From positions 2,170,001 to 2,234,000 of the forward strand of contig NC_007426.1 in the NCBI RefSeq assembly GCF_000026045.1: DNA of 64,000 nucleotides. Direction: 5' to 3'. The position numbers and the translations under genes are program-made. Below are positions 1 to 64,000 of this stretch, piece after piece. The notes below the pieces were generated by a model, which did no database searches, was not told the origin of the DNA, and saw only the letters and a program-made list of their open reading frames with translations. Within the stretch, counting starts at the first letter, position 1. The number at the start of each line of letters is the position of its first letter. The DNA is from Natronomonas pharaonis DSM 2160 (GTDB taxonomy: Archaea > Halobacteriota > Halobacteria > Halobacteriales > Haloarculaceae).

Positions 1-1155
1 CATCGCGCTTGCGGCATCCTTCAGCCCGGTCCCGGTGACGACGACCACCACCGATTCACCGGGCTCGATAATTCCGTTCTCGCGTGCGTTCCGCAACCCG
101 GCGACCGGTGTGGCTCCCGCTGGTTCAGCGTAGATGCCTTCGGTTCGCCCCAGCAGCGACTCCGCTTCGAGGATGTCCGTATCGTCGACGAGAACTGCCG
201 TCCCACCGCTTGCTTCGAGCGCCGAACACGCCTTGACAGTGTTCCGCGGGCGACCAACGGAGATGCTGTCGGCGACGGTGTCGGCGACCGCATCGACGTC
301 GTCGAACTCGTGGAACGCGTCGTGGATGGCGCTTGCGCCGTCGGCCTGGACGCCGAGCATCCGCGGCGTCTCCTCGACAAACCCGAGGTCGGCGAACTCG
401 CGGAACCCTTTCCACCCACCGGCTATCGTACAGCCATCACCCATCGCGAACACGAGCCAGTCCGGAACCGCACCCCGTGTTTCTTCGGCCAGCTCGTGGC
501 CGACGGTTCGTTTACCCTCGACCTGAAACGGGTTGACCGCGGCGTTGCGGTTATACCAGCCGAACCGGTCTGTCGCCTCCATGCTGAGGTCGTAGGCCTC
601 GTCGTAGCTTCCCTGCACGCCGAGCACGTCGGCTCCGTACACGAGCGGCTGTGCGAGTTTCTCCTCCGGTGCGTCCTCGGGGACGAATATCCGACAGTCG
701 AAATCCCCGCGAGCGGCGAAGCCAGCGAGCGACGCTGCCGCGTTGCCTGTCGATGCACAGGTGACAACATCAGCATCGAATTCGGCGGCTTTCGTTACCG
801 AGACGGAACTCGCCCGGTCTTTCAACACACCAGTGGGGTTTCGGCCGTCGTCTTTTATGTGAAGGTCCACGTCGAGTTCCGCACCGAGCTGCGGCGCAGA
901 AAGCAGCGGGGTGCCGCCTTCACCGAGTGTCACCGGGTCAGCCTCAGCCTCGACGGGGAGAAACGCTCGATACTTCCACTGGGAGTCGATGGCTCCGTCC
1001 AGCGGCTCGTCAAACCGGTCGACGATGATGTCGTAGTCGTATGTGACCTCGAGGATTCCCGTTACTCCGGGATGATTGGGACACGTATAGCGGAGCTGGT
1101 TCGGGTCGTATTCCGCACCGCAGCGAACGCACTCAAGCGAATCGACGTGGTCCAT
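1..1155 (-). CDS. thrC: Threonine synthase, 3' end cut by window edge
   Basis: PLP-dependent conversion of O-phosphohomoserine to threonine, the last step of threonine synthesis. The reverse strand is open for 385 codons from the ATG and runs off the left edge, so the C-terminus is missing. The N-terminus carries a CxxC zinc-ribbon-like start (C9, C12, C25). The PLP lysine lies in GRNPTGVLKDR (K112). A TGNAAASLAG segment matches the phosphate/PLP loop of the fold-II family. The partner homoserine kinase is in this window at 27002-27877 but not adjacent. Haloarchaea often carry more than one threonine synthase-like gene, so the paralogue assignment is inferred. Confidence 0.88.
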   Translation of the reverse strand, partial: MDHVDSLECVRCGAEYDPNQLRYTCPNHPGVTGILEVTYDYDIIVDRFDEPLDGAIDSQWKYRAFLPVEAEADPVTLGEGGTPLLSAPQLGAELDVDLHIKDDGRNPTGVLKDRASSVSVTKAAEFDADVVTCASTGNAAASLAGFAARGDFDCRIFVPEDAPEEKLAQPLVYGADVLGVQGSYDEAYDLSMEATDRFGWYNRNAAVNPFQVEGKRTVGHELAEETRGAVPDWLVFAMGDGCTIAGGWKGFREFADLGFVEETPRMLGVQADGASAIHDAFHEFDDVDAVADTVADSISVGRPRNTVKACSALEASGGTAVLVDDTDILEAESLLGRTEGIYAEPAGATPVAGLRNARENGIIEPGESVVVVVTGTGLKDAASAM

Positions 1156-1312
1156 ACGAACTCCTGCATAGCAGGGAGAAAGAAGTTGCCGTTCCCCGAG
1201 CGTCCGCGTGTACTTTCCGCACCGATGCTGTCAGGTCACTGCTGCTGTCACTGCAGTGGGGGCAGTTGTACGCCAACAGCGATGCAGGCCCCGGGGAAAC
1301 GAAAGCCGGACA

Positions 1313-2302
1313 TCAAAGCACGACGAGCGCAGCTGCCAGCGAAAGCACGCTCACAAGCAGGACCGCAGCGAAGACGATAAGCGCCGGGGTGATGCCGGTC
1401 GCACGAAGCTCCGCGGTCCGAATTTGTGTGCCCAAGCCGACAAACGCGAGTAGGAACAGCCAGTCAACGACAGTCGAAATCATATCCTGCTGGGCCGGTG
1501 AGAAAGCCCCGAGGCTGGCGAGGCCAACGAGCACCAGAAATCCAAGCACGAACTTCGGAAAGTTTTCCCACAGCATCCGCACCGATGTCGAGCCACCAGC
1601 GCCGCGGCGCGCGTAGTAGCTTGCGTAGCCGAGCGCCACGACCCCTATCAGAGCGTTTCGAGCGAGTTTCGTTATCGTCGCCCACTGGCCGGCGACCTCC
1701 GAGTGTGCGAAGCCGACCGCGACGACCGGACCGGTAGAGAGCATGCTCACGCCGGCCCAGACGCCGAAGACGACATCGGGAAGGTCGAGCACCGCCCCGA
1801 CAATCGGATAGACGACGATGGTAACCGCATCAACGAGCAATACGACGCCTGCCGCATACGCGATGTGCATTTCCTTGGCCCGTACTGCACCGCCGACCGC
1901 GGCGACTGCGGAAACACCACAGATGCCCGCGCCTGCGGCGAGCAGTGAGCCGAACCGGTCGGTCACGCCGGCGACGTTCCGGGCGAGCACCTCGACGGTG
2001 ACGAGCGTGAGCGTGACGGCGGCTACGAGCAAAAGGAGAACGGTAGCACCGACTTCGATAATCATCCCCACCGTCAGCGACGACCCCAAGAGCACGATTC
2101 CGGCCGCCAGCCAGATGTTGTAGGTTGCTGTTCCGTGGCGGAATCGCTCCGGGATGCCGACGGTGTTTACTAGCACGGCCCCAAGCGCGATTGCGAGAAG
2201 TAGCTCGTTGATGCCGATAAGTACCGATAGGCTGCGGGCGAGCAACGCTCCGAGACAGAGCAGCACAAGGCCGGGAACGACCTTCCGACGCCCGGCTACC
2301 AT
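1313..2302 (-). CDS. YeiH/UPF0324 family membrane protein
   Basis: A hydrophobic protein of 329 residues with about ten membrane segments, matching the YeiH (UPF0324) family, often labelled putative sulfate exporters; the substrate is not proven. The N-terminal block GINELLLAIALGAVLVNTVG and the later glycine-rich GICGVSAVAAVGG segment are typical of the family. The length is normal. It may be translationally coupled to a 45-residue reading frame whose stop overlaps its ATG by 7 nt. Threonine synthase lies downstream on the same strand after 157 nt. Confidence 0.8.
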   Translation of the reverse strand: MVAGRRKVVPGLVLLCLGALLARSLSVLIGINELLLAIALGAVLVNTVGIPERFRHGTATYNIWLAAGIVLLGSSLTVGMIIEVGATVLLLLVAAVTLTLVTVEVLARNVAGVTDRFGSLLAAGAGICGVSAVAAVGGAVRAKEMHIAYAAGVVLLVDAVTIVVYPIVGAVLDLPDVVFGVWAGVSMLSTGPVVAVGFAHSEVAGQWATITKLARNALIGVVALGYASYYARRGAGGSTSVRMLWENFPKFVLGFLVLVGLASLGAFSPAQQDMISTVVDWLFLLAFVGLGTQIRTAELRATGITPALIVFAAVLLVSVLSLAAALVVL

Positions 2303-2433
2303 GGGGTGTCCACACCGGGAGAGCCGGCAAGGATAATGAACGCTCCGGCAAAGACGTCCGTCCAGTCGTTGGCAGGTCCGAGGTGGTAATCGGCCGTATA
2401 CCGTAGCGTCCCGGTGAGCCGATTACCGTTCAT
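2296..2433 (-). CDS. Possible 45-residue leader ORF upstream of yeiH
   Basis: An ATG-initiated frame encodes 45 residues, starting MNGNRLTGTLRYTADYH and ending GSPGVDTPW. Its stop codon overlaps the yeiH start (ATGGTAG), an arrangement that favours coupled translation. A strong A/T box at 2457-2467 sits about 28 nt before its ATG, where a leaderless haloarchaeal promoter would put it. No homologue is recognised. It could instead be a chance frame inside the yeiH leader. Confidence 0.35.
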   Translation of the reverse strand: MNGNRLTGTLRYTADYHLGPANDWTDVFAGAFIILAGSPGVDTPW

Positions 2434-2456
2434 AGCCCTGTCTATCCGATATAGAT

Positions 2457-2467
2457 GTTTATATATA
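2457..2467. promoter_or_regulatory. TATA box in divergent yeiH/DUF2892 spacer
   Basis: The run GTTTATATATA reads as a good TATA box on either strand. On the minus strand it is about 28 nt from the ATG at 2433, which suggests a leaderless transcript running into yeiH. On the plus strand the next annotated start (2551) is about 90 nt away, so that gene would have a leader or use another promoter. Confidence 0.55.
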
Positions 2468-2550
2468 CTGACTTGTATCGTGGCGCGTCCCGATTCGCCT
2501 TCTCTTACCTCGTACCGACAGCCCAAGTACCGATGGCACGAAGCCCGACT

Positions 2551-2775
2551 ATGGAACGCAACGTTGGTCCGCTAGATGCCCGGATTCGGGTACTCGTCGG
2601 GATTGTTCTGTGCGGGCTTGCGCTTGCCGTTGCCCGTGGTGTCGTCGGGGTCCCGCTCATCTCGTCGCTCGGGCTCGGGATCGCCGGTGTCGTGCTCGTT
2701 GTCGAGGGGTCGCTGCGTCGGTGTCTGCTGTACCAGTTGCTGGGGATTAATCGCTGCCCGCGTGAGACAAAATGA
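2551..2775 (+). CDS. DUF2892 small inner-membrane protein
   Basis: A 74-residue protein beginning MERNVGPLDARIRVLVG, the typical opening of DUF2892 (YgaP-type membrane domain), followed by two hydrophobic segments and a short basic tail. Longer starts exist upstream (2533, 2455), but the family pattern begins at this ATG. Function is unknown; relatives are often attached to rhodanese domains, which is not the case here. A strong stem-loop starts exactly at its stop codon. Confidence 0.75.
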   Translation: MERNVGPLDARIRVLVGIVLCGLALAVARGVVGVPLISSLGLGIAGVVLVVEGSLRRCLLYQLLGINRCPRETK

Positions 2776-2809
2776 ACGGTCCACGGCTGTCTGTCAGCCG
2801 TTGACCGTT
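2775..2809. terminator. Stem-loop after DUF2892 gene and tRNA-Arg
   Basis: Inverted repeat: AACGGTC, one unpaired C, ACGGCTG, a 5-nt loop, CAGCCGT, one unpaired T, GACCGTT. Fourteen base pairs are interrupted by a single mismatch. It lies between the 3' ends of the plus-strand DUF2892 gene and the minus-strand tRNA, so it could end transcription from both sides. No long T-run follows. Confidence 0.6.
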
Positions 2810-2820
2810 CGGAGAACGAA

Positions 2821-2895
2821 TGGGCGCTGCAGGATTTGAACCCGCGACAGCTTGGTCCGAAGCCAAGTACTCTGTCCAGACTGAGCTAAGCGCCC
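2821..2895 (-). tRNA. tRNA-Arg (anticodon UCG)
   Basis: A 75-nt cloverleaf on the minus strand. The acceptor stem GGGCGCT pairs with AGCGCCC and is followed by discriminator A. The D-arm region TAGCTCAGTCTGGACAGAG is present. The anticodon stem CTTGG/CCAAG encloses the loop CTTCGGA, giving anticodon TCG for arginine CGA codons. The T-loop GGTTCAAATCC is canonical. The CCA end is not encoded and I see no intron. Confidence 0.95.
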
Positions 2896-2990
2896 TCACC
2901 ACTTCGTATCGGCTACCCCGGCTTAAGTCCCGTGGTTTCCGTCGGCTCGAAGTCGGCGTCCTTATGTCGTCACCACCGGACTGGCGACCC

Positions 2991-3824
2991 ATGGAGCGGG
3001 TTCGTGGCCTCGTCGAGCTGCTGCGTCCGGGCAACGCGGTCGCCGCGGGGGGACTGACGTTCATCGGTGCGTTCGTCGCCGGCGGGCTCAGTTCACCTCA
3101 GTCGATGGCGTTCGCTGTCGTCGCGACAGTGCTCGCGACGGGGGCTGGAAACGCCATCAATGACTACTTCGACCGGGATATCGATGCCATCAACGAGCCG
3201 GACCGACCGATTCCGCGGGGGGCTGTCTCACCTCGCGGGGCGTTGGTCTACAGCGTCGCCCTCTTTGCCGTCGCAGTCGTGCTGACGTTGCTTTTGCCGT
3301 GGCTCGCTATCGCCATCGCGGCTATCAACCTCGTCGCGTTGGTTGCCTACACCGAGGTGTTCAAAGGACTGCCCGGCGTCGGGAACGCACTCGTGGCGTA
3401 TCTGACCGGCAGCACCTTCCTCTACGGTGGGGCTGCGGTCGGCGGTGACCTCGCAGCGGTCGTCGTGCTGTTCGCGCTGGCCGCGTGTGCGACGATGGCC
3501 CGGGAAATCGTCAAGGACGTCGAGGACATCGACGGCGACCGGGCGGAAGGATTGCGAACGCTCCCGATAGTCATCGGCGAGCGCCGGTCGCTGTATGTCG
3601 CTGCCGGCTTCGTCGTCGTCGCCGTGCTTTCGAGTCCGCTACCCTACCTGCTAGGGCTATTCGGGTGGGTGTATCTCGTGGTGCTTGTGCCGGCGCTTTG
3701 CGGGTTGGCCGCTGCGACGTGGCGGTCCTTCAGCGACCCGACGACCGGACAGGCGTGGCTCAAGGCGTCGATGTTCGCGGCGGCGGTCGCGTTTGTTATC
3801 GGTCGGCTGGCGGTCGTTGCCTGA
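2991..3824 (+). CDS. ubiA: Digeranylgeranylglyceryl phosphate synthase (UbiA family)
   Basis: Membrane prenyltransferase of 277 residues that adds the second geranylgeranyl chain to GGGP, giving DGGGP, the core step of archaeal ether-lipid synthesis. The first aspartate-rich motif is NDYFDRDID at residues 57-65; a second polar motif follows near EIVKDVEDIDGDR. About eight membrane helices are visible. The family opening (LVELLRPGNAVAAG) follows the chosen ATG; an alternative ATG at 2964 would add nine residues. Other lipid genes here are egsA (10496), the prenyl synthase (41829) and geranylgeranyl reductase (44510). Confidence 0.9.
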   Translation: MERVRGLVELLRPGNAVAAGGLTFIGAFVAGGLSSPQSMAFAVVATVLATGAGNAINDYFDRDIDAINEPDRPIPRGAVSPRGALVYSVALFAVAVVLTLLLPWLAIAIAAINLVALVAYTEVFKGLPGVGNALVAYLTGSTFLYGGAAVGGDLAAVVVLFALAACATMAREIVKDVEDIDGDRAEGLRTLPIVIGERRSLYVAAGFVVVAVLSSPLPYLLGLFGWVYLVVLVPALCGLAAATWRSFSDPTTGQAWLKASMFAAAVAFVIGRLAVVA

Positions 3825-3868
3825 GCGGCGTCGGGCGGCTTTTATCCTCGGCCGATGTAGGTGTGTGC

Positions 3869-4279
3869 ATGCCTGTCGAAGACGACGAGACGCTCGAATC
3901 GATTCTCCAGCTCGATACCATCGCCGTCGTCGGCTGTTCGGCGACGCCACAGAAGGAAGCCCACCAAGTGCCGAAGTTCCTCGACGAGCGCGGCTACGAA
4001 ATCATACCAGTCAACCCCTACGCCGACGAAATCCTCGGCCGCGAAGCCTACGATTCGCTTTCGGCGGTCGAAGAGACAGTCGACATCGTCGATGTCTTTC
4101 GGCCGAGCGAGGAGGTAAGCGGCATCGTCGACGAGGCCGTTGCACGGGACGACGTTGCAGCCGTGTGGACGCAACTCGGCATCCGTGACGCCGAAGCGGG
4201 CGAACGCGTTGCGGCGGCCGGCAAGCAGTACGTCGAAGACAAGTGTCTCAAAGTCGAGTATCAGCGGTTGATGGCGTAG
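3869..4279 (+). CDS. CoA-binding domain protein (YccU type)
   Basis: A 136-residue single-domain protein with a Rossmann CoA-binding fold: VVGCSATPQKEAHQVPKFL near the N-terminus and IIPVNPYADEILGREAYDSL in the second strand/loop, then VWTQLGIRD, where family members bind the cofactor. Such stand-alone proteins resemble the N-terminal part of ADP-forming acetyl-CoA synthetases; their role is not established. A CTTTTATCC box about 27 nt upstream of the ATG supports this start as leaderless. Confidence 0.85.
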   Translation: MPVEDDETLESILQLDTIAVVGCSATPQKEAHQVPKFLDERGYEIIPVNPYADEILGREAYDSLSAVEETVDIVDVFRPSEEVSGIVDEAVARDDVAAVWTQLGIRDAEAGERVAAAGKQYVEDKCLKVEYQRLMA

Positions 4280-4289
4280 AACGCTCCGG

Positions 4290-4607
4290 CTATGCGTCGT
4301 CGGCGCTCGGAATCGTCTCCGCTGCGTCGTCGGCCGCCTCGCTGTCGCCGTCGGCTGGCTCTGCTTCCTCGATTGCGACCTCAGTGAGCAGCTCGTCGAC
4401 ATCGATGCCCTCCGCCTCGGCGAGGGCTTCGAGTATCGCTTCCTGCTGGTCGAGCCGGTTTTCCAGTGCCGCAACTCGTTGGTTCGTCTCCTGAACCGTT
4501 TCCCGGACTTCGAGTATCTGTTCGCGCAGTTCGCCCATCTTGCTGTAGAGCTCCTCGCCCATGTCGGCGACTTTCTGGAGCTTTTTGGTTGCGCCTCCGA
4601 GTCCCAT
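4290..4607 (-). CDS. DUF5798 family protein
   Basis: A 105-residue acidic protein starting MGLGGATKKLQKVADMGEE, the conserved opening of haloarchaeal DUF5798. Residues about 20-70 form a heptad-rich, probably coiled-coil helix (LREQILEVRETVQETNQRVA, then ENRLDQQEAILEAL). The tail is an A/E/D-rich low-complexity stretch. Function is unknown. It lies just downstream of the SRP RNA on the same strand and converges with the CoA-binding gene. Confidence 0.75.
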   Translation of the reverse strand: MGLGGATKKLQKVADMGEELYSKMGELREQILEVRETVQETNQRVAALENRLDQQEAILEALAEAEGIDVDELLTEVAIEEAEPADGDSEAADDAAETIPSADDA

Positions 4608-4694
4608 GGCGCTGGTTTCGATGGCCGACGTTGTGTGCCTTGCGGTCAGCCGAACGACGGGCCGGCGGCTACGGAGTGTGAAAACGGAATGAAT

Positions 4695-5001
4695 GGTGGA
4701 CCCGAAGATTGCCTGGGCCGCTCGGTACGGGGATTCCCGCGCGCCTCCTCCACCCCGCGACCCTGCGGGCGACAGCTGTCCGTGGGCCCGCTGCTCACTT
4801 CCGTGCCTGACGGATTACCCACGGTTAACCGCGCCCGAGCGTCCCTGCAGACGCCGGACGACGGACCGCTGCCCTCGCAGGACGAGGCTTCCACGTTGGC
4901 TTGCGGGGCCCGTACTGGTTGGCCCAGACGTTCCCCGGCTTCGGTCCCCGCTAAAGACCATAGTGCGGGTTTCGAGCGGGGCCTAACCGCCCGACCTAGT
5001 C
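4695..5001 (-). ncRNA. ffs: SRP RNA (7S RNA)
   Basis: Signal recognition particle RNA, about 305 nt, the usual archaeal 7S size. The decisive signal is helix 8: read on the minus strand, 4811-4790 gives GTCAGGCACGGAAGTGAGCAGC, matching the conserved SRP54-binding loop. A promoter with BRE and TATA elements lies just upstream (5023-5040) and predicts a start near 5001. The 3' end is estimated from expected length, so both ends are approximate. The long plus-strand open frame across this region (4479-6290) is an artefact. Confidence 0.88.
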
Positions 5002-5022
5002 CAGTTCAGCGTAACGGCTTTC

Positions 5023-5040
5023 CACTTAAGTCTCTTTCGG
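5023..5040 (-). promoter_or_regulatory. SRP RNA promoter (BRE plus TATA)
   Basis: Read on the minus strand, CCGAAAGA followed by CTTAAGT forms a BRE-TATA pair. The TATA centre is about 26 nt before the predicted SRP RNA 5' end. Confidence 0.7.
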
Positions 5041-5123
5041 CGGCAGGCGGCGCGGTGTCGAGAAGAAAGCAACGGAGGGCGGGGAGATGCTGCAGCGACA
5101 ACCGGGAGACAGCCCGGCGGTCG

Positions 5124-6032
5124 CTACTGCTCGGCGACCGGACCGTCGGCGACTTCGATACCGCCGGTGAGCGTTCGGTGCGGGTAGGGGATGTCGATGC
5201 CCTCCTCGTCGAACCGCTCTTTGACCCGCTTGACGTACTCGCCGCGAATCTTCACGAAGTCGGCCCGCGAGGGGCTTGCTATCCAGATGCGCGACTGGAG
5301 GCCAACGTCGGAGTCACCGAGTTCGGTCAGCCGAACGGATGGCTCAGGGGCGTCCATGATACCGTCGTGGGCTCGCGCCTCTTCGAGAATGATGTCGGTC
5401 GCCGCATCGATATCGTCGTCGTAGCCGATGCCGAAGACGAACTTCAGGCGGAGCTTGTCGGCATCGACCGGGTTTTTGACAACGTTATCGGTGAGCTGGG
5501 AGTTCGGTACCGTCAACAGTTCGTTGTCGAAGGTCCGGACGCGTGTAACGCGCAGACTGATGTCTTCGACGACGCCGGTGTTGTCGTCCCATTCTATCCA
5601 GTCGCCGATTTTGAACGGCCGCTCGGTGAAAATGAAGATACCGGCGACGAAGTTCTTGAGGACATCCTGCATCGCAAAGCCGATGGCGAGGGTCGCGGCG
5701 GCGGCAATCGTCGCCAGCGACCGCAGGAAGTCGTCGTACCCGGCAACGCCGAAGGCGATGGTGATACCGACGAACAGATAGACGAGCCAGACGAGCTTCC
5801 GTATCGGTGTCTTCGCGTGTCTATCGAGGTCTCGGGCGTTCAGTACCCGGTTCAAAAGCGGGAGAATGAACCGCTTGCCGACGACGTACAGAAGGATGAA
5901 GGCGATACCGAACAGGGACACGCCGACGATAGTGTCGCCGAACGGTCCGGCGAGTTCCGGCGGGACGCCGACCGTCTCAAGCGTGTCGGCGATAAACCGA
6001 CCGGCTCCGGTCTGGAGCAGGCCCCCGCTCAT
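5124..6032 (-). CDS. mscS: Small-conductance mechanosensitive channel (MscS)
   Basis: A 302-residue MscS channel that would release osmolytes on hypo-osmotic shock, relevant for a halophile. Three membrane helices lie at about 35-57, 78-97 and 104-137. The third contains the pore-lining GFAMQDVLKNFVAGIFIF. The beta domain follows with RPFKIGDWIE (139-148) and TVPNSQL (174-180), all family hallmarks. Its ATG overlaps the yhbY stop codon (ATGA), so the two are probably translationally coupled. Confidence 0.92.
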   Translation of the reverse strand: MSGGLLQTGAGRFIADTLETVGVPPELAGPFGDTIVGVSLFGIAFILLYVVGKRFILPLLNRVLNARDLDRHAKTPIRKLVWLVYLFVGITIAFGVAGYDDFLRSLATIAAAATLAIGFAMQDVLKNFVAGIFIFTERPFKIGDWIEWDDNTGVVEDISLRVTRVRTFDNELLTVPNSQLTDNVVKNPVDADKLRLKFVFGIGYDDDIDAATDIILEEARAHDGIMDAPEPSVRLTELGDSDVGLQSRIWIASPSRADFVKIRGEYVKRVKERFDEEGIDIPYPHRTLTGGIEVADGPVAEQ

Positions 6033-6277
6033 CGATGGAAGACGGCCGTATGGCCGCGGGTCTCGACGAGGTCGGCATTGACCCGGTCGGCGAGGTCAGC
6101 CGCAAGCTCTTCGGTCGTCGTTCCGCCGCGAGCCGCTCGCAGGAACTTCACTTTGACGAGGTCTCTGTCGGCGAGTTGGTCGGACAGCTCATCGACGACG
6201 GCGTCGATACCGGCTTTGCCGACCCGGAGCGTCGCGTCGATGTCGTGGGCTCTCGCCTGCAGGTCTCGGTCGTTCAT
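6029..6277 (-). CDS. YhbY/CRM-domain RNA-binding protein
   Basis: An 82-residue single CRM domain. The GxxG loop typical of the family is GKAG at 20-23, followed by the VKVKFLRAARGG strand/turn. YhbY-like proteins bind RNA, in bacteria near the large ribosomal subunit; the archaeal role is less clear. It lies between RNase P component 4 and mscS on one strand and overlaps mscS by 4 nt. A TTTTTAA box about 27 nt before the ATG gives it its own likely leaderless promoter. Confidence 0.82.
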   Translation of the reverse strand: MNDRDLQARAHDIDATLRVGKAGIDAVVDELSDQLADRDLVKVKFLRAARGGTTTEELAADLADRVNADLVETRGHTAVFHR

Positions 6278-6385
6278 CTACGTTCTGTAGCGGTGCCGGC
6301 ATTAAAAAGCTGCCACACTCAGCCGGTCGTCCGGTCGCTCGGAGCGGTTGCTGTAGAGCACACAGTCTATCCGTGTCGAAACCGG

Positions 6386-6664
6386 TCAGCCGTCGTACGG
6401 ATACCGCGCATGCTCGCCACAGTCGCAGGTGATGACGAGGTGGCCGTTCCGGGTGCGGACGCGGGCATTCCGGCCGGGGATGAGGTACGCATCACAGCGG
6501 TCGCAGGTAAACCGCTTGAACCGCCGCGGCAGCGGCAGCCGGTTGCGCTCTGCGAGCCGTCTGGCGCGCCGCACGTATCGCCGCGCGAGGTCGTCGTCGC
6601 CGTCGCTGGCTGCATCGCGAGCCAGTTCGTGTAGCCGTTCGAGACGCTCCTCGGCGACGCTCAC
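6386..6664 (-). CDS. rnp4: Ribonuclease P protein component 4 (Rpr2)
   Basis: A 92-residue subunit of the archaeal RNase P holoenzyme, which removes tRNA 5' leaders. The arginine-rich helix at 27-50 is typical of Rpr2/Rpp21. The zinc ribbon is C54, C57, C80 and C82. The yhbY gene follows on the same strand after 108 nt, making a small RNA-processing cluster. Confidence 0.92.
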   Translation of the reverse strand: MSVAEERLERLHELARDAASDGDDDLARRYVRRARRLAERNRLPLPRRFKRFTCDRCDAYLIPGRNARVRTRNGHLVITCDCGEHARYPYDG

Positions 6665-6713
6665 GGCGTGGAATTTTCGGGCGGCGAATAAAGGCGTTCT
6701 GTAACGGCGGTGG

Positions 6714-7043
6714 TCAGCCGGCGGTCGGCTTCACGTCACGGCCGGCCCGCTTGGCCTCAAAGACGGCACCAGCAGCCAGTTTCCGTGCGACTGTTTCGGT
6801 GTTGTCCTCGGGGTCAAGCCCCGCGGAGACGACGCCGCCGGCCGGCGGCCGAATGGCGATAGTCGCCCGCAGCGAGCCGTCCCCGCCGTCGGCGACTTCG
6901 CCGCCGACCACGAACTCATCGGAGAGGAGGTCGCGGGTCGAGGCGGCGACGGAGACGAGTTCGCGACGCAGCGCTCGGCGGTGTTCCGGCGTCGGCTCGG
7001 CGTCGGCAGCAGGTGCGCCAGCGTACGGTGTGTTCCCGTGCAT
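6714..7043 (-). CDS. DUF5811 family protein
   Basis: A 109-residue haloarchaeal protein beginning MHGNTPYAGAPAADAE, which I associate with DUF5811. An Arg/Leu-rich helix follows (RRALRRELVSVAASTRDLL), then short strands (EFVVGGEV, RATIAIRPPAGG). A TTTTTATTA box about 27 nt upstream of this ATG supports the start over a longer frame. No function is known. It lies 64 nt downstream of the arginine decarboxylase gene. Confidence 0.65.
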   Translation of the reverse strand: MHGNTPYAGAPAADAEPTPEHRRALRRELVSVAASTRDLLSDEFVVGGEVADGGDGSLRATIAIRPPAGGVVSAGLDPEDNTETVARKLAAGAVFEAKRAGRDVKPTAG

Positions 7044-7107
7044 CGAGTCCTCTGGACGTAGCAGCGGTAGTAATAAAAACCCGTCGTCGGTTCGCCGTCG
7101 CCCGGCG

Positions 7108-7587
7108 TCACAGCAGCGGGTCGCTGTCCCCGTAGACGGCCAACACGAGCGCCGTCGTGTACCCGTCGGGGTCGGCATCGGCATGTACGACCCGGCGGCC
7201 GGTCACATCGCAGTCCCACTCGCGGAGTTCGAGCCCCGCGTCGAGTCCTGCATCGAGCCGCTTTTCGACGGCGTCGGGGTCAGAGCCGGAAACCTCATAG
7301 AAGATGCCGGGACCGTCGCTGTCGCGCGCCCAGCCGAGCGCCGCAGCGGCCGACCGGTCTTTCTCGGGCGGGACCGTGGTCCGCCCCTCCACGACGGTCA
7401 GCCGCTCGCCGTCCGGACCGAGGTCGGGGGCCGTGCCGGCGACTTCGATGTCGGCGTCTGCGGGCACAACTGACGAGACGGCGACGAGATTGTAGTTGTG
7501 GACGTTCGCCGCCGCGAGCGCGGCGTCGTAGGACGCCATCGCTGTCGGAGCGGTTGCGGTCCCCCAGACGATACGGATACGACCCAT
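7108..7587 (-). CDS. pdaD: Pyruvoyl-dependent arginine decarboxylase
   Basis: A 159-residue proenzyme that self-cleaves to make a pyruvoyl group and decarboxylates arginine to agmatine. The cleavage region is NLVAVSSVVPADADI with Ser38-Ser39. Downstream GWARDSDGPGIFYEV matches the family. In haloarchaea agmatine is the likely donor for hypusine on aIF5A; deoxyhypusine synthase is in this window at 52432-53412. A GGTTATGTC box about 25 nt before the ATG suggests a leaderless transcript. Confidence 0.88.
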   Translation of the reverse strand: MGRIRIVWGTATAPTAMASYDAALAAANVHNYNLVAVSSVVPADADIEVAGTAPDLGPDGERLTVVEGRTTVPPEKDRSAAAALGWARDSDGPGIFYEVSGSDPDAVEKRLDAGLDAGLELREWDCDVTGRRVVHADADPDGYTTALVLAVYGDSDPLL

Positions 7588-7676
7588 ACGCCGAACTCGA
7601 CGGCCGAGACATAACCGCGTTACGGAACCGACCGCAACACGCTCACGCCGGTCGGAACGGCCGCTCTGGCTAGCAG

Positions 7677-8324
7677 ATGAGCGACGGGGAAGGGAAGATG
7701 ACGGGCGACAGGCTTTTTGTCGACTGCGACCCCGGAGCGACTGTGACCATTACCGACCGGCTCGAAGGCGAACGGATTCCGCGGGCCGAACTCGACTTGG
7801 CGGTCGCCTGCGACCACTGTGGGGCGGCCATCGAGGCGGGGGCGCACGTGACACTGTATGCGAGCGACACCGACTACGGCCCGACCGACCGTGACGGGAC
7901 CTTCGATGTTGCCCGAACGTACTGTGCCGGATGCGACCGGCAGTCGATACGGCTTCCCTGCCGTGGGGCCGTCGAAGCCGTCTTCGCAGCGACCGTCGAC
8001 GATGAGTGGCGACTCGATGGCGTCGAGCTTCGCGACCGGTCGTTGTCGGACGACGGTGTCGAGTGGAAGCCGCCTGCCGTCTGGCGGCGGCTCGTCGGCG
8101 TTGACCTCGATGCCTATCTGCAACATCCGAAGACAAACGGGATGACAGCAGCGCCGGAGGATGTCTATGACACGCTCGAACGGCTCGGGGTTGACCTCTC
8201 GACGTTCATCGAAGACGGACAGCTACGGCTCGAGGGGTCGGCCGAAAAGGCGGCACAGGAGACAATCGAAGCACACCTCTCTGAGGGTGCGAAAACAGTT
8301 CGAGAAACGGTTTCGGGACGTTAG
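7677..8324 (+). CDS. Haloarchaeal hypothetical protein with two CxxC pairs
   Basis: A 215-residue soluble protein of unknown function. Two Cys pairs, C45/C48 (CDHC) and C83/C86 (CAGC), probably bind one zinc between them. The C-terminal third is helical, with EDVYDTLERLGVDLSTFIED and EKAAQETIEAHLSEGAK. ATG at 7698 would remove seven residues and is an equally possible start. Its stop overlaps the 3' end of the convergent aldo/keto reductase gene by 4 nt. Confidence 0.65.
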   Translation: MSDGEGKMTGDRLFVDCDPGATVTITDRLEGERIPRAELDLAVACDHCGAAIEAGAHVTLYASDTDYGPTDRDGTFDVARTYCAGCDRQSIRLPCRGAVEAVFAATVDDEWRLDGVELRDRSLSDDGVEWKPPAVWRRLVGVDLDAYLQHPKTNGMTAAPEDVYDTLERLGVDLSTFIEDGQLRLEGSAEKAAQETIEAHLSEGAKTVRETVSGR

Positions 8325-9379
8325 CTACCGGCGGACTCCTTGTCGAGGCCGGCCGATTCGATGTCCTCGCCACCGACCGACGAGCGGAGGGCGTCCATCC
8401 CGTCGTCGCCCTCGATACCGAAGTTGTCGGCGTACAGCGATTGGACGCGCTCGTATTCCTCGTCGGAGAGCGGCGGGACATCGCTTGCGGCCGCCCACTC
8501 GTCGATGTCGTCACGCGTGCGGAACGTCGGCGTGACCGTGGCGACAGAGTCGTGGAAGAGCAACCACTGGAGGGCTGCCTGCGACATCTCCCGCTCGCCG
8601 TCGCGTTCGAGGAACCGGAGCGATTCGATTTTCTCCCACCCCGTCTCGTACCACTCGTCGGGGCGGTAGGCGCGGTGGTCGCCCTCGTCGAGTTCCGTCT
8701 CCGGGGTCACCTGCTCGTTCAGCAGGCCGGACGAGTGCGGGACCCGTGGGATGAGACTCGTCGCGGAACCGGTGCGTTCGAGCGTATCGAGAAAGTGGTT
8801 GCCGACCTCCTGTTCGAGCATGTTCCAGACGAGCTGGACGGCGTCGAACTCCTCTTCGATGGCGAGGTCGCCCTCAGCGAGCCACCCGATGGATGGGCCA
8901 AGCGCCATGCCGATAGCATCGACGCGACCCTCCTCTCGGAGTTCGTCGAGGAACTCCAGGACGTCGGCATCAATCTCGTCGGCGTTAGCGTTGTGGAGCT
9001 GGAGCATCTCGACGGAGTCCATGCCGAGGCGGTCCAGCGACTTCTCGAAGGCCTCCTCAAGGTAGTCGCGGTGCATCTCCTTGGGGAGTTCACCGTGACC
9101 GGCCTGCGGGTTGTTGTAGAAGTCGTAGCCGATTTTCGTCGCGACGGTCACCTCGTCGCGGACCGGCTCCAGCGCCTTGCCAAGCAGCTGTTCGGAGTCG
9201 CCGTGGCCGTAGACGTCACCGGTGTCGAAGTAGGTGATTCCCTGGTCGACGGCGTACCGGACCATGTCGATGGCCTGCTGTTCGGTTCGGTCGCCCCACC
9301 AGTCGCTGCCGACAACCCACGCGCCGAAGCCGATTTCGGATACCTCAAGGCCGGATTCACCGAGCGTACGGTAATTCAT
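8321..9379 (-). CDS. Aldo/keto reductase
   Basis: A 352-residue NAD(P)H-dependent oxidoreductase with the TIM-barrel opening MNYRTLGESGLEVSEIGFG. The catalytic tetrad is visible: Asp in YFDTGD, Tyr in DVYGHGDSE, Lys in VATKIGYD and His in MLQLHNAN. The C-terminal cofactor segment is less canonical. The substrate cannot be told. A GATAAGTGG box about 27 nt before this ATG excludes the longer frame beginning seven codons upstream. Confidence 0.85.
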   Translation of the reverse strand: MNYRTLGESGLEVSEIGFGAWVVGSDWWGDRTEQQAIDMVRYAVDQGITYFDTGDVYGHGDSEQLLGKALEPVRDEVTVATKIGYDFYNNPQAGHGELPKEMHRDYLEEAFEKSLDRLGMDSVEMLQLHNANADEIDADVLEFLDELREEGRVDAIGMALGPSIGWLAEGDLAIEEEFDAVQLVWNMLEQEVGNHFLDTLERTGSATSLIPRVPHSSGLLNEQVTPETELDEGDHRAYRPDEWYETGWEKIESLRFLERDGEREMSQAALQWLLFHDSVATVTPTFRTRDDIDEWAAASDVPPLSDEEYERVQSLYADNFGIEGDDGMDALRSSVGGEDIESAGLDKESAGS

Positions 9380-9515
9380 ACACCATAATTTGGTTCTCAC
9401 CCACTTATCACTCGTGGTTCGACTGTCGTCTGCCGAGAGCCCGCATTATCAGGAGTGCCGTCGCAGCGTGCCACAACAGCAACCCCTAACAACCAGCACA
9501 CCCTTTTCGACGGGT

Positions 9516-10421
9516 ATGACAAAGCGACACGTCTCGCTGCCGGCGACGGCCGAGGAGGGGCTCGAGGCGTTCCTCGAGACGGTCGACCGTCGGCTGTCCA
9601 GCGACGAGGACACGTGTCAGGTCGTCGAGGACGTTCTCGTCGACCTCCACGGCGACAGGGAGGCCTACGAGCGCTGGCAGTCAGGCGACGACGTCTCGCC
9701 GGCCGAACGGGTCCGACTGCAGGGGTACGACCCCTGTAACGCGACGCTGGAAAGCGAGTATTACGCCGAGAAAGACGAGGCGGCGTTCGAGGAATCGAAG
9801 CATCTCCAGTGGCTCTGGCGGCAGTTCGACGCCACGCCAATGGCCGACAATGTCGAGTTCGCGCTCCGGTTCCGCCGGATGCTGGCCGACCACCTCTTCG
9901 AGGAGTGTGGCGATGGCTGCCGGTTTTTCAAGGGGATTACGTTCACCTACGGCCACAACATCTCAATCGGCGACAACGTCGTCGTGCACGACGATGTCCA
10001 CCTCGACGACCGCGGCGAACTCACCATCGGCGACCGCGTCTCCATCTCCGATGGTGTCCACGTCTACAGCCACGACCACGATATCGTCGACCAGACCGAG
10101 GTCGACAACTACCACACCATCATCGAAGACGACGTGCGGCTCACGTTCGACGCGATGGTACGGGCCGGCGTACAGGTCGGCGAAAACGCCGTTGTCGGCG
10201 CGCGTGCGGTCGTTCAGTCCGACGTACCGGCCCACCATGTCGTCGTCGGCCAGCCAGCAAAGAGCGTCCGCGTCAAGCCCGGCTGGGAGTCAGTCGCCGA
10301 ACCGGTCGATGCCGACCACCACGACGGGCGTAGCGACCGAAAACTGCCATACGAACTGCCCGACGGCCTCGAACAGTTCGACGAGTTCCAGCGGGACCTG
10401 CAGCCGCCGGACAGACGGTAA
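9516..10421 (+). CDS. Hexapeptide-repeat acyltransferase
   Basis: A 301-residue protein with a helical N-terminal half and a left-handed beta-helix at about 145-250, built from repeats such as ISIGDNVVVHDDVHL, LTIGDRVSISDGVHV and VQVGENAVVGARAVV, ending VVVGQPAKSVR. This is the layout of maltose O-acetyltransferase-like enzymes. An HDHD stretch (VYSHDHDIVDQ) probably carries the active-site histidine. The acceptor substrate is unknown. A longer frame starting at 9390 lacks family similarity and is not used. Confidence 0.8.
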   Translation: MTKRHVSLPATAEEGLEAFLETVDRRLSSDEDTCQVVEDVLVDLHGDREAYERWQSGDDVSPAERVRLQGYDPCNATLESEYYAEKDEAAFEESKHLQWLWRQFDATPMADNVEFALRFRRMLADHLFEECGDGCRFFKGITFTYGHNISIGDNVVVHDDVHLDDRGELTIGDRVSISDGVHVYSHDHDIVDQTEVDNYHTIIEDDVRLTFDAMVRAGVQVGENAVVGARAVVQSDVPAHHVVVGQPAKSVRVKPGWESVAEPVDADHHDGRSDRKLPYELPDGLEQFDEFQRDLQPPDRR

Positions 10422-10452
10422 CGCCACGGGTCCGCCCGGCCGCCGCCCGCGT

Positions 10453-10485
10453 CGGCAGGGGGAACCGTTTTGTCGCCCCCTGCCG
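10453..10485. promoter_or_regulatory. egsA promoter: TATA inside a 10-bp inverted repeat
   Basis: Perfect arms CGGCAGGGGG and CCCCCTGCCG enclose 13 nt, AACCGTTTTGTCG. The GTTTTG centre is about 27 nt upstream of the egsA ATG, where the TATA box of a leaderless transcript should be. The repeat could equally be read as a terminator of the upstream acyltransferase gene, but the TATA spacing and similar sites elsewhere favour a promoter role. Confidence 0.6.
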
Positions 10486-10495
10486 GAGACCCGGT

Positions 10496-11554
10496 ATGTT
10501 CGAGAAGTCGACGTGGATTCGCCTCCCGCGAAGCGTCGTCGTCGGCCACGGCGTCCTCGACCGGACGGCCGAGGCCGTCGAGGAACTCTACCTCGACGGT
10601 CGGCCGCTCATCGTCACGAGCCCGACACCGGAAGAACTGGCCGTCGACCGACTCCGCGAGCAGTTCGTGTCGGCCGGATTCGACCCCGCAGTCGCGGTTG
10701 TCGAGGAAGCGAGCTTCGACGCCGTCGAGCGGGTAATCGAGACCGCCGAACGCGAAACGGCCGGCTTCCTCGTCGGGTTCGGCGGCGGCAAACCCATCGA
10801 CATCGCGAAGATGGCCGCAGACGAACGGAACTGTGGCTTCATCTCGGTGCCGACCGCCGCCAGCCACGACGGTATCGTCTCGGGGCGCGGCTCGGTCCCC
10901 GAGGGCGACACGCGACACTCAGTCGCGGCACATCCGCCGCTTGCAGTCATCGCAGACACCGAACTGATAGCCAACTCGCCGTGGCGGCTGACGACCGCCG
11001 GCTGTGCCGATATCATCTCTAACTACACCGCGGTCAAAGACTGGCAGCTCGCACACCGGCTGAAGAACGTCGAATACAGCGAGTATGCGGGGGCGCTCTC
11101 ACAGATGACCGCCGAGATGCTCGTCGACAATTCGGCGTCAATCAAGCGGGGGCTCGAAGAGTCGGCGTGGATAGTCGTCAAAGCGCTCGTCTCCTCCGGC
11201 GTCGCGATGTCGATAGCCGGCTCCTCGCGGCCGGCATCGGGTGCCGAGCACCTCATCTCACATCAGCTCGACCGCATCGCGCCGGAGACGGCACTGCACG
11301 GCCATCAGGTCGGCGTCGCCTCTATTGTCACCGAGTATCTCCACAGCGGCGAGGGCGGCGACTGGCGGCGGGTTCGTGACGCGCTGGCCAGCATCGATGC
11401 GCCGACAACCGCGGCCGAACTCGGCATTGACGGCGAGCGATTCATCGAGGCGACGACCAGCGCCCACGAGATTCGCGACCGGTATACGATTCTCGGCGAC
11501 GGCATCGAACGCGAGGCCGCAATCGAGGCCGCTGCGACGACCGGCGTCCTCTGA
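10496..11554 (+). CDS. egsA: Glycerol-1-phosphate dehydrogenase (NAD(P)+)
   Basis: A 352-residue enzyme reducing dihydroxyacetone phosphate to sn-glycerol-1-phosphate, which sets archaeal lipid stereochemistry. The nucleotide loop is GFGGGKPIDIAKMAA; SVPTAASHDGIVSG follows. Metal ligands are expected in GCADIISN (Asp), GAEHLISH (His) and LHGHQVG (His). Length and order match the family. The promoter TATA lies in the loop of an inverted repeat just upstream. Confidence 0.93.
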   Translation: MFEKSTWIRLPRSVVVGHGVLDRTAEAVEELYLDGRPLIVTSPTPEELAVDRLREQFVSAGFDPAVAVVEEASFDAVERVIETAERETAGFLVGFGGGKPIDIAKMAADERNCGFISVPTAASHDGIVSGRGSVPEGDTRHSVAAHPPLAVIADTELIANSPWRLTTAGCADIISNYTAVKDWQLAHRLKNVEYSEYAGALSQMTAEMLVDNSASIKRGLEESAWIVVKALVSSGVAMSIAGSSRPASGAEHLISHQLDRIAPETALHGHQVGVASIVTEYLHSGEGGDWRRVRDALASIDAPTTAAELGIDGERFIEATTSAHEIRDRYTILGDGIEREAAIEAAATTGVL

Positions 11555-11619
11555 TACGGCCATCGAAACGCTCTATTTGGCGGTCTACGAACCCTCTACA
11601 GCAGATATAAAGAATCCCA

Positions 11620-11631
11620 CGGATTTATCCG
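11620..11631. promoter_or_regulatory. TATA palindrome upstream of Nudix-like gene
   Basis: CGGATTTATCCG is a perfect 12-nt palindrome centred 28 nt before the ATG at 11654, with the TATA-like ATTTAT in the middle. Confidence 0.45.
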
Positions 11632-11653
11632 ACTATCGGTCATCCGGACGAAC

Positions 11654-12115
11654 ATGAACGGCTCGGGACCGGGGGCGGTATCGCAGTATCTCGATGCACT
11701 CTATGCGGAGTACGACCGCTTCGATGTCCAGCAGACAACCGTCGCCGTGACGCCGAGCGAGTTTGACGAGCTAGACGACCACGGATGCCACGTGAGCGTT
11801 CGGGTGCACGTCAAAAGCGACGAAAACGGCGTGTTGGTTCGCCGCGATGGCGACGAGTGGACGCTGCCCGGCGGGGAGGTCACGGCCGAGCCACTCGACG
11901 CCGCGGCTGCCGACCTCGCGGAGCGGCAAACCGGCGTCGCTTGCGAAGTGCGAACGCTCCGGCAGGTCGCTGTCGTCTGTCTCCAGTGTGAGCCGCGCGA
12001 CGACGAGGTCTGGGAGCTGTCCGCCGAGTTCGTCGCGGAGCCGGTGGGCGGGACGCCGGCCGACAGGGCGGAGTGGCAGCGCGGCGTCGACCTGGAGCCC
12101 ATCTCTCCACCGTAG
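11654..12115 (+). CDS. Nudix-fold protein with degenerate Nudix box
   Basis: A 153-residue protein. WTLPGGEVTAEPLDAAAADL followed by AERQTGV aligns with the Nudix box (Gx5Ex7REUxEExGU). The leading glycines, the first Glu and the final Gly survive, but the central REUxEE is replaced by ADLAER, so the metal-binding glutamates are largely missing. It may bind a nucleotide without hydrolysing it or act as a regulator. The N-terminal 50 residues are unlike Nudix enzymes. Confidence 0.6.
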   Translation: MNGSGPGAVSQYLDALYAEYDRFDVQQTTVAVTPSEFDELDDHGCHVSVRVHVKSDENGVLVRRDGDEWTLPGGEVTAEPLDAAAADLAERQTGVACEVRTLRQVAVVCLQCEPRDDEVWELSAEFVAEPVGGTPADRAEWQRGVDLEPISPP

Positions 12116-12167
12116 CCGCCCGTCCTGAACCCGACACAGCCAAGGGTAATCAACCGGTGTATCGGGT

Positions 12168-12857
12168 ATGGGTACGCCGCTCGAGCCGCGCGAGTCGCAG
12201 GTCGCCGAAGTGCTGGACCGACTCTACGAGGAGTATCCCGAACCGGAGATTTCGCTTCGGTTCTCGAACCGCTTGGAGCTGCTTGTCGCCGTTGTCCTCT
12301 CGGCGCAGTGTACCGACGAGCGCGTCAACACGGTCACCGAAACGCTCTTCGAGAAATACGAAACGCCGGAGGAGTACGCCAGCGCCGACAAAGAGGAACT
12401 GGCGTCGGACATCGACTCGATAACCTACTACAACAACAAGGCCGGCTATCTCACGTCCGCCTGTGCGGACATCGTCGAGAAACACAACGGTGAGGTTCCG
12501 GACACGATGTCGGAACTGACAGACCTGGCCGGCGTCGGCCGCAAGACCGCCAACGTCGTGCTCCAGCACGGCCACGAGGTCGTCGAGGGCATCGTCGTCG
12601 ACACGCACGTCCAGCGCATCTCCAGACGGCTCGGGATGACGACCGAAAAGCGCCCGGACGCCATCGAAGACGATCTTATCGATATCGTCCCGCAGGATGA
12701 CTGGAAGGAGTTTACGCATCTGCTCATCAGCCACGGCCGCGAAACCTGTACGGCCCGGAACCCCGATTGTGGGGACTGCATCCTTGAGGATATCTGCCCG
12801 TCGTCGAAGCTCGACAACGATATCGACCTCGCTGACGGCAACGGCTGGTCGGATTGA
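12168..12857 (+). CDS. nth: Endonuclease III
   Basis: A 229-residue bifunctional DNA glycosylase/AP lyase for oxidised pyrimidines (base excision repair). The helix-hairpin-helix is LAGVGRKTANVV with catalytic Lys126; the catalytic Asp is D145 in VVDTHVQR. The [4Fe-4S] cluster ligands C194, C201, C204 and C210 give the exact C-x6-C-x2-C-x5-C pattern. All key residues are present. Confidence 0.95.
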   Translation: MGTPLEPRESQVAEVLDRLYEEYPEPEISLRFSNRLELLVAVVLSAQCTDERVNTVTETLFEKYETPEEYASADKEELASDIDSITYYNNKAGYLTSACADIVEKHNGEVPDTMSELTDLAGVGRKTANVVLQHGHEVVEGIVVDTHVQRISRRLGMTTEKRPDAIEDDLIDIVPQDDWKEFTHLLISHGRETCTARNPDCGDCILEDICPSSKLDNDIDLADGNGWSD

Positions 12858-12945
12858 GCCCGTCCCCGAGAGGTACCCCGTTTCCCACTATATCGTGGTT
12901 GGAACGAGCGAGGCGCTTATTTCCCCGCCGTCCAACTAGCCGACA

Positions 12946-14004
12946 ATGAGTGAAACCGCCGGGCTGGACCGACTCGACCGCGCCGTCATCAACGCCTACC
13001 AAGGCGGCTTTCCGGTCGTCGAATCGCCGTTCGAGCCCGCCGCCGAAGCGCTTGCCGACCATGGGGTCGATGTCACCGCCACGGAGTTGCTGAAACGAGT
13101 ACAGACCCTCGACGAGGAGGGCGTTCTCACCCGATTCGGGGCGCTCATCAACGCCGCCGAAATCGGCGGCGCAGCGACGCTCGTGGCGATGCACGCGCCG
13201 GAAGACCGTTTCGAGGCGGTCGCCGAGCAGGTAAACAGCCACCGCGAGGTCGCCCACAACTACCGACGCGAGCATCCGCATCTGAACATGTGGTTTGTCG
13301 TCTCCGTGGCCGACGCCGACGCCGTCGAGCGGGTGCTGGCCGACATCGAAGACGAGACCGGGCAGGAAACCTACAACCTCCCGAAACAACAGGAGTTCCG
13401 CGTCGAGGCGAAGTTCCTCGTCGACGGCCCCATCCCGGACGGCGACGTTGACCTGTCCGACCTCGGCCCCGATGCGAGCCCGACCGACCGCGGGACGCTG
13501 ACGCCCGAAGAACGAGACCTCGTCGTCGAGATACAGGACGGGCTCCCGGTGACTGAGACGCCGTACGCCGATGTCGCGGCCGAACTCGGCGTCGACACCG
13601 ACTGGGTGCTGCGGACGATACAGCGCTTCAACGAATCGGGGAAGATTCGCCGCGTCGGCGTCATCCCGAACCACTACGCGCTCGGCTACACCGAAAACGG
13701 AATGACCGTCTGGAGCGTCCCCGACGAGAAACTCGACGAGGTCGGACCGGAGGTCGCAGGGCTGGATTTCGTCACGCACTGTTATGAGCGGCCGCGCCAC
13801 GAAGGCGTCTGGCCGTACAACTTCTTCGCGATGACCCACGGCCGAAGCGAAGACGAAAGTAAGCGCCGAATCCAGCAGGTAAAATCGACGATGGAGGAGT
13901 ACTGGGATGTCGGCGACGACGACTGGGACTCGCTGTTCTCGACGGAAATCCTGAAAAAGACCGGCATCAGACTCGACGAACGAGCAACGGCAAACACTGA
14001 GTAG
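12946..14004 (+). CDS. ahbAB: Fused siroheme decarboxylase AhbA-AhbB
   Basis: A 352-residue protein made of two Lrp/AsnC-like modules, each a winged helix plus an alpha/beta domain (about 8-150 and 165-345). The first has HNYRREHPHLNMWFVVSVAD, the second THCYERPRHEGVWPYNFF; these match AhbA and AhbB, which together decarboxylate siroheme to 12,18-didecarboxysiroheme in the alternative haem pathway. Many annotations call such proteins transcription regulators. The operon with a precorrin-2 dehydrogenase (1-nt gap) and hemA supports the enzyme role. Elsewhere AhbA and AhbB are usually separate chains. Confidence 0.82.
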   Translation: MSETAGLDRLDRAVINAYQGGFPVVESPFEPAAEALADHGVDVTATELLKRVQTLDEEGVLTRFGALINAAEIGGAATLVAMHAPEDRFEAVAEQVNSHREVAHNYRREHPHLNMWFVVSVADADAVERVLADIEDETGQETYNLPKQQEFRVEAKFLVDGPIPDGDVDLSDLGPDASPTDRGTLTPEERDLVVEIQDGLPVTETPYADVAAELGVDTDWVLRTIQRFNESGKIRRVGVIPNHYALGYTENGMTVWSVPDEKLDEVGPEVAGLDFVTHCYERPRHEGVWPYNFFAMTHGRSEDESKRRIQQVKSTMEEYWDVGDDDWDSLFSTEILKKTGIRLDERATANTE

Positions 14005-14005
14005 G

Positions 14006-14653
14006 ATGATACCGTTGTACCACGATTTCACCGGCCAGACCGTGCTGGTGTTCGGCGGCGGCAGCGTCGGGGCACGAAAAGCCCGCCGGTTCGCCCGCGA
14101 AGCGGACGTTGTCGTCGTCAGTCCGGCGTTCCCCGAAGCGGACTACGGCGGCGCGTCGCTGGTTCGAGCGGCTCCGGAGCCGGAGGCAGTCGACGACTGG
14201 TTCGACCGCACCGAACCGGCGCTTGCGGTCGCCGCAACCGACGACGCGGCGGTCAACGAGGCCGTCGCCGAGGCGGCAACGGCCCGCGGGCGGCTCGTCA
14301 ACCGGACCGACCGGTCCGGCGGCCGCGACCCCGGAAGCGTCGTCGTGCCGGCGACGGTTCGGGACGGCGACGTAACCGTCGCTATCTCGACCGGCGGCCA
14401 GAGTCCGGCGCTCGCCAGAGAACTCCGAAAGCGCATCGAGAGTGAAATCGAAGGCGCCGGCGAGTTGGCGACAACAACCGCGTCGCTTCGAGAACAACTC
14501 AAAGACCGCGATATTTCGCCGGCAGCGCGGCGACAGGCCGTCCGCGACGTGGTACAATCGCCACAGGTTTGGAAGGATTTAGGTACCGGTGTGTCCAAGC
14601 ACCGACAGACGGTAGACGCCGTCGTCGAATCGGCGTTGGGTGACACACAGTGA
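14006..14653 (+). CDS. Precorrin-2 dehydrogenase/sirohydrochlorin ferrochelatase (CysG N-terminal type)
   Basis: A 215-residue Met8p/CysG-N protein oxidising precorrin-2 to sirohydrochlorin with NAD+, possibly also inserting iron. The NAD loop is LVFGGGSVGARKARRF at 13-28; VAISTGGQSPALARELRKRI is the conserved central block. It starts 1 nt after the ahbAB stop and overlaps hemA (GTGA), so the three genes form one transcript. The methylase half of CysG is absent, as usual in archaea. Confidence 0.88.
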   Translation: MIPLYHDFTGQTVLVFGGGSVGARKARRFAREADVVVVSPAFPEADYGGASLVRAAPEPEAVDDWFDRTEPALAVAATDDAAVNEAVAEAATARGRLVNRTDRSGGRDPGSVVVPATVRDGDVTVAISTGGQSPALARELRKRIESEIEGAGELATTTASLREQLKDRDISPAARRQAVRDVVQSPQVWKDLGTGVSKHRQTVDAVVESALGDTQ

Positions 14654-16011
14654 CAGTAGAAACCGGAATCGTCGTCGGAGCGAGCGTCTCCCACAGCCAC
14701 GCTTCCATCGACCAGATAGAAACGGCGGCTGACGGCAGCCAGCAGACAGCCGTCGAGGAACTGTTGTCGAAGGAGGGTGTCTCCGAGGCGTTCGTTCTCC
14801 AGACGTGTAATCGGGCGGAGGCGTACGTTGTCGCCAATGACAGCGAGACCGGCACCGCCGCACTCGCCGGCTATCTTGCAGGCGTCGACGACGACGCCAT
14901 CCGGATGCTCAGCCACAATCAGAGCCTGAAACATCTTATGGCCGTCGCCTGCGGGCTCGAGTCACTCGTCATCGGCGAAGACCAGATTCTCGGGCAGGTC
15001 AGAGACGCCTACGAGGACGCCCGTGGTGTCGGCGGCGTCGGGCCAACACTGAACGATGCGGTCCTCAAGGCGCTCCACGTCGGCGAGCGGGCACGGACAG
15101 AAACCGCCATCAACGAAGGCGCTGTCTCGCTGGGGTCGGCCGCCGTTCGGTTCGCGGCCGAGCGCCACGGCGTTACTGGTTCGACAGCGCTCGTCGTCGG
15201 TGCCGGCGAGATGGCGACATTGGCGGCAAAGGCACTTGACGACCCCGCGAGCCGCGTCATCGTCGCCAACCGAACCAGAGAGCGTGCCGAACGGCTGGCC
15301 GAGGAGCTCTCGACGACCGCGTCAGTCGTTGGTGTCGATAGCGTCGACGAGGCGGCCGACGCTGCCGATGTCGTCGTCTCAGCAACCGGCAGCGAGGACT
15401 ATGTCATCGACACCGCCGACCTCGGCGGCGTCGGCGAAACGTGCGTCCTCGACATCGCCCAGCCGCGGGATGTCGCCCCCGGCGCTGACGGCATCGACGG
15501 GGTTGCGGTCTACGACCTCGACACCATCGAGTCGGTCACCGACGAGGCACGCGCAAAGCGACGCGAGGCCGCCGAGACAGTCGAGACTATGATAGACGAG
15601 GAGTTCGAGCACCTAATGACACAGTATAAGCGCAAGCGCGCCGACCAGGTCATCGCGGCGATGTACGAGGGCGCCGAGCGAATCAAGGCCCGCGAGCTCC
15701 GAACTGCTGTCTCGAAGTTCGAGGCCGAACGTGAGGACGGCCTCTCCGAGCGAGAACACGAAATCGTCGAGTCGATGGCCGACGCCCTGGTCGGTCAACT
15801 ACTCTCTGCGCCGACCCAGAGTCTTCGTGACGCCGCCGAAGAGGACGATTGGGCGACTATCAACGCCGCGCTCCAGCTTTTCGGACCGGGGCTGGAGCCG
15901 GAGCCAACGGAGCTGCCGACCGTTCCCGATGGCCCCGAAGGCGTCCCCGAAGAGCTCCGCGAGCGGATGTCGTCGGGGATGCTCGAACAGTTCTCGACGA
16001 ACGACGACTAA
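14650..16011 (+). CDS. hemA: Glutamyl-tRNA reductase
   Basis: A 453-residue NADPH-dependent enzyme reducing glutamyl-tRNA to glutamate-1-semialdehyde, the committed step of tetrapyrrole synthesis. The active-site cysteine is C53 in VLQTCNRAEAYV. The motif GLESLVIGEDQILGQV and the NADPH loop LVVGAGEMATLAAKAL are present, and the C-terminal dimerisation helix is long. The start is GTG, overlapping the upstream TGA by 4 nt. The C-terminus extends some 30 residues beyond the shorter family members. Confidence 0.95.
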   Translation: MTVETGIVVGASVSHSHASIDQIETAADGSQQTAVEELLSKEGVSEAFVLQTCNRAEAYVVANDSETGTAALAGYLAGVDDDAIRMLSHNQSLKHLMAVACGLESLVIGEDQILGQVRDAYEDARGVGGVGPTLNDAVLKALHVGERARTETAINEGAVSLGSAAVRFAAERHGVTGSTALVVGAGEMATLAAKALDDPASRVIVANRTRERAERLAEELSTTASVVGVDSVDEAADAADVVVSATGSEDYVIDTADLGGVGETCVLDIAQPRDVAPGADGIDGVAVYDLDTIESVTDEARAKRREAAETVETMIDEEFEHLMTQYKRKRADQVIAAMYEGAERIKARELRTAVSKFEAEREDGLSEREHEIVESMADALVGQLLSAPTQSLRDAAEEDDWATINAALQLFGPGLEPEPTELPTVPDGPEGVPEELRERMSSGMLEQFSTNDD

Positions 16012-16097
16012 CTTCGGCTGTCGCTTCTGCGATATCTACGTGTCAGTCCGAGTCCGCGGCTACGGCGTCCTCAAAAGGGAAAAGAAAGCGGCGCCGG

Positions 16098-17243
16098 CTA
16101 CAGTTCGTTGAGCTTCCGCAGGAGCTGGCCCTTGTACTCCTCGTCAGCGCGGATGCCCTTTAGTTCGAGGACGTTCCGTTCAAGCTTGTCGACAGCGACG
16201 CGGAAGGCCGTTTTCGAACCGTAGCCCTCGCCGGAGCCGGCGATCTGCCCGCGGTTCGTCCGGAGCCGAATCTGGCAGTAGATGAGCGGCGTCCCGCGCA
16301 TCCGCTCTTTGTGTTCCGTAAAGCGGACGTGGGCGTGGTGGACCTGCATGTCCTTGTACTTGTCAGCGACTTCGGTAATGGACTCGCGGACGGCCTCGCG
16401 GCTGATACCGTCGAGCAGGCCGATATTCGTAATCTGGACGTCCATGCTTTCCTCTTCGGTGTAGGTCAGCGCACGGAGGACGTCCGTCTTCGTGAGGATG
16501 CCGGCGACGAACTCGTCGTTGTCATCGGGAGTGACCACGAGACCACCGAAGTCGTTTTCGAACATCCGCTCGACGGCGTCGCGGACCGACGCCTCGGCCG
16601 ATATCGTCTGGACAGGGCTGTTCATCGCGTCGTAGACCGGCAAATCGAGCATTCGCTCGGTGTCGCCGCGGCGGTCGCCGGTCCGCTGGCGGTCCATCTT
16701 CCGGACGGCGAAATCGGCGATATCGTGGGTTGTAATTATCCCGGTCAGCTTGCCGTTGTCGTTGACGACTGGCAGCCGCGAGATGGCGTTCTCGCGGAGG
16801 TGGTTGATGGCCTTGCCGAGCGTGTCGTCCTCGCGGAGCGTGACGACTTCCTCGGTGTGAATCTGGTCGACGGTGAGCACGTCAAGGTTGTCGAGAACCG
16901 CGTTGAGAATTGCGTTGTCGGTGATGACCCCCCACAGGTCGCCGTGCTCGAAGACGGGAGCGACCTTGGTGTCGCCCTCGACGAGCATCCGCGCGACTTC
17001 GCGGACGCCGTCTTCGCGGTTGACCTGCGGAACGTTGCTCCGGGTCAGCACGTTCGCCTTCGCGTCGTCCTCGACGTGGGACTGCAGCAGTTGGCGCTCG
17101 GTGATGATTCCCTCGTAGTCGCCGTCGTTGGTGACGACGATGCCTTTGGGGTTGTCCTGCTCGAAAACCGACCGTACCTTGCCGAGTCGCTCGTCGGCGT
17201 CCACCTGGGCGTAATCCTTGGTGGCGATGTCTGCGATGTTCAT
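16098..17243 (-). CDS. Four-CBS protein with HPF/RaiA-like C-terminal domain
   Basis: A 381-residue protein. Four CBS motifs occupy about 1-265 (for example GKVRSVFEQDNPKGIVVTND and GKAINHLRENAISRLPVVND), usually adenine-nucleotide sensors. The last 110 residues resemble the bacterial ribosome hibernation factor HPF in order: VQITNIGLLDGISREAVRES, VHHAHVRFTEHKERM, a GTPLIYCQIRLRTNRGQI strand pair, then GSKTAFRVAVDKLERNVLEL. I infer an energy-sensing ribosome-inactivation factor. A TATA-like element lies about 30 nt upstream of the ATG. Confidence 0.78.
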   Translation of the reverse strand: MNIADIATKDYAQVDADERLGKVRSVFEQDNPKGIVVTNDGDYEGIITERQLLQSHVEDDAKANVLTRSNVPQVNREDGVREVARMLVEGDTKVAPVFEHGDLWGVITDNAILNAVLDNLDVLTVDQIHTEEVVTLREDDTLGKAINHLRENAISRLPVVNDNGKLTGIITTHDIADFAVRKMDRQRTGDRRGDTERMLDLPVYDAMNSPVQTISAEASVRDAVERMFENDFGGLVVTPDDNDEFVAGILTKTDVLRALTYTEEESMDVQITNIGLLDGISREAVRESITEVADKYKDMQVHHAHVRFTEHKERMRGTPLIYCQIRLRTNRGQIAGSGEGYGSKTAFRVAVDKLERNVLELKGIRADEEYKGQLLRKLNEL

Positions 17244-17373
17244 CTCTCCGCGAAGGTTAGCCGCCGTGGTTCTTGAAAGTACCTCAACGGAGACGGCCGA
17301 AACCGGGAAAACGAGGCGTGTCAGCGCCTGCCACGACAGGGTGGCGAGGCAGTAGTTCGGGGTGCTGTGTCGG

Positions 17374-20300
17374 TCAGTAGCCCCACTTGCGCTGCTCTGT
17401 GGGTCGCTCGGAGAGTGCCATCACGTCAAGCGGCTCGTCTTTCGTCTCGATGGCCTCGATGGTGGCGCGCGAGCTCGGCACCGTCGAGAGGTAGGCGATT
17501 TCCTCTTCGACGGCGACCTCCAGCGTGTCGCGGTCACGGGAGAAGATGATATCGATATCGCCGTCGCGGAGCGCACCGGTGAGGTCGTCGTAGTCGTCGG
17601 GCGTCGTGACCTCGTAGTGACGTTCCGCACCCTCGCGGATGTCGGTGATATCTTCGTCCTGCTGGGACATGCCGCCCAGCGTTTCGAGGTCGACGAGTGC
17701 GGTGCCCGCAGTCGGCAGCGGCGTGCCGGTCGCCGACTGGGCCTTCTGGTAGGCCTTGCCGAGCGAGCGGGCCGTCCCCATGACCTCGCCGGTCGATTTC
17801 ATCTCCGGGCCGAGTCGTGGGTCGCTGCCGGGGAGGCGGTCGAACGGCAGCACGACCTCCTTGACGGAGACGTGCTCGGGAATCTGCTCTTCGGCTGCAA
17901 GCTCCTCGAGCGACTGGCCGGCCATGACTTTCGCCGCCAGCTTCGCGATCGGAACGCCGGTCGCCTTCGAGACGAACGGGACCGTCCGTGAGGAACGTGG
18001 GTTCGCCTCGAGGACGAACACTTCGCCGTCACGGACAGCAAGCTGGACGTTCAGCAGACCGACCGTATCGAGCCCGCGGGCGATATCAAGCGTAACCTCG
18101 CGGACGCGTTCGAGGACGTCCTGCGAGAGCGACCGCGGCGGAATCATACACGCCGAGTCGCCGGAGTGGACACCGGCGGCCTCGACGTGCTCCATGATGC
18201 CGCCGATGATGACGTCCTCGCCGTCGGAGACCGCATCGACATCGAGTTCGACGGCATCGGCGAGGAAGTCGTCGACGAGAATCGGCTTGTCGGGGGAGAC
18301 GCGGACGGCTTCCTCGATGTACTCTTCGAGTTCCGCGTCGGAATACACAACGTCCATTGCGCGGCCGCCCAGCACGTAGGAGGGACGCACAAGCACCGGG
18401 TACCCGATGTCGTGGGCCAAATCGAGCGCCTCCGCTTTGCTGGTGGCGGTGCCGCCCTCCGGCTGGCTGATTCCGAGTTCGTCCATCAGGGCGTTGAACC
18501 GGTCGCGGTCCTCCGCCAGATCCATCGCCTCGACGGACGTGCCCATGATGTCACAGTCCAGTCCACGGCGTTCGAGTTCGTCTTCCAGCGGTTCGCCGAC
18601 GTTGACCGACGTCTGACCGCCGAACTGGACCATCACGCCATCGGCGTCGGTCTCCTCGATGATGTCGGCGACCTCTTCGGCCGTAATCGGCTCGAAAAAG
18701 AGGCCGTCGGAGGTGTCGTAGTCCGTCGAGACGGTCTCGGGGTTGTTGTTGACGACGTGTGCGTCGATGCCCTCCTCGCGGAGCGCGCGGACGGCGTGGA
18801 CCGCACAGTAGTCGAACTCGACGCCTTGCCCGATACGGATGGGACCGCCCCCGACGACAACGACGCTTTCGGCCTCGCGGTCGACCTGGACCTCGCTTGC
18901 GCCCTGCCCCGTCGGTGGCTCGCGCGCGGAGTAGTAGTACGGGGTCGAGGCACGGAACTCGCCGGCACAGGTGTCGACCTGCTTGAATGTCCGGTCGGAG
19001 GTCTCGGTGTCGACATCGTCGATGGTGACGCCCGCGCCGTCCGTCTCGACCTGCTGGCCGTCTTCCTCGTCGGCCTCGCGGACCTCCGAGGGAATCCAAG
19101 AGGCGTGGGTGTCGTTGAACTCGCCGCCGGCGATAGCGGTGATTTCCTGGTTTGTAAAGCCCTTGTCGGCGGCCGCTTGGAAGTCGCCGTCCTGTGCGGC
19201 GTCGGCAGCCTCGGCGATGCGACCGAACCGTTCGAGATACCAGTCGTAGATACCAGTCAGGTCGTGAATCTCGTCGACGGTGTAGCCGCGGTCGAAGGCC
19301 TCGAAGATCGCGTAGGGGCGGTCGGGCGTCGGGGTCTCCAGATAGTCGGCCGCAAGCTCGTCGTCGTCGACCTCACTCCAGTCGACGGCGGGGTCGTACT
19401 CCGAGGAGCGAAGCGCCTTCAGAAGCGACTCCTCGAAGGTCCGACCGATTGACATCGCCTCCCCGGTTGATTTCATCGCCGGGCCGAGCTCGAACTCGAC
19501 ATCGGAGAACTTGTCCTTCGGCCATCGCGGGACCTTGGTGACGACGTAGTCGATTGCGGGCTCGAAGGCAGCGGTCGTCTCGCCGGTGATTTCGTTTTCG
19601 ATTTCGTGGAGGCGCTTGCCCATTGCGACCTTTGCGGTCACACGAGCGATGGGGTAGCCGGTCGCCTTGGAAGCCAGCGCGGAGGACCGCGAGACGCGTG
19701 GGTTGACCTCGACGACCCGGTATTCACCCGACGGCGTGCCGTCGTCGCGCCACGCGTGCTGGATGTTACAGCCGCCCTCGATGCCGAGTTCGCGGATGAC
19801 TTTCAGCGCCGAATTGCGCATCTCTTGGTGGGCCTCATCAGGGATAACCTGCGAGGGTGTAACGACCGTCGACTCGCCGGTGTGGATACCCATCGGGTCG
19901 ATGTTCTCCATGTTACAGATGATGATACAGGAGTCGTCGGCGTCCCGCATCACTTCGTATTCGAGTTCGACCCAGCCGGCGATGGATTCGGTAATCTGGA
20001 CCTCGTGGTTCCGGGAAAGCTGGAAGCCCTTGCGGGCGATTTCGCGGAGCTCTTCCATGTCGTCGACGACGCCGGAGCCGGAGCCACCGAGCGTGTAGGC
20101 GGTGCGGGCGATGACCGGAAGGCCGCCGACCGATTCGACGGCGTCTTCGACTTCGTCCATCGAGGAGATGGTCTCCGAGCGACAGACCGGCTCGCCGATG
20201 TCCTTCATCCGCTCGCGGAAGAGGTCGCGGTCCTCGGTCGCATAAATCGTATCGAGCGGCGTCCCCATAATCTCGACGCCGTGCTCGTCGAGAACGCCCT

Positions 20301-20607
20301 CCTCGGCGAGTTCGGCGGTGACGTTTAGCCCTGTCTGGCCGCCCAGCCCCGCGATGACGCCGTCTGGGTCCTCTTTCCGGATGACCTCGGCGATGGCATC
20401 GGTCGTGATCGGCTCGACGTAGACCTTGTCAGCCATCTCCGGGTCGGTCATGATGGTTGCCGGATTGGAGTTGACGAGGACGACCCGGGCGCCCTCCTCC
20501 TGGAGCGCGCGGCACGCTTGTGCCCCGGAGTAGTCGAATTCGGCTGCCTGTCCGATCTGTATCGGTCCGCTGCCGATAAGTAGGATAGTGCGGTCCTCGT
20601 CTGGCAT
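17374..20607 (-). CDS. carB: Carbamoyl-phosphate synthase large subunit
   Basis: A 1077-residue synthetase making carbamoyl phosphate for arginine and pyrimidines. Two ATP-grasp halves are seen: the first starts ILLIGSGPIQIGQAAEFDYS, the second VVVVGGGPIRIGQGVEFDYC. About 30 acidic residues join the halves near 535-565, a haloarchaeal-type insertion. The C-terminal MGS-like regulatory domain covers roughly the last 110 residues. The small subunit carA is not adjacent. GCTTATTACG about 27 nt before the ATG is a good TATA box. Confidence 0.96.
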   Translation of the reverse strand: MPDEDRTILLIGSGPIQIGQAAEFDYSGAQACRALQEEGARVVLVNSNPATIMTDPEMADKVYVEPITTDAIAEVIRKEDPDGVIAGLGGQTGLNVTAELAEEGVLDEHGVEIMGTPLDTIYATEDRDLFRERMKDIGEPVCRSETISSMDEVEDAVESVGGLPVIARTAYTLGGSGSGVVDDMEELREIARKGFQLSRNHEVQITESIAGWVELEYEVMRDADDSCIIICNMENIDPMGIHTGESTVVTPSQVIPDEAHQEMRNSALKVIRELGIEGGCNIQHAWRDDGTPSGEYRVVEVNPRVSRSSALASKATGYPIARVTAKVAMGKRLHEIENEITGETTAAFEPAIDYVVTKVPRWPKDKFSDVEFELGPAMKSTGEAMSIGRTFEESLLKALRSSEYDPAVDWSEVDDDELAADYLETPTPDRPYAIFEAFDRGYTVDEIHDLTGIYDWYLERFGRIAEAADAAQDGDFQAAADKGFTNQEITAIAGGEFNDTHASWIPSEVREADEEDGQQVETDGAGVTIDDVDTETSDRTFKQVDTCAGEFRASTPYYYSAREPPTGQGASEVQVDREAESVVVVGGGPIRIGQGVEFDYCAVHAVRALREEGIDAHVVNNNPETVSTDYDTSDGLFFEPITAEEVADIIEETDADGVMVQFGGQTSVNVGEPLEDELERRGLDCDIMGTSVEAMDLAEDRDRFNALMDELGISQPEGGTATSKAEALDLAHDIGYPVLVRPSYVLGGRAMDVVYSDAELEEYIEEAVRVSPDKPILVDDFLADAVELDVDAVSDGEDVIIGGIMEHVEAAGVHSGDSACMIPPRSLSQDVLERVREVTLDIARGLDTVGLLNVQLAVRDGEVFVLEANPRSSRTVPFVSKATGVPIAKLAAKVMAGQSLEELAAEEQIPEHVSVKEVVLPFDRLPGSDPRLGPEMKSTGEVMGTARSLGKAYQKAQSATGTPLPTAGTALVDLETLGGMSQQDEDITDIREGAERHYEVTTPDDYDDLTGALRDGDIDIIFSRDRDTLEVAVEEEIAYLSTVPSSRATIEAIETKDEPLDVMALSERPTEQRKWGY

Positions 20608-20721
20608 TACTCGACCGGAGTTCGCACATCGTAATAAGCCCGGCGAAAGGGTGCGGATTTCGTAACTCGAATACGAATTTCGAACCGGCAGCGGCCTTGG
20701 CGACGTCGTCGCCGCCCGCGC

Positions 20722-20952
20722 TCACCTGGCTTCCTCTCCGAGCCGGTACCGGTAGGGCTGGCCGTCGACGACTTCGATAGGGCCAGCGTCAGCCTCCCGC
20801 CCGAGCACCGTTGCGACGCGGTGGGCGCTGTCGAACGATTCGCCGTGCTCGTCGAGCAAATCGAGTATCTCGCGCGCTGTCAACGGCTCGTCGGGGTCAG
20901 CCTCCGCTAGTACCGTTCGGATTCGCTCGAACTCCCCCCGGCGTATGCGCAT
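20722..20952 (-). CDS. Small haloarchaeal winged-helix-like protein
   Basis: A 76-residue protein beginning MRIRRGEFERIRTVLAEADP. The helix-turn-helix-like stretch LTAREILDLLDEHGESF is followed by a second helix (AHRVATVLGREA) and a short beta wing (PIEVVDGQPYRYRL), which suggests a winged helix. No family is recognised. An ATG nine codons upstream (20979) is an alternative start. It sits 114 nt upstream of carB on the same strand. Confidence 0.6.
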   Translation of the reverse strand: MRIRRGEFERIRTVLAEADPDEPLTAREILDLLDEHGESFDSAHRVATVLGREADAGPIEVVDGQPYRYRLGEEAR

Positions 20953-21068
20953 GGTCGTACGTATGGCACCAACTACCATAATTTCCCGTCAGACGCATGT
21001 CATACACCACGGCGGAGAACCCGGTGACGGGTCCGGGTGCCGTTCCGGGCGGTGTCAGACGCTGTCGA

Positions 21069-21602
21069 CTACGCCGGGCGGTCGGCCTCGGTTTCGAACT
21101 CCCGCTCGCGGCGGTACTCCTCGACGAACGTCTCGACATCGAACGCCGATAGCTGTTGCTGGAACTCCGCGGCCGTCTCGTCGTCAGCGTGGCCGACCGC
21201 GTGGTCCATCAGTTCGACGAGCAGTTCGACGACGATTTCGTGCAGGCGGCGGGCGTCGAAGTCAGTCACCCACAGCAGCGCGTAGCCGACGACACCGTCG
21301 TCGGCACAGTCGGCGACGGCAACCCGGTCGGGAAACTCCTCTAACACCATTCCCATCACGTGTGCCATTCCGAACGTCGGAAAGTCGTCGTCGGTCTCGA
21401 TTGTCGCTTCGAGGACGTCGACGGTCTCCTCGGGGACGAACCGCGAGACGGGATGGACATCGACAACGACAGCGTGGGTCTCACCGCAGTCACACGACAG
21501 CTCGCGGAGGCCCATGTCGACGTCGTGGGGGTGTATCGACTCCCCACAGGGGAGTTCGAGCCGGTCTGTGCCGTCGTCGCCGGGGACACGCGGCGTTGGC
21601 AT
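21069..21602 (-). CDS. DUF5815 family protein
   Basis: A 177-residue acidic protein matching what I know as haloarchaeal DUF5815: LELPCGESIHPHDVDMGLRE, then LSCDCGETHAVVVDVHPVSR. Cys and His residues in this segment may hold a metal. The rest is alpha/beta (FPTFGMAHVMGMVLEEFP, VVGYALLWVTDFDARRL). Function is unknown. A GTTTTTAACC box about 28 nt before the ATG supports the start. Confidence 0.68.
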   Translation of the reverse strand: MPTPRVPGDDGTDRLELPCGESIHPHDVDMGLRELSCDCGETHAVVVDVHPVSRFVPEETVDVLEATIETDDDFPTFGMAHVMGMVLEEFPDRVAVADCADDGVVGYALLWVTDFDARRLHEIVVELLVELMDHAVGHADDETAAEFQQQLSAFDVETFVEEYRREREFETEADRPA

Positions 21603-21650
21603 TGCTTCGAACAGGGACGGAAACGGGTTAAAAACAGCGTTCGGAGACGG

Positions 21651-22541
21651 CTACCGTGAGAGGTCGTCCGGGCCGAGCGCGGCGTCGTAGGGGTCGTCTT
21701 CGATATCGTCAGTCGTCTCGTCTACGTCAGCGTCGCTGGCATCGTCGTCGTTTATTTGGACGTACGCACGAGTCACGACGGCGGTCCCGAAGGCGGCGAG
21801 CAGACCACCGACGATGGCGGCTGCGACCGCGCCCGCGGGCGTTGAGACGACACCGACAGCGGTGGAGGATATCTCTTCAAGCCGCGAAACAAGGACAACA
21901 ATGAATCCGATGAGGAACACCTCAATGCGGTGGCCCTTGGTGATTCGCCAGGAGTCGGCCATCGCCTGCACGAAGTTCTTGTCATTGAGGGCAATTTCCT
22001 GCCGGAGGAAGTAGAACAGCACGGCGAGGATGATACCCGGAATAATGATGAAGACGAGCCCGACGATAATCAGTCCCCAGACGACGATACCGCCGATGAA
22101 GCCGTTCAGCGTCGCCAGCAGGATGTTGTCGGTGACGAGGTCGCTCGTAACCTCATCGGAGCTATCGGTCGCGAAGACGCGGACCGCGATGAGACGCGCC
22201 GCCTCGTGAACCAGCGCGAGCACGAGCAGTCCGCCAGCGGCGGCACCAACAGGGAGGCCGAGCGCCAGCGGGGCCGTGTCACGGAACTCCTCGGCGGCGG
22301 CCTCTAGTTCGGCCGTCATTTCTTCGAACTCCGCTTCGCTCATGCCGGCCTCCTGCATCTCCTCGGCCGATAGCTCCTGAACGAAGTCCAACATTGCCTC
22401 CGCGATGCCAACAGTCAGCGTCTGGAACAGCACGGTCGTGAGGAGGGCGATGCCCGCGAACACGGCAGCGAGCGTCAGCCCGTTCTTTTCGACCGTTCGG
22501 GATGCACCCTCACGGAGGGCCTGACCGATATCGAGACTCAT
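21651..22541 (-). CDS. Polytopic membrane protein, DUF7847-like
   Basis: A 296-residue protein with about six hydrophobic segments, beginning MSLDIGQALREGASRTVEKN. A charged Glu-rich loop (about 55-90) follows the first helix. Later segments VWGLIIVGLVFIIIPGIILA and SWRITKGHRIEVFLIG recall the glycerophosphodiesterase-associated membrane domain. The C-terminal 45 residues are highly acidic and cytosolic-looking. No enzymatic motif is seen. TTCTTAAGG about 27 nt upstream is a likely TATA box. Confidence 0.62.
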   Translation of the reverse strand: MSLDIGQALREGASRTVEKNGLTLAAVFAGIALLTTVLFQTLTVGIAEAMLDFVQELSAEEMQEAGMSEAEFEEMTAELEAAAEEFRDTAPLALGLPVGAAAGGLLVLALVHEAARLIAVRVFATDSSDEVTSDLVTDNILLATLNGFIGGIVVWGLIIVGLVFIIIPGIILAVLFYFLRQEIALNDKNFVQAMADSWRITKGHRIEVFLIGFIVVLVSRLEEISSTAVGVVSTPAGAVAAAIVGGLLAAFGTAVVTRAYVQINDDDASDADVDETTDDIEDDPYDAALGPDDLSR

Positions 22542-22625
22542 GTGTTCGATTCGCGGCCCCCATCCCCTTAAGAATAGTCGAATCGGACAGCGACAGAAGC
22601 GCCGGCCGTCGGACGAATGGGTCCG

Positions 22626-23039
22626 TTATGGCCAGTCGTCGCGGCGCTCCGGCTCCGGCTCCGATTCGGGTTCGTCTTCGGCGAGTGTCCAGCCGGCCGC
22701 CTCGGCGGCCTCGGTTATCGGCAGGTACTCCCAGTCGACTGACTCGGCAAGCGCTTCGTCGTCTTCGTCAGTACCGACGAAAACGTGCCGTTCGGTCTGG
22801 AACTGAGATTCGACGTTCTCGAGGCTCTCCTCACGGCCCCGGGGGCCCGAGAAGAAGTCCTGTCGGATGCGGTTTTTCCGCGTGAAGTTCGTCACGACGT
22901 AGGTCGGTTTTTCCGAGATAACACCGACGTACTCGCTCCACGAGCGGGCGTCGGAAAACACCGCTTCCGGGTCCTCGAGTTCTTTGAGTGCTTCCAGCTC
23001 GAACGCGAGCGTCATGTCTGATGAGCCGCCGCCGTTCAT
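22626..23039 (-). CDS. DUF7124-like haloarchaeal protein
   Basis: A 137-residue acidic cytosolic protein starting MNGGGSSDMTLAFELEALKE. SWSEYVGVISEKPTYVVTNF and RIRQDFFSGPRGREESLENV form a compact alpha/beta core, and the C-terminus is a low-complexity E/P run. I tentatively place it with DUF7124; function is unknown. A GTGTTTTCTCC box about 30 nt upstream supports this ATG, while MTLAFEL eight codons downstream is also possible. Confidence 0.58.
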   Translation of the reverse strand: MNGGGSSDMTLAFELEALKELEDPEAVFSDARSWSEYVGVISEKPTYVVTNFTRKNRIRQDFFSGPRGREESLENVESQFQTERHVFVGTDEDDEALAESVDWEYLPITEAAEAAGWTLAEDEPESEPEPERRDDWP

Positions 23040-23126
23040 ACTCTTGGGGGACGCCCGGGGCGGAGAAAACACTTTGGAAACAGCCGTCGTGCGTCGCCGT
23101 CAGCGTGGCGACGGCGGACGGAACGG

Positions 23127-24371
23127 TCAGTCGGCGGTCGCAGCGCCTTCGAAGGCTTCGATGTCGACGCCCTCCTCCAAGAGGAGGTCCGTCTGGTCCG
23201 AGACATCGATTTGCTTGCGGGCGAGCTTTTTCAGCACCGACTGCGCCGAGAGGTCGCCGATGAGAACGCCGCCGATGACGCGGCCGTCCTTGAGGGCGAC
23301 GCGCCGCCACGTTTCGTCGTCGTATTTCTTCTCGACTGTCTCGTCGCCGCGGGTCGGATGGCCAAACGAGAGGAACGGGAAATCAAAGTGGGTAATCGAA
23401 TACGACGACACCCACTCGAAGGTGGCCTCGGGACCGTCGGCGACCATGTTCTGGCCGGCGATGTTGCCCTGTTCCTTGGCCGACCCCCACGCGCCGTTCT
23501 GGGCGCGGTCCCCGACGATGACATCGTGGAACTGCGTGATGTCGCCGGCGGCGTAGACGTCATCGACGTTCGTCCGCATGTGCTCGTCGGTGACGATACC
23601 GTTGTCCGTCTCGATTCCCGTTCCTTGCAGGAACTCGGTGTTGAAATTGAGGCCGATGGCGACGCCGGCAAACTCCGCCTCGAAGCGGTCGCCGTTGGGG
23701 TCGACCGCGGCGGTGACGCGGCCGTCGTCGTCGGTTTCGAAGTGGTCGACACCGGAGTCGAAGACGGGCGTGACGCCCATCTCTTCGAGGGCGTCGTGGA
23801 TGATTTCCGCGCCGTCCTGTGAGAGCGCATAGCGCCACCACGCTTCGCCCCGCATGAGATAGTGAGCGTCGAGACCCTGTGCCCCACAGATGGCCGCGAG
23901 GTCGATGCCGAGCAGGCCGGCACCGACAACGACGCCCGAGTCAGCGCTCTCGGCGTTTTCCTTGATAGCGCGAGCGTCCTCGAAGGTCCAGAAGTGGTTG
24001 ACCCCTTCGGCGTCGCTGTTGTCGACGGGCAGCTGCGTCGGCGTACCGCCGGTCGCTACGAGGAGCTTATCGTAGGCGACCGTCTCGCCGTCATGGGTAT
24101 AAACCTCGTGGGCATCAACGTCGACGCCCGTGACGACGGTGTTCAGCCGCAGGTCGATGTCTCGCTCCTCGTACCACTCCGGTTCGTGGATGGACACCGG
24201 AGCCTCCGGGAGCTTCCCCTTGGCGAACTCCTTGATGAGAATGCGATTGTACAGGGCCTCCCCCTCCTCCGTGATGACGGTAATATCGGCGTCCGGGTCT
24301 TCCTCCCGGATTGTCTCGGCCGCCGAAGAACCGGCAATGCCGTCACCGATGATTACGTGCGACGCACACAT
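23127..24371 (-). CDS. NAD(P)/FAD-dependent oxidoreductase (Pyr_redox_2)
   Basis: A 414-residue flavoprotein. FAD is bound at HVIIGDGIAGSSAAETIRE near the N-terminus, NAD(P) at SGVVVGAGLLGIDLAAICG near the middle, and the second FAD motif is VYAAGDITQFHDV. This fits ferredoxin/rubredoxin reductase or nitrite-reductase-like NADH oxidoreductases. No redox-active CxxC is visible, so it is not a thioredoxin-reductase type. The ATG has a CATTAACCC box about 25 nt upstream; the frame extends far upstream but lacks family similarity there. Confidence 0.85.
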   Translation of the reverse strand: MCASHVIIGDGIAGSSAAETIREEDPDADITVITEEGEALYNRILIKEFAKGKLPEAPVSIHEPEWYEERDIDLRLNTVVTGVDVDAHEVYTHDGETVAYDKLLVATGGTPTQLPVDNSDAEGVNHFWTFEDARAIKENAESADSGVVVGAGLLGIDLAAICGAQGLDAHYLMRGEAWWRYALSQDGAEIIHDALEEMGVTPVFDSGVDHFETDDDGRVTAAVDPNGDRFEAEFAGVAIGLNFNTEFLQGTGIETDNGIVTDEHMRTNVDDVYAAGDITQFHDVIVGDRAQNGAWGSAKEQGNIAGQNMVADGPEATFEWVSSYSITHFDFPFLSFGHPTRGDETVEKKYDDETWRRVALKDGRVIGGVLIGDLSAQSVLKKLARKQIDVSDQTDLLLEEGVDIEAFEGAATAD

Positions 24372-24599
24372 GCCCGGGCGTACGATACCCGGGTTAATGT
24401 GAATTGCTATACGAATCTCCGCGGCGACGGGACACGCGTTCAGCAGGCCCGTTGCCGCCACGGACGGCTGTGTACACGACTGGAAAGGAACACGGGTGCA
24501 GCGAAAACCAGTGTTCGACCGTTTGTCTGCAGCCTTGCCGCTGGAAAGGCCAGCCGAAGCCCGCAGTTTGAAACGGTTCCGTCGCATACAGAGGGACAC

Positions 24600-25199
24600 A
24601 TGAAGCTCTACCAGAACCCTCGCCACTGGGCGTCGAAACAGGCGTTGACGACGCCCGGCCTCCGTGGGGCCGCGAACTACGCGCTGGTCAAACTCCATAC
24701 GAAGATATTCCTGGGCAAAGCCGATGCCGACCGCCGGGAGGAGCGGCGCGACCACCTTGACGACCTCTTCGATGCGACGATAGACGCCTACGTCGCCGCG
24801 CTCGAAGCCGACTACACCGAGGCCGAAGCGCGCGAGATTACCCACATCCAGGCGAACTTCGATTTCTTCAACCACGGCTGGACGGAGATGATGGAGATCC
24901 CGGCCGACGAACTCGAGCCCCACTACCGCCGCTATGAGTCGTTCTTCCAAGAACACGGCATCACCATCGACGACCCGCTCGGGGAGTTCCGGCCCGCCGG
25001 TGGTCTCACGTCGGCCCCAGAAACGCCCGAAAAGCTCGATGAGCCGGCGTTCGAGAACGCAATCGCCGGGTTTGCTGACGACGTATACGTCGAGACGGCC
25101 GACGGCGAGACGGTCGTTGGCGGCGACACGGAGCCGCCGGAGGATGTCGACCCGACAGCGGTGCCGGGCGTCGACGACGAGGAAGCACAGGCCGACTGA
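24600..25199 (+). CDS. DUF6149 family protein
   Basis: A 199-residue protein opening MKLYQNPRHWASKQALTTPG, the conserved start I know for haloarchaeal DUF6149. It is helical and charged to about residue 120 (HLDDLFDATIDAYVAALEAD, ITHIQANFDFFNHGWTEMME), followed by an acidic, proline-containing tail. Function is unknown. Its stop is 9 nt from the convergent flavoprotein gene. Confidence 0.7.
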   Translation: MKLYQNPRHWASKQALTTPGLRGAANYALVKLHTKIFLGKADADRREERRDHLDDLFDATIDAYVAALEADYTEAEAREITHIQANFDFFNHGWTEMMEIPADELEPHYRRYESFFQEHGITIDDPLGEFRPAGGLTSAPETPEKLDEPAFENAIAGFADDVYVETADGETVVGGDTEPPEDVDPTAVPGVDDEEAQAD

Positions 25200-25208
25200 C
25201 CGGCGACG

Positions 25209-26546
25209 CTACCGAGCGTCGAGGACGCCGTCGGCGGCGGCGAAGCCAGCCTCAATAGCCCCGTTGAGGCTTCGTTCGGGGTACTGTGCCCGGGAGGCCA
25301 TGCCGGCGTAGTAGACGCCGGGCGCGCCGTCGTCCGTGAGGTCGTAGGGAACGACCATGTCGAGGTAGCCCCGTTCGTACACGGGAGCGGTTTTCGGGTT
25401 GCGAGAGATAGCAACCCAGTTGACGCGGTCGCGGTCGAACTGCGGAAACATGTCGGCGATGCCATCGAGCCACAGCGCTTCGATTTCGTCGTCGGACCGC
25501 TGCCAGAGGTCGTCTGCAAGCTGCTGGACGTAGCTTGCGACGTACAGCAGGTGCTCGCCGCCGTACCGTTCGGCCGGCACGAAGTTGGTGTGCTCGATGA
25601 GCGCGCCGAAGGGCGCGTCGTCGGCGATGTTGAGCCAGTAGGTGTCGAGCAGTGATTCGTCCATCGAGACGACCGCACACACAGACCCCTGAAAGTCGAT
25701 ATCGCACGTATAGCCGGTGAGCGACTCCAGCACGTCCGGCATCGTCGCGACGACGACGCCGTCGACCGCGTGGGTCGTAGCGTCGCCATCAGCGTCGGCG
25801 ACGGTCAGCGACTCGACGGGGCCGCGCCCGGTGGTGTCGGGCGTCTCGGCGAAGTCGAGTTCCCGAACGCGGCTGCCGGTCTCGATGTGCTCGCGGCCGA
25901 CAGCGTCGACGAGCGCGTCGACGAAGACGCCGAAGCCGCCATCGAGGTAGCCGAGTATCTCGCCTCGGAGGAGGTCACGCTCGCCGCGGAACTTGACACG
26001 ACCGAGCAGCCACGCCGCCGAGACATCCTCCTTTCGGTCGCCAAACTTGGCGTCGAGAAGCGGCTCGAAAAAATACTCGTAGACACCGCGGGTGGTGTGC
26101 TCGATGAGGAACTCCCGAATGGGAACGTCCTCGAAGTCCGCAAGCGACTCGTAGGTGTCGCGACGCGGCCGCCCACCGCGGACATCGACTTCGAGCGTCA
26201 GCATCGTCAGCCGGAACTTGTCGTAGACGGAGAGATACGGGTAAGCAGCGATTTCCCACGGCGTATCGAGCGGATGAGAGACGCCGTCAACGTAGTATGC
26301 GTTCTCGCCGACGCGCCACTCGATACGGTCGGCGACCCCGAGGTCGGCCGCGAGGTCGACAATCGTCTCCTCGGATTTGGAGAGGTGGTGGTAGTACCGC
26401 TCTATCGGGTCGCCGGCCGTCTCATAGGTAGCCGCGAGGCCGCCGACCGTCTCCGAGGCCTCGAAAATCCGCACCTCGTGGCCGGCTTGCTGGAGCCGGT
26501 AGGCGGCGGCCAGTCCGGCCAGCCCGCCGCCAACGATGCCTATCAT
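25209..26546 (-). CDS. FAD-dependent amine-oxidase/protoporphyrinogen-oxidase-like protein
   Basis: A 445-residue flavoprotein with the dinucleotide motif MIGIVGGGLAGLAAAYRLQQ at its very start, then IFEASETVGGLAATYE. The C-terminal FAD segment is GVYYAGMASRAQYPERSLNG. The architecture is that of the NAD(P)-binding amine oxidase/HemG/UDP-galactopyranose mutase superfamily; the substrate is unknown. In haloarchaea such genes often lie near sugar or carotenoid genes, which is not seen here. The start was chosen at the conserved glycine loop. Confidence 0.8.
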   Translation of the reverse strand: MIGIVGGGLAGLAAAYRLQQAGHEVRIFEASETVGGLAATYETAGDPIERYYHHLSKSEETIVDLAADLGVADRIEWRVGENAYYVDGVSHPLDTPWEIAAYPYLSVYDKFRLTMLTLEVDVRGGRPRRDTYESLADFEDVPIREFLIEHTTRGVYEYFFEPLLDAKFGDRKEDVSAAWLLGRVKFRGERDLLRGEILGYLDGGFGVFVDALVDAVGREHIETGSRVRELDFAETPDTTGRGPVESLTVADADGDATTHAVDGVVVATMPDVLESLTGYTCDIDFQGSVCAVVSMDESLLDTYWLNIADDAPFGALIEHTNFVPAERYGGEHLLYVASYVQQLADDLWQRSDDEIEALWLDGIADMFPQFDRDRVNWVAISRNPKTAPVYERGYLDMVVPYDLTDDGAPGVYYAGMASRAQYPERSLNGAIEAGFAAADGVLDAR

Positions 26547-26580
26547 ACTGGCGGGTGGCGGTCCCGGCAGTTGGCTCTTT

Positions 26581-26904
26581 TCACTCGGCTCGCTGCCAGT
26601 CGACGTCCGCCTCAAGTCGGGCGTGTATCGACGACAGCATGGACATCTCGGCCCCGTAGAAGCGTTCGCGGCCGACCGGCGTCCGGACCCGCATGACGAG
26701 CGTCGTCGTTGTCGCGTCAAAGACCGTCAGTTCCCACGTTCCGTCGGACCCCTCCCAGTGGCTCCGCCGTTCGGTCGCTTCGTCCTCAATGACGCGCGTT
26801 CCAAGTTCCCAGCTCAGTCGGGTACGGTACGGAACCTCAGAGGGGAGCGCCGTCTTGGCCGGCCCGTCGGTCAGGCTCCCACTCGTCGAGGCGTTTGTGG
26901 CCAT
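26581..26904 (-). CDS. Small haloarchaeal hypothetical protein
   Basis: A 107-residue soluble protein of unknown function, start MATNASTSGSLTDGPAKTA. It is rich in beta strands (RTRLSWELGTRVIEDE, TWELTVFDATTTTLVMRVRT) and ends with a short helix. A GTTTTTTACTG box about 27 nt upstream makes it probably leaderless. It lies 34 nt upstream of the flavoprotein gene on the same strand, likely one transcript, and is divergent from thrB. Confidence 0.6.
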   Translation of the reverse strand: MATNASTSGSLTDGPAKTALPSEVPYRTRLSWELGTRVIEDEATERRSHWEGSDGTWELTVFDATTTTLVMRVRTPVGRERFYGAEMSMLSSIHARLEADVDWQRAE

Positions 26905-26963
26905 GTCACACTGCCCGTGACCCACAGTAAAAAACATGACTCTTTCCCGCCGACGGCGCGAAA

Positions 26964-26983
26964 GGTCGGGTTTTATCCCGACC
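26964..26983. promoter_or_regulatory. thrB promoter: TATA inside a 7-bp inverted repeat
   Basis: GGTCGGG, TTTTAT, CCCGACC: perfect 7-bp arms around a six-base A/T loop whose centre is about 28 nt before the thrB ATG. The neighbouring gene is divergent, so this cannot be its terminator. Confidence 0.65.
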
Positions 26984-27001
26984 CAAGCGGAACGGAGGCG
27001 T

Positions 27002-27877
27002 ATGATAACGGTGCGGGCCCCAGCGACGAGCGCGAACTTGGGCAGCGGGTTCGACGTCTTCGGGGCGGCGCTCGAACGTCCGGCGGACATCCTTCGCATC
27101 GAGAAGGCCAACCGCACCACGATACGCGTTACCGGCGTCGGAAGCAAGTACATCCCGGAGGACCCGGAGAAAAACACCGTCGGCGCGGTCGCGGAGGCGC
27201 TGGATGCGCCGGCACACATCGAGATCGACAAGGGCGTCCGGCCGGCCTCAGGGCTCGGCTCCTCGGCAGCGTCAGCGGCAGCGGCCGCTGTCGGGCTCAA
27301 CGAGCTCTACGACCGCGGGCTGAGCCGCGAGGAACTGGTTCCGATAGCCGCAGAGGGCGAAGCGGTCGTCTCGGGGGCCGCTCACGCCGACAACGTCGCG
27401 CCCTCGATTATGGGCGGCTTCACCGTCGCCCGCGAAGACGGCGTCACGCAGGTCGATGCCTCGATTCCGCTCGTGGCCTGTCTGCCGGAAATCGTCGTCT
27501 CGACGCGTGACGCGCGCGGAGTCGTTCCCGAAGCGGCTCCGATGGAAGCTGTCGTCGACGTCGTCGGCAACGCGGCGACGCTGGCGGTCGGGATGGCCCG
27601 TGACGACCCGGCGCTTGTCGGCCGCGGAATGGAAGACAGCATCGTCACACCCGAGCGGGCTGAGCTCATCAACGGCTACGAGACGGTCCGCTCGGCCGCC
27701 GAGAACGCTGGCGCGACCGGCGTGACGATTTCCGGTGCTGGTCCAACGGTTATCGCCGCCTGCCATCGGGGCGACCGCACCGCCATCGCCAGCGCAATGC
27801 TCGATGCCTTCTCGGAGGCCGGCGTCGAGGCGCGGGCCTACAAGACTGAAATCGGCCGCGGGGCCGAACTCTTCTGA
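27002..27877 (+). CDS. thrB: Homoserine kinase
   Basis: A 291-residue GHMP kinase phosphorylating homoserine for threonine synthesis. It opens MITVRAPATSANLGSGFDVF, has the ATP loop RPASGLGSSAASAAAAAVG at about 80-98 and the third GHMP motif GVTISGAGPTVIAACH. Length is normal. The product is used by threonine synthase (partial, at the left edge). The promoter TATA is the loop of an inverted repeat. The 3' end is 3 nt from the convergent dsbB. Confidence 0.94.
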   Translation: MITVRAPATSANLGSGFDVFGAALERPADILRIEKANRTTIRVTGVGSKYIPEDPEKNTVGAVAEALDAPAHIEIDKGVRPASGLGSSAASAAAAAVGLNELYDRGLSREELVPIAAEGEAVVSGAAHADNVAPSIMGGFTVAREDGVTQVDASIPLVACLPEIVVSTRDARGVVPEAAPMEAVVDVVGNAATLAVGMARDDPALVGRGMEDSIVTPERAELINGYETVRSAAENAGATGVTISGAGPTVIAACHRGDRTAIASAMLDAFSEAGVEARAYKTEIGRGAELF

Positions 27878-27880
27878 GGT

Positions 27881-28288
27881 TCAGCCGTCGACACGCCGTT
27901 CGACAACCGCGAGTGCGACAGAAAGCGCCGCAAGCAGGAGAAACGCCACAAGCGCCAATCGCGGAATCGTAAAGACGCCGAGCCCGCGCCAGTAGATGGC
28001 GGTGCAGCCGCCGCCGACGGTGCAGGTCGTCTCGGGAGTAAGCTGGATAGCAGTGTGGTACGCCGAGACGACGACGCCAAGCCCAGACAGCGGCAGCGCC
28101 GTTCGCCAGACACCGACGCGGCTCTCAACGGCAGCAACACCGAACACGACGACGAGCGGGTACATCAGGATGCGCTGGTACCAGCAGAGGTCACAGGGAA
28201 CAAAGCCGGCGACGTCGCTGAAATAGAGGCTCCCGAGCGTCGCCACAGCAGCGACAAGTGTACCCACAGCGAGTAGTCGACGGCGCAT
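27881..28288 (-). CDS. dsbB: Disulfide bond formation protein DsbB
   Basis: A 135-residue membrane protein with four hydrophobic helices that would reoxidise an extracytoplasmic thiol oxidase using quinone. The first redox pair is C32/C35 in PCDLCWYQR, the second C89/C95 in TTCTVGGGCTAIYW, both as in DsbB. No dsbA-like partner is nearby. GCTTTTTTAGCC about 23-25 nt upstream favours this ATG rather than one four codons earlier. Confidence 0.88.
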   Translation of the reverse strand: MRRRLLAVGTLVAAVATLGSLYFSDVAGFVPCDLCWYQRILMYPLVVVFGVAAVESRVGVWRTALPLSGLGVVVSAYHTAIQLTPETTCTVGGGCTAIYWRGLGVFTIPRLALVAFLLLAALSVALAVVERRVDG

Positions 28289-28351
28289 AGCTACGGTCAC
28301 GTCGCGCGGCTAAAAAAGCGGTCGGGTCGGCAGGTTCGTGCGGGAAGCTCC

Positions 28352-29257
28352 TCAGATGCCGCGGTCCTGCAGCTTCTCTTCTTCGGGCAGCGTCTCGTTG
28401 GCCTGCCCCTTCATGCCCTTGCCGGGCGACTTGGCGATTTCTTTGAGCGTCTCGGGGTCGTCGTAGTTGTTGACCGCCGCGACAACCGCCTCGCCCATCG
28501 CTTGTGGGTTCTCCGCGCCGAAAATACCGGAGCCGACGAAGATGCCGTCACAGCCGAGCTGCATCATCAACGCGGCGTCGGCGGGCGTCGCGATGCCGCC
28601 GGCGGCGAAGTTGACGACCGGAAGCCGGCCCATCTCGGCGGTCTCGTGGACGAGTTCGCGGGGGGCGCCGTGTTCTCTGGCCCATTCGTCGCGTTCTTCG
28701 TAGTCCATCCCCGAGAGCTTCCGGATGGAGCGCTGAATGTTCCGCTGGTGGGTGACCGCCTGATTCACATCGCCGGTACCGGCCTCGCCCTTCGTGCGAA
28801 TCATCGCCGCGCCCTCGTCGATGCGTCGGAGGGCCTCACCGAGGTTCCGCGCACCGCAGACGAACGGCGCGGTGAACTCCCGTTTGTCGATGTGGTAGCG
28901 GTCGTCGGCCTGCGTCAGGACTTCCGACTCGTCGATCATGTCTGCGCCGGTCGCCTCGAGAATCTGTGCCTCGGCGGTGTGGCCGATTCGGGCCTTCCCC
29001 ATCACTGGAATCGAGACCTCGTCGATGACGTCTTCGAGCCCGCCCGGGTCAGCCATACGCGCGACGCCGCCGCGCTTGCGGATGTCTGCGGGAACGGATT
29101 CGAGATGCATCACCGCAACCGCACCCGCGTCCTCTGCGATGCGGGCCTGCTCGCGGGTGACAACGTCCATGATGACGCCACCCTTCTGCATCTTCGCGAA
29201 GCCGCGCTTGACAAGGTCCGTCCCGCGACGGAGCTCTTCGAGGTCCGTATTGCTCAT
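28352..29257 (-). CDS. pdxS: Pyridoxal 5'-phosphate synthase, PdxS subunit
   Basis: A 301-residue TIM-barrel synthase combining ribose 5-phosphate, glyceraldehyde 3-phosphate and ammonia into [23 protein letters not shown] and [18 protein letters not shown] carry family lysines; [20 protein letters not shown] is the phosphate-binding region. The glutaminase pdxT is not adjacent. PLP users in this window include ThrC and glycine decarboxylase. GCATTAAATACG about 26 nt upstream is the likely TATA box. Confidence 0.95.
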
Positions 29258-29361
29258 GACGGATTTTAGGGGCTGGACGTATTTAATGCGTGTCGTTCCC
29301 CCCGACGCTGTTCCGGAAAGAGGACGGGGAGGTTTTTGTCGATGGAAACGGAGCCTCGGGC

Positions 29362-30060
29362 ATGAACCTCCGCCGGTACCTGGAATCGGACGTACCCCGC
29401 GACGACCTGCCGTGGTACCTCGCGCCGCTGCCGGCGGCACTCGAGAATCTCGCGCTCAATCTCGCGTGGCTTGTCGTCGCCGTCAACCTCGCCGGCACCG
29501 CGTTCGGCTTCTATTATTATAGCCCGCAGCTCGCACAGACGCCCGTCGAAATGTGGGTGTTCGTCCCCGACAGCCCGATGGCGACGCTGTTCATGGCGCT
29601 GGCGCTGGCGTCGTGGAAGCTCGGCCGTCCACAGCAGTGGCTCATCGCGTTGGCGTTTTTCGGCAACATCATCCTCGGCGGCTGGACGGTCTGGGTCCAT
29701 CTGGCCTTCTGGGAGCAGTTCAGCTACCTCCATCCGGCGATGCGGCAGTTCCTCATCTGGAGCCACGCCGCGATGGTGGCACAGGCGTTTCTGCTCCACC
29801 GTATCGGCGATTTCTCGCCGTGGGCAGTCGGAGCCGCAACGCTGTGGTACGGCGTCGACACGACGGTCGATTATTTCATCCCGGTTCGCGGCGACCTCCA
29901 TCACACCTTCCTGCCGGCGGACCGCGAGGCGGCGATGTTCCTTGGGGCCGATGCCCTCGGTGTCGCGGCAGCCGGAGCCGTCCTGCTGTTCGTTGTCTCG
30001 GTGTATCTCGCGTTGACGACCCACGTCGCAACGCTCAGACAACGGTCAACGGCTGCCTGA
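29362..30060 (+). CDS. DUF1405 family membrane protein
   Basis: A 232-residue protein with about six membrane helices, opening [20 protein letters not shown]. The YYYSPQL and WILxxDSP-like ([20 protein letters not shown]) segments are characteristic of DUF1405. Function is unknown. A GGTTTTTGTCG element about 27 nt upstream supports the start; the longer frame from 29290 begins inside the promoter. Confidence 0.78.
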
Positions 30061-30103
30061 GTCGGCCCTCGCAGCGAACCGCGGGGGCTGAGCCATGCGG
30101 CCG

Positions 30104-31000
30104 CTACAGGTCGGATTCGTCAGCGTGGGAGCGAACCCACAGTTCGCCGATACGGGAAAGCCGCGTCCGGTAGGACTTGCCGTGGGATTCCTGTTCGATG
30201 TAACCCTTTCCGCCCGGGCCGAGCCGGTCGACGTTGTAGATGACCTTCGAACGGAACGAGTCGGTGTACTCTTCGCCCAGTTCACGGGCCAGCGTCTGGG
30301 CGAGCTCCGAGACGGACTCAAACTCGTCGTGTTCGCCGAGCGTGAACAGAATGAGCTCCTCGAACGGTTTGACGTTCGAAAACGAAGCGACCGGGAGTTC
30401 GATGATGTGGCTATCGCCGAACTGCTTTGCGCCGATTGTCGTCCCGCGCTCGTCGAACTCTTCCAGGAGGTCGCGGGCAACGTCGAGATGCTCTTCGATT
30501 CGTTCATCTTCGACGTCGTCTTCGAGGACATCTTCGAGAAGCGAACACTGTGCGCGCAGTTCCTCGGCCAACTCCGTTTCGAGATATTTCTCGGGAACCG
30601 TGTAGTAGGTGTGGATGCGGTCGCGGTCTCCTTCGCGTTCTACCATAATCGAATGAGCCGCTGTCGCAAACGCAAACGAGACAGTCCGGGGCATCGCCGA
30701 GACGTTGACCCACACCTCGCTGCCGGTGTCGAGTTCGCCGTTAATCAGGTCGTAGGCCTGCTCGAAGGCGGCGTCGTAGTCGTAGACATCCTCGACGAGG
30801 TACTCCTCAGTTTCGGCCCCGAGCAGGTTCGTAAAGTCCTTCTGAAGCTTGTCTGCGAGGTTCCGCGAGTACTCGACGTTGGCCTCACTGCCGACCGCCC
30901 CTTCAAGGAGAATCACGCGGTCGACATCGAGCTGGTCTCTGACCAGCGGCGCAATCAGCCGGTCGTAGTCGAAGCCGACCGGGACGATGTGGGTCTGCAT
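30104..31000 (-). CDS. HFX_2341-type regulator: CARF-like domain plus winged helix
   Basis: A 298-residue protein. The N-terminal 140 residues form a Rossmann-like domain (MQTHIVPVGFDYDRLIAPLV, EVWVNVSAMPRTVSFAFATA) like CARF ligand-binding domains of CRISPR-associated regulators. An acidic helical linker follows. The last 90 residues are a winged helix (ELILFTLGEHDEFESVSELA, FRSKVIYNVDRLGPGGKGYI). It is probably a ligand-controlled transcription factor; no cas genes are near. The TATA GATTTTTACCGG, flanked by CCGG repeats (31021-31035), lies about 27 nt upstream. Confidence 0.75.
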   Translation of the reverse strand: MQTHIVPVGFDYDRLIAPLVRDQLDVDRVILLEGAVGSEANVEYSRNLADKLQKDFTNLLGAETEEYLVEDVYDYDAAFEQAYDLINGELDTGSEVWVNVSAMPRTVSFAFATAAHSIMVEREGDRDRIHTYYTVPEKYLETELAEELRAQCSLLEDVLEDDVEDERIEEHLDVARDLLEEFDERGTTIGAKQFGDSHIIELPVASFSNVKPFEELILFTLGEHDEFESVSELAQTLARELGEEYTDSFRSKVIYNVDRLGPGGKGYIEQESHGKSYRTRLSRIGELWVRSHADESDL

Positions 31001-31059
31001 GGCTGCCGATAGCACCGAGGCCGGTAAAAATCCGGGGAGTCACCGAGCGCGGCCGCCGT

Positions 31060-32592
31060 TCAACCGCGTCGGAGCGACTCGAAGAACAGCGCAGGGCGTT
31101 CGCTGTCGGCCTTCGTCGTCGCCGCCGAGACGACGACGGTTGCGACCAGCCCCAACAGCAGACAGTATATCGAAATCCCCCACCCGAGGTACGTCTCGGA
31201 AAACAGCATGGCCGAGCCGACCTCGGTCGCCGGCAGGAAGTTGAACGCCAGATAGACCGCCTGTGGCAACAGGATGCCGGCGACGAGGCCCTGCTTTGTC
31301 GTCCCACGCCAGTAGAGGGCTACGAGAACCGGCACCGTGAGCTGTGCGAAACCGCCGAAGGCGAGGTCACCGATTTCAACCAGTACCGAGCCGACGGCGA
31401 CCGCGCCGAAGGCCTCGGCTTCGGCCCAGACGCTGGCCGCGAGCGCGGCGATAGCGAAGACGGCAACGCCGATGCGGCCGAGTCGGTCCTCTTGTCGTTC
31501 GGTAATCCCATCGTCGACGAGCGGGCGGTAGACATCGCGGGTGAAATACGACGACCCCGAAAGCAGCATCGAGTCCGACGAGGACATCATCGCCGCGATG
31601 GCACCGGCGATAACGAGCGCCGCGAACCACGCCGGCGTGTAGGTATCGAGCAGTATCGGCAGGATGCTCTCGCCGGCACCGACATCGGCCTGCAGCCCGA
31701 GCCCCTGTGCCCACGTGCCGAGCAGGAACGCCGGCACGAAAAGCAAGAGCACAAGCAGCGGCCACAGCGCAAACGAGCGCTTCAACACCGTCTCGGAGGC
31801 GGCGGTGAAGAATCGCTGGTTCACTTGCGGGAACATCGCGACACCGAACGCAATCGAGATGGCGAAGGTCAGCATCGTGCCGGGGGTATAAAAGTCGCTG
31901 CCGAGCGCGAAGAACTCGGGGCTGGACTCGGTAAGGCCGGCGTTGATTGTCGAGACGCCGCCGTCGACGGCGACGAGTACCCACACGAGCGCCGCCCAGA
32001 CCATGCACAACATAAACGCCCCTTGGAGGGTGTCGGTCCACGCGATGCCGCGCATGCCGGCGAGAACGACATAGAGTATCATGAACCCAGTAATGAGCGA
32101 AGCGCCGGCCCAGAAAGGTACCACGCCGTCAGTCAGCGCTGCGAGCGCGCCGCCGGCCCCGATTTGCTGCAACATTACGTACGGGAAAAGCCAAAACAGT
32201 GAGACAACGGCGACAAGCGCCCGGACGCCGGTCGAGCCGAACCGGTCGCCGAACATCTCGCCGAGCGTGACGTAGCCGTGGCGCTGCCCGAGGAGCCACT
32301 GCTTGTAGCCGATGAGATACCAGAGGATGGCGAAGATGAGCCCGTCCATGAGCCCCATCACCAGAATCCACTCGGGGCCGAACGCGTAGGCGTTGTCCGG
32401 GCCGCCGAAGAAGGTAAACGCCGAAAGCAGCGTCGCAAAGACGGTAAAGAGGAGAACAGCTGTCCCGAACGTCCGGCTTGCCAAGTAGAAATCCTCGGCG
32501 GCGCGTTCGGTGACCCGGTAGGCGAGAAGGCCGATGGCAAGCGCGACAAGCAGGTACCCGACGACGATGGTGACCTGAAGCGTCGCTGTCAT
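31060..32592 (-). CDS. Sodium:solute symporter family transporter
   Basis: A 510-residue SSF transporter with about 13 membrane helices. It begins VTIVVGYLLVALAIGLLAYR and has the family block YLASRTFGTAVLLFTVFATL; GAIAAMMSSSDSMLLSGSSY is the conserved sodium-site helix. The substrate is unclear (pantothenate/proline/solute subtypes). Its ATG overlaps the stop of the small DUF3311 gene by 4 nt, a pairing widely seen in SSF operons. Confidence 0.88.
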   Translation of the reverse strand: MTATLQVTIVVGYLLVALAIGLLAYRVTERAAEDFYLASRTFGTAVLLFTVFATLLSAFTFFGGPDNAYAFGPEWILVMGLMDGLIFAILWYLIGYKQWLLGQRHGYVTLGEMFGDRFGSTGVRALVAVVSLFWLFPYVMLQQIGAGGALAALTDGVVPFWAGASLITGFMILYVVLAGMRGIAWTDTLQGAFMLCMVWAALVWVLVAVDGGVSTINAGLTESSPEFFALGSDFYTPGTMLTFAISIAFGVAMFPQVNQRFFTAASETVLKRSFALWPLLVLLLFVPAFLLGTWAQGLGLQADVGAGESILPILLDTYTPAWFAALVIAGAIAAMMSSSDSMLLSGSSYFTRDVYRPLVDDGITERQEDRLGRIGVAVFAIAALAASVWAEAEAFGAVAVGSVLVEIGDLAFGGFAQLTVPVLVALYWRGTTKQGLVAGILLPQAVYLAFNFLPATEVGSAMLFSETYLGWGISIYCLLLGLVATVVVSAATTKADSERPALFFESLRRG

Positions 32593-32813
32593 CGCTTTTC
32601 ACCCGCCGGCTCGACGATGCCGATGCCCCACGCACGCTTTGTGAACACCCAGAAGACGACCGATGAGGCCGCCAGCCAGCCAACGTGCCACCACAGCCAC
32701 AGCGGCAGCCCCAGTGCTGTCCGGCTGTCGCCCCACAGGAACCACGGTATCGCGAGCGCCAGAAGCACGGCAAACAGTACGGCCCAGCCGTATCGCTCCG
32801 CCGTCGAAACCAT
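32589..32813 (-). CDS. DUF3311 small membrane protein
   Basis: A 74-residue protein with two membrane helices: VLFAVLLALAIPWFLWGD and LWLWWHVGWLAASSVVFWVF. The PWFLWGD turn and short basic C-terminus match DUF3311, the accessory subunit commonly encoded just before an SSF symporter. It overlaps that gene by 4 nt. The start is the ATG directly preceding STAERYGW; longer frames upstream lack hydrophobic character. Confidence 0.8.
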   Translation of the reverse strand: MVSTAERYGWAVLFAVLLALAIPWFLWGDSRTALGLPLWLWWHVGWLAASSVVFWVFTKRAWGIGIVEPAGEKR

Positions 32814-32954
32814 CGTGGACCCGACTATCGCATCGCCCGCCCTAAACATTACTATTCCTTGAACAGAGGCGAGCTTCGAAGAACAAATTTCTTCAGACCT
32901 GCGGCAGCTACCGGAGTGCCGAGAGAGGTTACAACTGGAACCCACGGCCGCATC

Positions 32955-32985
32955 ATTTATATCACTACCATAACGTATTTAAAAC
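32955..32985 (+). promoter_or_regulatory. Two TATA-like boxes upstream of dnaG
   Basis: CATTTATATCAC and CGTATTTAAAACG lie in tandem, about 70-90 nt before the dnaG ATG. Either would give dnaG a leader of roughly 40-60 nt, unusual in this otherwise mostly leaderless window. The upstream gene is divergent. Confidence 0.5.
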
Positions 32986-33044
32986 GACCATGAGGTCACT
33001 CATGGATTCATCACCATCACCGCCCGGCAACGGGCAGTTCATCA

Positions 33045-34574
33045 ATGCAAGACACGGCAAAATATCTCGTTCACGCGGACATCACGGCGGACGGTGTCGT
33101 CGAACGGTCAGACGTCGTCGGGGCCGTCTTCGGCCAGACCGAGGGGCTCCTCGGCGACGAACTGGACCTCCGAGAGCTACAGGACGCCTCAAAGGTCGGT
33201 CGTATCGACGTCGAAATCGACTCCGAGAACGGCCAGTCGTTCGGCCGTATCACGATAGCGACGAGCCTCGACAGGGTTGAAACGGCCATCCTCGGCGGCG
33301 CTTTGGAGACGATAGACCGGGTCGGACCCTGCCGGTCGGCAATCGAGGTTCGGAAAATCGAAGACGTCCGGTCGGCAAAACGCCGCGAGGTCGTCGAGCG
33401 GGCGAAGTCGCTGTTGGACGGGGCCTTCGACGAGTCGATGCGGTCGAGCCGCGACCTCGTCGAGGAGGTCAGAGAGTCGGTTCGCGTCGAGGACATCACT
33501 GACTACGAAGGGCTACCGGCTGGGCCGGCGGTTGCGGACTCCGATGCTATCGTCGTCGTCGAGGGCCGTGCTGACGTGCTCACGTTACTACAGTACGGCA
33601 TCAAAAACGCCGTCGCTGTCGAGGGAACAAACGTTCCGGAAGCGGTTGCAAGCCTGACTGAGACGCGAACGGTAACCGCTTTCCTCGACAACGACCGCGG
33701 CGGTGAACTCATCCGCAAGGAACTCGGACAGGTCGGCGACATCGACTACGTCGCCACGCCACCGGACGGCAAATGCGTCGAGGACCTCGCTCGTCACGAG
33801 GTCATGTCGGCGCTTCGGGAGAAGGTTCCCTACGGCCGCTTCAAGCAGGCAGCGTCCGATGACGCCGACCCGGAAGCAGCCGAGCAGCGGACCGGAGAGG
33901 CTGCGGGAGCGACTGCGGCGGACAGCGAACCGGCGGCGACCGACGGCATCGGCGGGGTGACGACTGACGCCGAGGGGAAACCGGTGAGCAGTCCGGAATC
34001 GCCGGCAGAAAGCCCTGCAGCCGACGAGACAGCCGCTGTCAGCGCCGGCACCACGCCGGCGGATGCCGAAGAAGCGGCCGTCGACGGAGCGACGAAAACG
34101 TCCACAGCCGGTGAAGAGCCGAATACACCAGACGACGAGCTGACAGCCACGTCAGAGGCCGCAGAACCCGGCAGTGCCGAGACGAAGGGAGAAAGCACCG
34201 CCGCCGAGGCCCCGGAGTCGTCGGCCGACGGGCCAGCGGCTGCTGGGGCATCGACCGACGAGCAACCGAAAACGCTCCGCGGCCACGTCAGCGATGTCAT
34301 CGAAGCGGAGACGGGGACATTCCGGCTTCTCGATGCGGAGTTCGCGCCGCTCGCGGCGGGCGATGCGGGTGACGTTTTCGAGGCTGTCGCCGACGCCGAG
34401 ACGGTCCCAGCCGCTGTCGTCGTTGACGGCGAAGCAAGCCAGCGGCTCCTCGACATCGCCGCCCAACGAGGAATCGACCACGTCGTCGCCGCGTCGACCG
34501 GCGAGTTCGTAAAGCGGCCGACGAGCGTTCGTGTTCGGACCGCAACCCAGCTACTCAACCCGGAGAAAGCGTAA
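33045..34574 (+). CDS. dnaG: DnaG-type primase (archaeal)
   Basis: A 509-residue archaeal DnaG, in archaea linked to the exosome as well as primer synthesis. The N-terminal domain opens MQDTAKYLVHADITADGVVE. The TOPRIM domain has E173 in VVVEGRADVL and D215/D217 in FLDNDRGG. Residues about 271-420 are a low-complexity A/E/T/P/S-rich linker, followed by a folded C-terminal domain (TLRGHVSDVIEAETGTFRLL). Its 3' end overlaps the convergent GNAT gene by 24 nt. Confidence 0.93.
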   Translation: MQDTAKYLVHADITADGVVERSDVVGAVFGQTEGLLGDELDLRELQDASKVGRIDVEIDSENGQSFGRITIATSLDRVETAILGGALETIDRVGPCRSAIEVRKIEDVRSAKRREVVERAKSLLDGAFDESMRSSRDLVEEVRESVRVEDITDYEGLPAGPAVADSDAIVVVEGRADVLTLLQYGIKNAVAVEGTNVPEAVASLTETRTVTAFLDNDRGGELIRKELGQVGDIDYVATPPDGKCVEDLARHEVMSALREKVPYGRFKQAASDDADPEAAEQRTGEAAGATAADSEPAATDGIGGVTTDAEGKPVSSPESPAESPAADETAAVSAGTTPADAEEAAVDGATKTSTAGEEPNTPDDELTATSEAAEPGSAETKGESTAAEAPESSADGPAAAGASTDEQPKTLRGHVSDVIEAETGTFRLLDAEFAPLAAGDAGDVFEAVADAETVPAAVVVDGEASQRLLDIAAQRGIDHVVAASTGEFVKRPTSVRVRTATQLLNPEKA

Positions 34575-34958
34575 CCCGTCGGTCCCGTCGGCGTAGAACT
34601 CGGGGAGTCGCTCGTCCGGCTCGAAGCCGAGGTCGAGATACAAAGAGCGGGCAGCCTCGTTTTCGACCGGTGTCACCGCCGCGATACCGTCGGCGGCGAT
34701 GGCCGTGTCGACGGCATCGACGAGCGCGCTCGCACAGCCGCGGCGGCGGAACGACGGCCCGACGACAAGCTCCGAAAGCGTCGCCGTCGTGCCCGGGAAG
34801 GCAATAGCGTAGCCGGCCGGCATCCCCTCGTCGACGGCAAGCCGACCGACGAACGGGCCGTCAACCGCGGCCTCAACCAGCGATGGGTCGGCGTACGTGA
34901 GGTGTTCTTGCAGCGTCTCGATTGCCGGCCGGTCTGCTTCCGTCAGCGGCCGAATCAT
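34551..34958 (-). CDS. GNAT family N-acetyltransferase
   Basis: A 135-residue acetyltransferase. MIRPLTEADRPAIETLQEHL is the usual first strand and helix; the acetyl-CoA motif A is ELVVGPSFRRRGCASALVDA, followed by NEAARSLYLDLGFEP. The substrate is unknown. Its start overlaps the DUF92 stop by 4 nt, so both are on one transcript. Confidence 0.85.
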   Translation of the reverse strand: MIRPLTEADRPAIETLQEHLTYADPSLVEAAVDGPFVGRLAVDEGMPAGYAIAFPGTTATLSELVVGPSFRRRGCASALVDAVDTAIAADGIAAVTPVENEAARSLYLDLGFEPDERLPEFYADGTDGLRFLRVE

Positions 34959-36277
34959 ATGAGAACAGCAACGACCGCGGCGGCCGTCCCGGCCGAAAGC
35001 GTCGCCAGCAGGTTCACGCTTTGGTTGCCGAGCCGGCCTCCTTCGAGCGTCGCACCGAGAATGCTGTCGACGACCATCCCGAGAACACCCGCACCGAGGA
35101 CGGTCGCCGTTGCGATGGTGTCGAACTCGAAGAACGCCCAGCCGAGGCCGGCGATGATGCCCGACCCGGTCGCACCGGCGACAGCGCCCTGCCAAGTGAC
35201 GCCGCCGTCGGTTCCAGGGTCGACGCGCTCAAGCGTCGTTATCAGCCGCGGAGCATCGAAGAGACCGCCGAACTCGCTGGAGAACGTATCAGCGAGGGCG
35301 GCCGCGACGGCACCGGCGAAGGCGAATTTGAACACGGTCGCGTCGATGCCGACGTGTCCCGAGGCGGCGTAGCCGACAACGGCGACCAGCGCGACCGCGG
35401 AGTTCGCGAGGACGTTTCCGCCGCCGCGTGCCCCCTCGTTTTCTTGGGCGATACCACGGTCCAGTTTCTCGTCGTAGCGGTACTTCGAGGCGAGGCCGCC
35501 GAGGCCGAAGAAGGTCACGAGCAAGACGAACCATCCGTAGCCGCCGAGCACGACGGCAAAGAGCGCAAGCAGAACGCCGGTGAGCATCCCCGTCACCGAG
35601 GCGGTATCGAGCGCGTAGGCGATGTAGCCGAGGCCGACCGTGACGGCGAGGCCGACAGCGACCCGCTCCGGGGTCGGCGAGAGCCCAAGTGAGAGCAGCA
35701 GCCAGACGAGAAGCGCGACCGCGAGGACGACAAGCGAGTCGTCCTGCACGTAGAGCACCGAGCGAATGAGCCCCCCGAGCAACGCGCCGCTGGCGGCGAC
35801 GAAAACGACGAGCGGCAGCGAGGCTACCGCCGCACCGAGCCAGCCGGCAGCGACAGCGGCGACGCTTCCACCGACCGTCCCGAAGGCGGCAAACGCCGAC
35901 GCGCCGACGGCTGGGCTGGCGACGTAGCCGGCGGCGAGTCGCTGGCCCACGTTGCCGACAGTCAAAACAAAGACAGCGACGACTGGCACAACCGCTGGGA
36001 GTTCAACAGCGACAAGCAGGACGCCGAGAGCGGCGACCGCGAGGGCGAACGAGGCGAGACCGTAGAGCCGCTCTTCGGCCCGGTCGCGGCGGCGGGCAAA
36101 GAGTTCAAAAAGCGGTCCGTCGCTCGTCTTGAAGCCGGCGACGGCAACGAGTCCGAAGACGGCGGCGGTAGCCGCCGCTGCGGTGGACGAGCCATAGTGG
36201 GCGTCGAGAGCCGGCGCAAGGAAGACGAGACTCCCCACCAGCAGATACGCGACTGCCCGCCGCAGGTCCCGAGTCAC
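34955..36277 (-). CDS. DUF92 family membrane protein (phytyl-phosphate kinase-like)
   Basis: A 440-residue polytopic protein with about 12 helices. The C-terminal half matches DUF92 (FFGLGGLASKYRYDEKLDRG, AAALADTFSSEFGGLFD), the family of plant VTE6 and of polyprenol/phytol phosphate kinases; an archaeal role in isoprenoid recycling is inferred. A GTG start is chosen because GTTAAGTG lies about 26 nt upstream; an ATG at 36340 would add 21 residues. It is divergent from the cis-prenyltransferase-like gene. Confidence 0.72.
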   Translation of the reverse strand: MTRDLRRAVAYLLVGSLVFLAPALDAHYGSSTAAAATAAVFGLVAVAGFKTSDGPLFELFARRRDRAEERLYGLASFALAVAALGVLLVAVELPAVVPVVAVFVLTVGNVGQRLAAGYVASPAVGASAFAAFGTVGGSVAAVAAGWLGAAVASLPLVVFVAASGALLGGLIRSVLYVQDDSLVVLAVALLVWLLLSLGLSPTPERVAVGLAVTVGLGYIAYALDTASVTGMLTGVLLALFAVVLGGYGWFVLLVTFFGLGGLASKYRYDEKLDRGIAQENEGARGGGNVLANSAVALVAVVGYAASGHVGIDATVFKFAFAGAVAAALADTFSSEFGGLFDAPRLITTLERVDPGTDGGVTWQGAVAGATGSGIIAGLGWAFFEFDTIATATVLGAGVLGMVVDSILGATLEGGRLGNQSVNLLATLSAGTAAAVVAVLI

Positions 36278-36358
36278 GGGGCGAGATACCCCCGTCTGCC
36301 ACTTAACCTTCCCGAAGGGTACCGATACGTTCACCCGCACGGGGACGAAGATACGGCT

Positions 36359-36967
36359 GTGGGCCTGTACGACCGCTATCTCGCCGCCCGGGTCCGGCTA
36401 AGCAACGAGGATGCCCCCAATCATATCGCGCTTGTCATCACGGAGCGTGACCTGCTGGAGCCGAACGCCTACGGAACACTCACGTCGTTTCTCCGCTGGG
36501 CCTTCGACACCGGTACCGAGACAGTGACAATCTACGTGAGCGTCCTCGATGCCGAAGCCATCCCGACACTCCGACAGACGCTATCGGAGCTGGAGAGCCC
36601 GCGGGAAGTGGCGATTCGCGGCCCCGAGGCGGACGCCCCTGCGGATGCACCCGTACAGGTGAGTATCGGTCTCGGTGGCCGCGAGGAGTTCGCCGCGGCG
36701 GTGAGACAGATAGCCGAAGACGCCGCGGCGGGAGCGCTCGCCCCGGACGATATTGACGAATCGGAGATAGAACGGCGGCTCGTGTTCCGCAACCAGCCTG
36801 ACCTCGTCATCAAGACGGGGGCCGAACGGCTCTCGGATTTCCTCATCTGGCAGTCGGTGTACTCGGAGCTGTACTTCACCGACGTCAATTGGCGAGCGTT
36901 CCGCCGCCGTGATTTCCTCCGGGCTGTCAGAGAGTTTCAGGAACGGCAGCGCCGATTCGGCCGGTAG
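36359..36967 (+). CDS. Non-catalytic cis-prenyltransferase subunit-like protein
   Basis: A 202-residue member of the UppS/DHDDS family. The C-terminal half is well conserved: DLVIKTGAERLSDFLIWQS, then YSELYFTDVNWRAF and DFLRAV, ending RRFGR. The N-terminal pyrophosphate-binding DGNxRxA is replaced by VITERDLLE, so the catalytic Asp region is gone. This matches the non-catalytic subunit (NgBR/Nus1 type) of heteromeric cis-prenyltransferases, which keeps a C-terminal RxG motif (here RFG, 199-201). The complete UppS at 39044-39964 lacks that end and is the probable partner. The GTG start is chosen to match family length. Confidence 0.72.
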   Translation: MGLYDRYLAARVRLSNEDAPNHIALVITERDLLEPNAYGTLTSFLRWAFDTGTETVTIYVSVLDAEAIPTLRQTLSELESPREVAIRGPEADAPADAPVQVSIGLGGREEFAAAVRQIAEDAAAGALAPDDIDESEIERRLVFRNQPDLVIKTGAERLSDFLIWQSVYSELYFTDVNWRAFRRRDFLRAVREFQERQRRFGR

Positions 36968-37081
36968 CGAACGGGAGGAAGGATGTATCAGCCCAAAGAG
37001 TATTAACTGAGGAGTGCGTGGCAAGTTCACATAGCCCTGAACGCGGAGACGCGCGGTGAGAGCCTGTAAGCTAACCAACGG

Positions 37082-38326
<1,245 letters not shown>

Positions 38327-38416
38327 ACATCATATGTAGATTTGGTAGTTCAAAAATGCTTGGGAGTCAGCCCTATCGTAGTCGGTGGGTTGTCGCACGG
38401 AGCGTACGCGCTTCCT

Positions 38417-38436
38417 CCCACCCGTGAACGGGTGGG
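38417..38436 (-). repeat. Left-end hairpin of element 1
   Basis: CCCACCCGT and ACGGGTGGG arms with a GA loop. It is flanked by CGCG-containing bases (CAGCGCGGAA outside, GGAAGCGCGT inside) as at the left end of element 2, which identifies both as IS200/IS605-type ends. Confidence 0.7.
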
Positions 38437-38600
38437 TTTCCGCGCTGTATCCGCTATGAAGCAGGCCGGTGTGGCGGTGGCCCCGAGCCGTTGGCTCGCC
38501 AGACGGACGGATGGAGGGACCGCTCGCTACGTAGCACCAACCGTCGGAAACGGTGAAAATTTGGGGAATGCTTATTGAAAACGTGCGCCACAAGGCTCGT

Positions 38601-39005
38601 ATGGAGGATATTTTCGTTGGACGGATAATGTCGTCGCCAGTCGCAACGACCCAGCCAGAAACACCGATTCAGGAGGCCGCTCAGACGATGCTGGACCAGA
38701 GCATCAATTCCCTCATCATCGTCGGCGAGGACGGCCATCCCGAAGGCATTCTTACATCGACAGACCTCGTTCACGTCGTTGCCGACCAAACCCCGATTGA
38801 CGATAGCCGTGTCGAAGAATACATGAACCAAGTCGACACGGTGACGACAGCGAACACGTCCATTCAGGAGGCCGCGGATACGATGATGGCCCGCGGAACC
38901 CATCACCTCCCGGTTGTCGAAGACGAAGCAGGCCTCATCGGCATTCTCACCACGACGGACCTCACAGCGTACCTCTCCGATAACTGGGCCCCTAGTCCAT
39001 CGTGA
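38601..39005 (+). CDS. Two-CBS-domain protein
   Basis: A 134-residue protein made of two CBS motifs: IMSSPVATTQPETPIQEAAQ with LIIVGEDGHPEGILTSTDL, and YMNQVDTVTTANTSIQEAAD with LPVVEDEAGLIGILTTTDL. Stand-alone CBS pairs sense adenine nucleotides or related ligands; the target is unknown. TGCTTATTGAAAAC about 27 nt before the ATG supports the start. It lies directly beside the left end of TnpB element 1. Confidence 0.88.
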   Translation: MEDIFVGRIMSSPVATTQPETPIQEAAQTMLDQSINSLIIVGEDGHPEGILTSTDLVHVVADQTPIDDSRVEEYMNQVDTVTTANTSIQEAADTMMARGTHHLPVVEDEAGLIGILTTTDLTAYLSDNWAPSPS

Positions 39006-39043
39006 CCGGCTGTACAGCCGGAGACACGGGGTATCGGATGCCG

Positions 39044-39964
39044 TTAGTCCGCTGAGGGGTCGCGGTCAGAGGGGTCCTCGACCTCGTCGAGTTCACCCTC
39101 GGGGACGGACCCCCGAAATTGGCCGACGACGCGTCTGGCCTCGGCGAGTTCACGGTCGCCGAACGCGCGGACGAGAGCGGCTGCCCGTTTCGCACGGGTT
39201 CGCTCCCAAGAGGCTTCGCGGGCCTCGTAGGTCCGAATCGCCCGCAGAAAGTCGATGCGGGAGAACTCCGGCCAGTACGGGGTACAGAAGTAGACCGCCG
39301 CCTCGTTGCCGTTGGCGTGCCACGGAAGGAAATTCGAGGTTCGCTCGTCGCCGCCGGTTCGGATGATGAGGTCAACCGCCTGCGTCGGGCCGGCGGTGAG
39401 TCGGGATTCGATTTCGTCGACAGTGACCGCCTCAGGGTCGAGGTCGCCAGCGGCCGCCTCGGCGGCGATATCGCGTGCGACATCGAGAAGTTCGGCCCGG
39501 CCGCCGTAGGCCAGCGCGATGTTCAGCCGGAGGGCGTCGTAGCCCTCGGTCCGGCGTTCAGCGTACGCCGCCGCCTCGCGGACGCGGTCCGGCAGTCGGT
39601 GGGTCTGACCAATCGCCCGGATTCGGACCTCGCGGTCGTGGACCTCCTCGTGGTCGGCGAACTCACGTAATTTCTCGGCGATGAGGTCGAACAGCGCCTC
39701 ACGCTCGTCGGGTGGCCGCTCGAAGTTCTCCGTCGAGAACGCATACAGCGTCAACTCCTCGACGCCGAGGTCGGCACACCACTCGAGGACGCGCTCTGTG
39801 GTCTCCGCACCGGCTCGGTGGCCAGCCGTCGCCGCTTCTCCCTGCGTCTCGGCGTACCGACGATTCCCGTCCTGAATCACGGCGACGTGTGACGGCGCTG
39901 CCGATACCTCCCGTTCAAGCAGCCGCTCGTAGAGCCGCGATAGGTAGCCAGCGCCGGGAGCCAT
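39044..39964 (-). CDS. uppS: Undecaprenyl/polyprenyl diphosphate synthase, catalytic subunit
   Basis: A 306-residue cis-prenyltransferase that makes the long polyprenyl diphosphate for dolichol-type glycan carriers. The catalytic Asp is D32 in HVAVIQDGNRRYAET; LNIALAYGGRAEL and DLIIRTGGDERTSNFLPW are intact. The C-terminus has about 60 extra residues in place of the RxG ending of homodimeric enzymes. This resembles DHDDS-type subunits that need a partner; the gene at 36359-36967 supplies the complementary features. Confidence 0.92.
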   Translation of the reverse strand: MAPGAGYLSRLYERLLEREVSAAPSHVAVIQDGNRRYAETQGEAATAGHRAGAETTERVLEWCADLGVEELTLYAFSTENFERPPDEREALFDLIAEKLREFADHEEVHDREVRIRAIGQTHRLPDRVREAAAYAERRTEGYDALRLNIALAYGGRAELLDVARDIAAEAAAGDLDPEAVTVDEIESRLTAGPTQAVDLIIRTGGDERTSNFLPWHANGNEAAVYFCTPYWPEFSRIDFLRAIRTYEAREASWERTRAKRAAALVRAFGDRELAEARRVVGQFRGSVPEGELDEVEDPSDRDPSAD

Positions 39965-40028
39965 CTACTGAAACCAAGGTGCCGCGGACGCATGAGTGTT
40001 GTTTTCGTCCCCGAAGCAACCCCGGGTG

Positions 40029-40047
40029 CCGTAGCATTTATATACGG
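40029..40047 (+). promoter_or_regulatory. Cold-shock gene promoter with flanking 5-bp repeat
   Basis: CCGTA and TACGG enclose GCATTTATA. The TATTTATATA core is about 28 nt before the cold-shock ATG. The arms are short, so the symmetry may be accidental. Confidence 0.5.
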
Positions 40048-40069
40048 TCGCAGCCACCGACTAACTGCA

Positions 40070-40264
40070 ATGGCGAAAGGCGAGGTTGACTTCTTCAACG
40101 ACACTGGCGGCTACGGTTTCATTGACACTGACGAGTCCGACGAGGACGTGTTCTTCCACATGGAGGACATCGGCGGTCCTGACCTCGAGGAGGGGCAGGA
40201 AGTCGAGTTCGACATCGAGCAGGCCGATAAAGGCCCGCGGGCGAAGAACCTGACACGTCTGTAA
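40070..40264 (+). CDS. Cold-shock domain protein (CspA type)
   Basis: A 64-residue single cold-shock domain that binds single-stranded RNA/DNA. RNP1 is GGYGFIDTD and RNP2 is DVFFHMEDI, both normal. The protein is acidic, as expected in a halophile. The strong TATA box and lack of leader fit high expression. Upstream frames reaching 39992 include the promoter and are rejected. Confidence 0.93.
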   Translation: MAKGEVDFFNDTGGYGFIDTDESDEDVFFHMEDIGGPDLEEGQEVEFDIEQADKGPRAKNLTRL

Positions 40265-40361
40265 AGCGGCCAGCAAGCGGTATCGACTTCTGACTGCGGT
40301 GCGGGCGGTACTCTCGTCGCGGACCGTGACCTGTATTACCCCTCGGCAGCGACATCACCGT

Positions 40362-40766
40362 ATGGACAGCGCTGTCGAAGACGACCTCTACAAGCGGACA
40401 AAGGCACTACTCGAACCCGGCGACATCGAGCTGAACGGCGTCATCGTCGACACCGACCTGACAAACGACGAGGAGCCGACGCTCCATCAGGCGACGCTGG
40501 ATGTCGGGAACGTCATCGCGGCGGCCGCGGGCATCGAGCCGACCGACACCTACGTCTACTCCGGCAACGACGACGAGGAGTTCGGCATCAACCAACATCA
40601 AGGACTGACGCTCGACGGCGACGAGTTCGTCTGGGAGTGCCAGCAGTTGCTCCGGGAAGGGACGTACAAAGTCGTCTTCTACTACGAGGCCAGCGCCGAC
40701 CAGACGGCCATCGTCGAAGGGGTCGAGGGCCTGGGCTTCGAGGCAACGAGCGTCCGCGGCGAATAG
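40362..40766 (+). CDS. DUF5778 family protein
   Basis: A 134-residue protein, MDSAVEDDLYKRTKALLEPG then DIELNGVIVDTDLTNDEEPT, matching the haloarchaeal DUF5778 family. The rest is alpha/beta with ECQQLLREGTYKVVFYYEAS near the end. Function is unknown. A CTGTATTACC box about 27 nt upstream supports the start. It is convergent with the prenyl synthase gene (1 nt apart). Confidence 0.72.
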   Translation: MDSAVEDDLYKRTKALLEPGDIELNGVIVDTDLTNDEEPTLHQATLDVGNVIAAAAGIEPTDTYVYSGNDDEEFGINQHQGLTLDGDEFVWECQQLLREGTYKVVFYYEASADQTAIVEGVEGLGFEATSVRGE

Positions 40767-40767
40767 C

Positions 40768-41829
40768 CTACACGTCCCGTTCGACGACGAAATCGGCGAA
40801 GCCGCGGAGCTTTGCCTCCGGGTCGGGCTGTAGCCCGAGGTCGTCGAGGTGGGCTTTGGCTGACGTGGAGAGCTCTTCGGCCGTCTCGCGGGCGTATTCG
40901 ACGCTTCCGGTCGATTCGAGAATTTCGATAGCCTCTGCGACCTCTTCGTCGGTGTTTTCTGCCGCCCAGAGAATCGATTCCAACCGGGCGGCCGCCTCCG
41001 GCGACGCGTTCCGTGCGGCGTGAATCGTCAGCAGCGTCTTTTTGCCCTCACGGATGTCGTTGCCGACGCCCTTCCCGAAGTCGCCGCCCTCTTCGAGGGC
41101 GTACTCCACGTCGAGAACATCGTCGGCGATCTGGAAGGCGATAGCCATCTCCTCGGCGTAGGCGGCGAGGTCTGACTCGGCAGCTTCGTTGTTGGTCACG
41201 ATAGCAGCGAGCCGAGCGACAATACGAGCGAGACAGCCCGTTTTGCACGCGCACATCTCTAGATACTGGTCTTCGGTGATGTCGATTTCCTGCTGGTTGT
41301 GCCAGTGGATGTCCATTCCCTGTCCGAGATGCGTCCGGTTGAGTTCGTACATCAGCATCTCGTAGGCTGCCAGCCGTGTGTCCGCATCCAAGTCAGCGGG
41401 ATTGTGGGTGATGATTTTCAGCGGCAGGAAATACATCGCGTTGCCGGCATTGAGCGCAATGTCGGTTCCGTGGGTATGATGGAGCGCCGGGTCGCCCCGG
41501 CGGTGGGTTGCGCCGTCCTCGACGTCGTCGACGATGATGGTGCCGTTGTGGAGAATCTCTGGAATGGCGGCGTACTCCAGATACGCATCGGGGTCGTCGT
41601 CGAGCGCCTCGACCAAGAGCAAAAAGAGCACGGCCCGCCACCGCTTGCCGCCGCGGTCCAACAGCTCCCAGACCGGGTCCGAGAGAGCGTGCTGGAGCGC
41701 CGACGGGTCGTAGGCGTAGGTCGCCTCGCCGAAAAACGAGGTGAGATAGGCGTCGTCGACCGTCCGCGGAAGCACCGACTCAATCGTCTCGTCGACCGCC
41801 GGCCGCCACGATTCGAGTACGCGCTGCAT
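40768..41829 (-). CDS. Trans-polyprenyl diphosphate synthase (GGPP/GFPP type)
   Basis: A 353-residue isoprenyl chain-elongating enzyme. The first aspartate-rich motif is IIVDDVEDGATHRRGDPA and the second IADDVLD; GGKRWRAVL is the N-terminal substrate site. It supplies the C20 chain for ether lipids, or C25 if it is a geranylfarnesyl synthase, as some haloalkaliphiles make; the motifs do not decide. The downstream users UbiA and geranylgeranyl reductase are both in this window. GGTTTTTACC about 28 nt before the ATG is the TATA box. Confidence 0.88.
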   Translation of the reverse strand: MQRVLESWRPAVDETIESVLPRTVDDAYLTSFFGEATYAYDPSALQHALSDPVWELLDRGGKRWRAVLFLLLVEALDDDPDAYLEYAAIPEILHNGTIIVDDVEDGATHRRGDPALHHTHGTDIALNAGNAMYFLPLKIITHNPADLDADTRLAAYEMLMYELNRTHLGQGMDIHWHNQQEIDITEDQYLEMCACKTGCLARIVARLAAIVTNNEAAESDLAAYAEEMAIAFQIADDVLDVEYALEEGGDFGKGVGNDIREGKKTLLTIHAARNASPEAAARLESILWAAENTDEEVAEAIEILESTGSVEYARETAEELSTSAKAHLDDLGLQPDPEAKLRGFADFVVERDV

Positions 41830-41883
41830 GTGACGACGCTTGCGATGGAGCGGTAAAAACCCACCCCACCGCGGCCGGACGGC

Positions 41884-41909
41884 GACGGGGGACTTTTAGG
41901 TCCCCCGTC
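41884..41909. promoter_or_regulatory. TATA box inside a 10-bp perfect inverted repeat
   Basis: GACGGGGGAC, TTTTAG, GTCCCCCGTC: 10 perfect base pairs around a 6-nt A/T loop. The centre is 27-28 nt before the ATG at 41924. The gene on the left is divergent (start 41829), so it is not a terminator. Confidence 0.7.
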
Positions 41910-41923
41910 CGTTCGACCGCTCG

Positions 41924-42640
41924 ATGAGCGGACAGCGCGTCGGCGTGTTCGGAGAGACGGGGCTCGAAGCGGCAATCGAGGCCGCAGGGGGCGAGCCGGT
42001 CGACGGCGAGGCGACGGACGTGGCGTTCGTCGTCGCCGCCGGCGACCGGGCAGTAAGCGACATCGCCGCCGAGGCGGGGCCGGAGGCCGCCCCAGTGTTA
42101 CCGGTCGGCGAGACGAAGGGCATCCGTGCGGTCCCACAAGACCGGCTGGAGCAGGCCGTCGCGGACGCGCTGGCCGGTACGGCCCGCACGGAACGGCATC
42201 CAGTCGTTACCGCGGCGGCGGGCGAGGAGACGACGACCGCCGTCTTCGACGTAGCACTGATGGCCGCCGAGCCGGCACAGATTTCGGAGTTCTCCGTCCG
42301 GACCCAGGAGACAGCGGTCTCACAGTTTCGTGCCGATGGGCTCGTCGTCTCGACGCCGGCCGGCTCGACCGGCTACGGCCGCCGCGCCGGCGGCCCGACC
42401 GTTGCGGCCGAAACCGGCGTGGTCTCGGTCGTTCCCGTCGCGCCGTTTTCGACCGCGTCCGGACAGTGGGTCCTCCCCATCGAGTCGGTGACGCTCACCG
42501 TCGAGCGCGACGAAACGCCGGTCGAGCTGCTTGCGGACGGCCGTCGGGAGTGGACTGTCGGCGCGGCGACACCGCTTTCGTTTGTCGTTGACGGGCAGTT
42601 CGAACTGCTGGTTGTCGACGGCAGCCGGTCGCGGTTCTGA
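41924..42640 (+). CDS. NAD kinase-like protein lacking the GGDG motif
   Basis: A 238-residue protein of the ATP-NAD kinase fold. The conserved central block survives: FRADGLVVSTPAGSTGYGRRAGGP aligns with DGxxxxTPxGSTAYxxxAGGP. The N-terminal GGDGT, needed for catalysis, is degraded to AAGDRA, and the NE/D motif is not apparent. It is shorter than typical NAD kinases. It may be a regulator or a divergent kinase. Haloarchaea usually have a separate orthodox NAD kinase. Confidence 0.7.
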   Translation: MSGQRVGVFGETGLEAAIEAAGGEPVDGEATDVAFVVAAGDRAVSDIAAEAGPEAAPVLPVGETKGIRAVPQDRLEQAVADALAGTARTERHPVVTAAAGEETTTAVFDVALMAAEPAQISEFSVRTQETAVSQFRADGLVVSTPAGSTGYGRRAGGPTVAAETGVVSVVPVAPFSTASGQWVLPIESVTLTVERDETPVELLADGRREWTVGAATPLSFVVDGQFELLVVDGSRSRF

Positions 42641-42678
42641 TTATTCGCAGTCGGGTATCGCTCCGACAGTCAACAACT

Positions 42679-43437
42679 TCAGGCCGCTTCCTCGGCTGAT
42701 TCCTCGTCGGTGTCGGACGATCGAGGGCGAATCAGGTCAGCGAGCGTGACGACGAAGCCGAGGAACCACCCGAGCGGCGTCGCGATACCGACCCACATCA
42801 GGACGACGCCGATACCCTCAAGGCTGAACTGCCGGAGGAACTCGTCGATGCCGTAGACGTTCAAGACGTTGTCCAGCAGGAATATCGCCAGCGTCTCGCT
42901 CTGTTCGAGGACACCGCTGAGCGAGGGGTCATACAGCGCCGCGACGACCGGCGGCAGGAAGACGGCGTTCATCGCGAACGGATAGGCGAAGATGACCGTC
43001 GTTCCACGGCCGCCGATCTTAATGAATATGGCCGCGAGGGCGGCCGACAAGACAGCAACGGCGCTTGCTGCCCCGACAGCCATCGACCCCTCAAACGCCA
43101 GCCGTAGCCGCGAGAGCGCAGTGAGGCCACCCCACAACAGCGCCGTGAGCACGACCACGCCGGCGAGGCCGAGGTGTGCACGGGCGCTGTTGAACCGGCG
43201 GGCGGTAAAGCGAGCGGCAAAGCCCACGAGCAAGAGCGGGTACAGCAGCGCGACGAGCGGAACCCCGAGCGCGGCCCACAGGCGATATTTTATTTTGTCG
43301 CCCCGGGTTCGCGGCTGCCACTTGCCGAGTACTTCGTGGACGGCCGTCCGCTGCCGGGGGAAGACGAGCTCCATCCAGGTCTCGTGTAACCGCACAACGT
43401 CGACTTTGATTCCCTCGACGAGGCCGCCATCTGACAT
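42679..43437 (-). CDS. Haloarchaeal membrane protein of unknown function
   Basis: A 252-residue protein: a charged N-terminal 50 residues (MELVFPRQRTAVHEVLGKWQ), then about six membrane helices (VPLVALLYPLLLVGFAARF, GLAGVVVLTALLWGGL, GVVLMWVGIATPLGWFLGF) and an acidic tail. No family is recognised. CTATTTTTACGCC about 28 nt before the ATG is the TATA box. Confidence 0.65.
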   Translation of the reverse strand: MSDGGLVEGIKVDVVRLHETWMELVFPRQRTAVHEVLGKWQPRTRGDKIKYRLWAALGVPLVALLYPLLLVGFAARFTARRFNSARAHLGLAGVVVLTALLWGGLTALSRLRLAFEGSMAVGAASAVAVLSAALAAIFIKIGGRGTTVIFAYPFAMNAVFLPPVVAALYDPSLSGVLEQSETLAIFLLDNVLNVYGIDEFLRQFSLEGIGVVLMWVGIATPLGWFLGFVVTLADLIRPRSSDTDEESAEEAA

Positions 43438-43506
43438 ACCAGCATCCTGCCGTCCGGCGTAAAAATAGGTTCCGGCCTCGCCCTCCGTCGCCGTGTTAGC
43501 GGGGCG

Positions 43507-44328
43507 TTACCACGCGTCAGGGCCGAAATCGGGGTCAACGAACCGCTGTTCGTCGTCAATGTCGTCGATGCGGGACAGCTCCGACTCGGAGAGCGACAGC
43601 TCCAGCGAGGCCAAGTTGTCGGCGATGTGGCCCTCGCCGGTCGCCTTGGGGATAGCCGTCAGCCCGTGCTGGCGGAGCCACGCGAGGCTGACCTGTGCTT
43701 CGCTGACGCCGTGGTCGTCGGCGATGTCGGAGAGAACCTCGTTGCCGAAGACATCGCCGCGGGCGAGCGGCGAGTAGGCGACGAGTTCGACGCCGTTCTC
43801 GTCACAGAACTCCCGAAGGCGCTGCTGCTGGAGGAGCGGGTGAATCTCGACCTGATTGGCAAACAGCGGCGCATCGAGGACCTCCTGTGCCGTTTCGATG
43901 TGCTCCGGCTCGAAGTTCGAGACGCCGATACGCTCGATGACGCCGTCCTCGCGGAGTTCTTCGAGCGCCGGCAGCGTCTCCTCGGGGTCGTAGGTCCGTG
44001 CCGGCCAATGGACGTAGAGTAAGTCGAGATAGTCGGTGCCGAGACGGTCCAGACTCTCGGCGGTTGTTTCGAGGACATCGTCGTATTCGAGGCTGTCTAT
44101 CCAGACTTTCGTCGCAAGGAAGATATCCTCGCGGTCGACGTCCGCGGCGGCGATACCGCGGCCAACCGCCTCCTCGTTGCCGTATATCTGTGCGGTGTCG
44201 ATATGTCGATACCCCATCTCCAGTGCCGTCCGAACCGACTCGGCACACTGGTCGGGGTCCTCGTTTTGCCACGTTCCCAGCCCGAGTGCTGGCATCCCAT
44301 CGTGTACTGGCGGCTGCGCGTCTGTCAT
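43507..44328 (-). CDS. Aldo/keto reductase (AKR5/2,5-diketogluconate reductase-like)
   Basis: A 273-residue reductase, shorter than the other AKR at 8321-9379. The tetrad is Asp in YRHIDTAQIYGNEEAVG with its Tyr, Lys in FLATKVWID and His in LLYVHWPAR. The cofactor end IPKATGEGHIADNLAS is typical. The substrate is unknown. The start was chosen at MTDAQPPVHDG, 27 nt downstream of GGTTTTCGGC; a longer frame from 44412 is rejected. Confidence 0.87.
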   Translation of the reverse strand: MTDAQPPVHDGMPALGLGTWQNEDPDQCAESVRTALEMGYRHIDTAQIYGNEEAVGRGIAAADVDREDIFLATKVWIDSLEYDDVLETTAESLDRLGTDYLDLLYVHWPARTYDPEETLPALEELREDGVIERIGVSNFEPEHIETAQEVLDAPLFANQVEIHPLLQQQRLREFCDENGVELVAYSPLARGDVFGNEVLSDIADDHGVSEAQVSLAWLRQHGLTAIPKATGEGHIADNLASLELSLSESELSRIDDIDDEQRFVDPDFGPDAW

Positions 44329-44509
44329 ACAGACGGCGGCTACGACTGTGGAGCCGAAAACCGTTGCGGCAGCGGCCACCTGCGGAGCGTCGCCGGGCGA
44401 CATCGAAAGCAAAAATCCCGAAGGCGTGAGAGACCTTCCGCTCCGCCGGTCATTTAAGTATCACTCCGACAGGTGGGTTATTTATGTCGCACTCTATATA
44501 CCCCTGTAT

Positions 44510-45883
44510 ATGCCCCCCGAATCGTACGACATAGTTGTCGTCGGCGGCGGAACAGCAGGCTGTTTCGCTGCAGCGACGGCGGCCCAAAACGGGCTGGACG
44601 TGGTCCTCCTCGAACGCAAATCCGAAGAAGAGGGCGGTCACATCGCCTGCGGCGACGCTATCAAGGGGACGAGCACGTTCCCGGATGTCATCGACCGCGA
44701 GTATCTGCGCGAGGAGTCGTTCACCAACGAGGGCATCACGCTGGCCCGCTTCGAGAACCCGAAAGGGGAGAACCTCGACATCGGCTTCCGGGGGAACAAC
44801 GGCGCTATCGTCGATCGGAAACGATACGGTGAGGTACTGCTCGAGGAGGCTGACCGGGTTGGGGCTGAACTCCACTACAATACGGTCGTCCAAGACGTTA
44901 TTCAGGAAAACGGCGTCGTTCGTGGCGTGCAAGCGATGCGAAACGGTGATGCACTGGAATACGAGGCCGATGTCGTCATCGATGCCGCGGGTGCGCTCTC
45001 GCTCCTGCAGGACAAGGCCGACCTCGGGGATGCGACCTTCGATACGAAAGTCAACTACCAGCAGTTCTGTTCTGCCTACCGGGAAGTCATCGAGGTGCCC
45101 GAGCCGGTCGAGTGGGACGACGCCATCGTGTTCAAACCGACCGCGGAGCTGGGGTATCTGTGGTACTTCCCACGGACGCCGACCGAAATCAACGTCGGGC
45201 TTGGCTTCCAGATGAACAAGGAACCGATGGAGCTCGTCGACGAGCTAAAAGCCGACATCCGGAACCGCCCCGAGTTCGAGGGCGCGACGGTCAAAAACAA
45301 ACTCGGCGCGGCGCTGCCGACGCGCCGCCCGTACGACTCGGCGACTGCGCCCGGCTACATGGCGGTCGGCGACGCCGCCGCACACGTCAATCCCTGTACT
45401 GGCGGTGGCATCCCGGGGGCGGCAAAAGCCGGCACGTGGGCAGCAGAGGCCGCCATCGAGGCAATCAGCGACGGCAACGCCGACGAGGAGGCGGCGCTGT
45501 GGGAGTATAACCGCCGCGTCCAGACCGACTTCGGAAAGCGGTTCGCCGCGATGGACCTCTACAACATCTGGGGCGGCACCCACGATGTCGACGAACTCAC
45601 CGACATCGTCGCAGCGATGCCCGGCCAGCAGCTCGCCGACGCGCTGGCGCTGGAGGGGACGGCCTCGATGAGCTGGCCGCTGAAAATTAAGACGGCGGTC
45701 AAGACGTTCGGCCACTGGGGGACGCTCTTCGAGCTCAAGCAGCTCAACGACCTCGCAACCGAACTGAAGGGCGTCTACGACCAGTATCCGACCAGCCCGG
45801 ACGACTTCGCCGACTGGCGAACCGAGCGGGACGAACTCATGGACGACGTCTACGAGTTGACGGGCGCAGAGCCGAAATACTAG
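44510..45883 (+). CDS. Geranylgeranyl reductase family flavoprotein
   Basis: A 457-residue FAD enzyme: IVVVGGGTAGCFAAATAAQN at the start and GYMAVGDAAAHVNPCTGGG in the middle. ELGYLWYFP fits the substrate motif PxxYxWxFP of geranylgeranyl reductases. It probably saturates the isoprenoid chains of archaeol precursors, although related enzymes act on menaquinone. GGTTATTTATG about 27 nt upstream makes the gene leaderless. Confidence 0.82.
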   Translation: MPPESYDIVVVGGGTAGCFAAATAAQNGLDVVLLERKSEEEGGHIACGDAIKGTSTFPDVIDREYLREESFTNEGITLARFENPKGENLDIGFRGNNGAIVDRKRYGEVLLEEADRVGAELHYNTVVQDVIQENGVVRGVQAMRNGDALEYEADVVIDAAGALSLLQDKADLGDATFDTKVNYQQFCSAYREVIEVPEPVEWDDAIVFKPTAELGYLWYFPRTPTEINVGLGFQMNKEPMELVDELKADIRNRPEFEGATVKNKLGAALPTRRPYDSATAPGYMAVGDAAAHVNPCTGGGIPGAAKAGTWAAEAAIEAISDGNADEEAALWEYNRRVQTDFGKRFAAMDLYNIWGGTHDVDELTDIVAAMPGQQLADALALEGTASMSWPLKIKTAVKTFGHWGTLFELKQLNDLATELKGVYDQYPTSPDDFADWRTERDELMDDVYELTGAEPKY

Positions 45884-45967
45884 TCCCGCCCACAGTGTGA
45901 GACCACACTCGGCCCGTGGCCCAGCGTGTGCGAACGTTTACTATCTCATGGCACGTTGACAAGTACC

Positions 45968-47401
45968 ATGGACATCTGTTTCGACTCGGCGGCGACCATC
46001 GCGGCCGGCGTCCGGAACGGTGAGTACGAGGTCGCCGACATCGTCGAGACGACGCTCGACCGTATCGACGAGCGGGGGGCCGAGACAAACGCGTACATCA
46101 CCGTGACGGCATCGGCCGCCCGCGAACGGGCTCGCGAGGTGCAGGCACAAGTCGACGAAGGAGCCGAACTGCCGCTGGCAGGCGTTCCAGTTGCAATCAA
46201 GGACCTCTCGGAGACAAAAGCCGGCGTGCCGAACACGAAGGGACTGGAGCCGCTGGCGGATACCGTCGCCGAGGAGACAAGCGTGACCGTTCGGCGACTG
46301 GAGGCTGCCGGCGCAATCGTTGTTGGGACGACGAACACCCCCGAACTCGGACACAAGGTCCGGACAGACAACCGCCTGCAAGGGCCGACGGGCACGCCGT
46401 TTGATACGGCGTACAACGCCGGTGGGTCCTCAGGCGGTTCGGCGGCCGCGCTTGCTGACGGATTGTGTGTGCTCGCGACTGGCTCCGATGTCGGCGGGTC
46501 ACTCCGGAACCCCGCAGCCTGCTGTGGCGTGGTGGCACTCAAACCGAGCCACGGACTAGTGCCGCGCGGCAACCGGGTCAACGGGTTCCGGGGACACACG
46601 CCCATCGGCGTTCTCGGCCCGATGGCCCGGGATGTCGAGAGCCTCGGGATGCTGCTGGAGGTACTGGCCGGCAAGGACTCGGTTGACCCGCTGAGCGTGC
46701 CGCAGCCGGACAGCTACGACGAGCCGGACGGGAGCGTCGTCGACTCCCTCCGGCTAGCCTACAGCCCTGACCTCGACTGTTTCGCTGTCGACCCGTCGGT
46801 GCGGAAGACCGTTCGGTCGACGCTCTCGTCGCTTGAGGCCGCCGGTGCAACCGTCGAGGCGGTGTCGCTGGAAACGCCGGAGTACGGCGAACTGACACAC
46901 GCGTATATCACGGCCGTTACGACCTTCTTCGCGACGGCGGTCACAGAGCTGGAGGCGTCGCTGGGTGTCGACCTACTCGAAGCCTACGACGAGGAGGTCC
47001 CACCGGAGCTGCGGACGCTTGTCTCGATGGGCCGGAGCCACGACATCAACACCTACACCGGAACGGAGTTCCCCCGTACGGAGCTGTTTCACGCCATCGA
47101 GCCGGTCTGCAAGGAGTACGACGCCCTCGTTTGTCCGTCGCTTGCGACGCCGCCGCTGACACACGACGAGCCGTTTCCACAGGAAATCGACGGCCAGTCG
47201 ACCGGCGGGCTCCCGACGGACTGGACGATGGCGTGGCCGTTCAACCTGACCGGCCATCCGGTTGTCAACGTTCCTGCCGGCACCGTCGGTGGGCTCCCGG
47301 TCGGGATGCAGGTCGTCGGCGAGACCTTCTCGGAGGCAACGCTACTCGATATCGCGGCCGCGGTAGAAGCTATCGAGCCGTGGTCGTATCCGGGCGCGTA
47401 G
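45968..47401 (+). CDS. Amidase (amidase signature family)
   Basis: A 477-residue amide hydrolase. The Ser-cisSer-Lys triad is visible: Lys in VAIKDLSETK, cis-Ser in AGGSSGGSAAALADG and the nucleophile Ser in GSDVGGSLRNPAACCG. It is stand-alone, with no gatB or gatC beside it, so it is more likely a general amidase than GatA; the substrate is unknown. CGTTTACTATC about 27 nt before the ATG supports the start. Confidence 0.88.
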   Translation: MDICFDSAATIAAGVRNGEYEVADIVETTLDRIDERGAETNAYITVTASAARERAREVQAQVDEGAELPLAGVPVAIKDLSETKAGVPNTKGLEPLADTVAEETSVTVRRLEAAGAIVVGTTNTPELGHKVRTDNRLQGPTGTPFDTAYNAGGSSGGSAAALADGLCVLATGSDVGGSLRNPAACCGVVALKPSHGLVPRGNRVNGFRGHTPIGVLGPMARDVESLGMLLEVLAGKDSVDPLSVPQPDSYDEPDGSVVDSLRLAYSPDLDCFAVDPSVRKTVRSTLSSLEAAGATVEAVSLETPEYGELTHAYITAVTTFFATAVTELEASLGVDLLEAYDEEVPPELRTLVSMGRSHDINTYTGTEFPRTELFHAIEPVCKEYDALVCPSLATPPLTHDEPFPQEIDGQSTGGLPTDWTMAWPFNLTGHPVVNVPAGTVGGLPVGMQVVGETFSEATLLDIAAAVEAIEPWSYPGA

Positions 47402-47405
47402 CGGG

Positions 47406-47744
47406 TCAGTCGTCTGCGGCGGCGGCGTCGGTACCGTCGGCGTCGACATCGACTTCGTCTTCGATACTCGGCGGATACTTCCCGCGGTCGAGTTTGAGGT
47501 CCGACTGGGGACGGGCCATGCAGGTCAGGGCGTAATCTTCCCGCTCGGCATCGGTGAGTCCGCGGGCGGCCGGCTGGGTGACTTCACCCTCGATTATTTC
47601 GGCAGAACAGGCCAGGCACATGCCAACGCGGCAGGAGAACTCCTGGGCGATGCCCTCCTCGATACACCGGCTCAGGATGGTGTCCTTGTCGGAGACGGTA
47701 ATCGTCTCGCCGGTGCCGACGAACTCGACGGTGTAGTCTGTCAT
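47406..47744 (-). CDS. [2Fe-2S] ferredoxin
   Basis: A 112-residue plant-type ferredoxin. The cluster ligands are in CRVGMCLAC (C-x4-C-x2-C) with the fourth Cys in YALTCMARP. The tail of about 25 residues is very acidic. It lacks the N-terminal halophilic insertion of the major haloarchaeal ferredoxin; that larger type is fused to UspA at 55694-56866. The gene is convergent with the amidase. The partner reductase is unknown. Confidence 0.9.
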   Translation of the reverse strand: MTDYTVEFVGTGETITVSDKDTILSRCIEEGIAQEFSCRVGMCLACSAEIIEGEVTQPAARGLTDAEREDYALTCMARPQSDLKLDRGKYPPSIEDEVDVDADGTDAAAADD

Positions 47745-47814
47745 AGCCGACGTTTGGACCAACCCGGACAAAACTCTTTGCCAACGAAGCGAAAGCGGAG
47801 AGCCGTTCCCGGGC

Positions 47815-48783
47815 TTACATGTAGCCGAGGTCGCGGAGCCGCGCCATCAGGTCTTCTTTGTCCTGAGCCCGGCCGGCTCGCTCGGTCGTGTTCTCGAGGT
47901 CCTGTAGCCATGCCGGTTCCTCGTCGCTCTTTTCGGTCGAAATCTCGCTGCCGAGCGACCGGAATCCGGCGAAGTACTTCGGCGAGACGGGGATATCCTC
48001 ATGGCCGAGGTCGTTCGGCAGGTCGTCATACGACTGCGGGACGTAGCCGTCATCGGGGAACGCCTCGACAGTCTCGGGGACGACGTAGTACCAGAAGGCA
48101 TCCCAGACATCGCCCTCATCGAACTGCAAAATCGGCTGAATCCGGTCGTGTGGCGGGTAGATGTCGGGGTCGTGGCGCGGACTGAAGAACGTCTCGTCGG
48201 CGCGGGCCTCCTGTTCGTCCCAGCGAATGCCTGAGATGATACCGTCGATGTCGTGTGCTTCGAGAGCGTTGTTGAGCGCGACGGTCTTCAGCAGGTGGTT
48301 GCCGACGTAGGTGTCCAGCAGGAACGGGAACGTGTCCTCCTCGTATTCGAGTATCTCGCGGATGTGGCGGCGGTTGTTCTCGTCGAGTTCGTCGACCGGA
48401 ATCTCATCGCCCGGGGCAAGGCCGTGAGCATCAACGTAGTCGCCGATGTCCTCGTTGCGCGCAAAGACGACATCGAGGTCCCACTCGTCGGCCCAGCGGT
48501 CGACGAACTCGAGCAGTTCGTCGAAATGTTGGTAGTGGTCGATAAAGACCGCCGGCGGCAGGTCGTAGCCGAACTCCTCGGCGACTTCTTTGACGAAGTA
48601 CAGCGTCAGCGTCGAGTCCTTCCCGCCGGTCCACATGATAGCCGGGGTCTCGTACTCTTCAAGCCCGGCCCGGACGACCTCGACTGCCTTCTCGATTTTG
48701 TCCTCCAGCGCCGGATACGTTTCGGGGGTCTCGCCCTCCCCATCAGTGTAGTCGACGTCCACGTAGTCGGGAAAGTCGCTCAT
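47815..48783 (-). CDS. PAPS/APS reductase-family (PP-loop) protein
   Basis: A 322-residue PP-loop ATP pyrophosphatase-type protein. The loop is IMWTGGKDSTLTLYFVKEV; ISGIRWDEQEARADETFFSP matches the second family motif. Candidates are phosphoadenosine phosphosulfate reductase or CysD-like sulfate adenylyltransferase. The typical catalytic ECGLH cysteine of PAPS reductases is not seen, so CysD-like or another PP-loop activity is possible. A CCTTTTGAG box lies about 27 nt upstream. Confidence 0.75.
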   Translation of the reverse strand: MSDFPDYVDVDYTDGEGETPETYPALEDKIEKAVEVVRAGLEEYETPAIMWTGGKDSTLTLYFVKEVAEEFGYDLPPAVFIDHYQHFDELLEFVDRWADEWDLDVVFARNEDIGDYVDAHGLAPGDEIPVDELDENNRRHIREILEYEEDTFPFLLDTYVGNHLLKTVALNNALEAHDIDGIISGIRWDEQEARADETFFSPRHDPDIYPPHDRIQPILQFDEGDVWDAFWYYVVPETVEAFPDDGYVPQSYDDLPNDLGHEDIPVSPKYFAGFRSLGSEISTEKSDEEPAWLQDLENTTERAGRAQDKEDLMARLRDLGYM

Positions 48784-48923
48784 CGTGTTCGACACCTGAA
48801 CCGGGACTCAAAAGGGGCTTTGGAGGACGGCGAAGTTGCGTGCAACCAGCGACACATCGTCGCAAACACCGGCAAGTACGGACGGTTCTCGCGGGGAGAA
48901 ACTCATACAGAGGCAGCGCGGAA

Positions 48924-48945
48924 CCCCACGGCTTTAGCCGTGCGG
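48924..48945 (+). repeat. Left-end hairpin of element 2
   Basis: CACGGCT and AGCCGTG arms with a TT loop, outer CC/GG pairs and one C/C mismatch. The surrounding CAGCGCGGAA and GGAAGCGCGT are shared with element 1. Confidence 0.7.
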
Positions 48946-49046
48946 AGGAAGCGCGTCACTCCTGAATCAAACCACGCATCCAGCCACGGCTGACTCCCCA
49001 ACGCAAAAACACAGTCTTTAAATAATACACTCCCAATATTTGAATC

Positions 49047-50309
49047 GTGGCGGTCGTCAGAAACCTCGAAATCAAGCTCGACGTTGACGAGGACGCCCAC
49101 AGCGTTCTCGATGAGACGTTCGAGCAATTCCGTCAAGCCGCCCAACACGCCGCGGACTACGGCTGGTCTGACGACCCTACTCAGATAATCGACAGCAAGA
49201 GCAAACTCCACGACGCCACGTACTCCGACGTACGTGAAAAGACAGACCTCACTGCAAACCACGTCCAAGCCGCACGCAGCCTCGCAGCAAACGCACTCGA
49301 AAACTGCAAAGACCGTATCCTCGAAGACGGCAAGAAAGCCAGTAAACCAGAATTCCGCGGCACCGTGGTCTTCTACGACGGTCGCACGATAACGTACAAC
49401 GACGACCACTGCACGCTATCAACTACAGAAGACCGTGTCACCGCGGAATACATCGTCCCCGAGGACACTCGCGGAACGCCGTTCGAAGAATACTGGGAGA
49501 ATGATGAGTGGGAACGTGGTGAGTCCACTCTTCACAAGCGTGATGGCACGTACTACTTGCACGTGTCGATGAAAAAGGAACGCGAGGAAGACGAGGCGTC
49601 TACATCCGAGTACGGAGCGGTACTCGGCGTAGACTTGAACGTCGACGGCTACCTTGCCGTCACCTCGACTGGCGCGTTCCTCGGCAACGCAGACTACCTC
49701 AACCACAAGCGTGCGGAGTACGAACGGCGTCGTGGAAAGCTGCAACAGACAGGCACTCGCAGTGCCCACTTGACGCTGAAATCCATCGGTGACAGATTCT
49801 CGAATTGGAGTGAAGACTACTTGCATCGTGTCGCACTCGCAGTGGTTCTCGAAGCCCGTCGACACGATTGTGACGCGATAGCGTTCGAGAACTTGAAACA
49901 CATTCGAGGGCGTATCTCGAACGCTTCTAAGTTCCAACAGTGGGCATTCAACAAACTCCAATCTCTTGTTGAGTACAAGGCTGAAGAGTACGGCATCCTC
50001 GTTGATGACGTGAAGCCACAGTATACGTCACAGCGGTGTAGTCACTCGAAGTGTGGGTTCACACACGAGGATAACCGTGATGGGGACGAGTTCGAGTGCC
50101 TGAAGTGTGGGAAGGAACTGCACGCGGATTACAACGCTGCTCGGAATGTTGGGTGGCGTCTTGTCCAGCATTGGCTCAAGTCTGGTGCTGGACGGGCGGA
50201 CTGTCAGGTCGCCCTGAAGTCAGGGATGGTGAACGCGAACGGCGAGTTTTCGCCTACCACTGGTTCTAGTGGTCAGAGCGGGAGTCCACTGACAAGCCCA
50301 CCGCTTTAG
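49047..50309 (+). CDS. tnpB: TnpB RNA-guided endonuclease, element 2
   Basis: A 420-residue TnpB with intact RuvC residues: Asp in VLGVDLNVDGYLAV, Glu in AIAFENLKHIRGR and Asp in HADYNAARN. The zinc finger has an unusual first half, CSHSKC, which puts four residues between the cysteines, with a normal CLKC second half. The start is GTG with a TTTAAATAAT box about 25 nt upstream (leaderless). It is only distantly similar to TnpB 1, so the elements arrived independently or diverged long ago. Confidence 0.92.
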   Translation: MAVVRNLEIKLDVDEDAHSVLDETFEQFRQAAQHAADYGWSDDPTQIIDSKSKLHDATYSDVREKTDLTANHVQAARSLAANALENCKDRILEDGKKASKPEFRGTVVFYDGRTITYNDDHCTLSTTEDRVTAEYIVPEDTRGTPFEEYWENDEWERGESTLHKRDGTYYLHVSMKKEREEDEASTSEYGAVLGVDLNVDGYLAVTSTGAFLGNADYLNHKRAEYERRRGKLQQTGTRSAHLTLKSIGDRFSNWSEDYLHRVALAVVLEARRHDCDAIAFENLKHIRGRISNASKFQQWAFNKLQSLVEYKAEEYGILVDDVKPQYTSQRCSHSKCGFTHEDNRDGDEFECLKCGKELHADYNAARNVGWRLVQHWLKSGAGRADCQVALKSGMVNANGEFSPTTGSSGQSGSPLTSPPL

Positions 50310-50316
50310 CGGTGGG
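50297..50316 (+). repeat. Right-end hairpin of element 2
   Basis: CCCACCGCT and AGCGGTGGG arms with a TT loop, including the tnpB stop TAG. The probable guide begins after the following TACCTGAC (from 50325). Confidence 0.75.
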
Positions 50317-50482
50317 TACCTGACTTCTGCGTATCGTCCGGTTCCTGCGCTCGGCTGCAGCCGGTCGCCGCTGACACGTCCGAGTCATCCTTATGGGCTG
50401 TCAGTGTGTTGCATATAAGAACATCGCGCCCGTTCTCACGGGTCAAGAACTGCCGTTGGCGACCGCCGCGGCGGGGAGACAG

Positions 50483-51214
50483 ATGAAGAACGCTATCAGG
50501 ACGAACTTCGACGAGAGCGAGCAGGCCTACGAACGATACGAGAATGCAACGGGCCGGTTTGCGGCGCTTGCGGACCGACTCGCCGGACAGCTGGCAAGCG
50601 ACGGCGACGGTCTGGGACGGACGCTTGATGCTGGCGCTGGCAATGGGCATAGCACTCGCGTCTTCGCCGAGGAAAGCAAACGGCTCGTCGCCCTCGATAT
50701 TAGCCGCGGAATGCTCCGTGCGAATCCGACGGCCGACCGGGTACAGGCCGACTTCGACGCGCTGCCGTTCCGAGCAGAGCGCTTCGATACTGTCGCCTTC
50801 ACCGCCTCGCTGTTTCTGACGCCGAGCCCGGAAACGGCCGCCGGAGAGGCAGCGCGCGTGCTCCGAGCGGATGGCACTGTCGGCGCGGTCGCGCCGCTGG
50901 GCTGGACGACGCCTGCTGGCGACGATGTCTTTGGGCCACTGGAGCGCGACTCGCGGTCCCCGACCGGCGCGGAGGCGGTTGTCGACGCACTCAGACGCCA
51001 CTTTTCGGTCGAAACCGGCACGTGGACGTTCGAGACGACCGCCGAGGCGCTCCGGCAGTTCCACGCTATCCCTGCAATGGCCGCGCGGCTGTACCCACGG
51101 CTGGACGCCGATGCCAGGGTCGAACGGGCACAGGAGCTACTGGAGGCCGTCGAGGGACCGCTCGAACAGCGATGGCAGTGGATTGTTGGCGAGCCGAAGC
51201 CAGCGTCGCGGTGA
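50483..51214 (+). CDS. SAM-dependent methyltransferase (class I, BioC/UbiE-like)
   Basis: A 243-residue methyltransferase. Motif I is TLDAGAGNGHSTRVFAEES; the acidic loop LVALDISRGML and motif IV-like RFDTVAFTASLF follow. The substrate is unknown. The start is the ATG of MKNAIRTNFDESEQAYERYE; a GCATATAAG box at about 50412-50421 lies upstream, giving a leader of about 40 nt. An earlier in-frame ATG at 50393 would include this TATA box and is less likely. Confidence 0.82.
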   Translation: MKNAIRTNFDESEQAYERYENATGRFAALADRLAGQLASDGDGLGRTLDAGAGNGHSTRVFAEESKRLVALDISRGMLRANPTADRVQADFDALPFRAERFDTVAFTASLFLTPSPETAAGEAARVLRADGTVGAVAPLGWTTPAGDDVFGPLERDSRSPTGAEAVVDALRRHFSVETGTWTFETTAEALRQFHAIPAMAARLYPRLDADARVERAQELLEAVEGPLEQRWQWIVGEPKPASR

Positions 51215-51284
51215 CGAAAAGGGGGGTTCTGCCCCGGCGAGCGACGGCGGGGTTTTATTTCGCGGCGAAAAGAGCATAGTTCAC

Positions 51285-52394
51285 ATGGACGAAAAGCGAC
51301 TTGCTGTCGCGGCTTTCGGCGTACTCGTGGCCGCCGTTGTCGCCTACGTCGCCGCCCGCTTTATCGCCGCCCTGACGGTCGCCGTCTTCCTCTACTACTC
51401 GACGCGGCGCTTTTATGCGCTGCTCGGTCGCCTCCGCCTCCCGAAACGCATCCGGGCTGTACTGGCACTGTCGGTACTGGGCGTACCGCTCATGTTGCTC
51501 ATCAGCTATACGGTCATCCTGCTTGCCGTGGAGGCGAGACAGTTCGTCGAGGAGTATCCGGTTTTCGAGTCGGCACCGGACGATGTTGCGTGGTTCGAGG
51601 GGCTCGAAGACCTCCCCGAACCGACAATCAACGGCATTATTCAGGCCTATCAGGCGGGCGACCTCGATATCTTCATCGACTTCGCGGTCGAACACGCCGC
51701 CTTCCTGTCGAGTCTCATCACCGGCTTGTTGCTGAACCTCCTCATCGTCGTTGTCGTCACCTACTACCTGCTCATCGACGGCACGAAGGCCCGCGACTGG
51801 CTGCTCCGTTTCGACGAGGACGCCATCGTCAGAGAGTATCTGGAAGCCGTCGACGACGAACTCGAAGCGGTGCTCTTCGGAAACCTCCTCAACGTTATCG
51901 TCATTTCGCTGATTGCCGTGGCGGTTTTCATGGGATATAACGCCGCGGTACCCGCCCCTGTCGAGGTGCCGTATCCAGCACTCGCCGGCGCATTGACCGG
52001 CGTTGCGAGTCTGATTCCCGTCGTCGGGATGAAAATCGTCTATCTCCCGCTGGCTGTCGCGGCGGCGGTGCCGGTCGTCCTCGATGGGCCGACCGAGCTG
52101 CTCGTCTACATCGTCGGCTTCCTCGCGCTGGCAGTGATTGTCGTCGACACGATTCCCGACCTCGTCCTGCGGCCGTACTTCAGCGGCAATCGGACCCACG
52201 TCGGCTTGTTGATGCTCGCCTACATCTTCGGGCCTGTCGTCTTCGGGTTCTACGGGCTCTTTTTCGCCCCAATTTTGCTCGTCTTGGGGCTTACCTTCGC
52301 CGATACGGCACTGCCACGGCTGCTCGGGGTTGACCCGGACGACGGCCGGTCTATCGCGCCGAGCCAGGCGACGCTCGACCGATTCAGGCGGTAG
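51285..52394 (+). CDS. AI-2E family transporter (PerM/TqsA-like)
   Basis: A 369-residue membrane protein with about eight helices. The order FLYYSTRRFYALLGRLRLPK, YYLLIDGTKARDWLLRF, then LAGALTGVASLIPVVGMKIV and the late YFSGNRTHVGLLMLAYIFGP is diagnostic of the AI-2E exporter family. The transported compound is unknown; archaeal members have been linked to ion or solute export. GTTTTATTTC about 27 nt upstream supports a leaderless start. Confidence 0.9.
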   Translation: MDEKRLAVAAFGVLVAAVVAYVAARFIAALTVAVFLYYSTRRFYALLGRLRLPKRIRAVLALSVLGVPLMLLISYTVILLAVEARQFVEEYPVFESAPDDVAWFEGLEDLPEPTINGIIQAYQAGDLDIFIDFAVEHAAFLSSLITGLLLNLLIVVVVTYYLLIDGTKARDWLLRFDEDAIVREYLEAVDDELEAVLFGNLLNVIVISLIAVAVFMGYNAAVPAPVEVPYPALAGALTGVASLIPVVGMKIVYLPLAVAAAVPVVLDGPTELLVYIVGFLALAVIVVDTIPDLVLRPYFSGNRTHVGLLMLAYIFGPVVFGFYGLFFAPILLVLGLTFADTALPRLLGVDPDDGRSIAPSQATLDRFRR

Positions 52395-52431
52395 AAAACA
52401 CGTTGGCGCTCACACTGCTTTGGGGGACGGA

Positions 52432-53412
52432 CTAGCCGTCCATATCGAAGGCGGCAGCGACGAGCAGCGGGAACACGAGCGTCGCCTCGGCCTCGATTTG
52501 CGTGTAGTTCGTTTCCTCGCTCTTGATTTTTCCCCACGAGACGGCTTCGGTCGGCGGTGCACCCGAAAGCGAGCCGTCGCCTTCCATTCCCGTCGAGATG
52601 TAGACCGCATACTCAGCGCCACCGCGGAAGAGGTTCGTCATGATGGCGTGATGCTTGGGAACACCGTCTCCGACCGCGATGAGCCCGGTGGTGTCGGCAT
52701 CGAGGCCGTCTTCGATGAGTCGCTCGTAGTCGTCAAGGATTTCGATACCGACCGACTCGTCGTACATCTGCCGGTAGTAGTACAGGAAGTTGCCGACCTC
52801 GGCGTCAGTCAGGGCCGGGCAGTAGACCGGCACATCGTTGTCAGCGGCCTGCTTGAGCACCGAATCCTCGTCGTCGAGTCGCTCGCCCAGTTCGCGGGCG
52901 AAGGCCGTCGGCGTCCGCGTTTTTTCCTCGGCGAAGAAGTCGTCGAAGAACTCATAGAGGTACTCCTCAAGCCAGACGTAGCGGTCCGACGGCACGAAGA
53001 TATTGCCGAGGCGGTTGATACCCTCCTCGCGGAGCTTTGCCTCGTCGGCATCCCACTCGCCCATCTTGAACGGTTTGGCCGTTTTGATGACATCCTCCGT
53101 CAGCGACCCGGAGGTCGTGATGAGCACGTCGACATGGCCCTCACGGATGAGCGCCGCAACGACTTCCCGGAGTCCCGAGGAGACGATGTTCGACGTACAG
53201 GTCAGAAAGACTGTCGCGCCATCGTCCTGCATCCCGGTAGCGATATCGACCGCCTCAGCCAGATGTGTCGCCTGGAAGCCGGTCGTCGCATACGAATCGA
53301 TGAGGGATTCGAGGTCGAACGTCCCGCGGAAATCATAGCCGCGAACGTCGTCCGTCTGCAGCTCTCCGTCGCTGCCGGGGACGACGTGGTCGCGTGACTC
53401 GTCTGCGTCCAT
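52432..53412 (-). CDS. dhs: Deoxyhypusine synthase
   Basis: A 326-residue NAD-dependent enzyme that modifies a lysine of initiation factor aIF5A. The catalytic lysine is K295 in AVSWGKIKSEE; GDGVPKHHAIMTNLFRGGAE and TTSGSLTEDVIK are the NAD and substrate regions. In haloarchaea the aminobutyl donor may be agmatine, and this window also has the arginine decarboxylase that makes it (7108-7587). ACATTCAAACG about 28 nt upstream is the TATA-like box. Confidence 0.94.
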   Translation of the reverse strand: MDADESRDHVVPGSDGELQTDDVRGYDFRGTFDLESLIDSYATTGFQATHLAEAVDIATGMQDDGATVFLTCTSNIVSSGLREVVAALIREGHVDVLITTSGSLTEDVIKTAKPFKMGEWDADEAKLREEGINRLGNIFVPSDRYVWLEEYLYEFFDDFFAEEKTRTPTAFARELGERLDDEDSVLKQAADNDVPVYCPALTDAEVGNFLYYYRQMYDESVGIEILDDYERLIEDGLDADTTGLIAVGDGVPKHHAIMTNLFRGGAEYAVYISTGMEGDGSLSGAPPTEAVSWGKIKSEETNYTQIEAEATLVFPLLVAAAFDMDG

Positions 53413-53489
53413 ACGGACGGATACGTGAGGACGCGTTTGAATGTCTCGGGATGTGTCCGCCCCAGCAGTGGCCTGGACTGTATCCGCCC

Positions 53490-54638
53490 TCAGTATCGCT
53501 CGATGATTGTTGCGATGCCCTGCCCGAAGCCGATACACATCGTACAGAGGCCATACTGGCCATCGCAGGCCGCCAGCTGGTAGGGAAGCTTCCCGAGGAG
53601 CGCCGCTCCCGTCGCGCCGAGGGGGTGGCCGTGGGCGATGGCACCGCCCCAGACGTTCGTTCGGTCCCAGTCCGCGCCGGTTTCGTCGAGCCACGCCTCG
53701 ACGACCGCTGCAAACGCCTCGTTGACCTCGAAGCGGTCGATGTCGTCGACCGTCAGGTCGTGCTGTGCCAGCAGCTCTTCGGTCGCCGGTATCGGCCCGG
53801 TCAGCATCGTCACCGGGTCGACGCCGACGACGTGGCTGTCGACGATCCGGGCCATCGGTTCCCAGCCGTGTTCCTCGGCAGCGGCCTCACTCGTGACGAG
53901 CAGTGCCGATGCGCCGTCAACGATTCCCGAAGCGTTACCCGCGTGGTGGACCCCCTCGCCGGGGTCGCGGAACGAAAGCGGCAGCGACGAAAGCGTCTCG
54001 GCGTCGGTATCGGGGCGCATATGCTCGTCGCGGGTGAGTTCAACCCGCTCGTCGCCGACCTCGGTGTCGACCGACACGACCTGCTCGTCGTAGTGGCCCG
54101 CCTCCCACGCGTCACCACACCGGGACTGTGAGTCAGCGGCGAGTTCATCCAGCGTCCGGCGGGAGAAGTCATACGTCTCGGCGATGCGCTCTGCACCCTC
54201 TCCCTGTGTCGTCAGCTCGTCGAAATGCTCGAAATACGTGTCGGTGACGCTTTGCCCGTCCGAGCCCATCGGCACGCGCGTCATGTGCTCGACGCCGCCG
54301 GCGATGAGGACATCGTGTGCACCGCTTGCGACCTGTCCGGCGGCGAAGTTGACCGCCTGCTGACCGGAGCCGCACATCCGGTTGAGCTGGACGCCGGGAA
54401 CGCCGTCGCCCCAGCCGGCGACCATCGGCGCGAGCCGAGCGATGTTGAGCCCCTGCTCGTCGATCGGCGTGACGCAGCCGTAGATGACATCTTCGATGGT
54501 TTCCGGGGCGAACCCGTTCCGTTCGCGGAGGGCAACGAGCGGCTCGGCAGCGAGGTCTTGGGGGTGCATGTCTGCCAGTGCGCCGTCTCGCTTGCCGAAC
54601 GGCGTGCGGACAGCGTCAACGATAACCGGGTTGTTCAT
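53490..54638 (-). CDS. Acetyl-CoA C-acyltransferase (thiolase)
   Basis: A 382-residue thiolase forming or cleaving acetoacetyl-CoA or longer 3-ketoacyl-CoA. The nucleophilic Cys is in LNRMCGSGQQAVNFAAG, the His in GGAIAHGHPLGATGAAL and the second Cys in CTMCIGFGQG, all intact. It can feed the mevalonate pathway or act in beta-oxidation. GCTTTTCGTG about 24 nt upstream favours the chosen ATG (MNNPVIVDAVRTPFG); a longer frame of 41 codons is rejected. Confidence 0.93.
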   Translation of the reverse strand: MNNPVIVDAVRTPFGKRDGALADMHPQDLAAEPLVALRERNGFAPETIEDVIYGCVTPIDEQGLNIARLAPMVAGWGDGVPGVQLNRMCGSGQQAVNFAAGQVASGAHDVLIAGGVEHMTRVPMGSDGQSVTDTYFEHFDELTTQGEGAERIAETYDFSRRTLDELAADSQSRCGDAWEAGHYDEQVVSVDTEVGDERVELTRDEHMRPDTDAETLSSLPLSFRDPGEGVHHAGNASGIVDGASALLVTSEAAAEEHGWEPMARIVDSHVVGVDPVTMLTGPIPATEELLAQHDLTVDDIDRFEVNEAFAAVVEAWLDETGADWDRTNVWGGAIAHGHPLGATGAALLGKLPYQLAACDGQYGLCTMCIGFGQGIATIIERY

Positions 54639-54799
54639 GGGTCCTGTGAACACACGAAAAGCGGCGGCTTGTGTGTTGGGGTCGTATTGCGGTACACAGG
54701 CGCGAGACGTCGGGATTCTATATCTCGCTATATGGTTTATCGGGCGTATTTCGGCCGCCATCGGAAAACTACAACTTGGTGGCCGTCGAAGGCCCCGCT

Positions 54800-54961
54800 A
54801 TGAGCCTCTCACTGGAGAGAACCTGCCCCGAGTGTGGAACCGAGGAGTTCTACAAGGCCGCGAGCATGCAGATCCACCTCGGCACCAAGAAGAAGTGGCA
54901 CTGTACCGAATGCGAGTACGGCTTTGTCGCCATCAACGGCATCGACACCGCATCAGCTTAG
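54800..54961 (+). CDS. Small zinc-ribbon protein
   Basis: A 53-residue protein, MSLSLERTCPECGTEEFYKA, with the Cys pairs CPEC and CTEC (C9/C12 and C35/C38), a four-cysteine zinc ribbon. HLGTKKKWHCTECEYGFVAI gives the second half. Many such tiny zinc-finger genes exist in haloarchaea, mostly of unknown role. The open frame extends upstream to 54671, but that part lacks similarity. Confidence 0.72.
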   Translation: MSLSLERTCPECGTEEFYKAASMQIHLGTKKKWHCTECEYGFVAINGIDTASA

Positions 54962-55048
54962 TCACTCAGTCCACAGTTCTCCGGCGATCGCACAGAAAGA
55001 CACAGCGGGTCGCACGCACGATGTACCTATCAAAAATGTCGTCCAGTC

Positions 55049-55492
55049 TCAACTGTGCGGCTGTTCGCCGAACCCGTGGAACCGCCAGCCGGACAGCGAC
55101 TCCGGAACGAGCTGGTAGAAGTCGAATCGGAGCTCGTCCAGCGGCGTATCGAGGCTGACGTTCAGTGTCGGGATGACGGCGTTTTCCGCGATGGCGTTCG
55201 TCGCAAGCGTCTCCTCACCCTCGGGGACTGGCTCAAATGGCCCCTGTACGATGACACTCTGTGCCGGTCGCTCCTCGTAAACGGTGAATGTGGCTGTGTC
55301 GGTCGTCTCGATGTACTCCATCTTCCGGCTGTCGTCGTCGTAGGCGAGCTGAAAGTAGAGCGTCTCGCCGTCGTACCCGAACGACTGTGGGACAGCGTAG
55401 GTGTCGCCTCCGTCGGCAAGCGAGAGAGTCCCCGTGTTCGCTCGCCGGAGCAACGCCTCGACCTCATCGTCTGGCAGCTCGTCGGCGGTCAT
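55049..55492 (-). CDS. Pyridoxamine 5'-phosphate oxidase-like flavin protein
   Basis: A 147-residue split-barrel protein. TLSLADGGDTYAVPQSFGYD, LYFQLAYDDDSRKMEYIETT and QSVIVQGPFEPVPEGEET fit the family that binds FMN, F420 or haem; the ligand is unknown. AGTATAACTATCC centred 27-28 nt upstream fixes this ATG, although the frame is open for 15 more codons. It may act with the redox genes to its right. Confidence 0.82.
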   Translation of the reverse strand: MTADELPDDEVEALLRRANTGTLSLADGGDTYAVPQSFGYDGETLYFQLAYDDDSRKMEYIETTDTATFTVYEERPAQSVIVQGPFEPVPEGEETLATNAIAENAVIPTLNVSLDTPLDELRFDFYQLVPESLSGWRFHGFGEQPHS

Positions 55493-55601
55493 CGGAGAAA
55501 TTTGTTCGGCCGGATAGTTATACTCTGGCACGGGCACGAAAGCCGTGGCGCATTCGAAGGCTCATAAATCGCATGTTGGGATATGAAATAAGAGATACTC
55601 A

Positions 55602-55620
55602 GGTAGTTACTAGTTCTACC
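55602..55620. other. Imperfect A/T-rich palindrome
   Basis: GGTAGTTACTAGTTCTACC: GGTAG/CTACC arms around ACTAGT. It lies between the pyridoxamine-oxidase-like gene's promoter and the end of the UspA-ferredoxin gene, in one of the most A/T-rich stretches of the window. It may be a regulator site or a weak terminator. Confidence 0.3.
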
Positions 55621-55693
55621 GGAAATCAGATTGGAAAACACCACTGTCGGATTCGGTCTGACGTGGTTCTGACGTTCGTGTTTGCAGGCGTGG

Positions 55694-56866
55694 TCAGAGA
55701 ATCCGGTCGCGAAGCTGGTCGAGCTGCTTGGCGTTGTATACAAGCTTCACTTCGTCGGTGGCCGGCGTAGCAACACAGGTCAACCGCAGGTCCATTTCAT
55801 CGACTTCCTCGTCGGAGAGGCTACGGTTGGTCTCCATCTCGACCTCGCCGTCGACCAGTACTGCCGCACAGTTGATGCAGCCGCCACCCCGACAGAAAAA
55901 CGGCCAATCGTGGCCGTCTCTCTCAGCGGCGTCAAGAATGTACTCTCCTTTCTCGGTAGCTATCGTCCCGTAGGCGCCAGCTGGGAGGTCAGCTTCGGCT
56001 GCTTTCTCGAAGAGGTCGTCGTCTTCTAACGACCAGCCGTTGTCGTCCACGGCTTCGTAATCGAGAAATTCGACGGTAACGCCGTCCGTCTCCGGCTTTA
56101 CCGAGATAACCGGAACCGGTGAGAACCGAACCGTACGCTCGGTGACGCTCCCGAGCAGGTATTGTCTGATGCCGCCGCGTCCGTGTGCGCCCATTACGAC
56201 GACATCGATTCCAGCCTCAGCCACGTATCCAGCAATCGCCTCGTGTGGCCGGCCGCTGCGTGTTGCTGTGACGACTTCTATCCCAGCAGTTTCGCCCCGG
56301 TTGCGCACGTCGGTAACTGGCGATGGCTCCGCTTTGTCGCCGTCCGACGTGACCTGCAGTGTATGGAGCGTCGCACCGACTTCCGCCGCGAGGTCGACAG
56401 CATGCTCCGTGGCGGCCTTGGCCCCCTCGCTCCCGTCGGTCGGGACGAGGACGTTGTCGACCGCAAAATCGCGGGCGGTGTCTTCATGAACGGTTACGAC
56501 CGGAATCGGCGACTCCTTGAGGGTCTGTTCAGCCACGCTGCCGAGCAGGAACCGACCGATTCCCGTTCGCCCATGCGTCCCCATTACGATGATATCAACA
56601 TCGTGTGCTCCAGCATAATCGATAATCGAGCGATGGACCGACGTCTCCCCGCCATCGATAGTCTTCGTCTGTGGTGAAATATCGGCCTCGGCTGCGGCCT
56701 CTTTGAGCGCTTCATGGGCTCGTTCCGCCCTGTCTCCGTCGCCCGGCTCTTGAACGGAGAGGAGCGTCAGATCAGCGTCGAACAGTGCAGCCATTCGAAC
56801 GCCAACGGTTCCGGCTCGCTCCGCAACGTCGCTCCCGTCGGTCGGGACGAGAATCGTATCGTACAT
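55694..56866 (-). CDS. Tandem UspA-[2Fe-2S] ferredoxin fusion protein
   Basis: A 390-residue three-domain protein. UspA domain 1 covers 1-130 (GTHGRTGIGRFLLGSV ATP motif) and UspA domain 2 covers 137-257 (GAHGRGGIRQYLLGSV). From 263 to the end it is a full-length haloarchaeal plant-type ferredoxin, including the halophile-specific acidic insert (NGWSLEDDDLFEKAAEA). The cluster ligands are C325, C330, C333 and C364. The frame is continuous, with no gap or stop, and the joint at VSVKPETDGVTVEFLDYE is clean. A TTGATATACG box lies 27 nt upstream. I infer a nucleotide-sensing domain coupled to electron transfer. Confidence 0.9.
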   Translation of the reverse strand: MYDTILVPTDGSDVAERAGTVGVRMAALFDADLTLLSVQEPGDGDRAERAHEALKEAAAEADISPQTKTIDGGETSVHRSIIDYAGAHDVDIIVMGTHGRTGIGRFLLGSVAEQTLKESPIPVVTVHEDTARDFAVDNVLVPTDGSEGAKAATEHAVDLAAEVGATLHTLQVTSDGDKAEPSPVTDVRNRGETAGIEVVTATRSGRPHEAIAGYVAEAGIDVVVMGAHGRGGIRQYLLGSVTERTVRFSPVPVISVKPETDGVTVEFLDYEAVDDNGWSLEDDDLFEKAAEADLPAGAYGTIATEKGEYILDAAERDGHDWPFFCRGGGCINCAAVLVDGEVEMETNRSLSDEEVDEMDLRLTCVATPATDEVKLVYNAKQLDQLRDRIL

Positions 56867-57031
56867 GCGCGAAACTGTCGCCGGTATCGTATATCAATCC
56901 CCCACGTCGTTCCAACCGGGAAAACCACGGTTACACTACATGGCAGACAGTTGATGGCTGTTTCTGTCCTCTTCGTCTAGGTCACAGGTAGAATTATAAT
57001 AGGAAGCGACGAAGGCGGCATTGAAACTGAT

Positions 57032-57673
57032 ATGTCTGCAGATACAAACAACGAGCTGACACATCATTTAGCGGTCGGCATCGGTAGCGTCGGCGTCGCT
57101 GTGTTGCTGTGGGTGGTGGGGTATCACGAACAGCGAGTCGTCGGAGCAATCCCGTGGTTTCTCCTCGTCTTGGTGCTAGCCATCGGGCCGGCGGTGAAGC
57201 TTTGGCCCGGAATCAGACGCCGGGGTTCGGGGAACTTCCCGGTGAGTTGGCGGTCAGAGCTGGGAATCTGGTTTGCTATCTGGAGCGTCGTCCACCTACT
57301 GTTCGTGTTCCATGCGAGAGACTGGGACGTTATCGGCTATCTCGCCGGGATGAGCCCATGGGCGTTCGGTTCGTTCGTGGCGGTGATTATGGCGGTCGTC
57401 CTCGCAGCCACCTCGAACAACAGGGCCTACGATTACATGGGTGCGAAAGCATGGAAGTGGCATCAGACCGCCGGTACGTATGCGATTTTCTGGCTCCTCG
57501 CGGTTCACATCTACGATAGGGCCTACCTCCGGCCTGGATTCCCGTCCGAAGACCCCCTCCATTGGCTCTACCTACTCACACTCGGCCTCGTCGTTGTGCT
57601 CCAAATCGCCGCGTTCGTCAAAGTCGTTTCTCACTATCGGAAGACCGGTGAGTATCCCGCCGGGCTGGGCTAG
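57032..57673 (+). CDS. Ferric-reductase-like transmembrane protein
   Basis: A 213-residue membrane protein with about six helices. Two His-bearing helices (WSVVHLLFVFHARDW and WHQTAGTYAIFWLLAVHIYD) could ligate haem, as in ferric reductase/MsrQ-type cytochromes. No flavin or NAD domain is fused, so electrons must come from elsewhere; the divergent UspA-ferredoxin is a candidate partner. AATTATAATAGG about 34 nt upstream is the likely TATA. Confidence 0.72.
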   Translation: MSADTNNELTHHLAVGIGSVGVAVLLWVVGYHEQRVVGAIPWFLLVLVLAIGPAVKLWPGIRRRGSGNFPVSWRSELGIWFAIWSVVHLLFVFHARDWDVIGYLAGMSPWAFGSFVAVIMAVVLAATSNNRAYDYMGAKAWKWHQTAGTYAIFWLLAVHIYDRAYLRPGFPSEDPLHWLYLLTLGLVVVLQIAAFVKVVSHYRKTGEYPAGLG

Positions 57674-57828
57674 CGGATTGAGCCAGTCATAGTATTCTGC
57701 GAGCGGGCTACTCTCACTGCGTGTCCAACCGCGTGGCGACTGTCCGTAGCTGCCATGTCCGGCATTGTATTGCGTAGTATCCACAAAACTATTATATACA
57801 AGGTTGATAGGGTAGTATACCGGAACCA

Positions 57829-57924
57829 ATGGAATCCACGATGTCAGCGCCGCACCGCGATGGCCGGGGGCGAGCAAACGACGGGCCAGCACGCGACATA
57901 GCTGTTGCGGAACAGGGACAATAA
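57829..57924 (+). CDS. Possible 31-residue leader ORF before tauE/safE
   Basis: An ATG frame, MESTMSAPHRDGRGRANDGP and on to residue 31, whose TAA overlaps the next gene's ATG by one base (TAATG). ATTATATACA (57791-57800) gives a transcript start at about 57822, just before it. It has no known homologue. It could serve to couple translation of the transporter, or be noncoding leader. Confidence 0.3.
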   Translation: MESTMSAPHRDGRGRANDGPARDIAVAEQGQ

Positions 57925-58934
57925 TGGAACTACTCGGGCTTACCCCGCAGCTAGCGGCGCTTTTCGTCGGCTTCGGATTCATGGTCGGCGTTTTCTTCGG
58001 GTTCTTCGGGATGGGCGGGTCATTCCTTGTTACGCCGACGCTTCTGATACTCGGGTATCCGGCGCCGGTTGCCATCGGGTCGAGCATGGCATTCGTGTTC
58101 GGGACGGCGGTCATCGCGACGCTGAAGCACCACGATGTCGGACAGGTAGACTACAAGCTGGGTGCGCTGATGTTTGTCGGCATCGCGGTCGGCATCGAGG
58201 CCGGGAAGATGCTCGTCTTCTTCCTCGAGGCGCTCGGGCGGGCGGAGGTTGTCGTCGGCAGCGCGTACGTGGTACTCTTAGCCGCCATCGGCGGTGTCTT
58301 CGTCCGCAGCGCAGCCGGCGGCGACAGCGCCGACAGCGCCGACAGCGAGGGCGGCGACGGAAGCGAAGACGACATTCCAGATATTGCGAAGAAGATCAAA
58401 TCGTACACCATTCCACCAATGGTGACGCTGACCGACGGCAGCAAAGCATCGATGTGGACTATCTCGGGGGTCGGCGGCGGTGTCGGCGTCGTCTCCGGCT
58501 TTCTCGGCGTCGGTGGCGGCTTCATCCGGATGCCGGCCATCTACTACATCATCGGCGTCCCGCTTGCCGCGGCGGTCGGAACGAGCCTCTTCGGCGCGCT
58601 CATGTCCGGTGCCGTCGGCGCGTTCACCTACGGCCTCTCGGGCGTTATCGACCTCGGCGTCGTGACGGCGCTGCTCGTCGGCAGTGCGCTTGGGGCCCGT
58701 ATCGGGTCGGCGGCGACAGCCTACGTCGATGAAGACGATGTGACGATCTATTTCGGTGTCATGTTGCTCCTTGCGAGCATCGCCGTGGCGGCCGGCGAGT
58801 TGGCGACGTGGCTCGACGCGCCGGTGTTAGACACCGTCAGCTTCGTGCTTCTCGTGGGGTCGGCAGCGTTCGTGACCGCCGTCATCTTCTATTACGGCGC
58901 AACGGCGGTCCGAAACGGGACGCGGGTCGGCTAG
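57924..58934 (+). CDS. Sulfite exporter TauE/SafE family protein
   Basis: A 336-residue membrane protein with two repeated halves: FGFMVGVFFGFFGMGGSFLV and GVGVVSGFLGVGGGFIRMP carry the family GxGGG motifs. A charged, Asp/Ser/Gly-rich loop (about 130-160) separates the halves. It exports or imports sulfur oxyanions or organic acids; the exact substrate is unknown. It is followed by a convergent tandem UspA gene overlapping by 4 nt. Confidence 0.88.
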   Translation: MELLGLTPQLAALFVGFGFMVGVFFGFFGMGGSFLVTPTLLILGYPAPVAIGSSMAFVFGTAVIATLKHHDVGQVDYKLGALMFVGIAVGIEAGKMLVFFLEALGRAEVVVGSAYVVLLAAIGGVFVRSAAGGDSADSADSEGGDGSEDDIPDIAKKIKSYTIPPMVTLTDGSKASMWTISGVGGGVGVVSGFLGVGGGFIRMPAIYYIIGVPLAAAVGTSLFGALMSGAVGAFTYGLSGVIDLGVVTALLVGSALGARIGSAATAYVDEDDVTIYFGVMLLLASIAVAAGELATWLDAPVLDTVSFVLLVGSAAFVTAVIFYYGATAVRNGTRVG

Positions 58935-59782
58935 CGAGGTTGCCGTGGCCGCTCCGGCGGCACTAGCAGGACGTTCCCATCGGCGTGGGCGACGATTTCC
59001 TCCGAAACGCTACCGAGGAGCAGCCGCCGGAGCCGGCCGTGGCCGCGGGAGCCAAGCAACACCATCGTCGGCTCGTGGTCGGCTTCCGCCGCGAGAATCT
59101 CGTCGGCCGGGTCGCCGTATCGAACGTCGGTTTGGGTGTCGATATCCCACTCGCGGAGCCGGTCGGCGAGCGCTGCGAGACGCTCCTCGGGGTCGTCGTC
59201 CTCCGGGTCGGGGTCTTTCGGCGTCTGGACGTGGACGAGCGTCGCATCTTGGACGGCGGGATGTAGATACGAGAAGGTCTCGAAGGCCTGCTCGGCGTTC
59301 GAGGAGAAATCGGTCGCATACAGCGTGTGTTGGAAAAGATGCTCTCTGACGACCTCAGGGTCGTCGGTGGCCTCTTCGACCCGGTTGACGAGCAGCGGCG
59401 CAACGGCCGTTCGGGCGAGATTGCGCGCCGTCGAGCCGATAGCGCGGTTTTCAAGCGGGCTTTCACCGCGCGAGCCGACGATGATGAGGTCGGCGTCGAC
59501 CGCCTCGGCGACGCCGTTGATGCGGCGGTACGGCGTCCCGCGGACGGCATGGGCCTCGACTTCGAAGCCCGCCGATTCCAGCACGGACTGGTATCGGGAC
59601 AGCGCCGACTGGCGGCGCTCCTCGAAGTTGAGCCCCGGAATGCCGGTGTGGACGTTCGAGGGGACGACCGTCACGAGGTGGAGTTTCTCGACGCCGATGC
59701 GGCTCAGACACCGCAGGCAAGTCTCTGATTCGATGGCCGCCTCGCTGGCCGCCGAGAGGTCTGTTGCACAGACGGCTTTCAT
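58931..59782 (-). CDS. Tandem universal stress protein (UspA)
   Basis: A 283-residue protein of two Usp domains. The first has VEAHAVRGTPYRRINGVAEA and GSRGESPLENRAIGSTA; the second has GSRGHGRLRRLLLGSVSEE, a standard ATP-binding G-x2-G-x9-GS. In the first the ATP loop is less canonical. Its role in stress is inferred. AGCAATATTC about 27 nt upstream supports the start at MKAVCATDLSAAS. Confidence 0.9.
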   Translation of the reverse strand: MKAVCATDLSAASEAAIESETCLRCLSRIGVEKLHLVTVVPSNVHTGIPGLNFEERRQSALSRYQSVLESAGFEVEAHAVRGTPYRRINGVAEAVDADLIIVGSRGESPLENRAIGSTARNLARTAVAPLLVNRVEEATDDPEVVREHLFQHTLYATDFSSNAEQAFETFSYLHPAVQDATLVHVQTPKDPDPEDDDPEERLAALADRLREWDIDTQTDVRYGDPADEILAAEADHEPTMVLLGSRGHGRLRRLLLGSVSEEIVAHADGNVLLVPPERPRQPR

Positions 59783-59842
59783 ACTGGTAGTACGTGGGAC
59801 GCGGCGAATATTGCTTTCGTTCTGCAAAACGACAAGGGAGGA

Positions 59843-61276
59843 TTACGCGTCGTCGAGGGCCTGCCAGGAAAGCCGGGGGTCCCGGGCGGCCGAGGTCTGG
59901 TCGATACGGCCGGCTGCCGTCCGCTCGGGAGCAGCAGCGAGCGTGTCCGCATCGTCAGCACGGGCGGCGTTGAACGCCGCCGCGAGCTGGTCGAGGGTCC
60001 GCTTGCTCTCGATTTCGGTCGGCTCCGTCATCAGGGCCTCGTCGACGATGTCCGGCCACTTCGTCGTCGGCGGGTGGACACCGTAATCAAGCATCCGCTT
60101 TGCGACATCGGCGGCGTCTTGGTCGCCGGCGCTGGCGACGAATTCGTGATGGAACGGGCCGAACGGCACCTCGTAGTCGACCTGCGTCGCGAGATAGTTG
60201 GCGTTCAGTACCGCCTTCGCGCTGGCGTCGGTCAGCCCCTCGTCGCCGAGCCGGGCGATGTAGGCGTAGGCCTTCAGCAAGACGAGCCAGTTGCCCTGAT
60301 AGCCGTGGACCTTGCCGATGGTGTGGTCCGGCTCGTATCGCTCGTAGCCGCTGTCCGTCTCACGGACGTGCGGTGCCGGCAGGAAGTCGGCAAGTTCCTC
60401 AGTAACGCCGACCGGGCCCGCACCGGGGCCGCCGCCGCCGTGCGGCGTCGCGAACGTCTTGTGGACGTTGTAATGCATGATATCGAAGCCCATGTCGCCC
60501 GGGCGGGCGCGACCGAGCAGCGCGTTGAGGTTCGCGCCGTCGTAGTAGAGCAGGCCGCCGACATCGTGGACCAGTTCGGCGATGGACTCGATGTCACGCT
60601 CGAAGAGCCCCAGCGTGTTCGGGTTCGTCAGCATGAGCGCCGCCGTGTCCTCCGAGAGCGCTGCCGACAGCGCATCGAGGTCGACGCAGCCGTCGTCGGC
60701 GCTCGGCAGTGTCACGACATCGTAGCCGGCCATCGCCGCGCTGGCGAAGTTCGTCCCGTGGGCCGAATCGGGGACGATAACCTCCGTCCGGTCGTCGCCG
60801 TTGGCCTCGTGGTAGGCCTTGGCCATGAGAATGCCGGCGAACTCCCCCGCCGCACCGGCCGGCGGCTGGAGCGTCACGGCGTCCATCCCGCCGATGGTTG
60901 CGAGCTGCTCTTGGAGGCCGTGCTGGAGCGCCAGCACACCTTGTACAGTTCCTTCGGAGCGGGCAGGATGGACCGCAGCCTTCGGGTCGGCGGCGACGTC
61001 TTCGGTGAACTTGGGGTTGTACTTCATCGTACACGAGCCCAGCGGGAACGGCCCGGAGTCGACGCCGTAGTTCATCTCCGAGAGGCGCGTATAATGGCGG
61101 GCCAGTTCCGGCTCCGAGAGCGCCGGCAGTTCGAGTTCGTCTCGGGTTAGCTCGTCGGGCAGCGTCGAATCGACCGTGACGCTCTCGGTCGATTTCTCGG
61201 CAAGCAGCGGCTCGTAGGTCTCCTCGTCGGCCATCCAGCGCGCCTGGTCGTAGCCGAGCGGGTCGTCGTCGCTCAT
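59843..61276 (-). CDS. gcvPB: Glycine decarboxylase, P-protein subunit 2
   Basis: The 477-residue C-terminal-type half of the glycine cleavage P-protein. The PLP lysine is in [40 protein letters not shown]-like segments are conserved. With gcvPA it decarboxylates glycine and passes the aminomethyl group to GcvH. The genes overlap by 4 nt (ATGA). gcvT and gcvH are not within this window. Confidence 0.93.
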
Positions 61277-62601
61277 CGTGCGGCCTCCGTGACGGCCTCG
61301 ACAAGGCCGTCGATGGCGTCGGCGTTTGTCTCGGTGACACAAACCTGCAGCAGATGGTCATCGACCGCGTGGACGGCATAGCCAGCCGCCGCCAGATCGT
61401 CGGCCACCGCCCGCGCCGGCTGGTCGGTCCGGGCAAGGAACTCCCGGAAGTGGTGGCGGTCGTGGACCGGCGCGGCGACGCCGTCGAGCGCGTCGAGCCG
61501 CTCGGCTGCCTCCCGGGCACGGACAACACAGGATTCAGCAAGGTCGACGAGGCCGTCCGGGCCGTGCCATGCGATGGTCATCGCCGTCCGGAGGGCGACC
61601 CACGCCTGATTCGTACAGATGTTCGAGGTCGCTCGCTCGCGGCGGATATGCTGTTCGCGGGTCTGGAGCGTCAGCGTGTAGGCGCGGTGGCCGTTGGCGT
61701 CCTCGCTCGCGCCGACGAGTCGGCCGGGAACCTGCCGGAGGAACGACTCCCGGCAGGCAAACAGGCCCATACCAGTTCCGTAGGCGGCTGGAAGCCCGAG
61801 TGTCGCCGCCTCGCCGACGACGACATCCGCACCGACATCGGCGGGCTTTTCAAGCAGCGAGAGCGCGACCGGGTCCGAACCGACGACAAAGAGGGCGTCG
61901 TTTGCCGTTGCGATGGCTCCGATTTCGTCGAGCCGCTCTTCGATGACACCACGGACGGTCGGCGTCTCGGCGTAGACGGCCAGCGTCTCCTCGCCGGCCG
62001 CGGCGTCGAGGGCATCGACATCGGCGATGCCGTCGGCCATTGGGTAGGTCGCAACCGAGACATCGTGGCCGATGAGGTAGTTTTCGAGCGTCCGTCGCTT
62101 GCCTTCGCGGAGCTGTTCGGGCACCAGCACGCGGTCGCCATCGGCCTCGCGAACGCGGATGGCAAGCGTCGCCGCCTCGCCAAGCGCTGTCGCGGCGTCG
62201 TACATCGAGCAGTTGGCAATCGCAAGGCCGGTCAACTCGGCGACCATCGACTGGTACTCGAAGAGCGCCTGGAGAAAGCCCTGTGCGATTTCCGGCTGGT
62301 ATTGGGTGTAGCTCGTCAGAAACTCCGAGCGGCCGGCGAGGTCATCGACCATCGACGGGACGTAGTGGTCGTAGTGGCCGCGGCCGAGAAACTCGGTGAG
62401 GTCGTGGTTGCGGCCGAGCTGTCGGTCGACAAGCGAACGGACATCGCGTTCGCTGCGGGATTCGATACCGAAGGTGTCGTCGAAACGGACCGAATCCGGG
62501 ATGTCGAAAAGCGCCGCTTCGCTTTCGACACCCACCGCCGAGAGCATCGCCTCGGTCTCGGCGTCCGTATGGGGCGCGTAGGGGCTGCCGTTGGCTGTCA
62601 T
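61273..62601 (-). CDS. gcvPA: Glycine decarboxylase, P-protein subunit 1
   Basis: A 442-residue N-terminal half. [20 protein letters not shown] and [20 protein letters not shown] are family hallmarks, and [17 protein letters not shown] is near the C-terminus. It forms a complex with gcvPB. A CCCTATTACGGG element at about 62636-62649 would put the transcript start about 15 nt before the ATG. It is the first gene of the pair. Confidence 0.93.
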
Positions 62602-62681
62602 GGACGGTGTCAGTCTGTCAGAAGGTTACGTCGCACCCGTAATAGGGGTTGCCTTGCCAGCGCGGTGGGTGGCTGGCTCGC

Positions 62682-62861
62682 CTACTCGTCGTCCGACGAG
62701 TGCGGCACCGCGATAAAAGCGTACAACCGTGGTAACACGATGCCGATGCCGACGAGCACAGCCGCGGCGACGACCAGCGACCACTGCTGGTAGGCGGCAT
62801 ACGAGAAGGGTGCCGCAAGGATGACACAGACCGCCGTAACGAGCGTCTTCGAGGGGGCCAT
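62682..62861 (-). CDS. 59-residue membrane protein
   Basis: MAPSKTLVTAVCVILAAPFS opens a short protein with two hydrophobic segments (LVTAVCVILAAPFSYAAY, LVVAAAVLVGIGIVLPRL) and a DDE tail. It is encoded in the 300-nt region upstream of gcvPA, on the same strand. No family is recognised. The codon pattern and the membrane profile support a real gene. Confidence 0.6.
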   Translation of the reverse strand: MAPSKTLVTAVCVILAAPFSYAAYQQWSLVVAAAVLVGIGIVLPRLYAFIAVPHSSDDE

Positions 62862-62908
62862 CTACCGCGGCGGTACCGGCGGCTGCGATACCAACGTTCC
62901 GGTCTCGG

Positions 62909-63292
62909 TCAGCCGGTACGAGTCGTCACACGCCAAGCGTGGTCGGAGCGGGCGCGTACCCGTCTGTAGAAGGCGGCGAGTCCCGGCGGCTCGGTCCCCG
63001 GAAGAACATGGAGTTCGATAGCGCCGTCGCGGACAGCGACACGGAAGGTGTCGCCCGTCTCGTCGTCGTGGACGATATAAACCGGCATCGGCAGGTCGAA
63101 CCAGTCGCCATATCGATACGGCCCCTCGTCGAGAACCCGTTCGATGGCAGCGGCGAGGGCGTCGTCGCTCCGGGCTGTCGCCGGCTGCAACGAAAAGACG
63201 GTCTCACCGTCGTATTCAACGCCGCCGCTCCGGGGGTAGCGTCTGACCGGCCGTTCCGGGATGGCGAACGTCGGCGTATCGTCGTCTGCCAC
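62909..63292 (-). CDS. Haloarchaeal hypothetical protein
   Basis: A 127-residue protein with GTG start (VADDDTPTFAIPERPVRRYP). Its main block is ARSDDALAAAIERVLDEGPY, then PVYIVHDDETGDTFRVAVRD, typical of small haloarchaeal alpha/beta proteins of unknown function. CTTATATCAG centred about 26 nt upstream of this GTG gives the best start; another GTG lies two codons earlier. Confidence 0.6.
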   Translation of the reverse strand: MADDDTPTFAIPERPVRRYPRSGGVEYDGETVFSLQPATARSDDALAAAIERVLDEGPYRYGDWFDLPMPVYIVHDDETGDTFRVAVRDGAIELHVLPGTEPPGLAAFYRRVRARSDHAWRVTTRTG

Positions 63293-63366
63293 GGACACAC
63301 ATACGCCGCCATCTGATATAAGTAGCCGGTCGGACACCGGCAGACGACGGAATAGTTGCTGACGCC

Positions 63367-63825
63367 GTGGGGACGAAAGCCTACCCGGAGACGAACGCCT
63401 TTGAGGACGTCGACCATACAGTGTCTGTGAACCCGCTCGACGAGGACAACGAAGGAGAAGTCCCGTTCGGCGAACCGTCCTCGGCCGAACAGGAGCTGGC
63501 ACCCGATGCGCCGGATGCTTCGGTACAGACGTTCGAGACGGAGAGCGATTTCTCGTCGATGTCGGAGGTCTCTTCGGAGACGCTCGGCGCGTTCGGCGCG
63601 TGCTTCGTCTATGCGCATCTCGCGTTGTTTCTCGGTGCAATCGGGCCGATGGGCTGGTATTTCGAGGGCTGGAGCCGGGCCGGGCCGCTGTTGTTCGCCG
63701 GCGGCGTGGTTGCAGGGTGGCTGACATATCGGCGGTATCGAAAGTGGGAGCGACAGCGGGCGACAGACGACACCGCCGGCAGTGACACCGCGACTGCGGC
63801 TGCTGACGGCGAAGACGCCGGCTGA
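63367..63825 (+). CDS. Haloarchaeal membrane protein with acidic N-terminus
   Basis: About 152 residues from a GTG start. An acidic, Ser/Glu-rich N-terminal half of about 75 residues precedes two membrane helices (CFVYAHLALFLGAIGPMGWY, AGPLLFAGGVVAGWLTY) and a short charged tail. Function is unknown. Other GTGs at 63421 and 63427 give shorter versions starting near VNPLDEDNEGEVPFGE. Confidence 0.55.
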   Translation: MGTKAYPETNAFEDVDHTVSVNPLDEDNEGEVPFGEPSSAEQELAPDAPDASVQTFETESDFSSMSEVSSETLGAFGACFVYAHLALFLGAIGPMGWYFEGWSRAGPLLFAGGVVAGWLTYRRYRKWERQRATDDTAGSDTATAAADGEDAG

Positions 63826-63865
63826 GCTGTCTACTTGGCGACGGCGGCGCTGCCGACAGCGCAAT

Positions 63866-63885
63866 CGGGGGGTATAAGCCCCCCG
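63866..63885. promoter_or_regulatory. TATA box inside a C/G inverted repeat, unassigned promoter
   Basis: CGGGGGG, TATAAG, CCCCCCG: 7-bp arms around TATAAG. It predicts a transcript starting near 63903 on the plus strand. No coding frame starts there, while the sequence 63912-63929 (GACGGG...CCCGTC) can fold into a small hairpin. It may drive a short RNA. Confidence 0.5.
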
Positions 63886-63978
63886 GGCGAAATGTGGCGC
63901 AGCTGCATTGACGGGGTCAACGTGCCCGTCCTTTCAAAAGGTATCGCGGCTGTGCACGGCTGTGGCCGGCGGTGGGCG

Positions 63979-64000
63979 CTATTCGTCTGTCGACTCCCGC
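63979..64000 (-). CDS. Partial CDS, 3' end only
   Basis: A minus-strand frame enters from the right edge and ends with Arg-Glu-Ser-Thr-Asp-Glu and TAG. Only seven codons are visible, so it cannot be identified. The acidic ending is typical of haloarchaeal proteins, but this may be chance. Confidence 0.25.

Follow-up and report, generated by a model that had tools for sequence, protein, structure and literature searches.

In the window (the whole stretch of 64,000 nucleotides of Natronomonas pharaonis that was analysed, contig 1, 2170001-2234000) two Usp domains and a complete haloarchaeal [2Fe-2S] ferredoxin are encoded by one uninterrupted reading frame. The same full-length architecture was found in 34 copies from 31 genomes when the window's family, an order sample and the Natrialbaceae are combined, and in most copies a gene for a six-helix membrane protein lies close by. 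On balance we judge the fused ferredoxin to be a dedicated, probably nucleotide-regulated electron donor to this adjacent membrane protein, a putative transmembrane heme conduit. Together the fusion and its reductase-like neighbour suggest a stress-controlled electron export through the membrane.

Architecture, distribution and origin of the fusion

The fusion, its domains and the divergent neighbour are located in the window as follows.

55694..56866, minus strand: Usp-Usp-[2Fe-2S] ferredoxin fusion, 390 aa, ATG start, no internal stop
56486..56866, minus strand: N-terminal Usp domain (residues 1-127), ATP motif GTHGRTGIGRFLLGS at residue 96
56093..56485, minus strand: second Usp domain (residues ~128-258), ATP motif GAHGRGGIRQYLLGS at residue 226
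55697..56077, minus strand: haloarchaeal [2Fe-2S] ferredoxin domain (residues 264-390), cluster cysteines C325, C330, C333 and C364
56867..57031, no strand: divergent intergenic region of 165 bp with A/T-rich stretches near both starts, conserved in related loci (TATATCAA..., TAGAATTATAAT)
57032..57673, plus strand: six-helix membrane protein of 213 aa, divergent from the fusion, a YedZ/MsrQ/STEAP-like putative transmembrane heme b protein

Pfam detects Usp (PF00582) in two stretches of the fusion (3.6e-52; 177 bits, the cut-off being 24) and Fer2 at residues 302-368 (7.9e-13). The NCBIfam model NF041393 (haloarchaeal ferredoxin Fer) matches residues 264-389 with 1.4e-58 and 196.2 bits, against a curated cut-off of 150, and is covered from position 2 to 127 of 128. 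In a search of PDB sequences the closest solved structures for residues 264-390 are the ferredoxins of Halobacterium (1e0z) and Haloarcula (1doi), which places the halophilic insert within the fusion, and an Archaeoglobus tandem Usp aligns with residues 21-257. The predicted structure of the fusion resembles tandem Usps together with the haloarchaeal ferredoxins 1e0z and 1doi. The nucleotide motif G-2x-G-9x-GS occurs in both Usp domains, at residue 96 in the first and at residue 226 in the second; the ferredoxin has the motif CRGGGCINC...C, of the pattern C-x4-C-x2-C...C, which starts at residue 325. The initial annotation had described two Usp domains joined in a single frame to a complete haloarchaeal ferredoxin with its halophilic insert and four cysteines; the 390 uninterrupted codons, the domain matches, the full-length agreement with NF041393, the structures 1e0z and 1doi and the motif itself confirm this description. 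In all of 27 aligned fusions, with identity as low as ~51%, G-2x-G-9x-G(S/T) is present in both Usp domains and the four cluster cysteines are kept.

With the haloarchaeal [2Fe-2S] ferredoxins (NF041393; 1e0z, 1doi) the fusion shares the full-length match, the halophilic N-terminal insert and the four cysteines, but its ferredoxin is joined to two Usp domains, belongs to a separate clade and differs in residues that surround the cluster. The tandem Usps of A. fulgidus (3loq), M. tuberculosis (Rv2623) and T. thermophilus (TTHA0350) are the top fold matches of the Usp part and likewise have motifs in both domains; in these proteins the chain ends after the Usp domains, whereas in the fusion the ferredoxin comes next.

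Within the window's own family the fusion occurs in 2 of 148 genomes, the window's and that of one congener. In the Natrialbaceae, the family of Natrialba and Natronococcus, it is present in 27 of 125 genomes (species) and 14 of 29 genera, and the full-length fusions of the order sample (394 genomes) are mostly from this family too, i.e. from outside that of the window. Natrialba magadii, Natronococcus occultus, Natronosalvus amylolyticus, Natronobeatus ordinarius, Natrialbaceae archaeon AArc-T1-2 and Natrarchaeobaculum sulfurireducens are among the Natrialbaceae of the set. The distribution is patchy and some copies are plasmid-borne; these are annotated at NCBI as "ferredoxin Fer", a name that hides the Usp part. 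As most haloarchaea lack the fusion, a general haloarchaeal trait is ruled out. In 345 genomes sampled from the phylum none was found outside the order, and a single contig scan with six short patterns, narrow as regards bacteria, returned no full-length fusion. A frameshift or chance as the source of the frame is ruled out by the recurrence of the same architecture. Of the two objections raised in the initial annotation, a sequencing or assembly error is excluded by the same 34 copies, and separate adjacent genes were not seen in close relatives.

Phylogenetic trees place the fused ferredoxin domains in one clade apart from the housekeeping ferredoxins (support 100/100) and the fused Usp-Usp parts in one clade against separate Usp-Usp proteins (support 100/97). 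According to these two trees the fusion is of single origin, and a recent chance fusion is ruled out. Clade A, to which the window copy belongs, is recovered in both trees with 74-77% identity to the window; the fusions outside it are ~51-57% identical. Compared with housekeeping ferredoxins, the fused ones are altered beside the cluster at positions 324, 329, 331, 348 and 349, with A329G in 27 of 27 and Q348R and I349S in 26 of 27, as would be expected if another redox partner is served. N. pharaonis has a separate ferredoxin gene at C1:624378 besides the fusion, and the other fusion genomes checked also retain one. A small Fer2-domain ferredoxin with no obvious signal peptide is located in the window ~8 kb from the fusion (47406-47741, minus strand). 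Elsewhere, a frame of 691 residues in genome G061 (L157:2217-4292, minus strand) has a C-terminal haloarchaeal [2Fe-2S] ferredoxin preceded by what appear by eye to be a Ser/Thr protein-kinase-like N-terminus and a winged-helix-like middle; a similar frame occurs in G060.

Pairing with the membrane gene

The membrane gene lies within 3 kb of the fusion in 28 of the 34 copies. In clade A the two genes are divergently transcribed (with 165 bp between them in the window), and the intervening region probably holds one promoter for each; in clade B, the second main group, most pairs share one orientation, the fusion followed by the membrane gene, often at 70-250 bp. Gene order differs between the two clades, so the pairing has outlasted a change of order. 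Among the Natrialbaceae (n = 125) both genes are found in 25 genomes, the fusion only in 2, the membrane gene only in 6 and neither in 92 (Fisher P = 1.8e-18), and the corresponding numbers in the order sample (n = 394) are 22, 1, 6 and 365 (Fisher P ~1e-29); as the genomes are related, these P values, uncorrected for kinship, overstate independence.

Of the six fusion copies with no membrane gene nearby, four are directly followed downstream by a gene for a two-helix protein of 70-79 aa (G364 copy 2, G431, G386 copy 2 and G469), and at two of the four an exported ferredoxin is encoded as well. The copies of G205 and G161 have neither partner gene nearby; in G205 the fusion and the membrane gene are both in the genome, far apart. 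The two-helix protein gives weak matches of the cytochrome b561 kind, and its His is conserved, with DHY or GHY and RWLH or RWGH as recurring residues.

L074:6677-6916, minus strand: two-helix membrane protein
L078:7655-7876, minus strand: two-helix membrane protein
L125:5570-5782, minus strand: two-helix membrane protein
L154:5668-5877, minus strand: two-helix membrane protein

Many fusion loci are Usp-rich clusters whose surroundings are also rich in P-type ATPase genes, and the other genes around the pair change from locus to locus. The window encodes a second tandem Usp protein (58931-59785, minus strand), separated from the fusion by the membrane gene and by the gene of a TauE/SafE-family transporter (57924-58934). 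In G161 the fusion is preceded by genes that by eye resemble Mrp-type Na+/H+ antiporter subunits (L071:150-3514, plus strand).

Relationship of the membrane protein and its variant loci

The window membrane protein has no match above cut-off in the curated family libraries (Pfam, NCBIfam), no PF01794 match in Pfam and no match among PDB sequences. In its family H12, R74, H88, H144 and H159 are invariant in 29 of 29 sequences. The spacing of 14 between R74 and H88, also invariant, agrees with the signature of the YedZ/STEAP subgroup, in which a TM3 Arg stands in place of the first heme His and a His follows 14 residues on (PMC3591440). Weak MsrQ matches were obtained for 12 of the 29 proteins (best 5e-7), MamZ matches for 21, and weak Ferric_reduct (PF01794) matches for 6 (best 3.1e-4), the window protein not being among these last. 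The AlphaFold model (pLDDT 78) has STEAP2, STEAP4, STEAP1, NOX5 and Dcytb as its top structural matches, all modest (best E 1.9e-3, TM ~0.5). Judged by its sister sequences, the residue pattern and the modest fold match, the protein is likely related to the short ferric-reductase-domain proteins of the YedZ/MsrQ/STEAP type. The positive loops suggest that both of its ends are cytoplasmic, which would bring R74, H144 and H12 near the inner face and H88 and H159 near the outer face.

In common with MsrQ/YedZ and STEAP the protein has six helices, the TM3 Arg with a His 14 residues on and a conserved TM5 His, and an outward passage of electrons through heme is predicted for it as for them. Its sequence similarity to them is weak, and H144 and H159 are 15 residues apart where the canonical TM5 His spacing is 13; because of this spacing, and because no Pfam cut-off is reached by the window protein, it is not filed under MsrQ or STEAP. 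The donor in those systems is Fre/flavin or an NADPH-FAD domain, whereas here the putative donor is the Usp-ferredoxin fusion; Fer2 modules do occur among ferric-reductase-domain architectures (PMC3591440). Unlike in MsrPQ, no conserved MsrP-type gene lies alongside: PF00174 (MsrP) proteins are encoded in all 10 genomes tested but near the pair in one only (G237, ~3-4 kb off), which gives no support to MsrP as a conserved terminal acceptor.

Membrane proteins of clade C, a divergent branch (~55-59% identical, one outlier 43%), have no fusion beside them, but often a gene for an exported ferredoxin. At five clade C loci (L118, L120, L122, L152 and L153) a [2Fe-2S] ferredoxin gene adjoins the membrane gene at 12-135 bp in the same direction. 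The ferredoxins adjacent to clade C carry a twin-arginine signal and a lipobox, e.g. ERRRLLAAMGSAGAVVLAGC in the L078 homologue, and by these signals are exported lipoproteins. The Tat/lipobox [2Fe-2S] ferredoxin family was noted at L118:6682-7161 (minus strand), L120, L122, L115, L078 and L125, several of them apparently sharing an operon with the gene of a YedZ/STEAP-like membrane protein. At a single locus, L115, a separate Usp-Usp gene, the membrane gene and a gene for a Tat/lipobox ferredoxin lie close together, the first and the last within 1.5 kb of the membrane gene, and Usp and ferredoxin fall outside the fusion's own branches. In N. pharaonis no lipoprotein-type exported ferredoxin was detected. 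The pairing of one membrane family with ferredoxins on either side is what would be expected of a transmembrane electron conduit.

Proposed function and its alternatives

The fused ferredoxin, as a cytoplasmic one-electron donor, would be reduced by 2-oxoacid oxidoreductases, dock on the membrane protein and reduce its inner heme site, from which electrons would pass to the outer site and on to an acceptor located on the outer face of the membrane or beyond it. For some lineages the acceptor may be the exported ferredoxin; for N. pharaonis, in which none of this type was detected, a metal ion, oxygen or some other carrier would take its place. By binding ATP or AMP, the tandem Usp part would modulate ferredoxin docking, oligomer state or abundance under stress, and electron export would thereby be coupled to the nucleotide state of the cell. 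What the sequences establish is the fusion, its single origin, the kept motifs, the gene pairing and, for the membrane protein, the conserved Arg/His set and a predicted fold; heme binding, the direction of electron flow, the nucleotide gating and the acceptor are inferred from these. Two claims of the initial annotation bear on this scheme. That the protein feeds a membrane reductase gains indirect support from the adjacent ferric-reductase-like (YedZ/MsrQ/STEAP-type) gene, which co-occurs with it across genera, but adjacency is no proof of electron transfer or of its direction. The supposed nucleotide sensing has two bases: the conserved ATP-binding motifs and the similarity to nucleotide-binding tandem Usps. 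Put forward tentatively, as possible yet doubtful, is the wider scheme of a flavin-free, nucleotide-gated transmembrane electron export, in which a Usp-controlled ferredoxin would reduce a YedZ/STEAP-like heme protein and this, in some lineages, a lipid-anchored ferredoxin outside.

Electrons could also flow the other way, with the membrane heme protein, fed by quinol or an external donor, reducing the fused ferredoxin and the Usp part serving as a stress-induced scaffold. The gene pairing leaves the direction undecided, and MsrQ-type proteins are able to exchange electrons with membrane quinones; the potential of ferredoxins is, however, usually too low for reduction by quinol without energy input. 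Such a reverse flow is improbable also in view of the haloarchaeal ferredoxin being the coenzyme of 2-oxoacid:ferredoxin oxidoreductases (according to references within PMC4500146) and of the characterised relatives STEAP, NOX and MsrQ, which pass electrons from the cytoplasm to the outside (PMC11031084). Even less probable is that the two genes are neighbours merely through a shared transferred stress island and functionally unlinked: the patchy distribution, the plasmid locations and the surroundings rich in Usp and P-type ATPase genes would fit, but the pair stays while the other island genes vary by locus, gene orientation differs between clades, G205 keeps both genes in spite of their distance, and clade C of the membrane gene is paired with a different ferredoxin.

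The Usp domains might, finally, be a tag for stability, oligomerisation or expression without nucleotide sensing, the membrane protein still being the electron recipient. Haloarchaea frequently have Usp domains fused to, or encoded next to, other proteins (PMC3102087, PMC12159084), and numerous fusion loci are themselves Usp-rich; against a mere tag, which we consider rather unlikely, stand both ATP motifs, intact in all 27 aligned copies at an identity down to ~51%, which argues for retained nucleotide binding. The Usp-transporter fusions described in these papers join Usp to APC permeases, FNT channels and Na+/H+ antiporters; Usp is an add-on domain there as here, but the cargo of the present fusion is a soluble electron carrier. 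The openly readable papers searched contain no report of a chain that joins Usp to ferredoxin and has a membrane partner of its own. Ferredoxin is absent from the text of the archaeal Usp survey (PMC12159084) outside the body of its Table 2 and is nowhere mentioned in the N. magadii genome paper. In the literature searched the architecture is apparently undescribed, in keeping with the initial annotation.

For Usp domains, whose molecular action is little understood, a conserved fusion to a carrier of single electrons, together with a candidate partner in the membrane, offers a directly testable output, namely the rate of heme-protein reduction with and without ATP or AMP. The pair also suggests that haloarchaea have a so far overlooked way out for electrons, masked by the annotations "ferredoxin Fer" and "hypothetical protein". 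If the wider scheme of a nucleotide-gated export is true, Usp domains would act as a direct redox switch, a defined molecular task for a poorly understood family.
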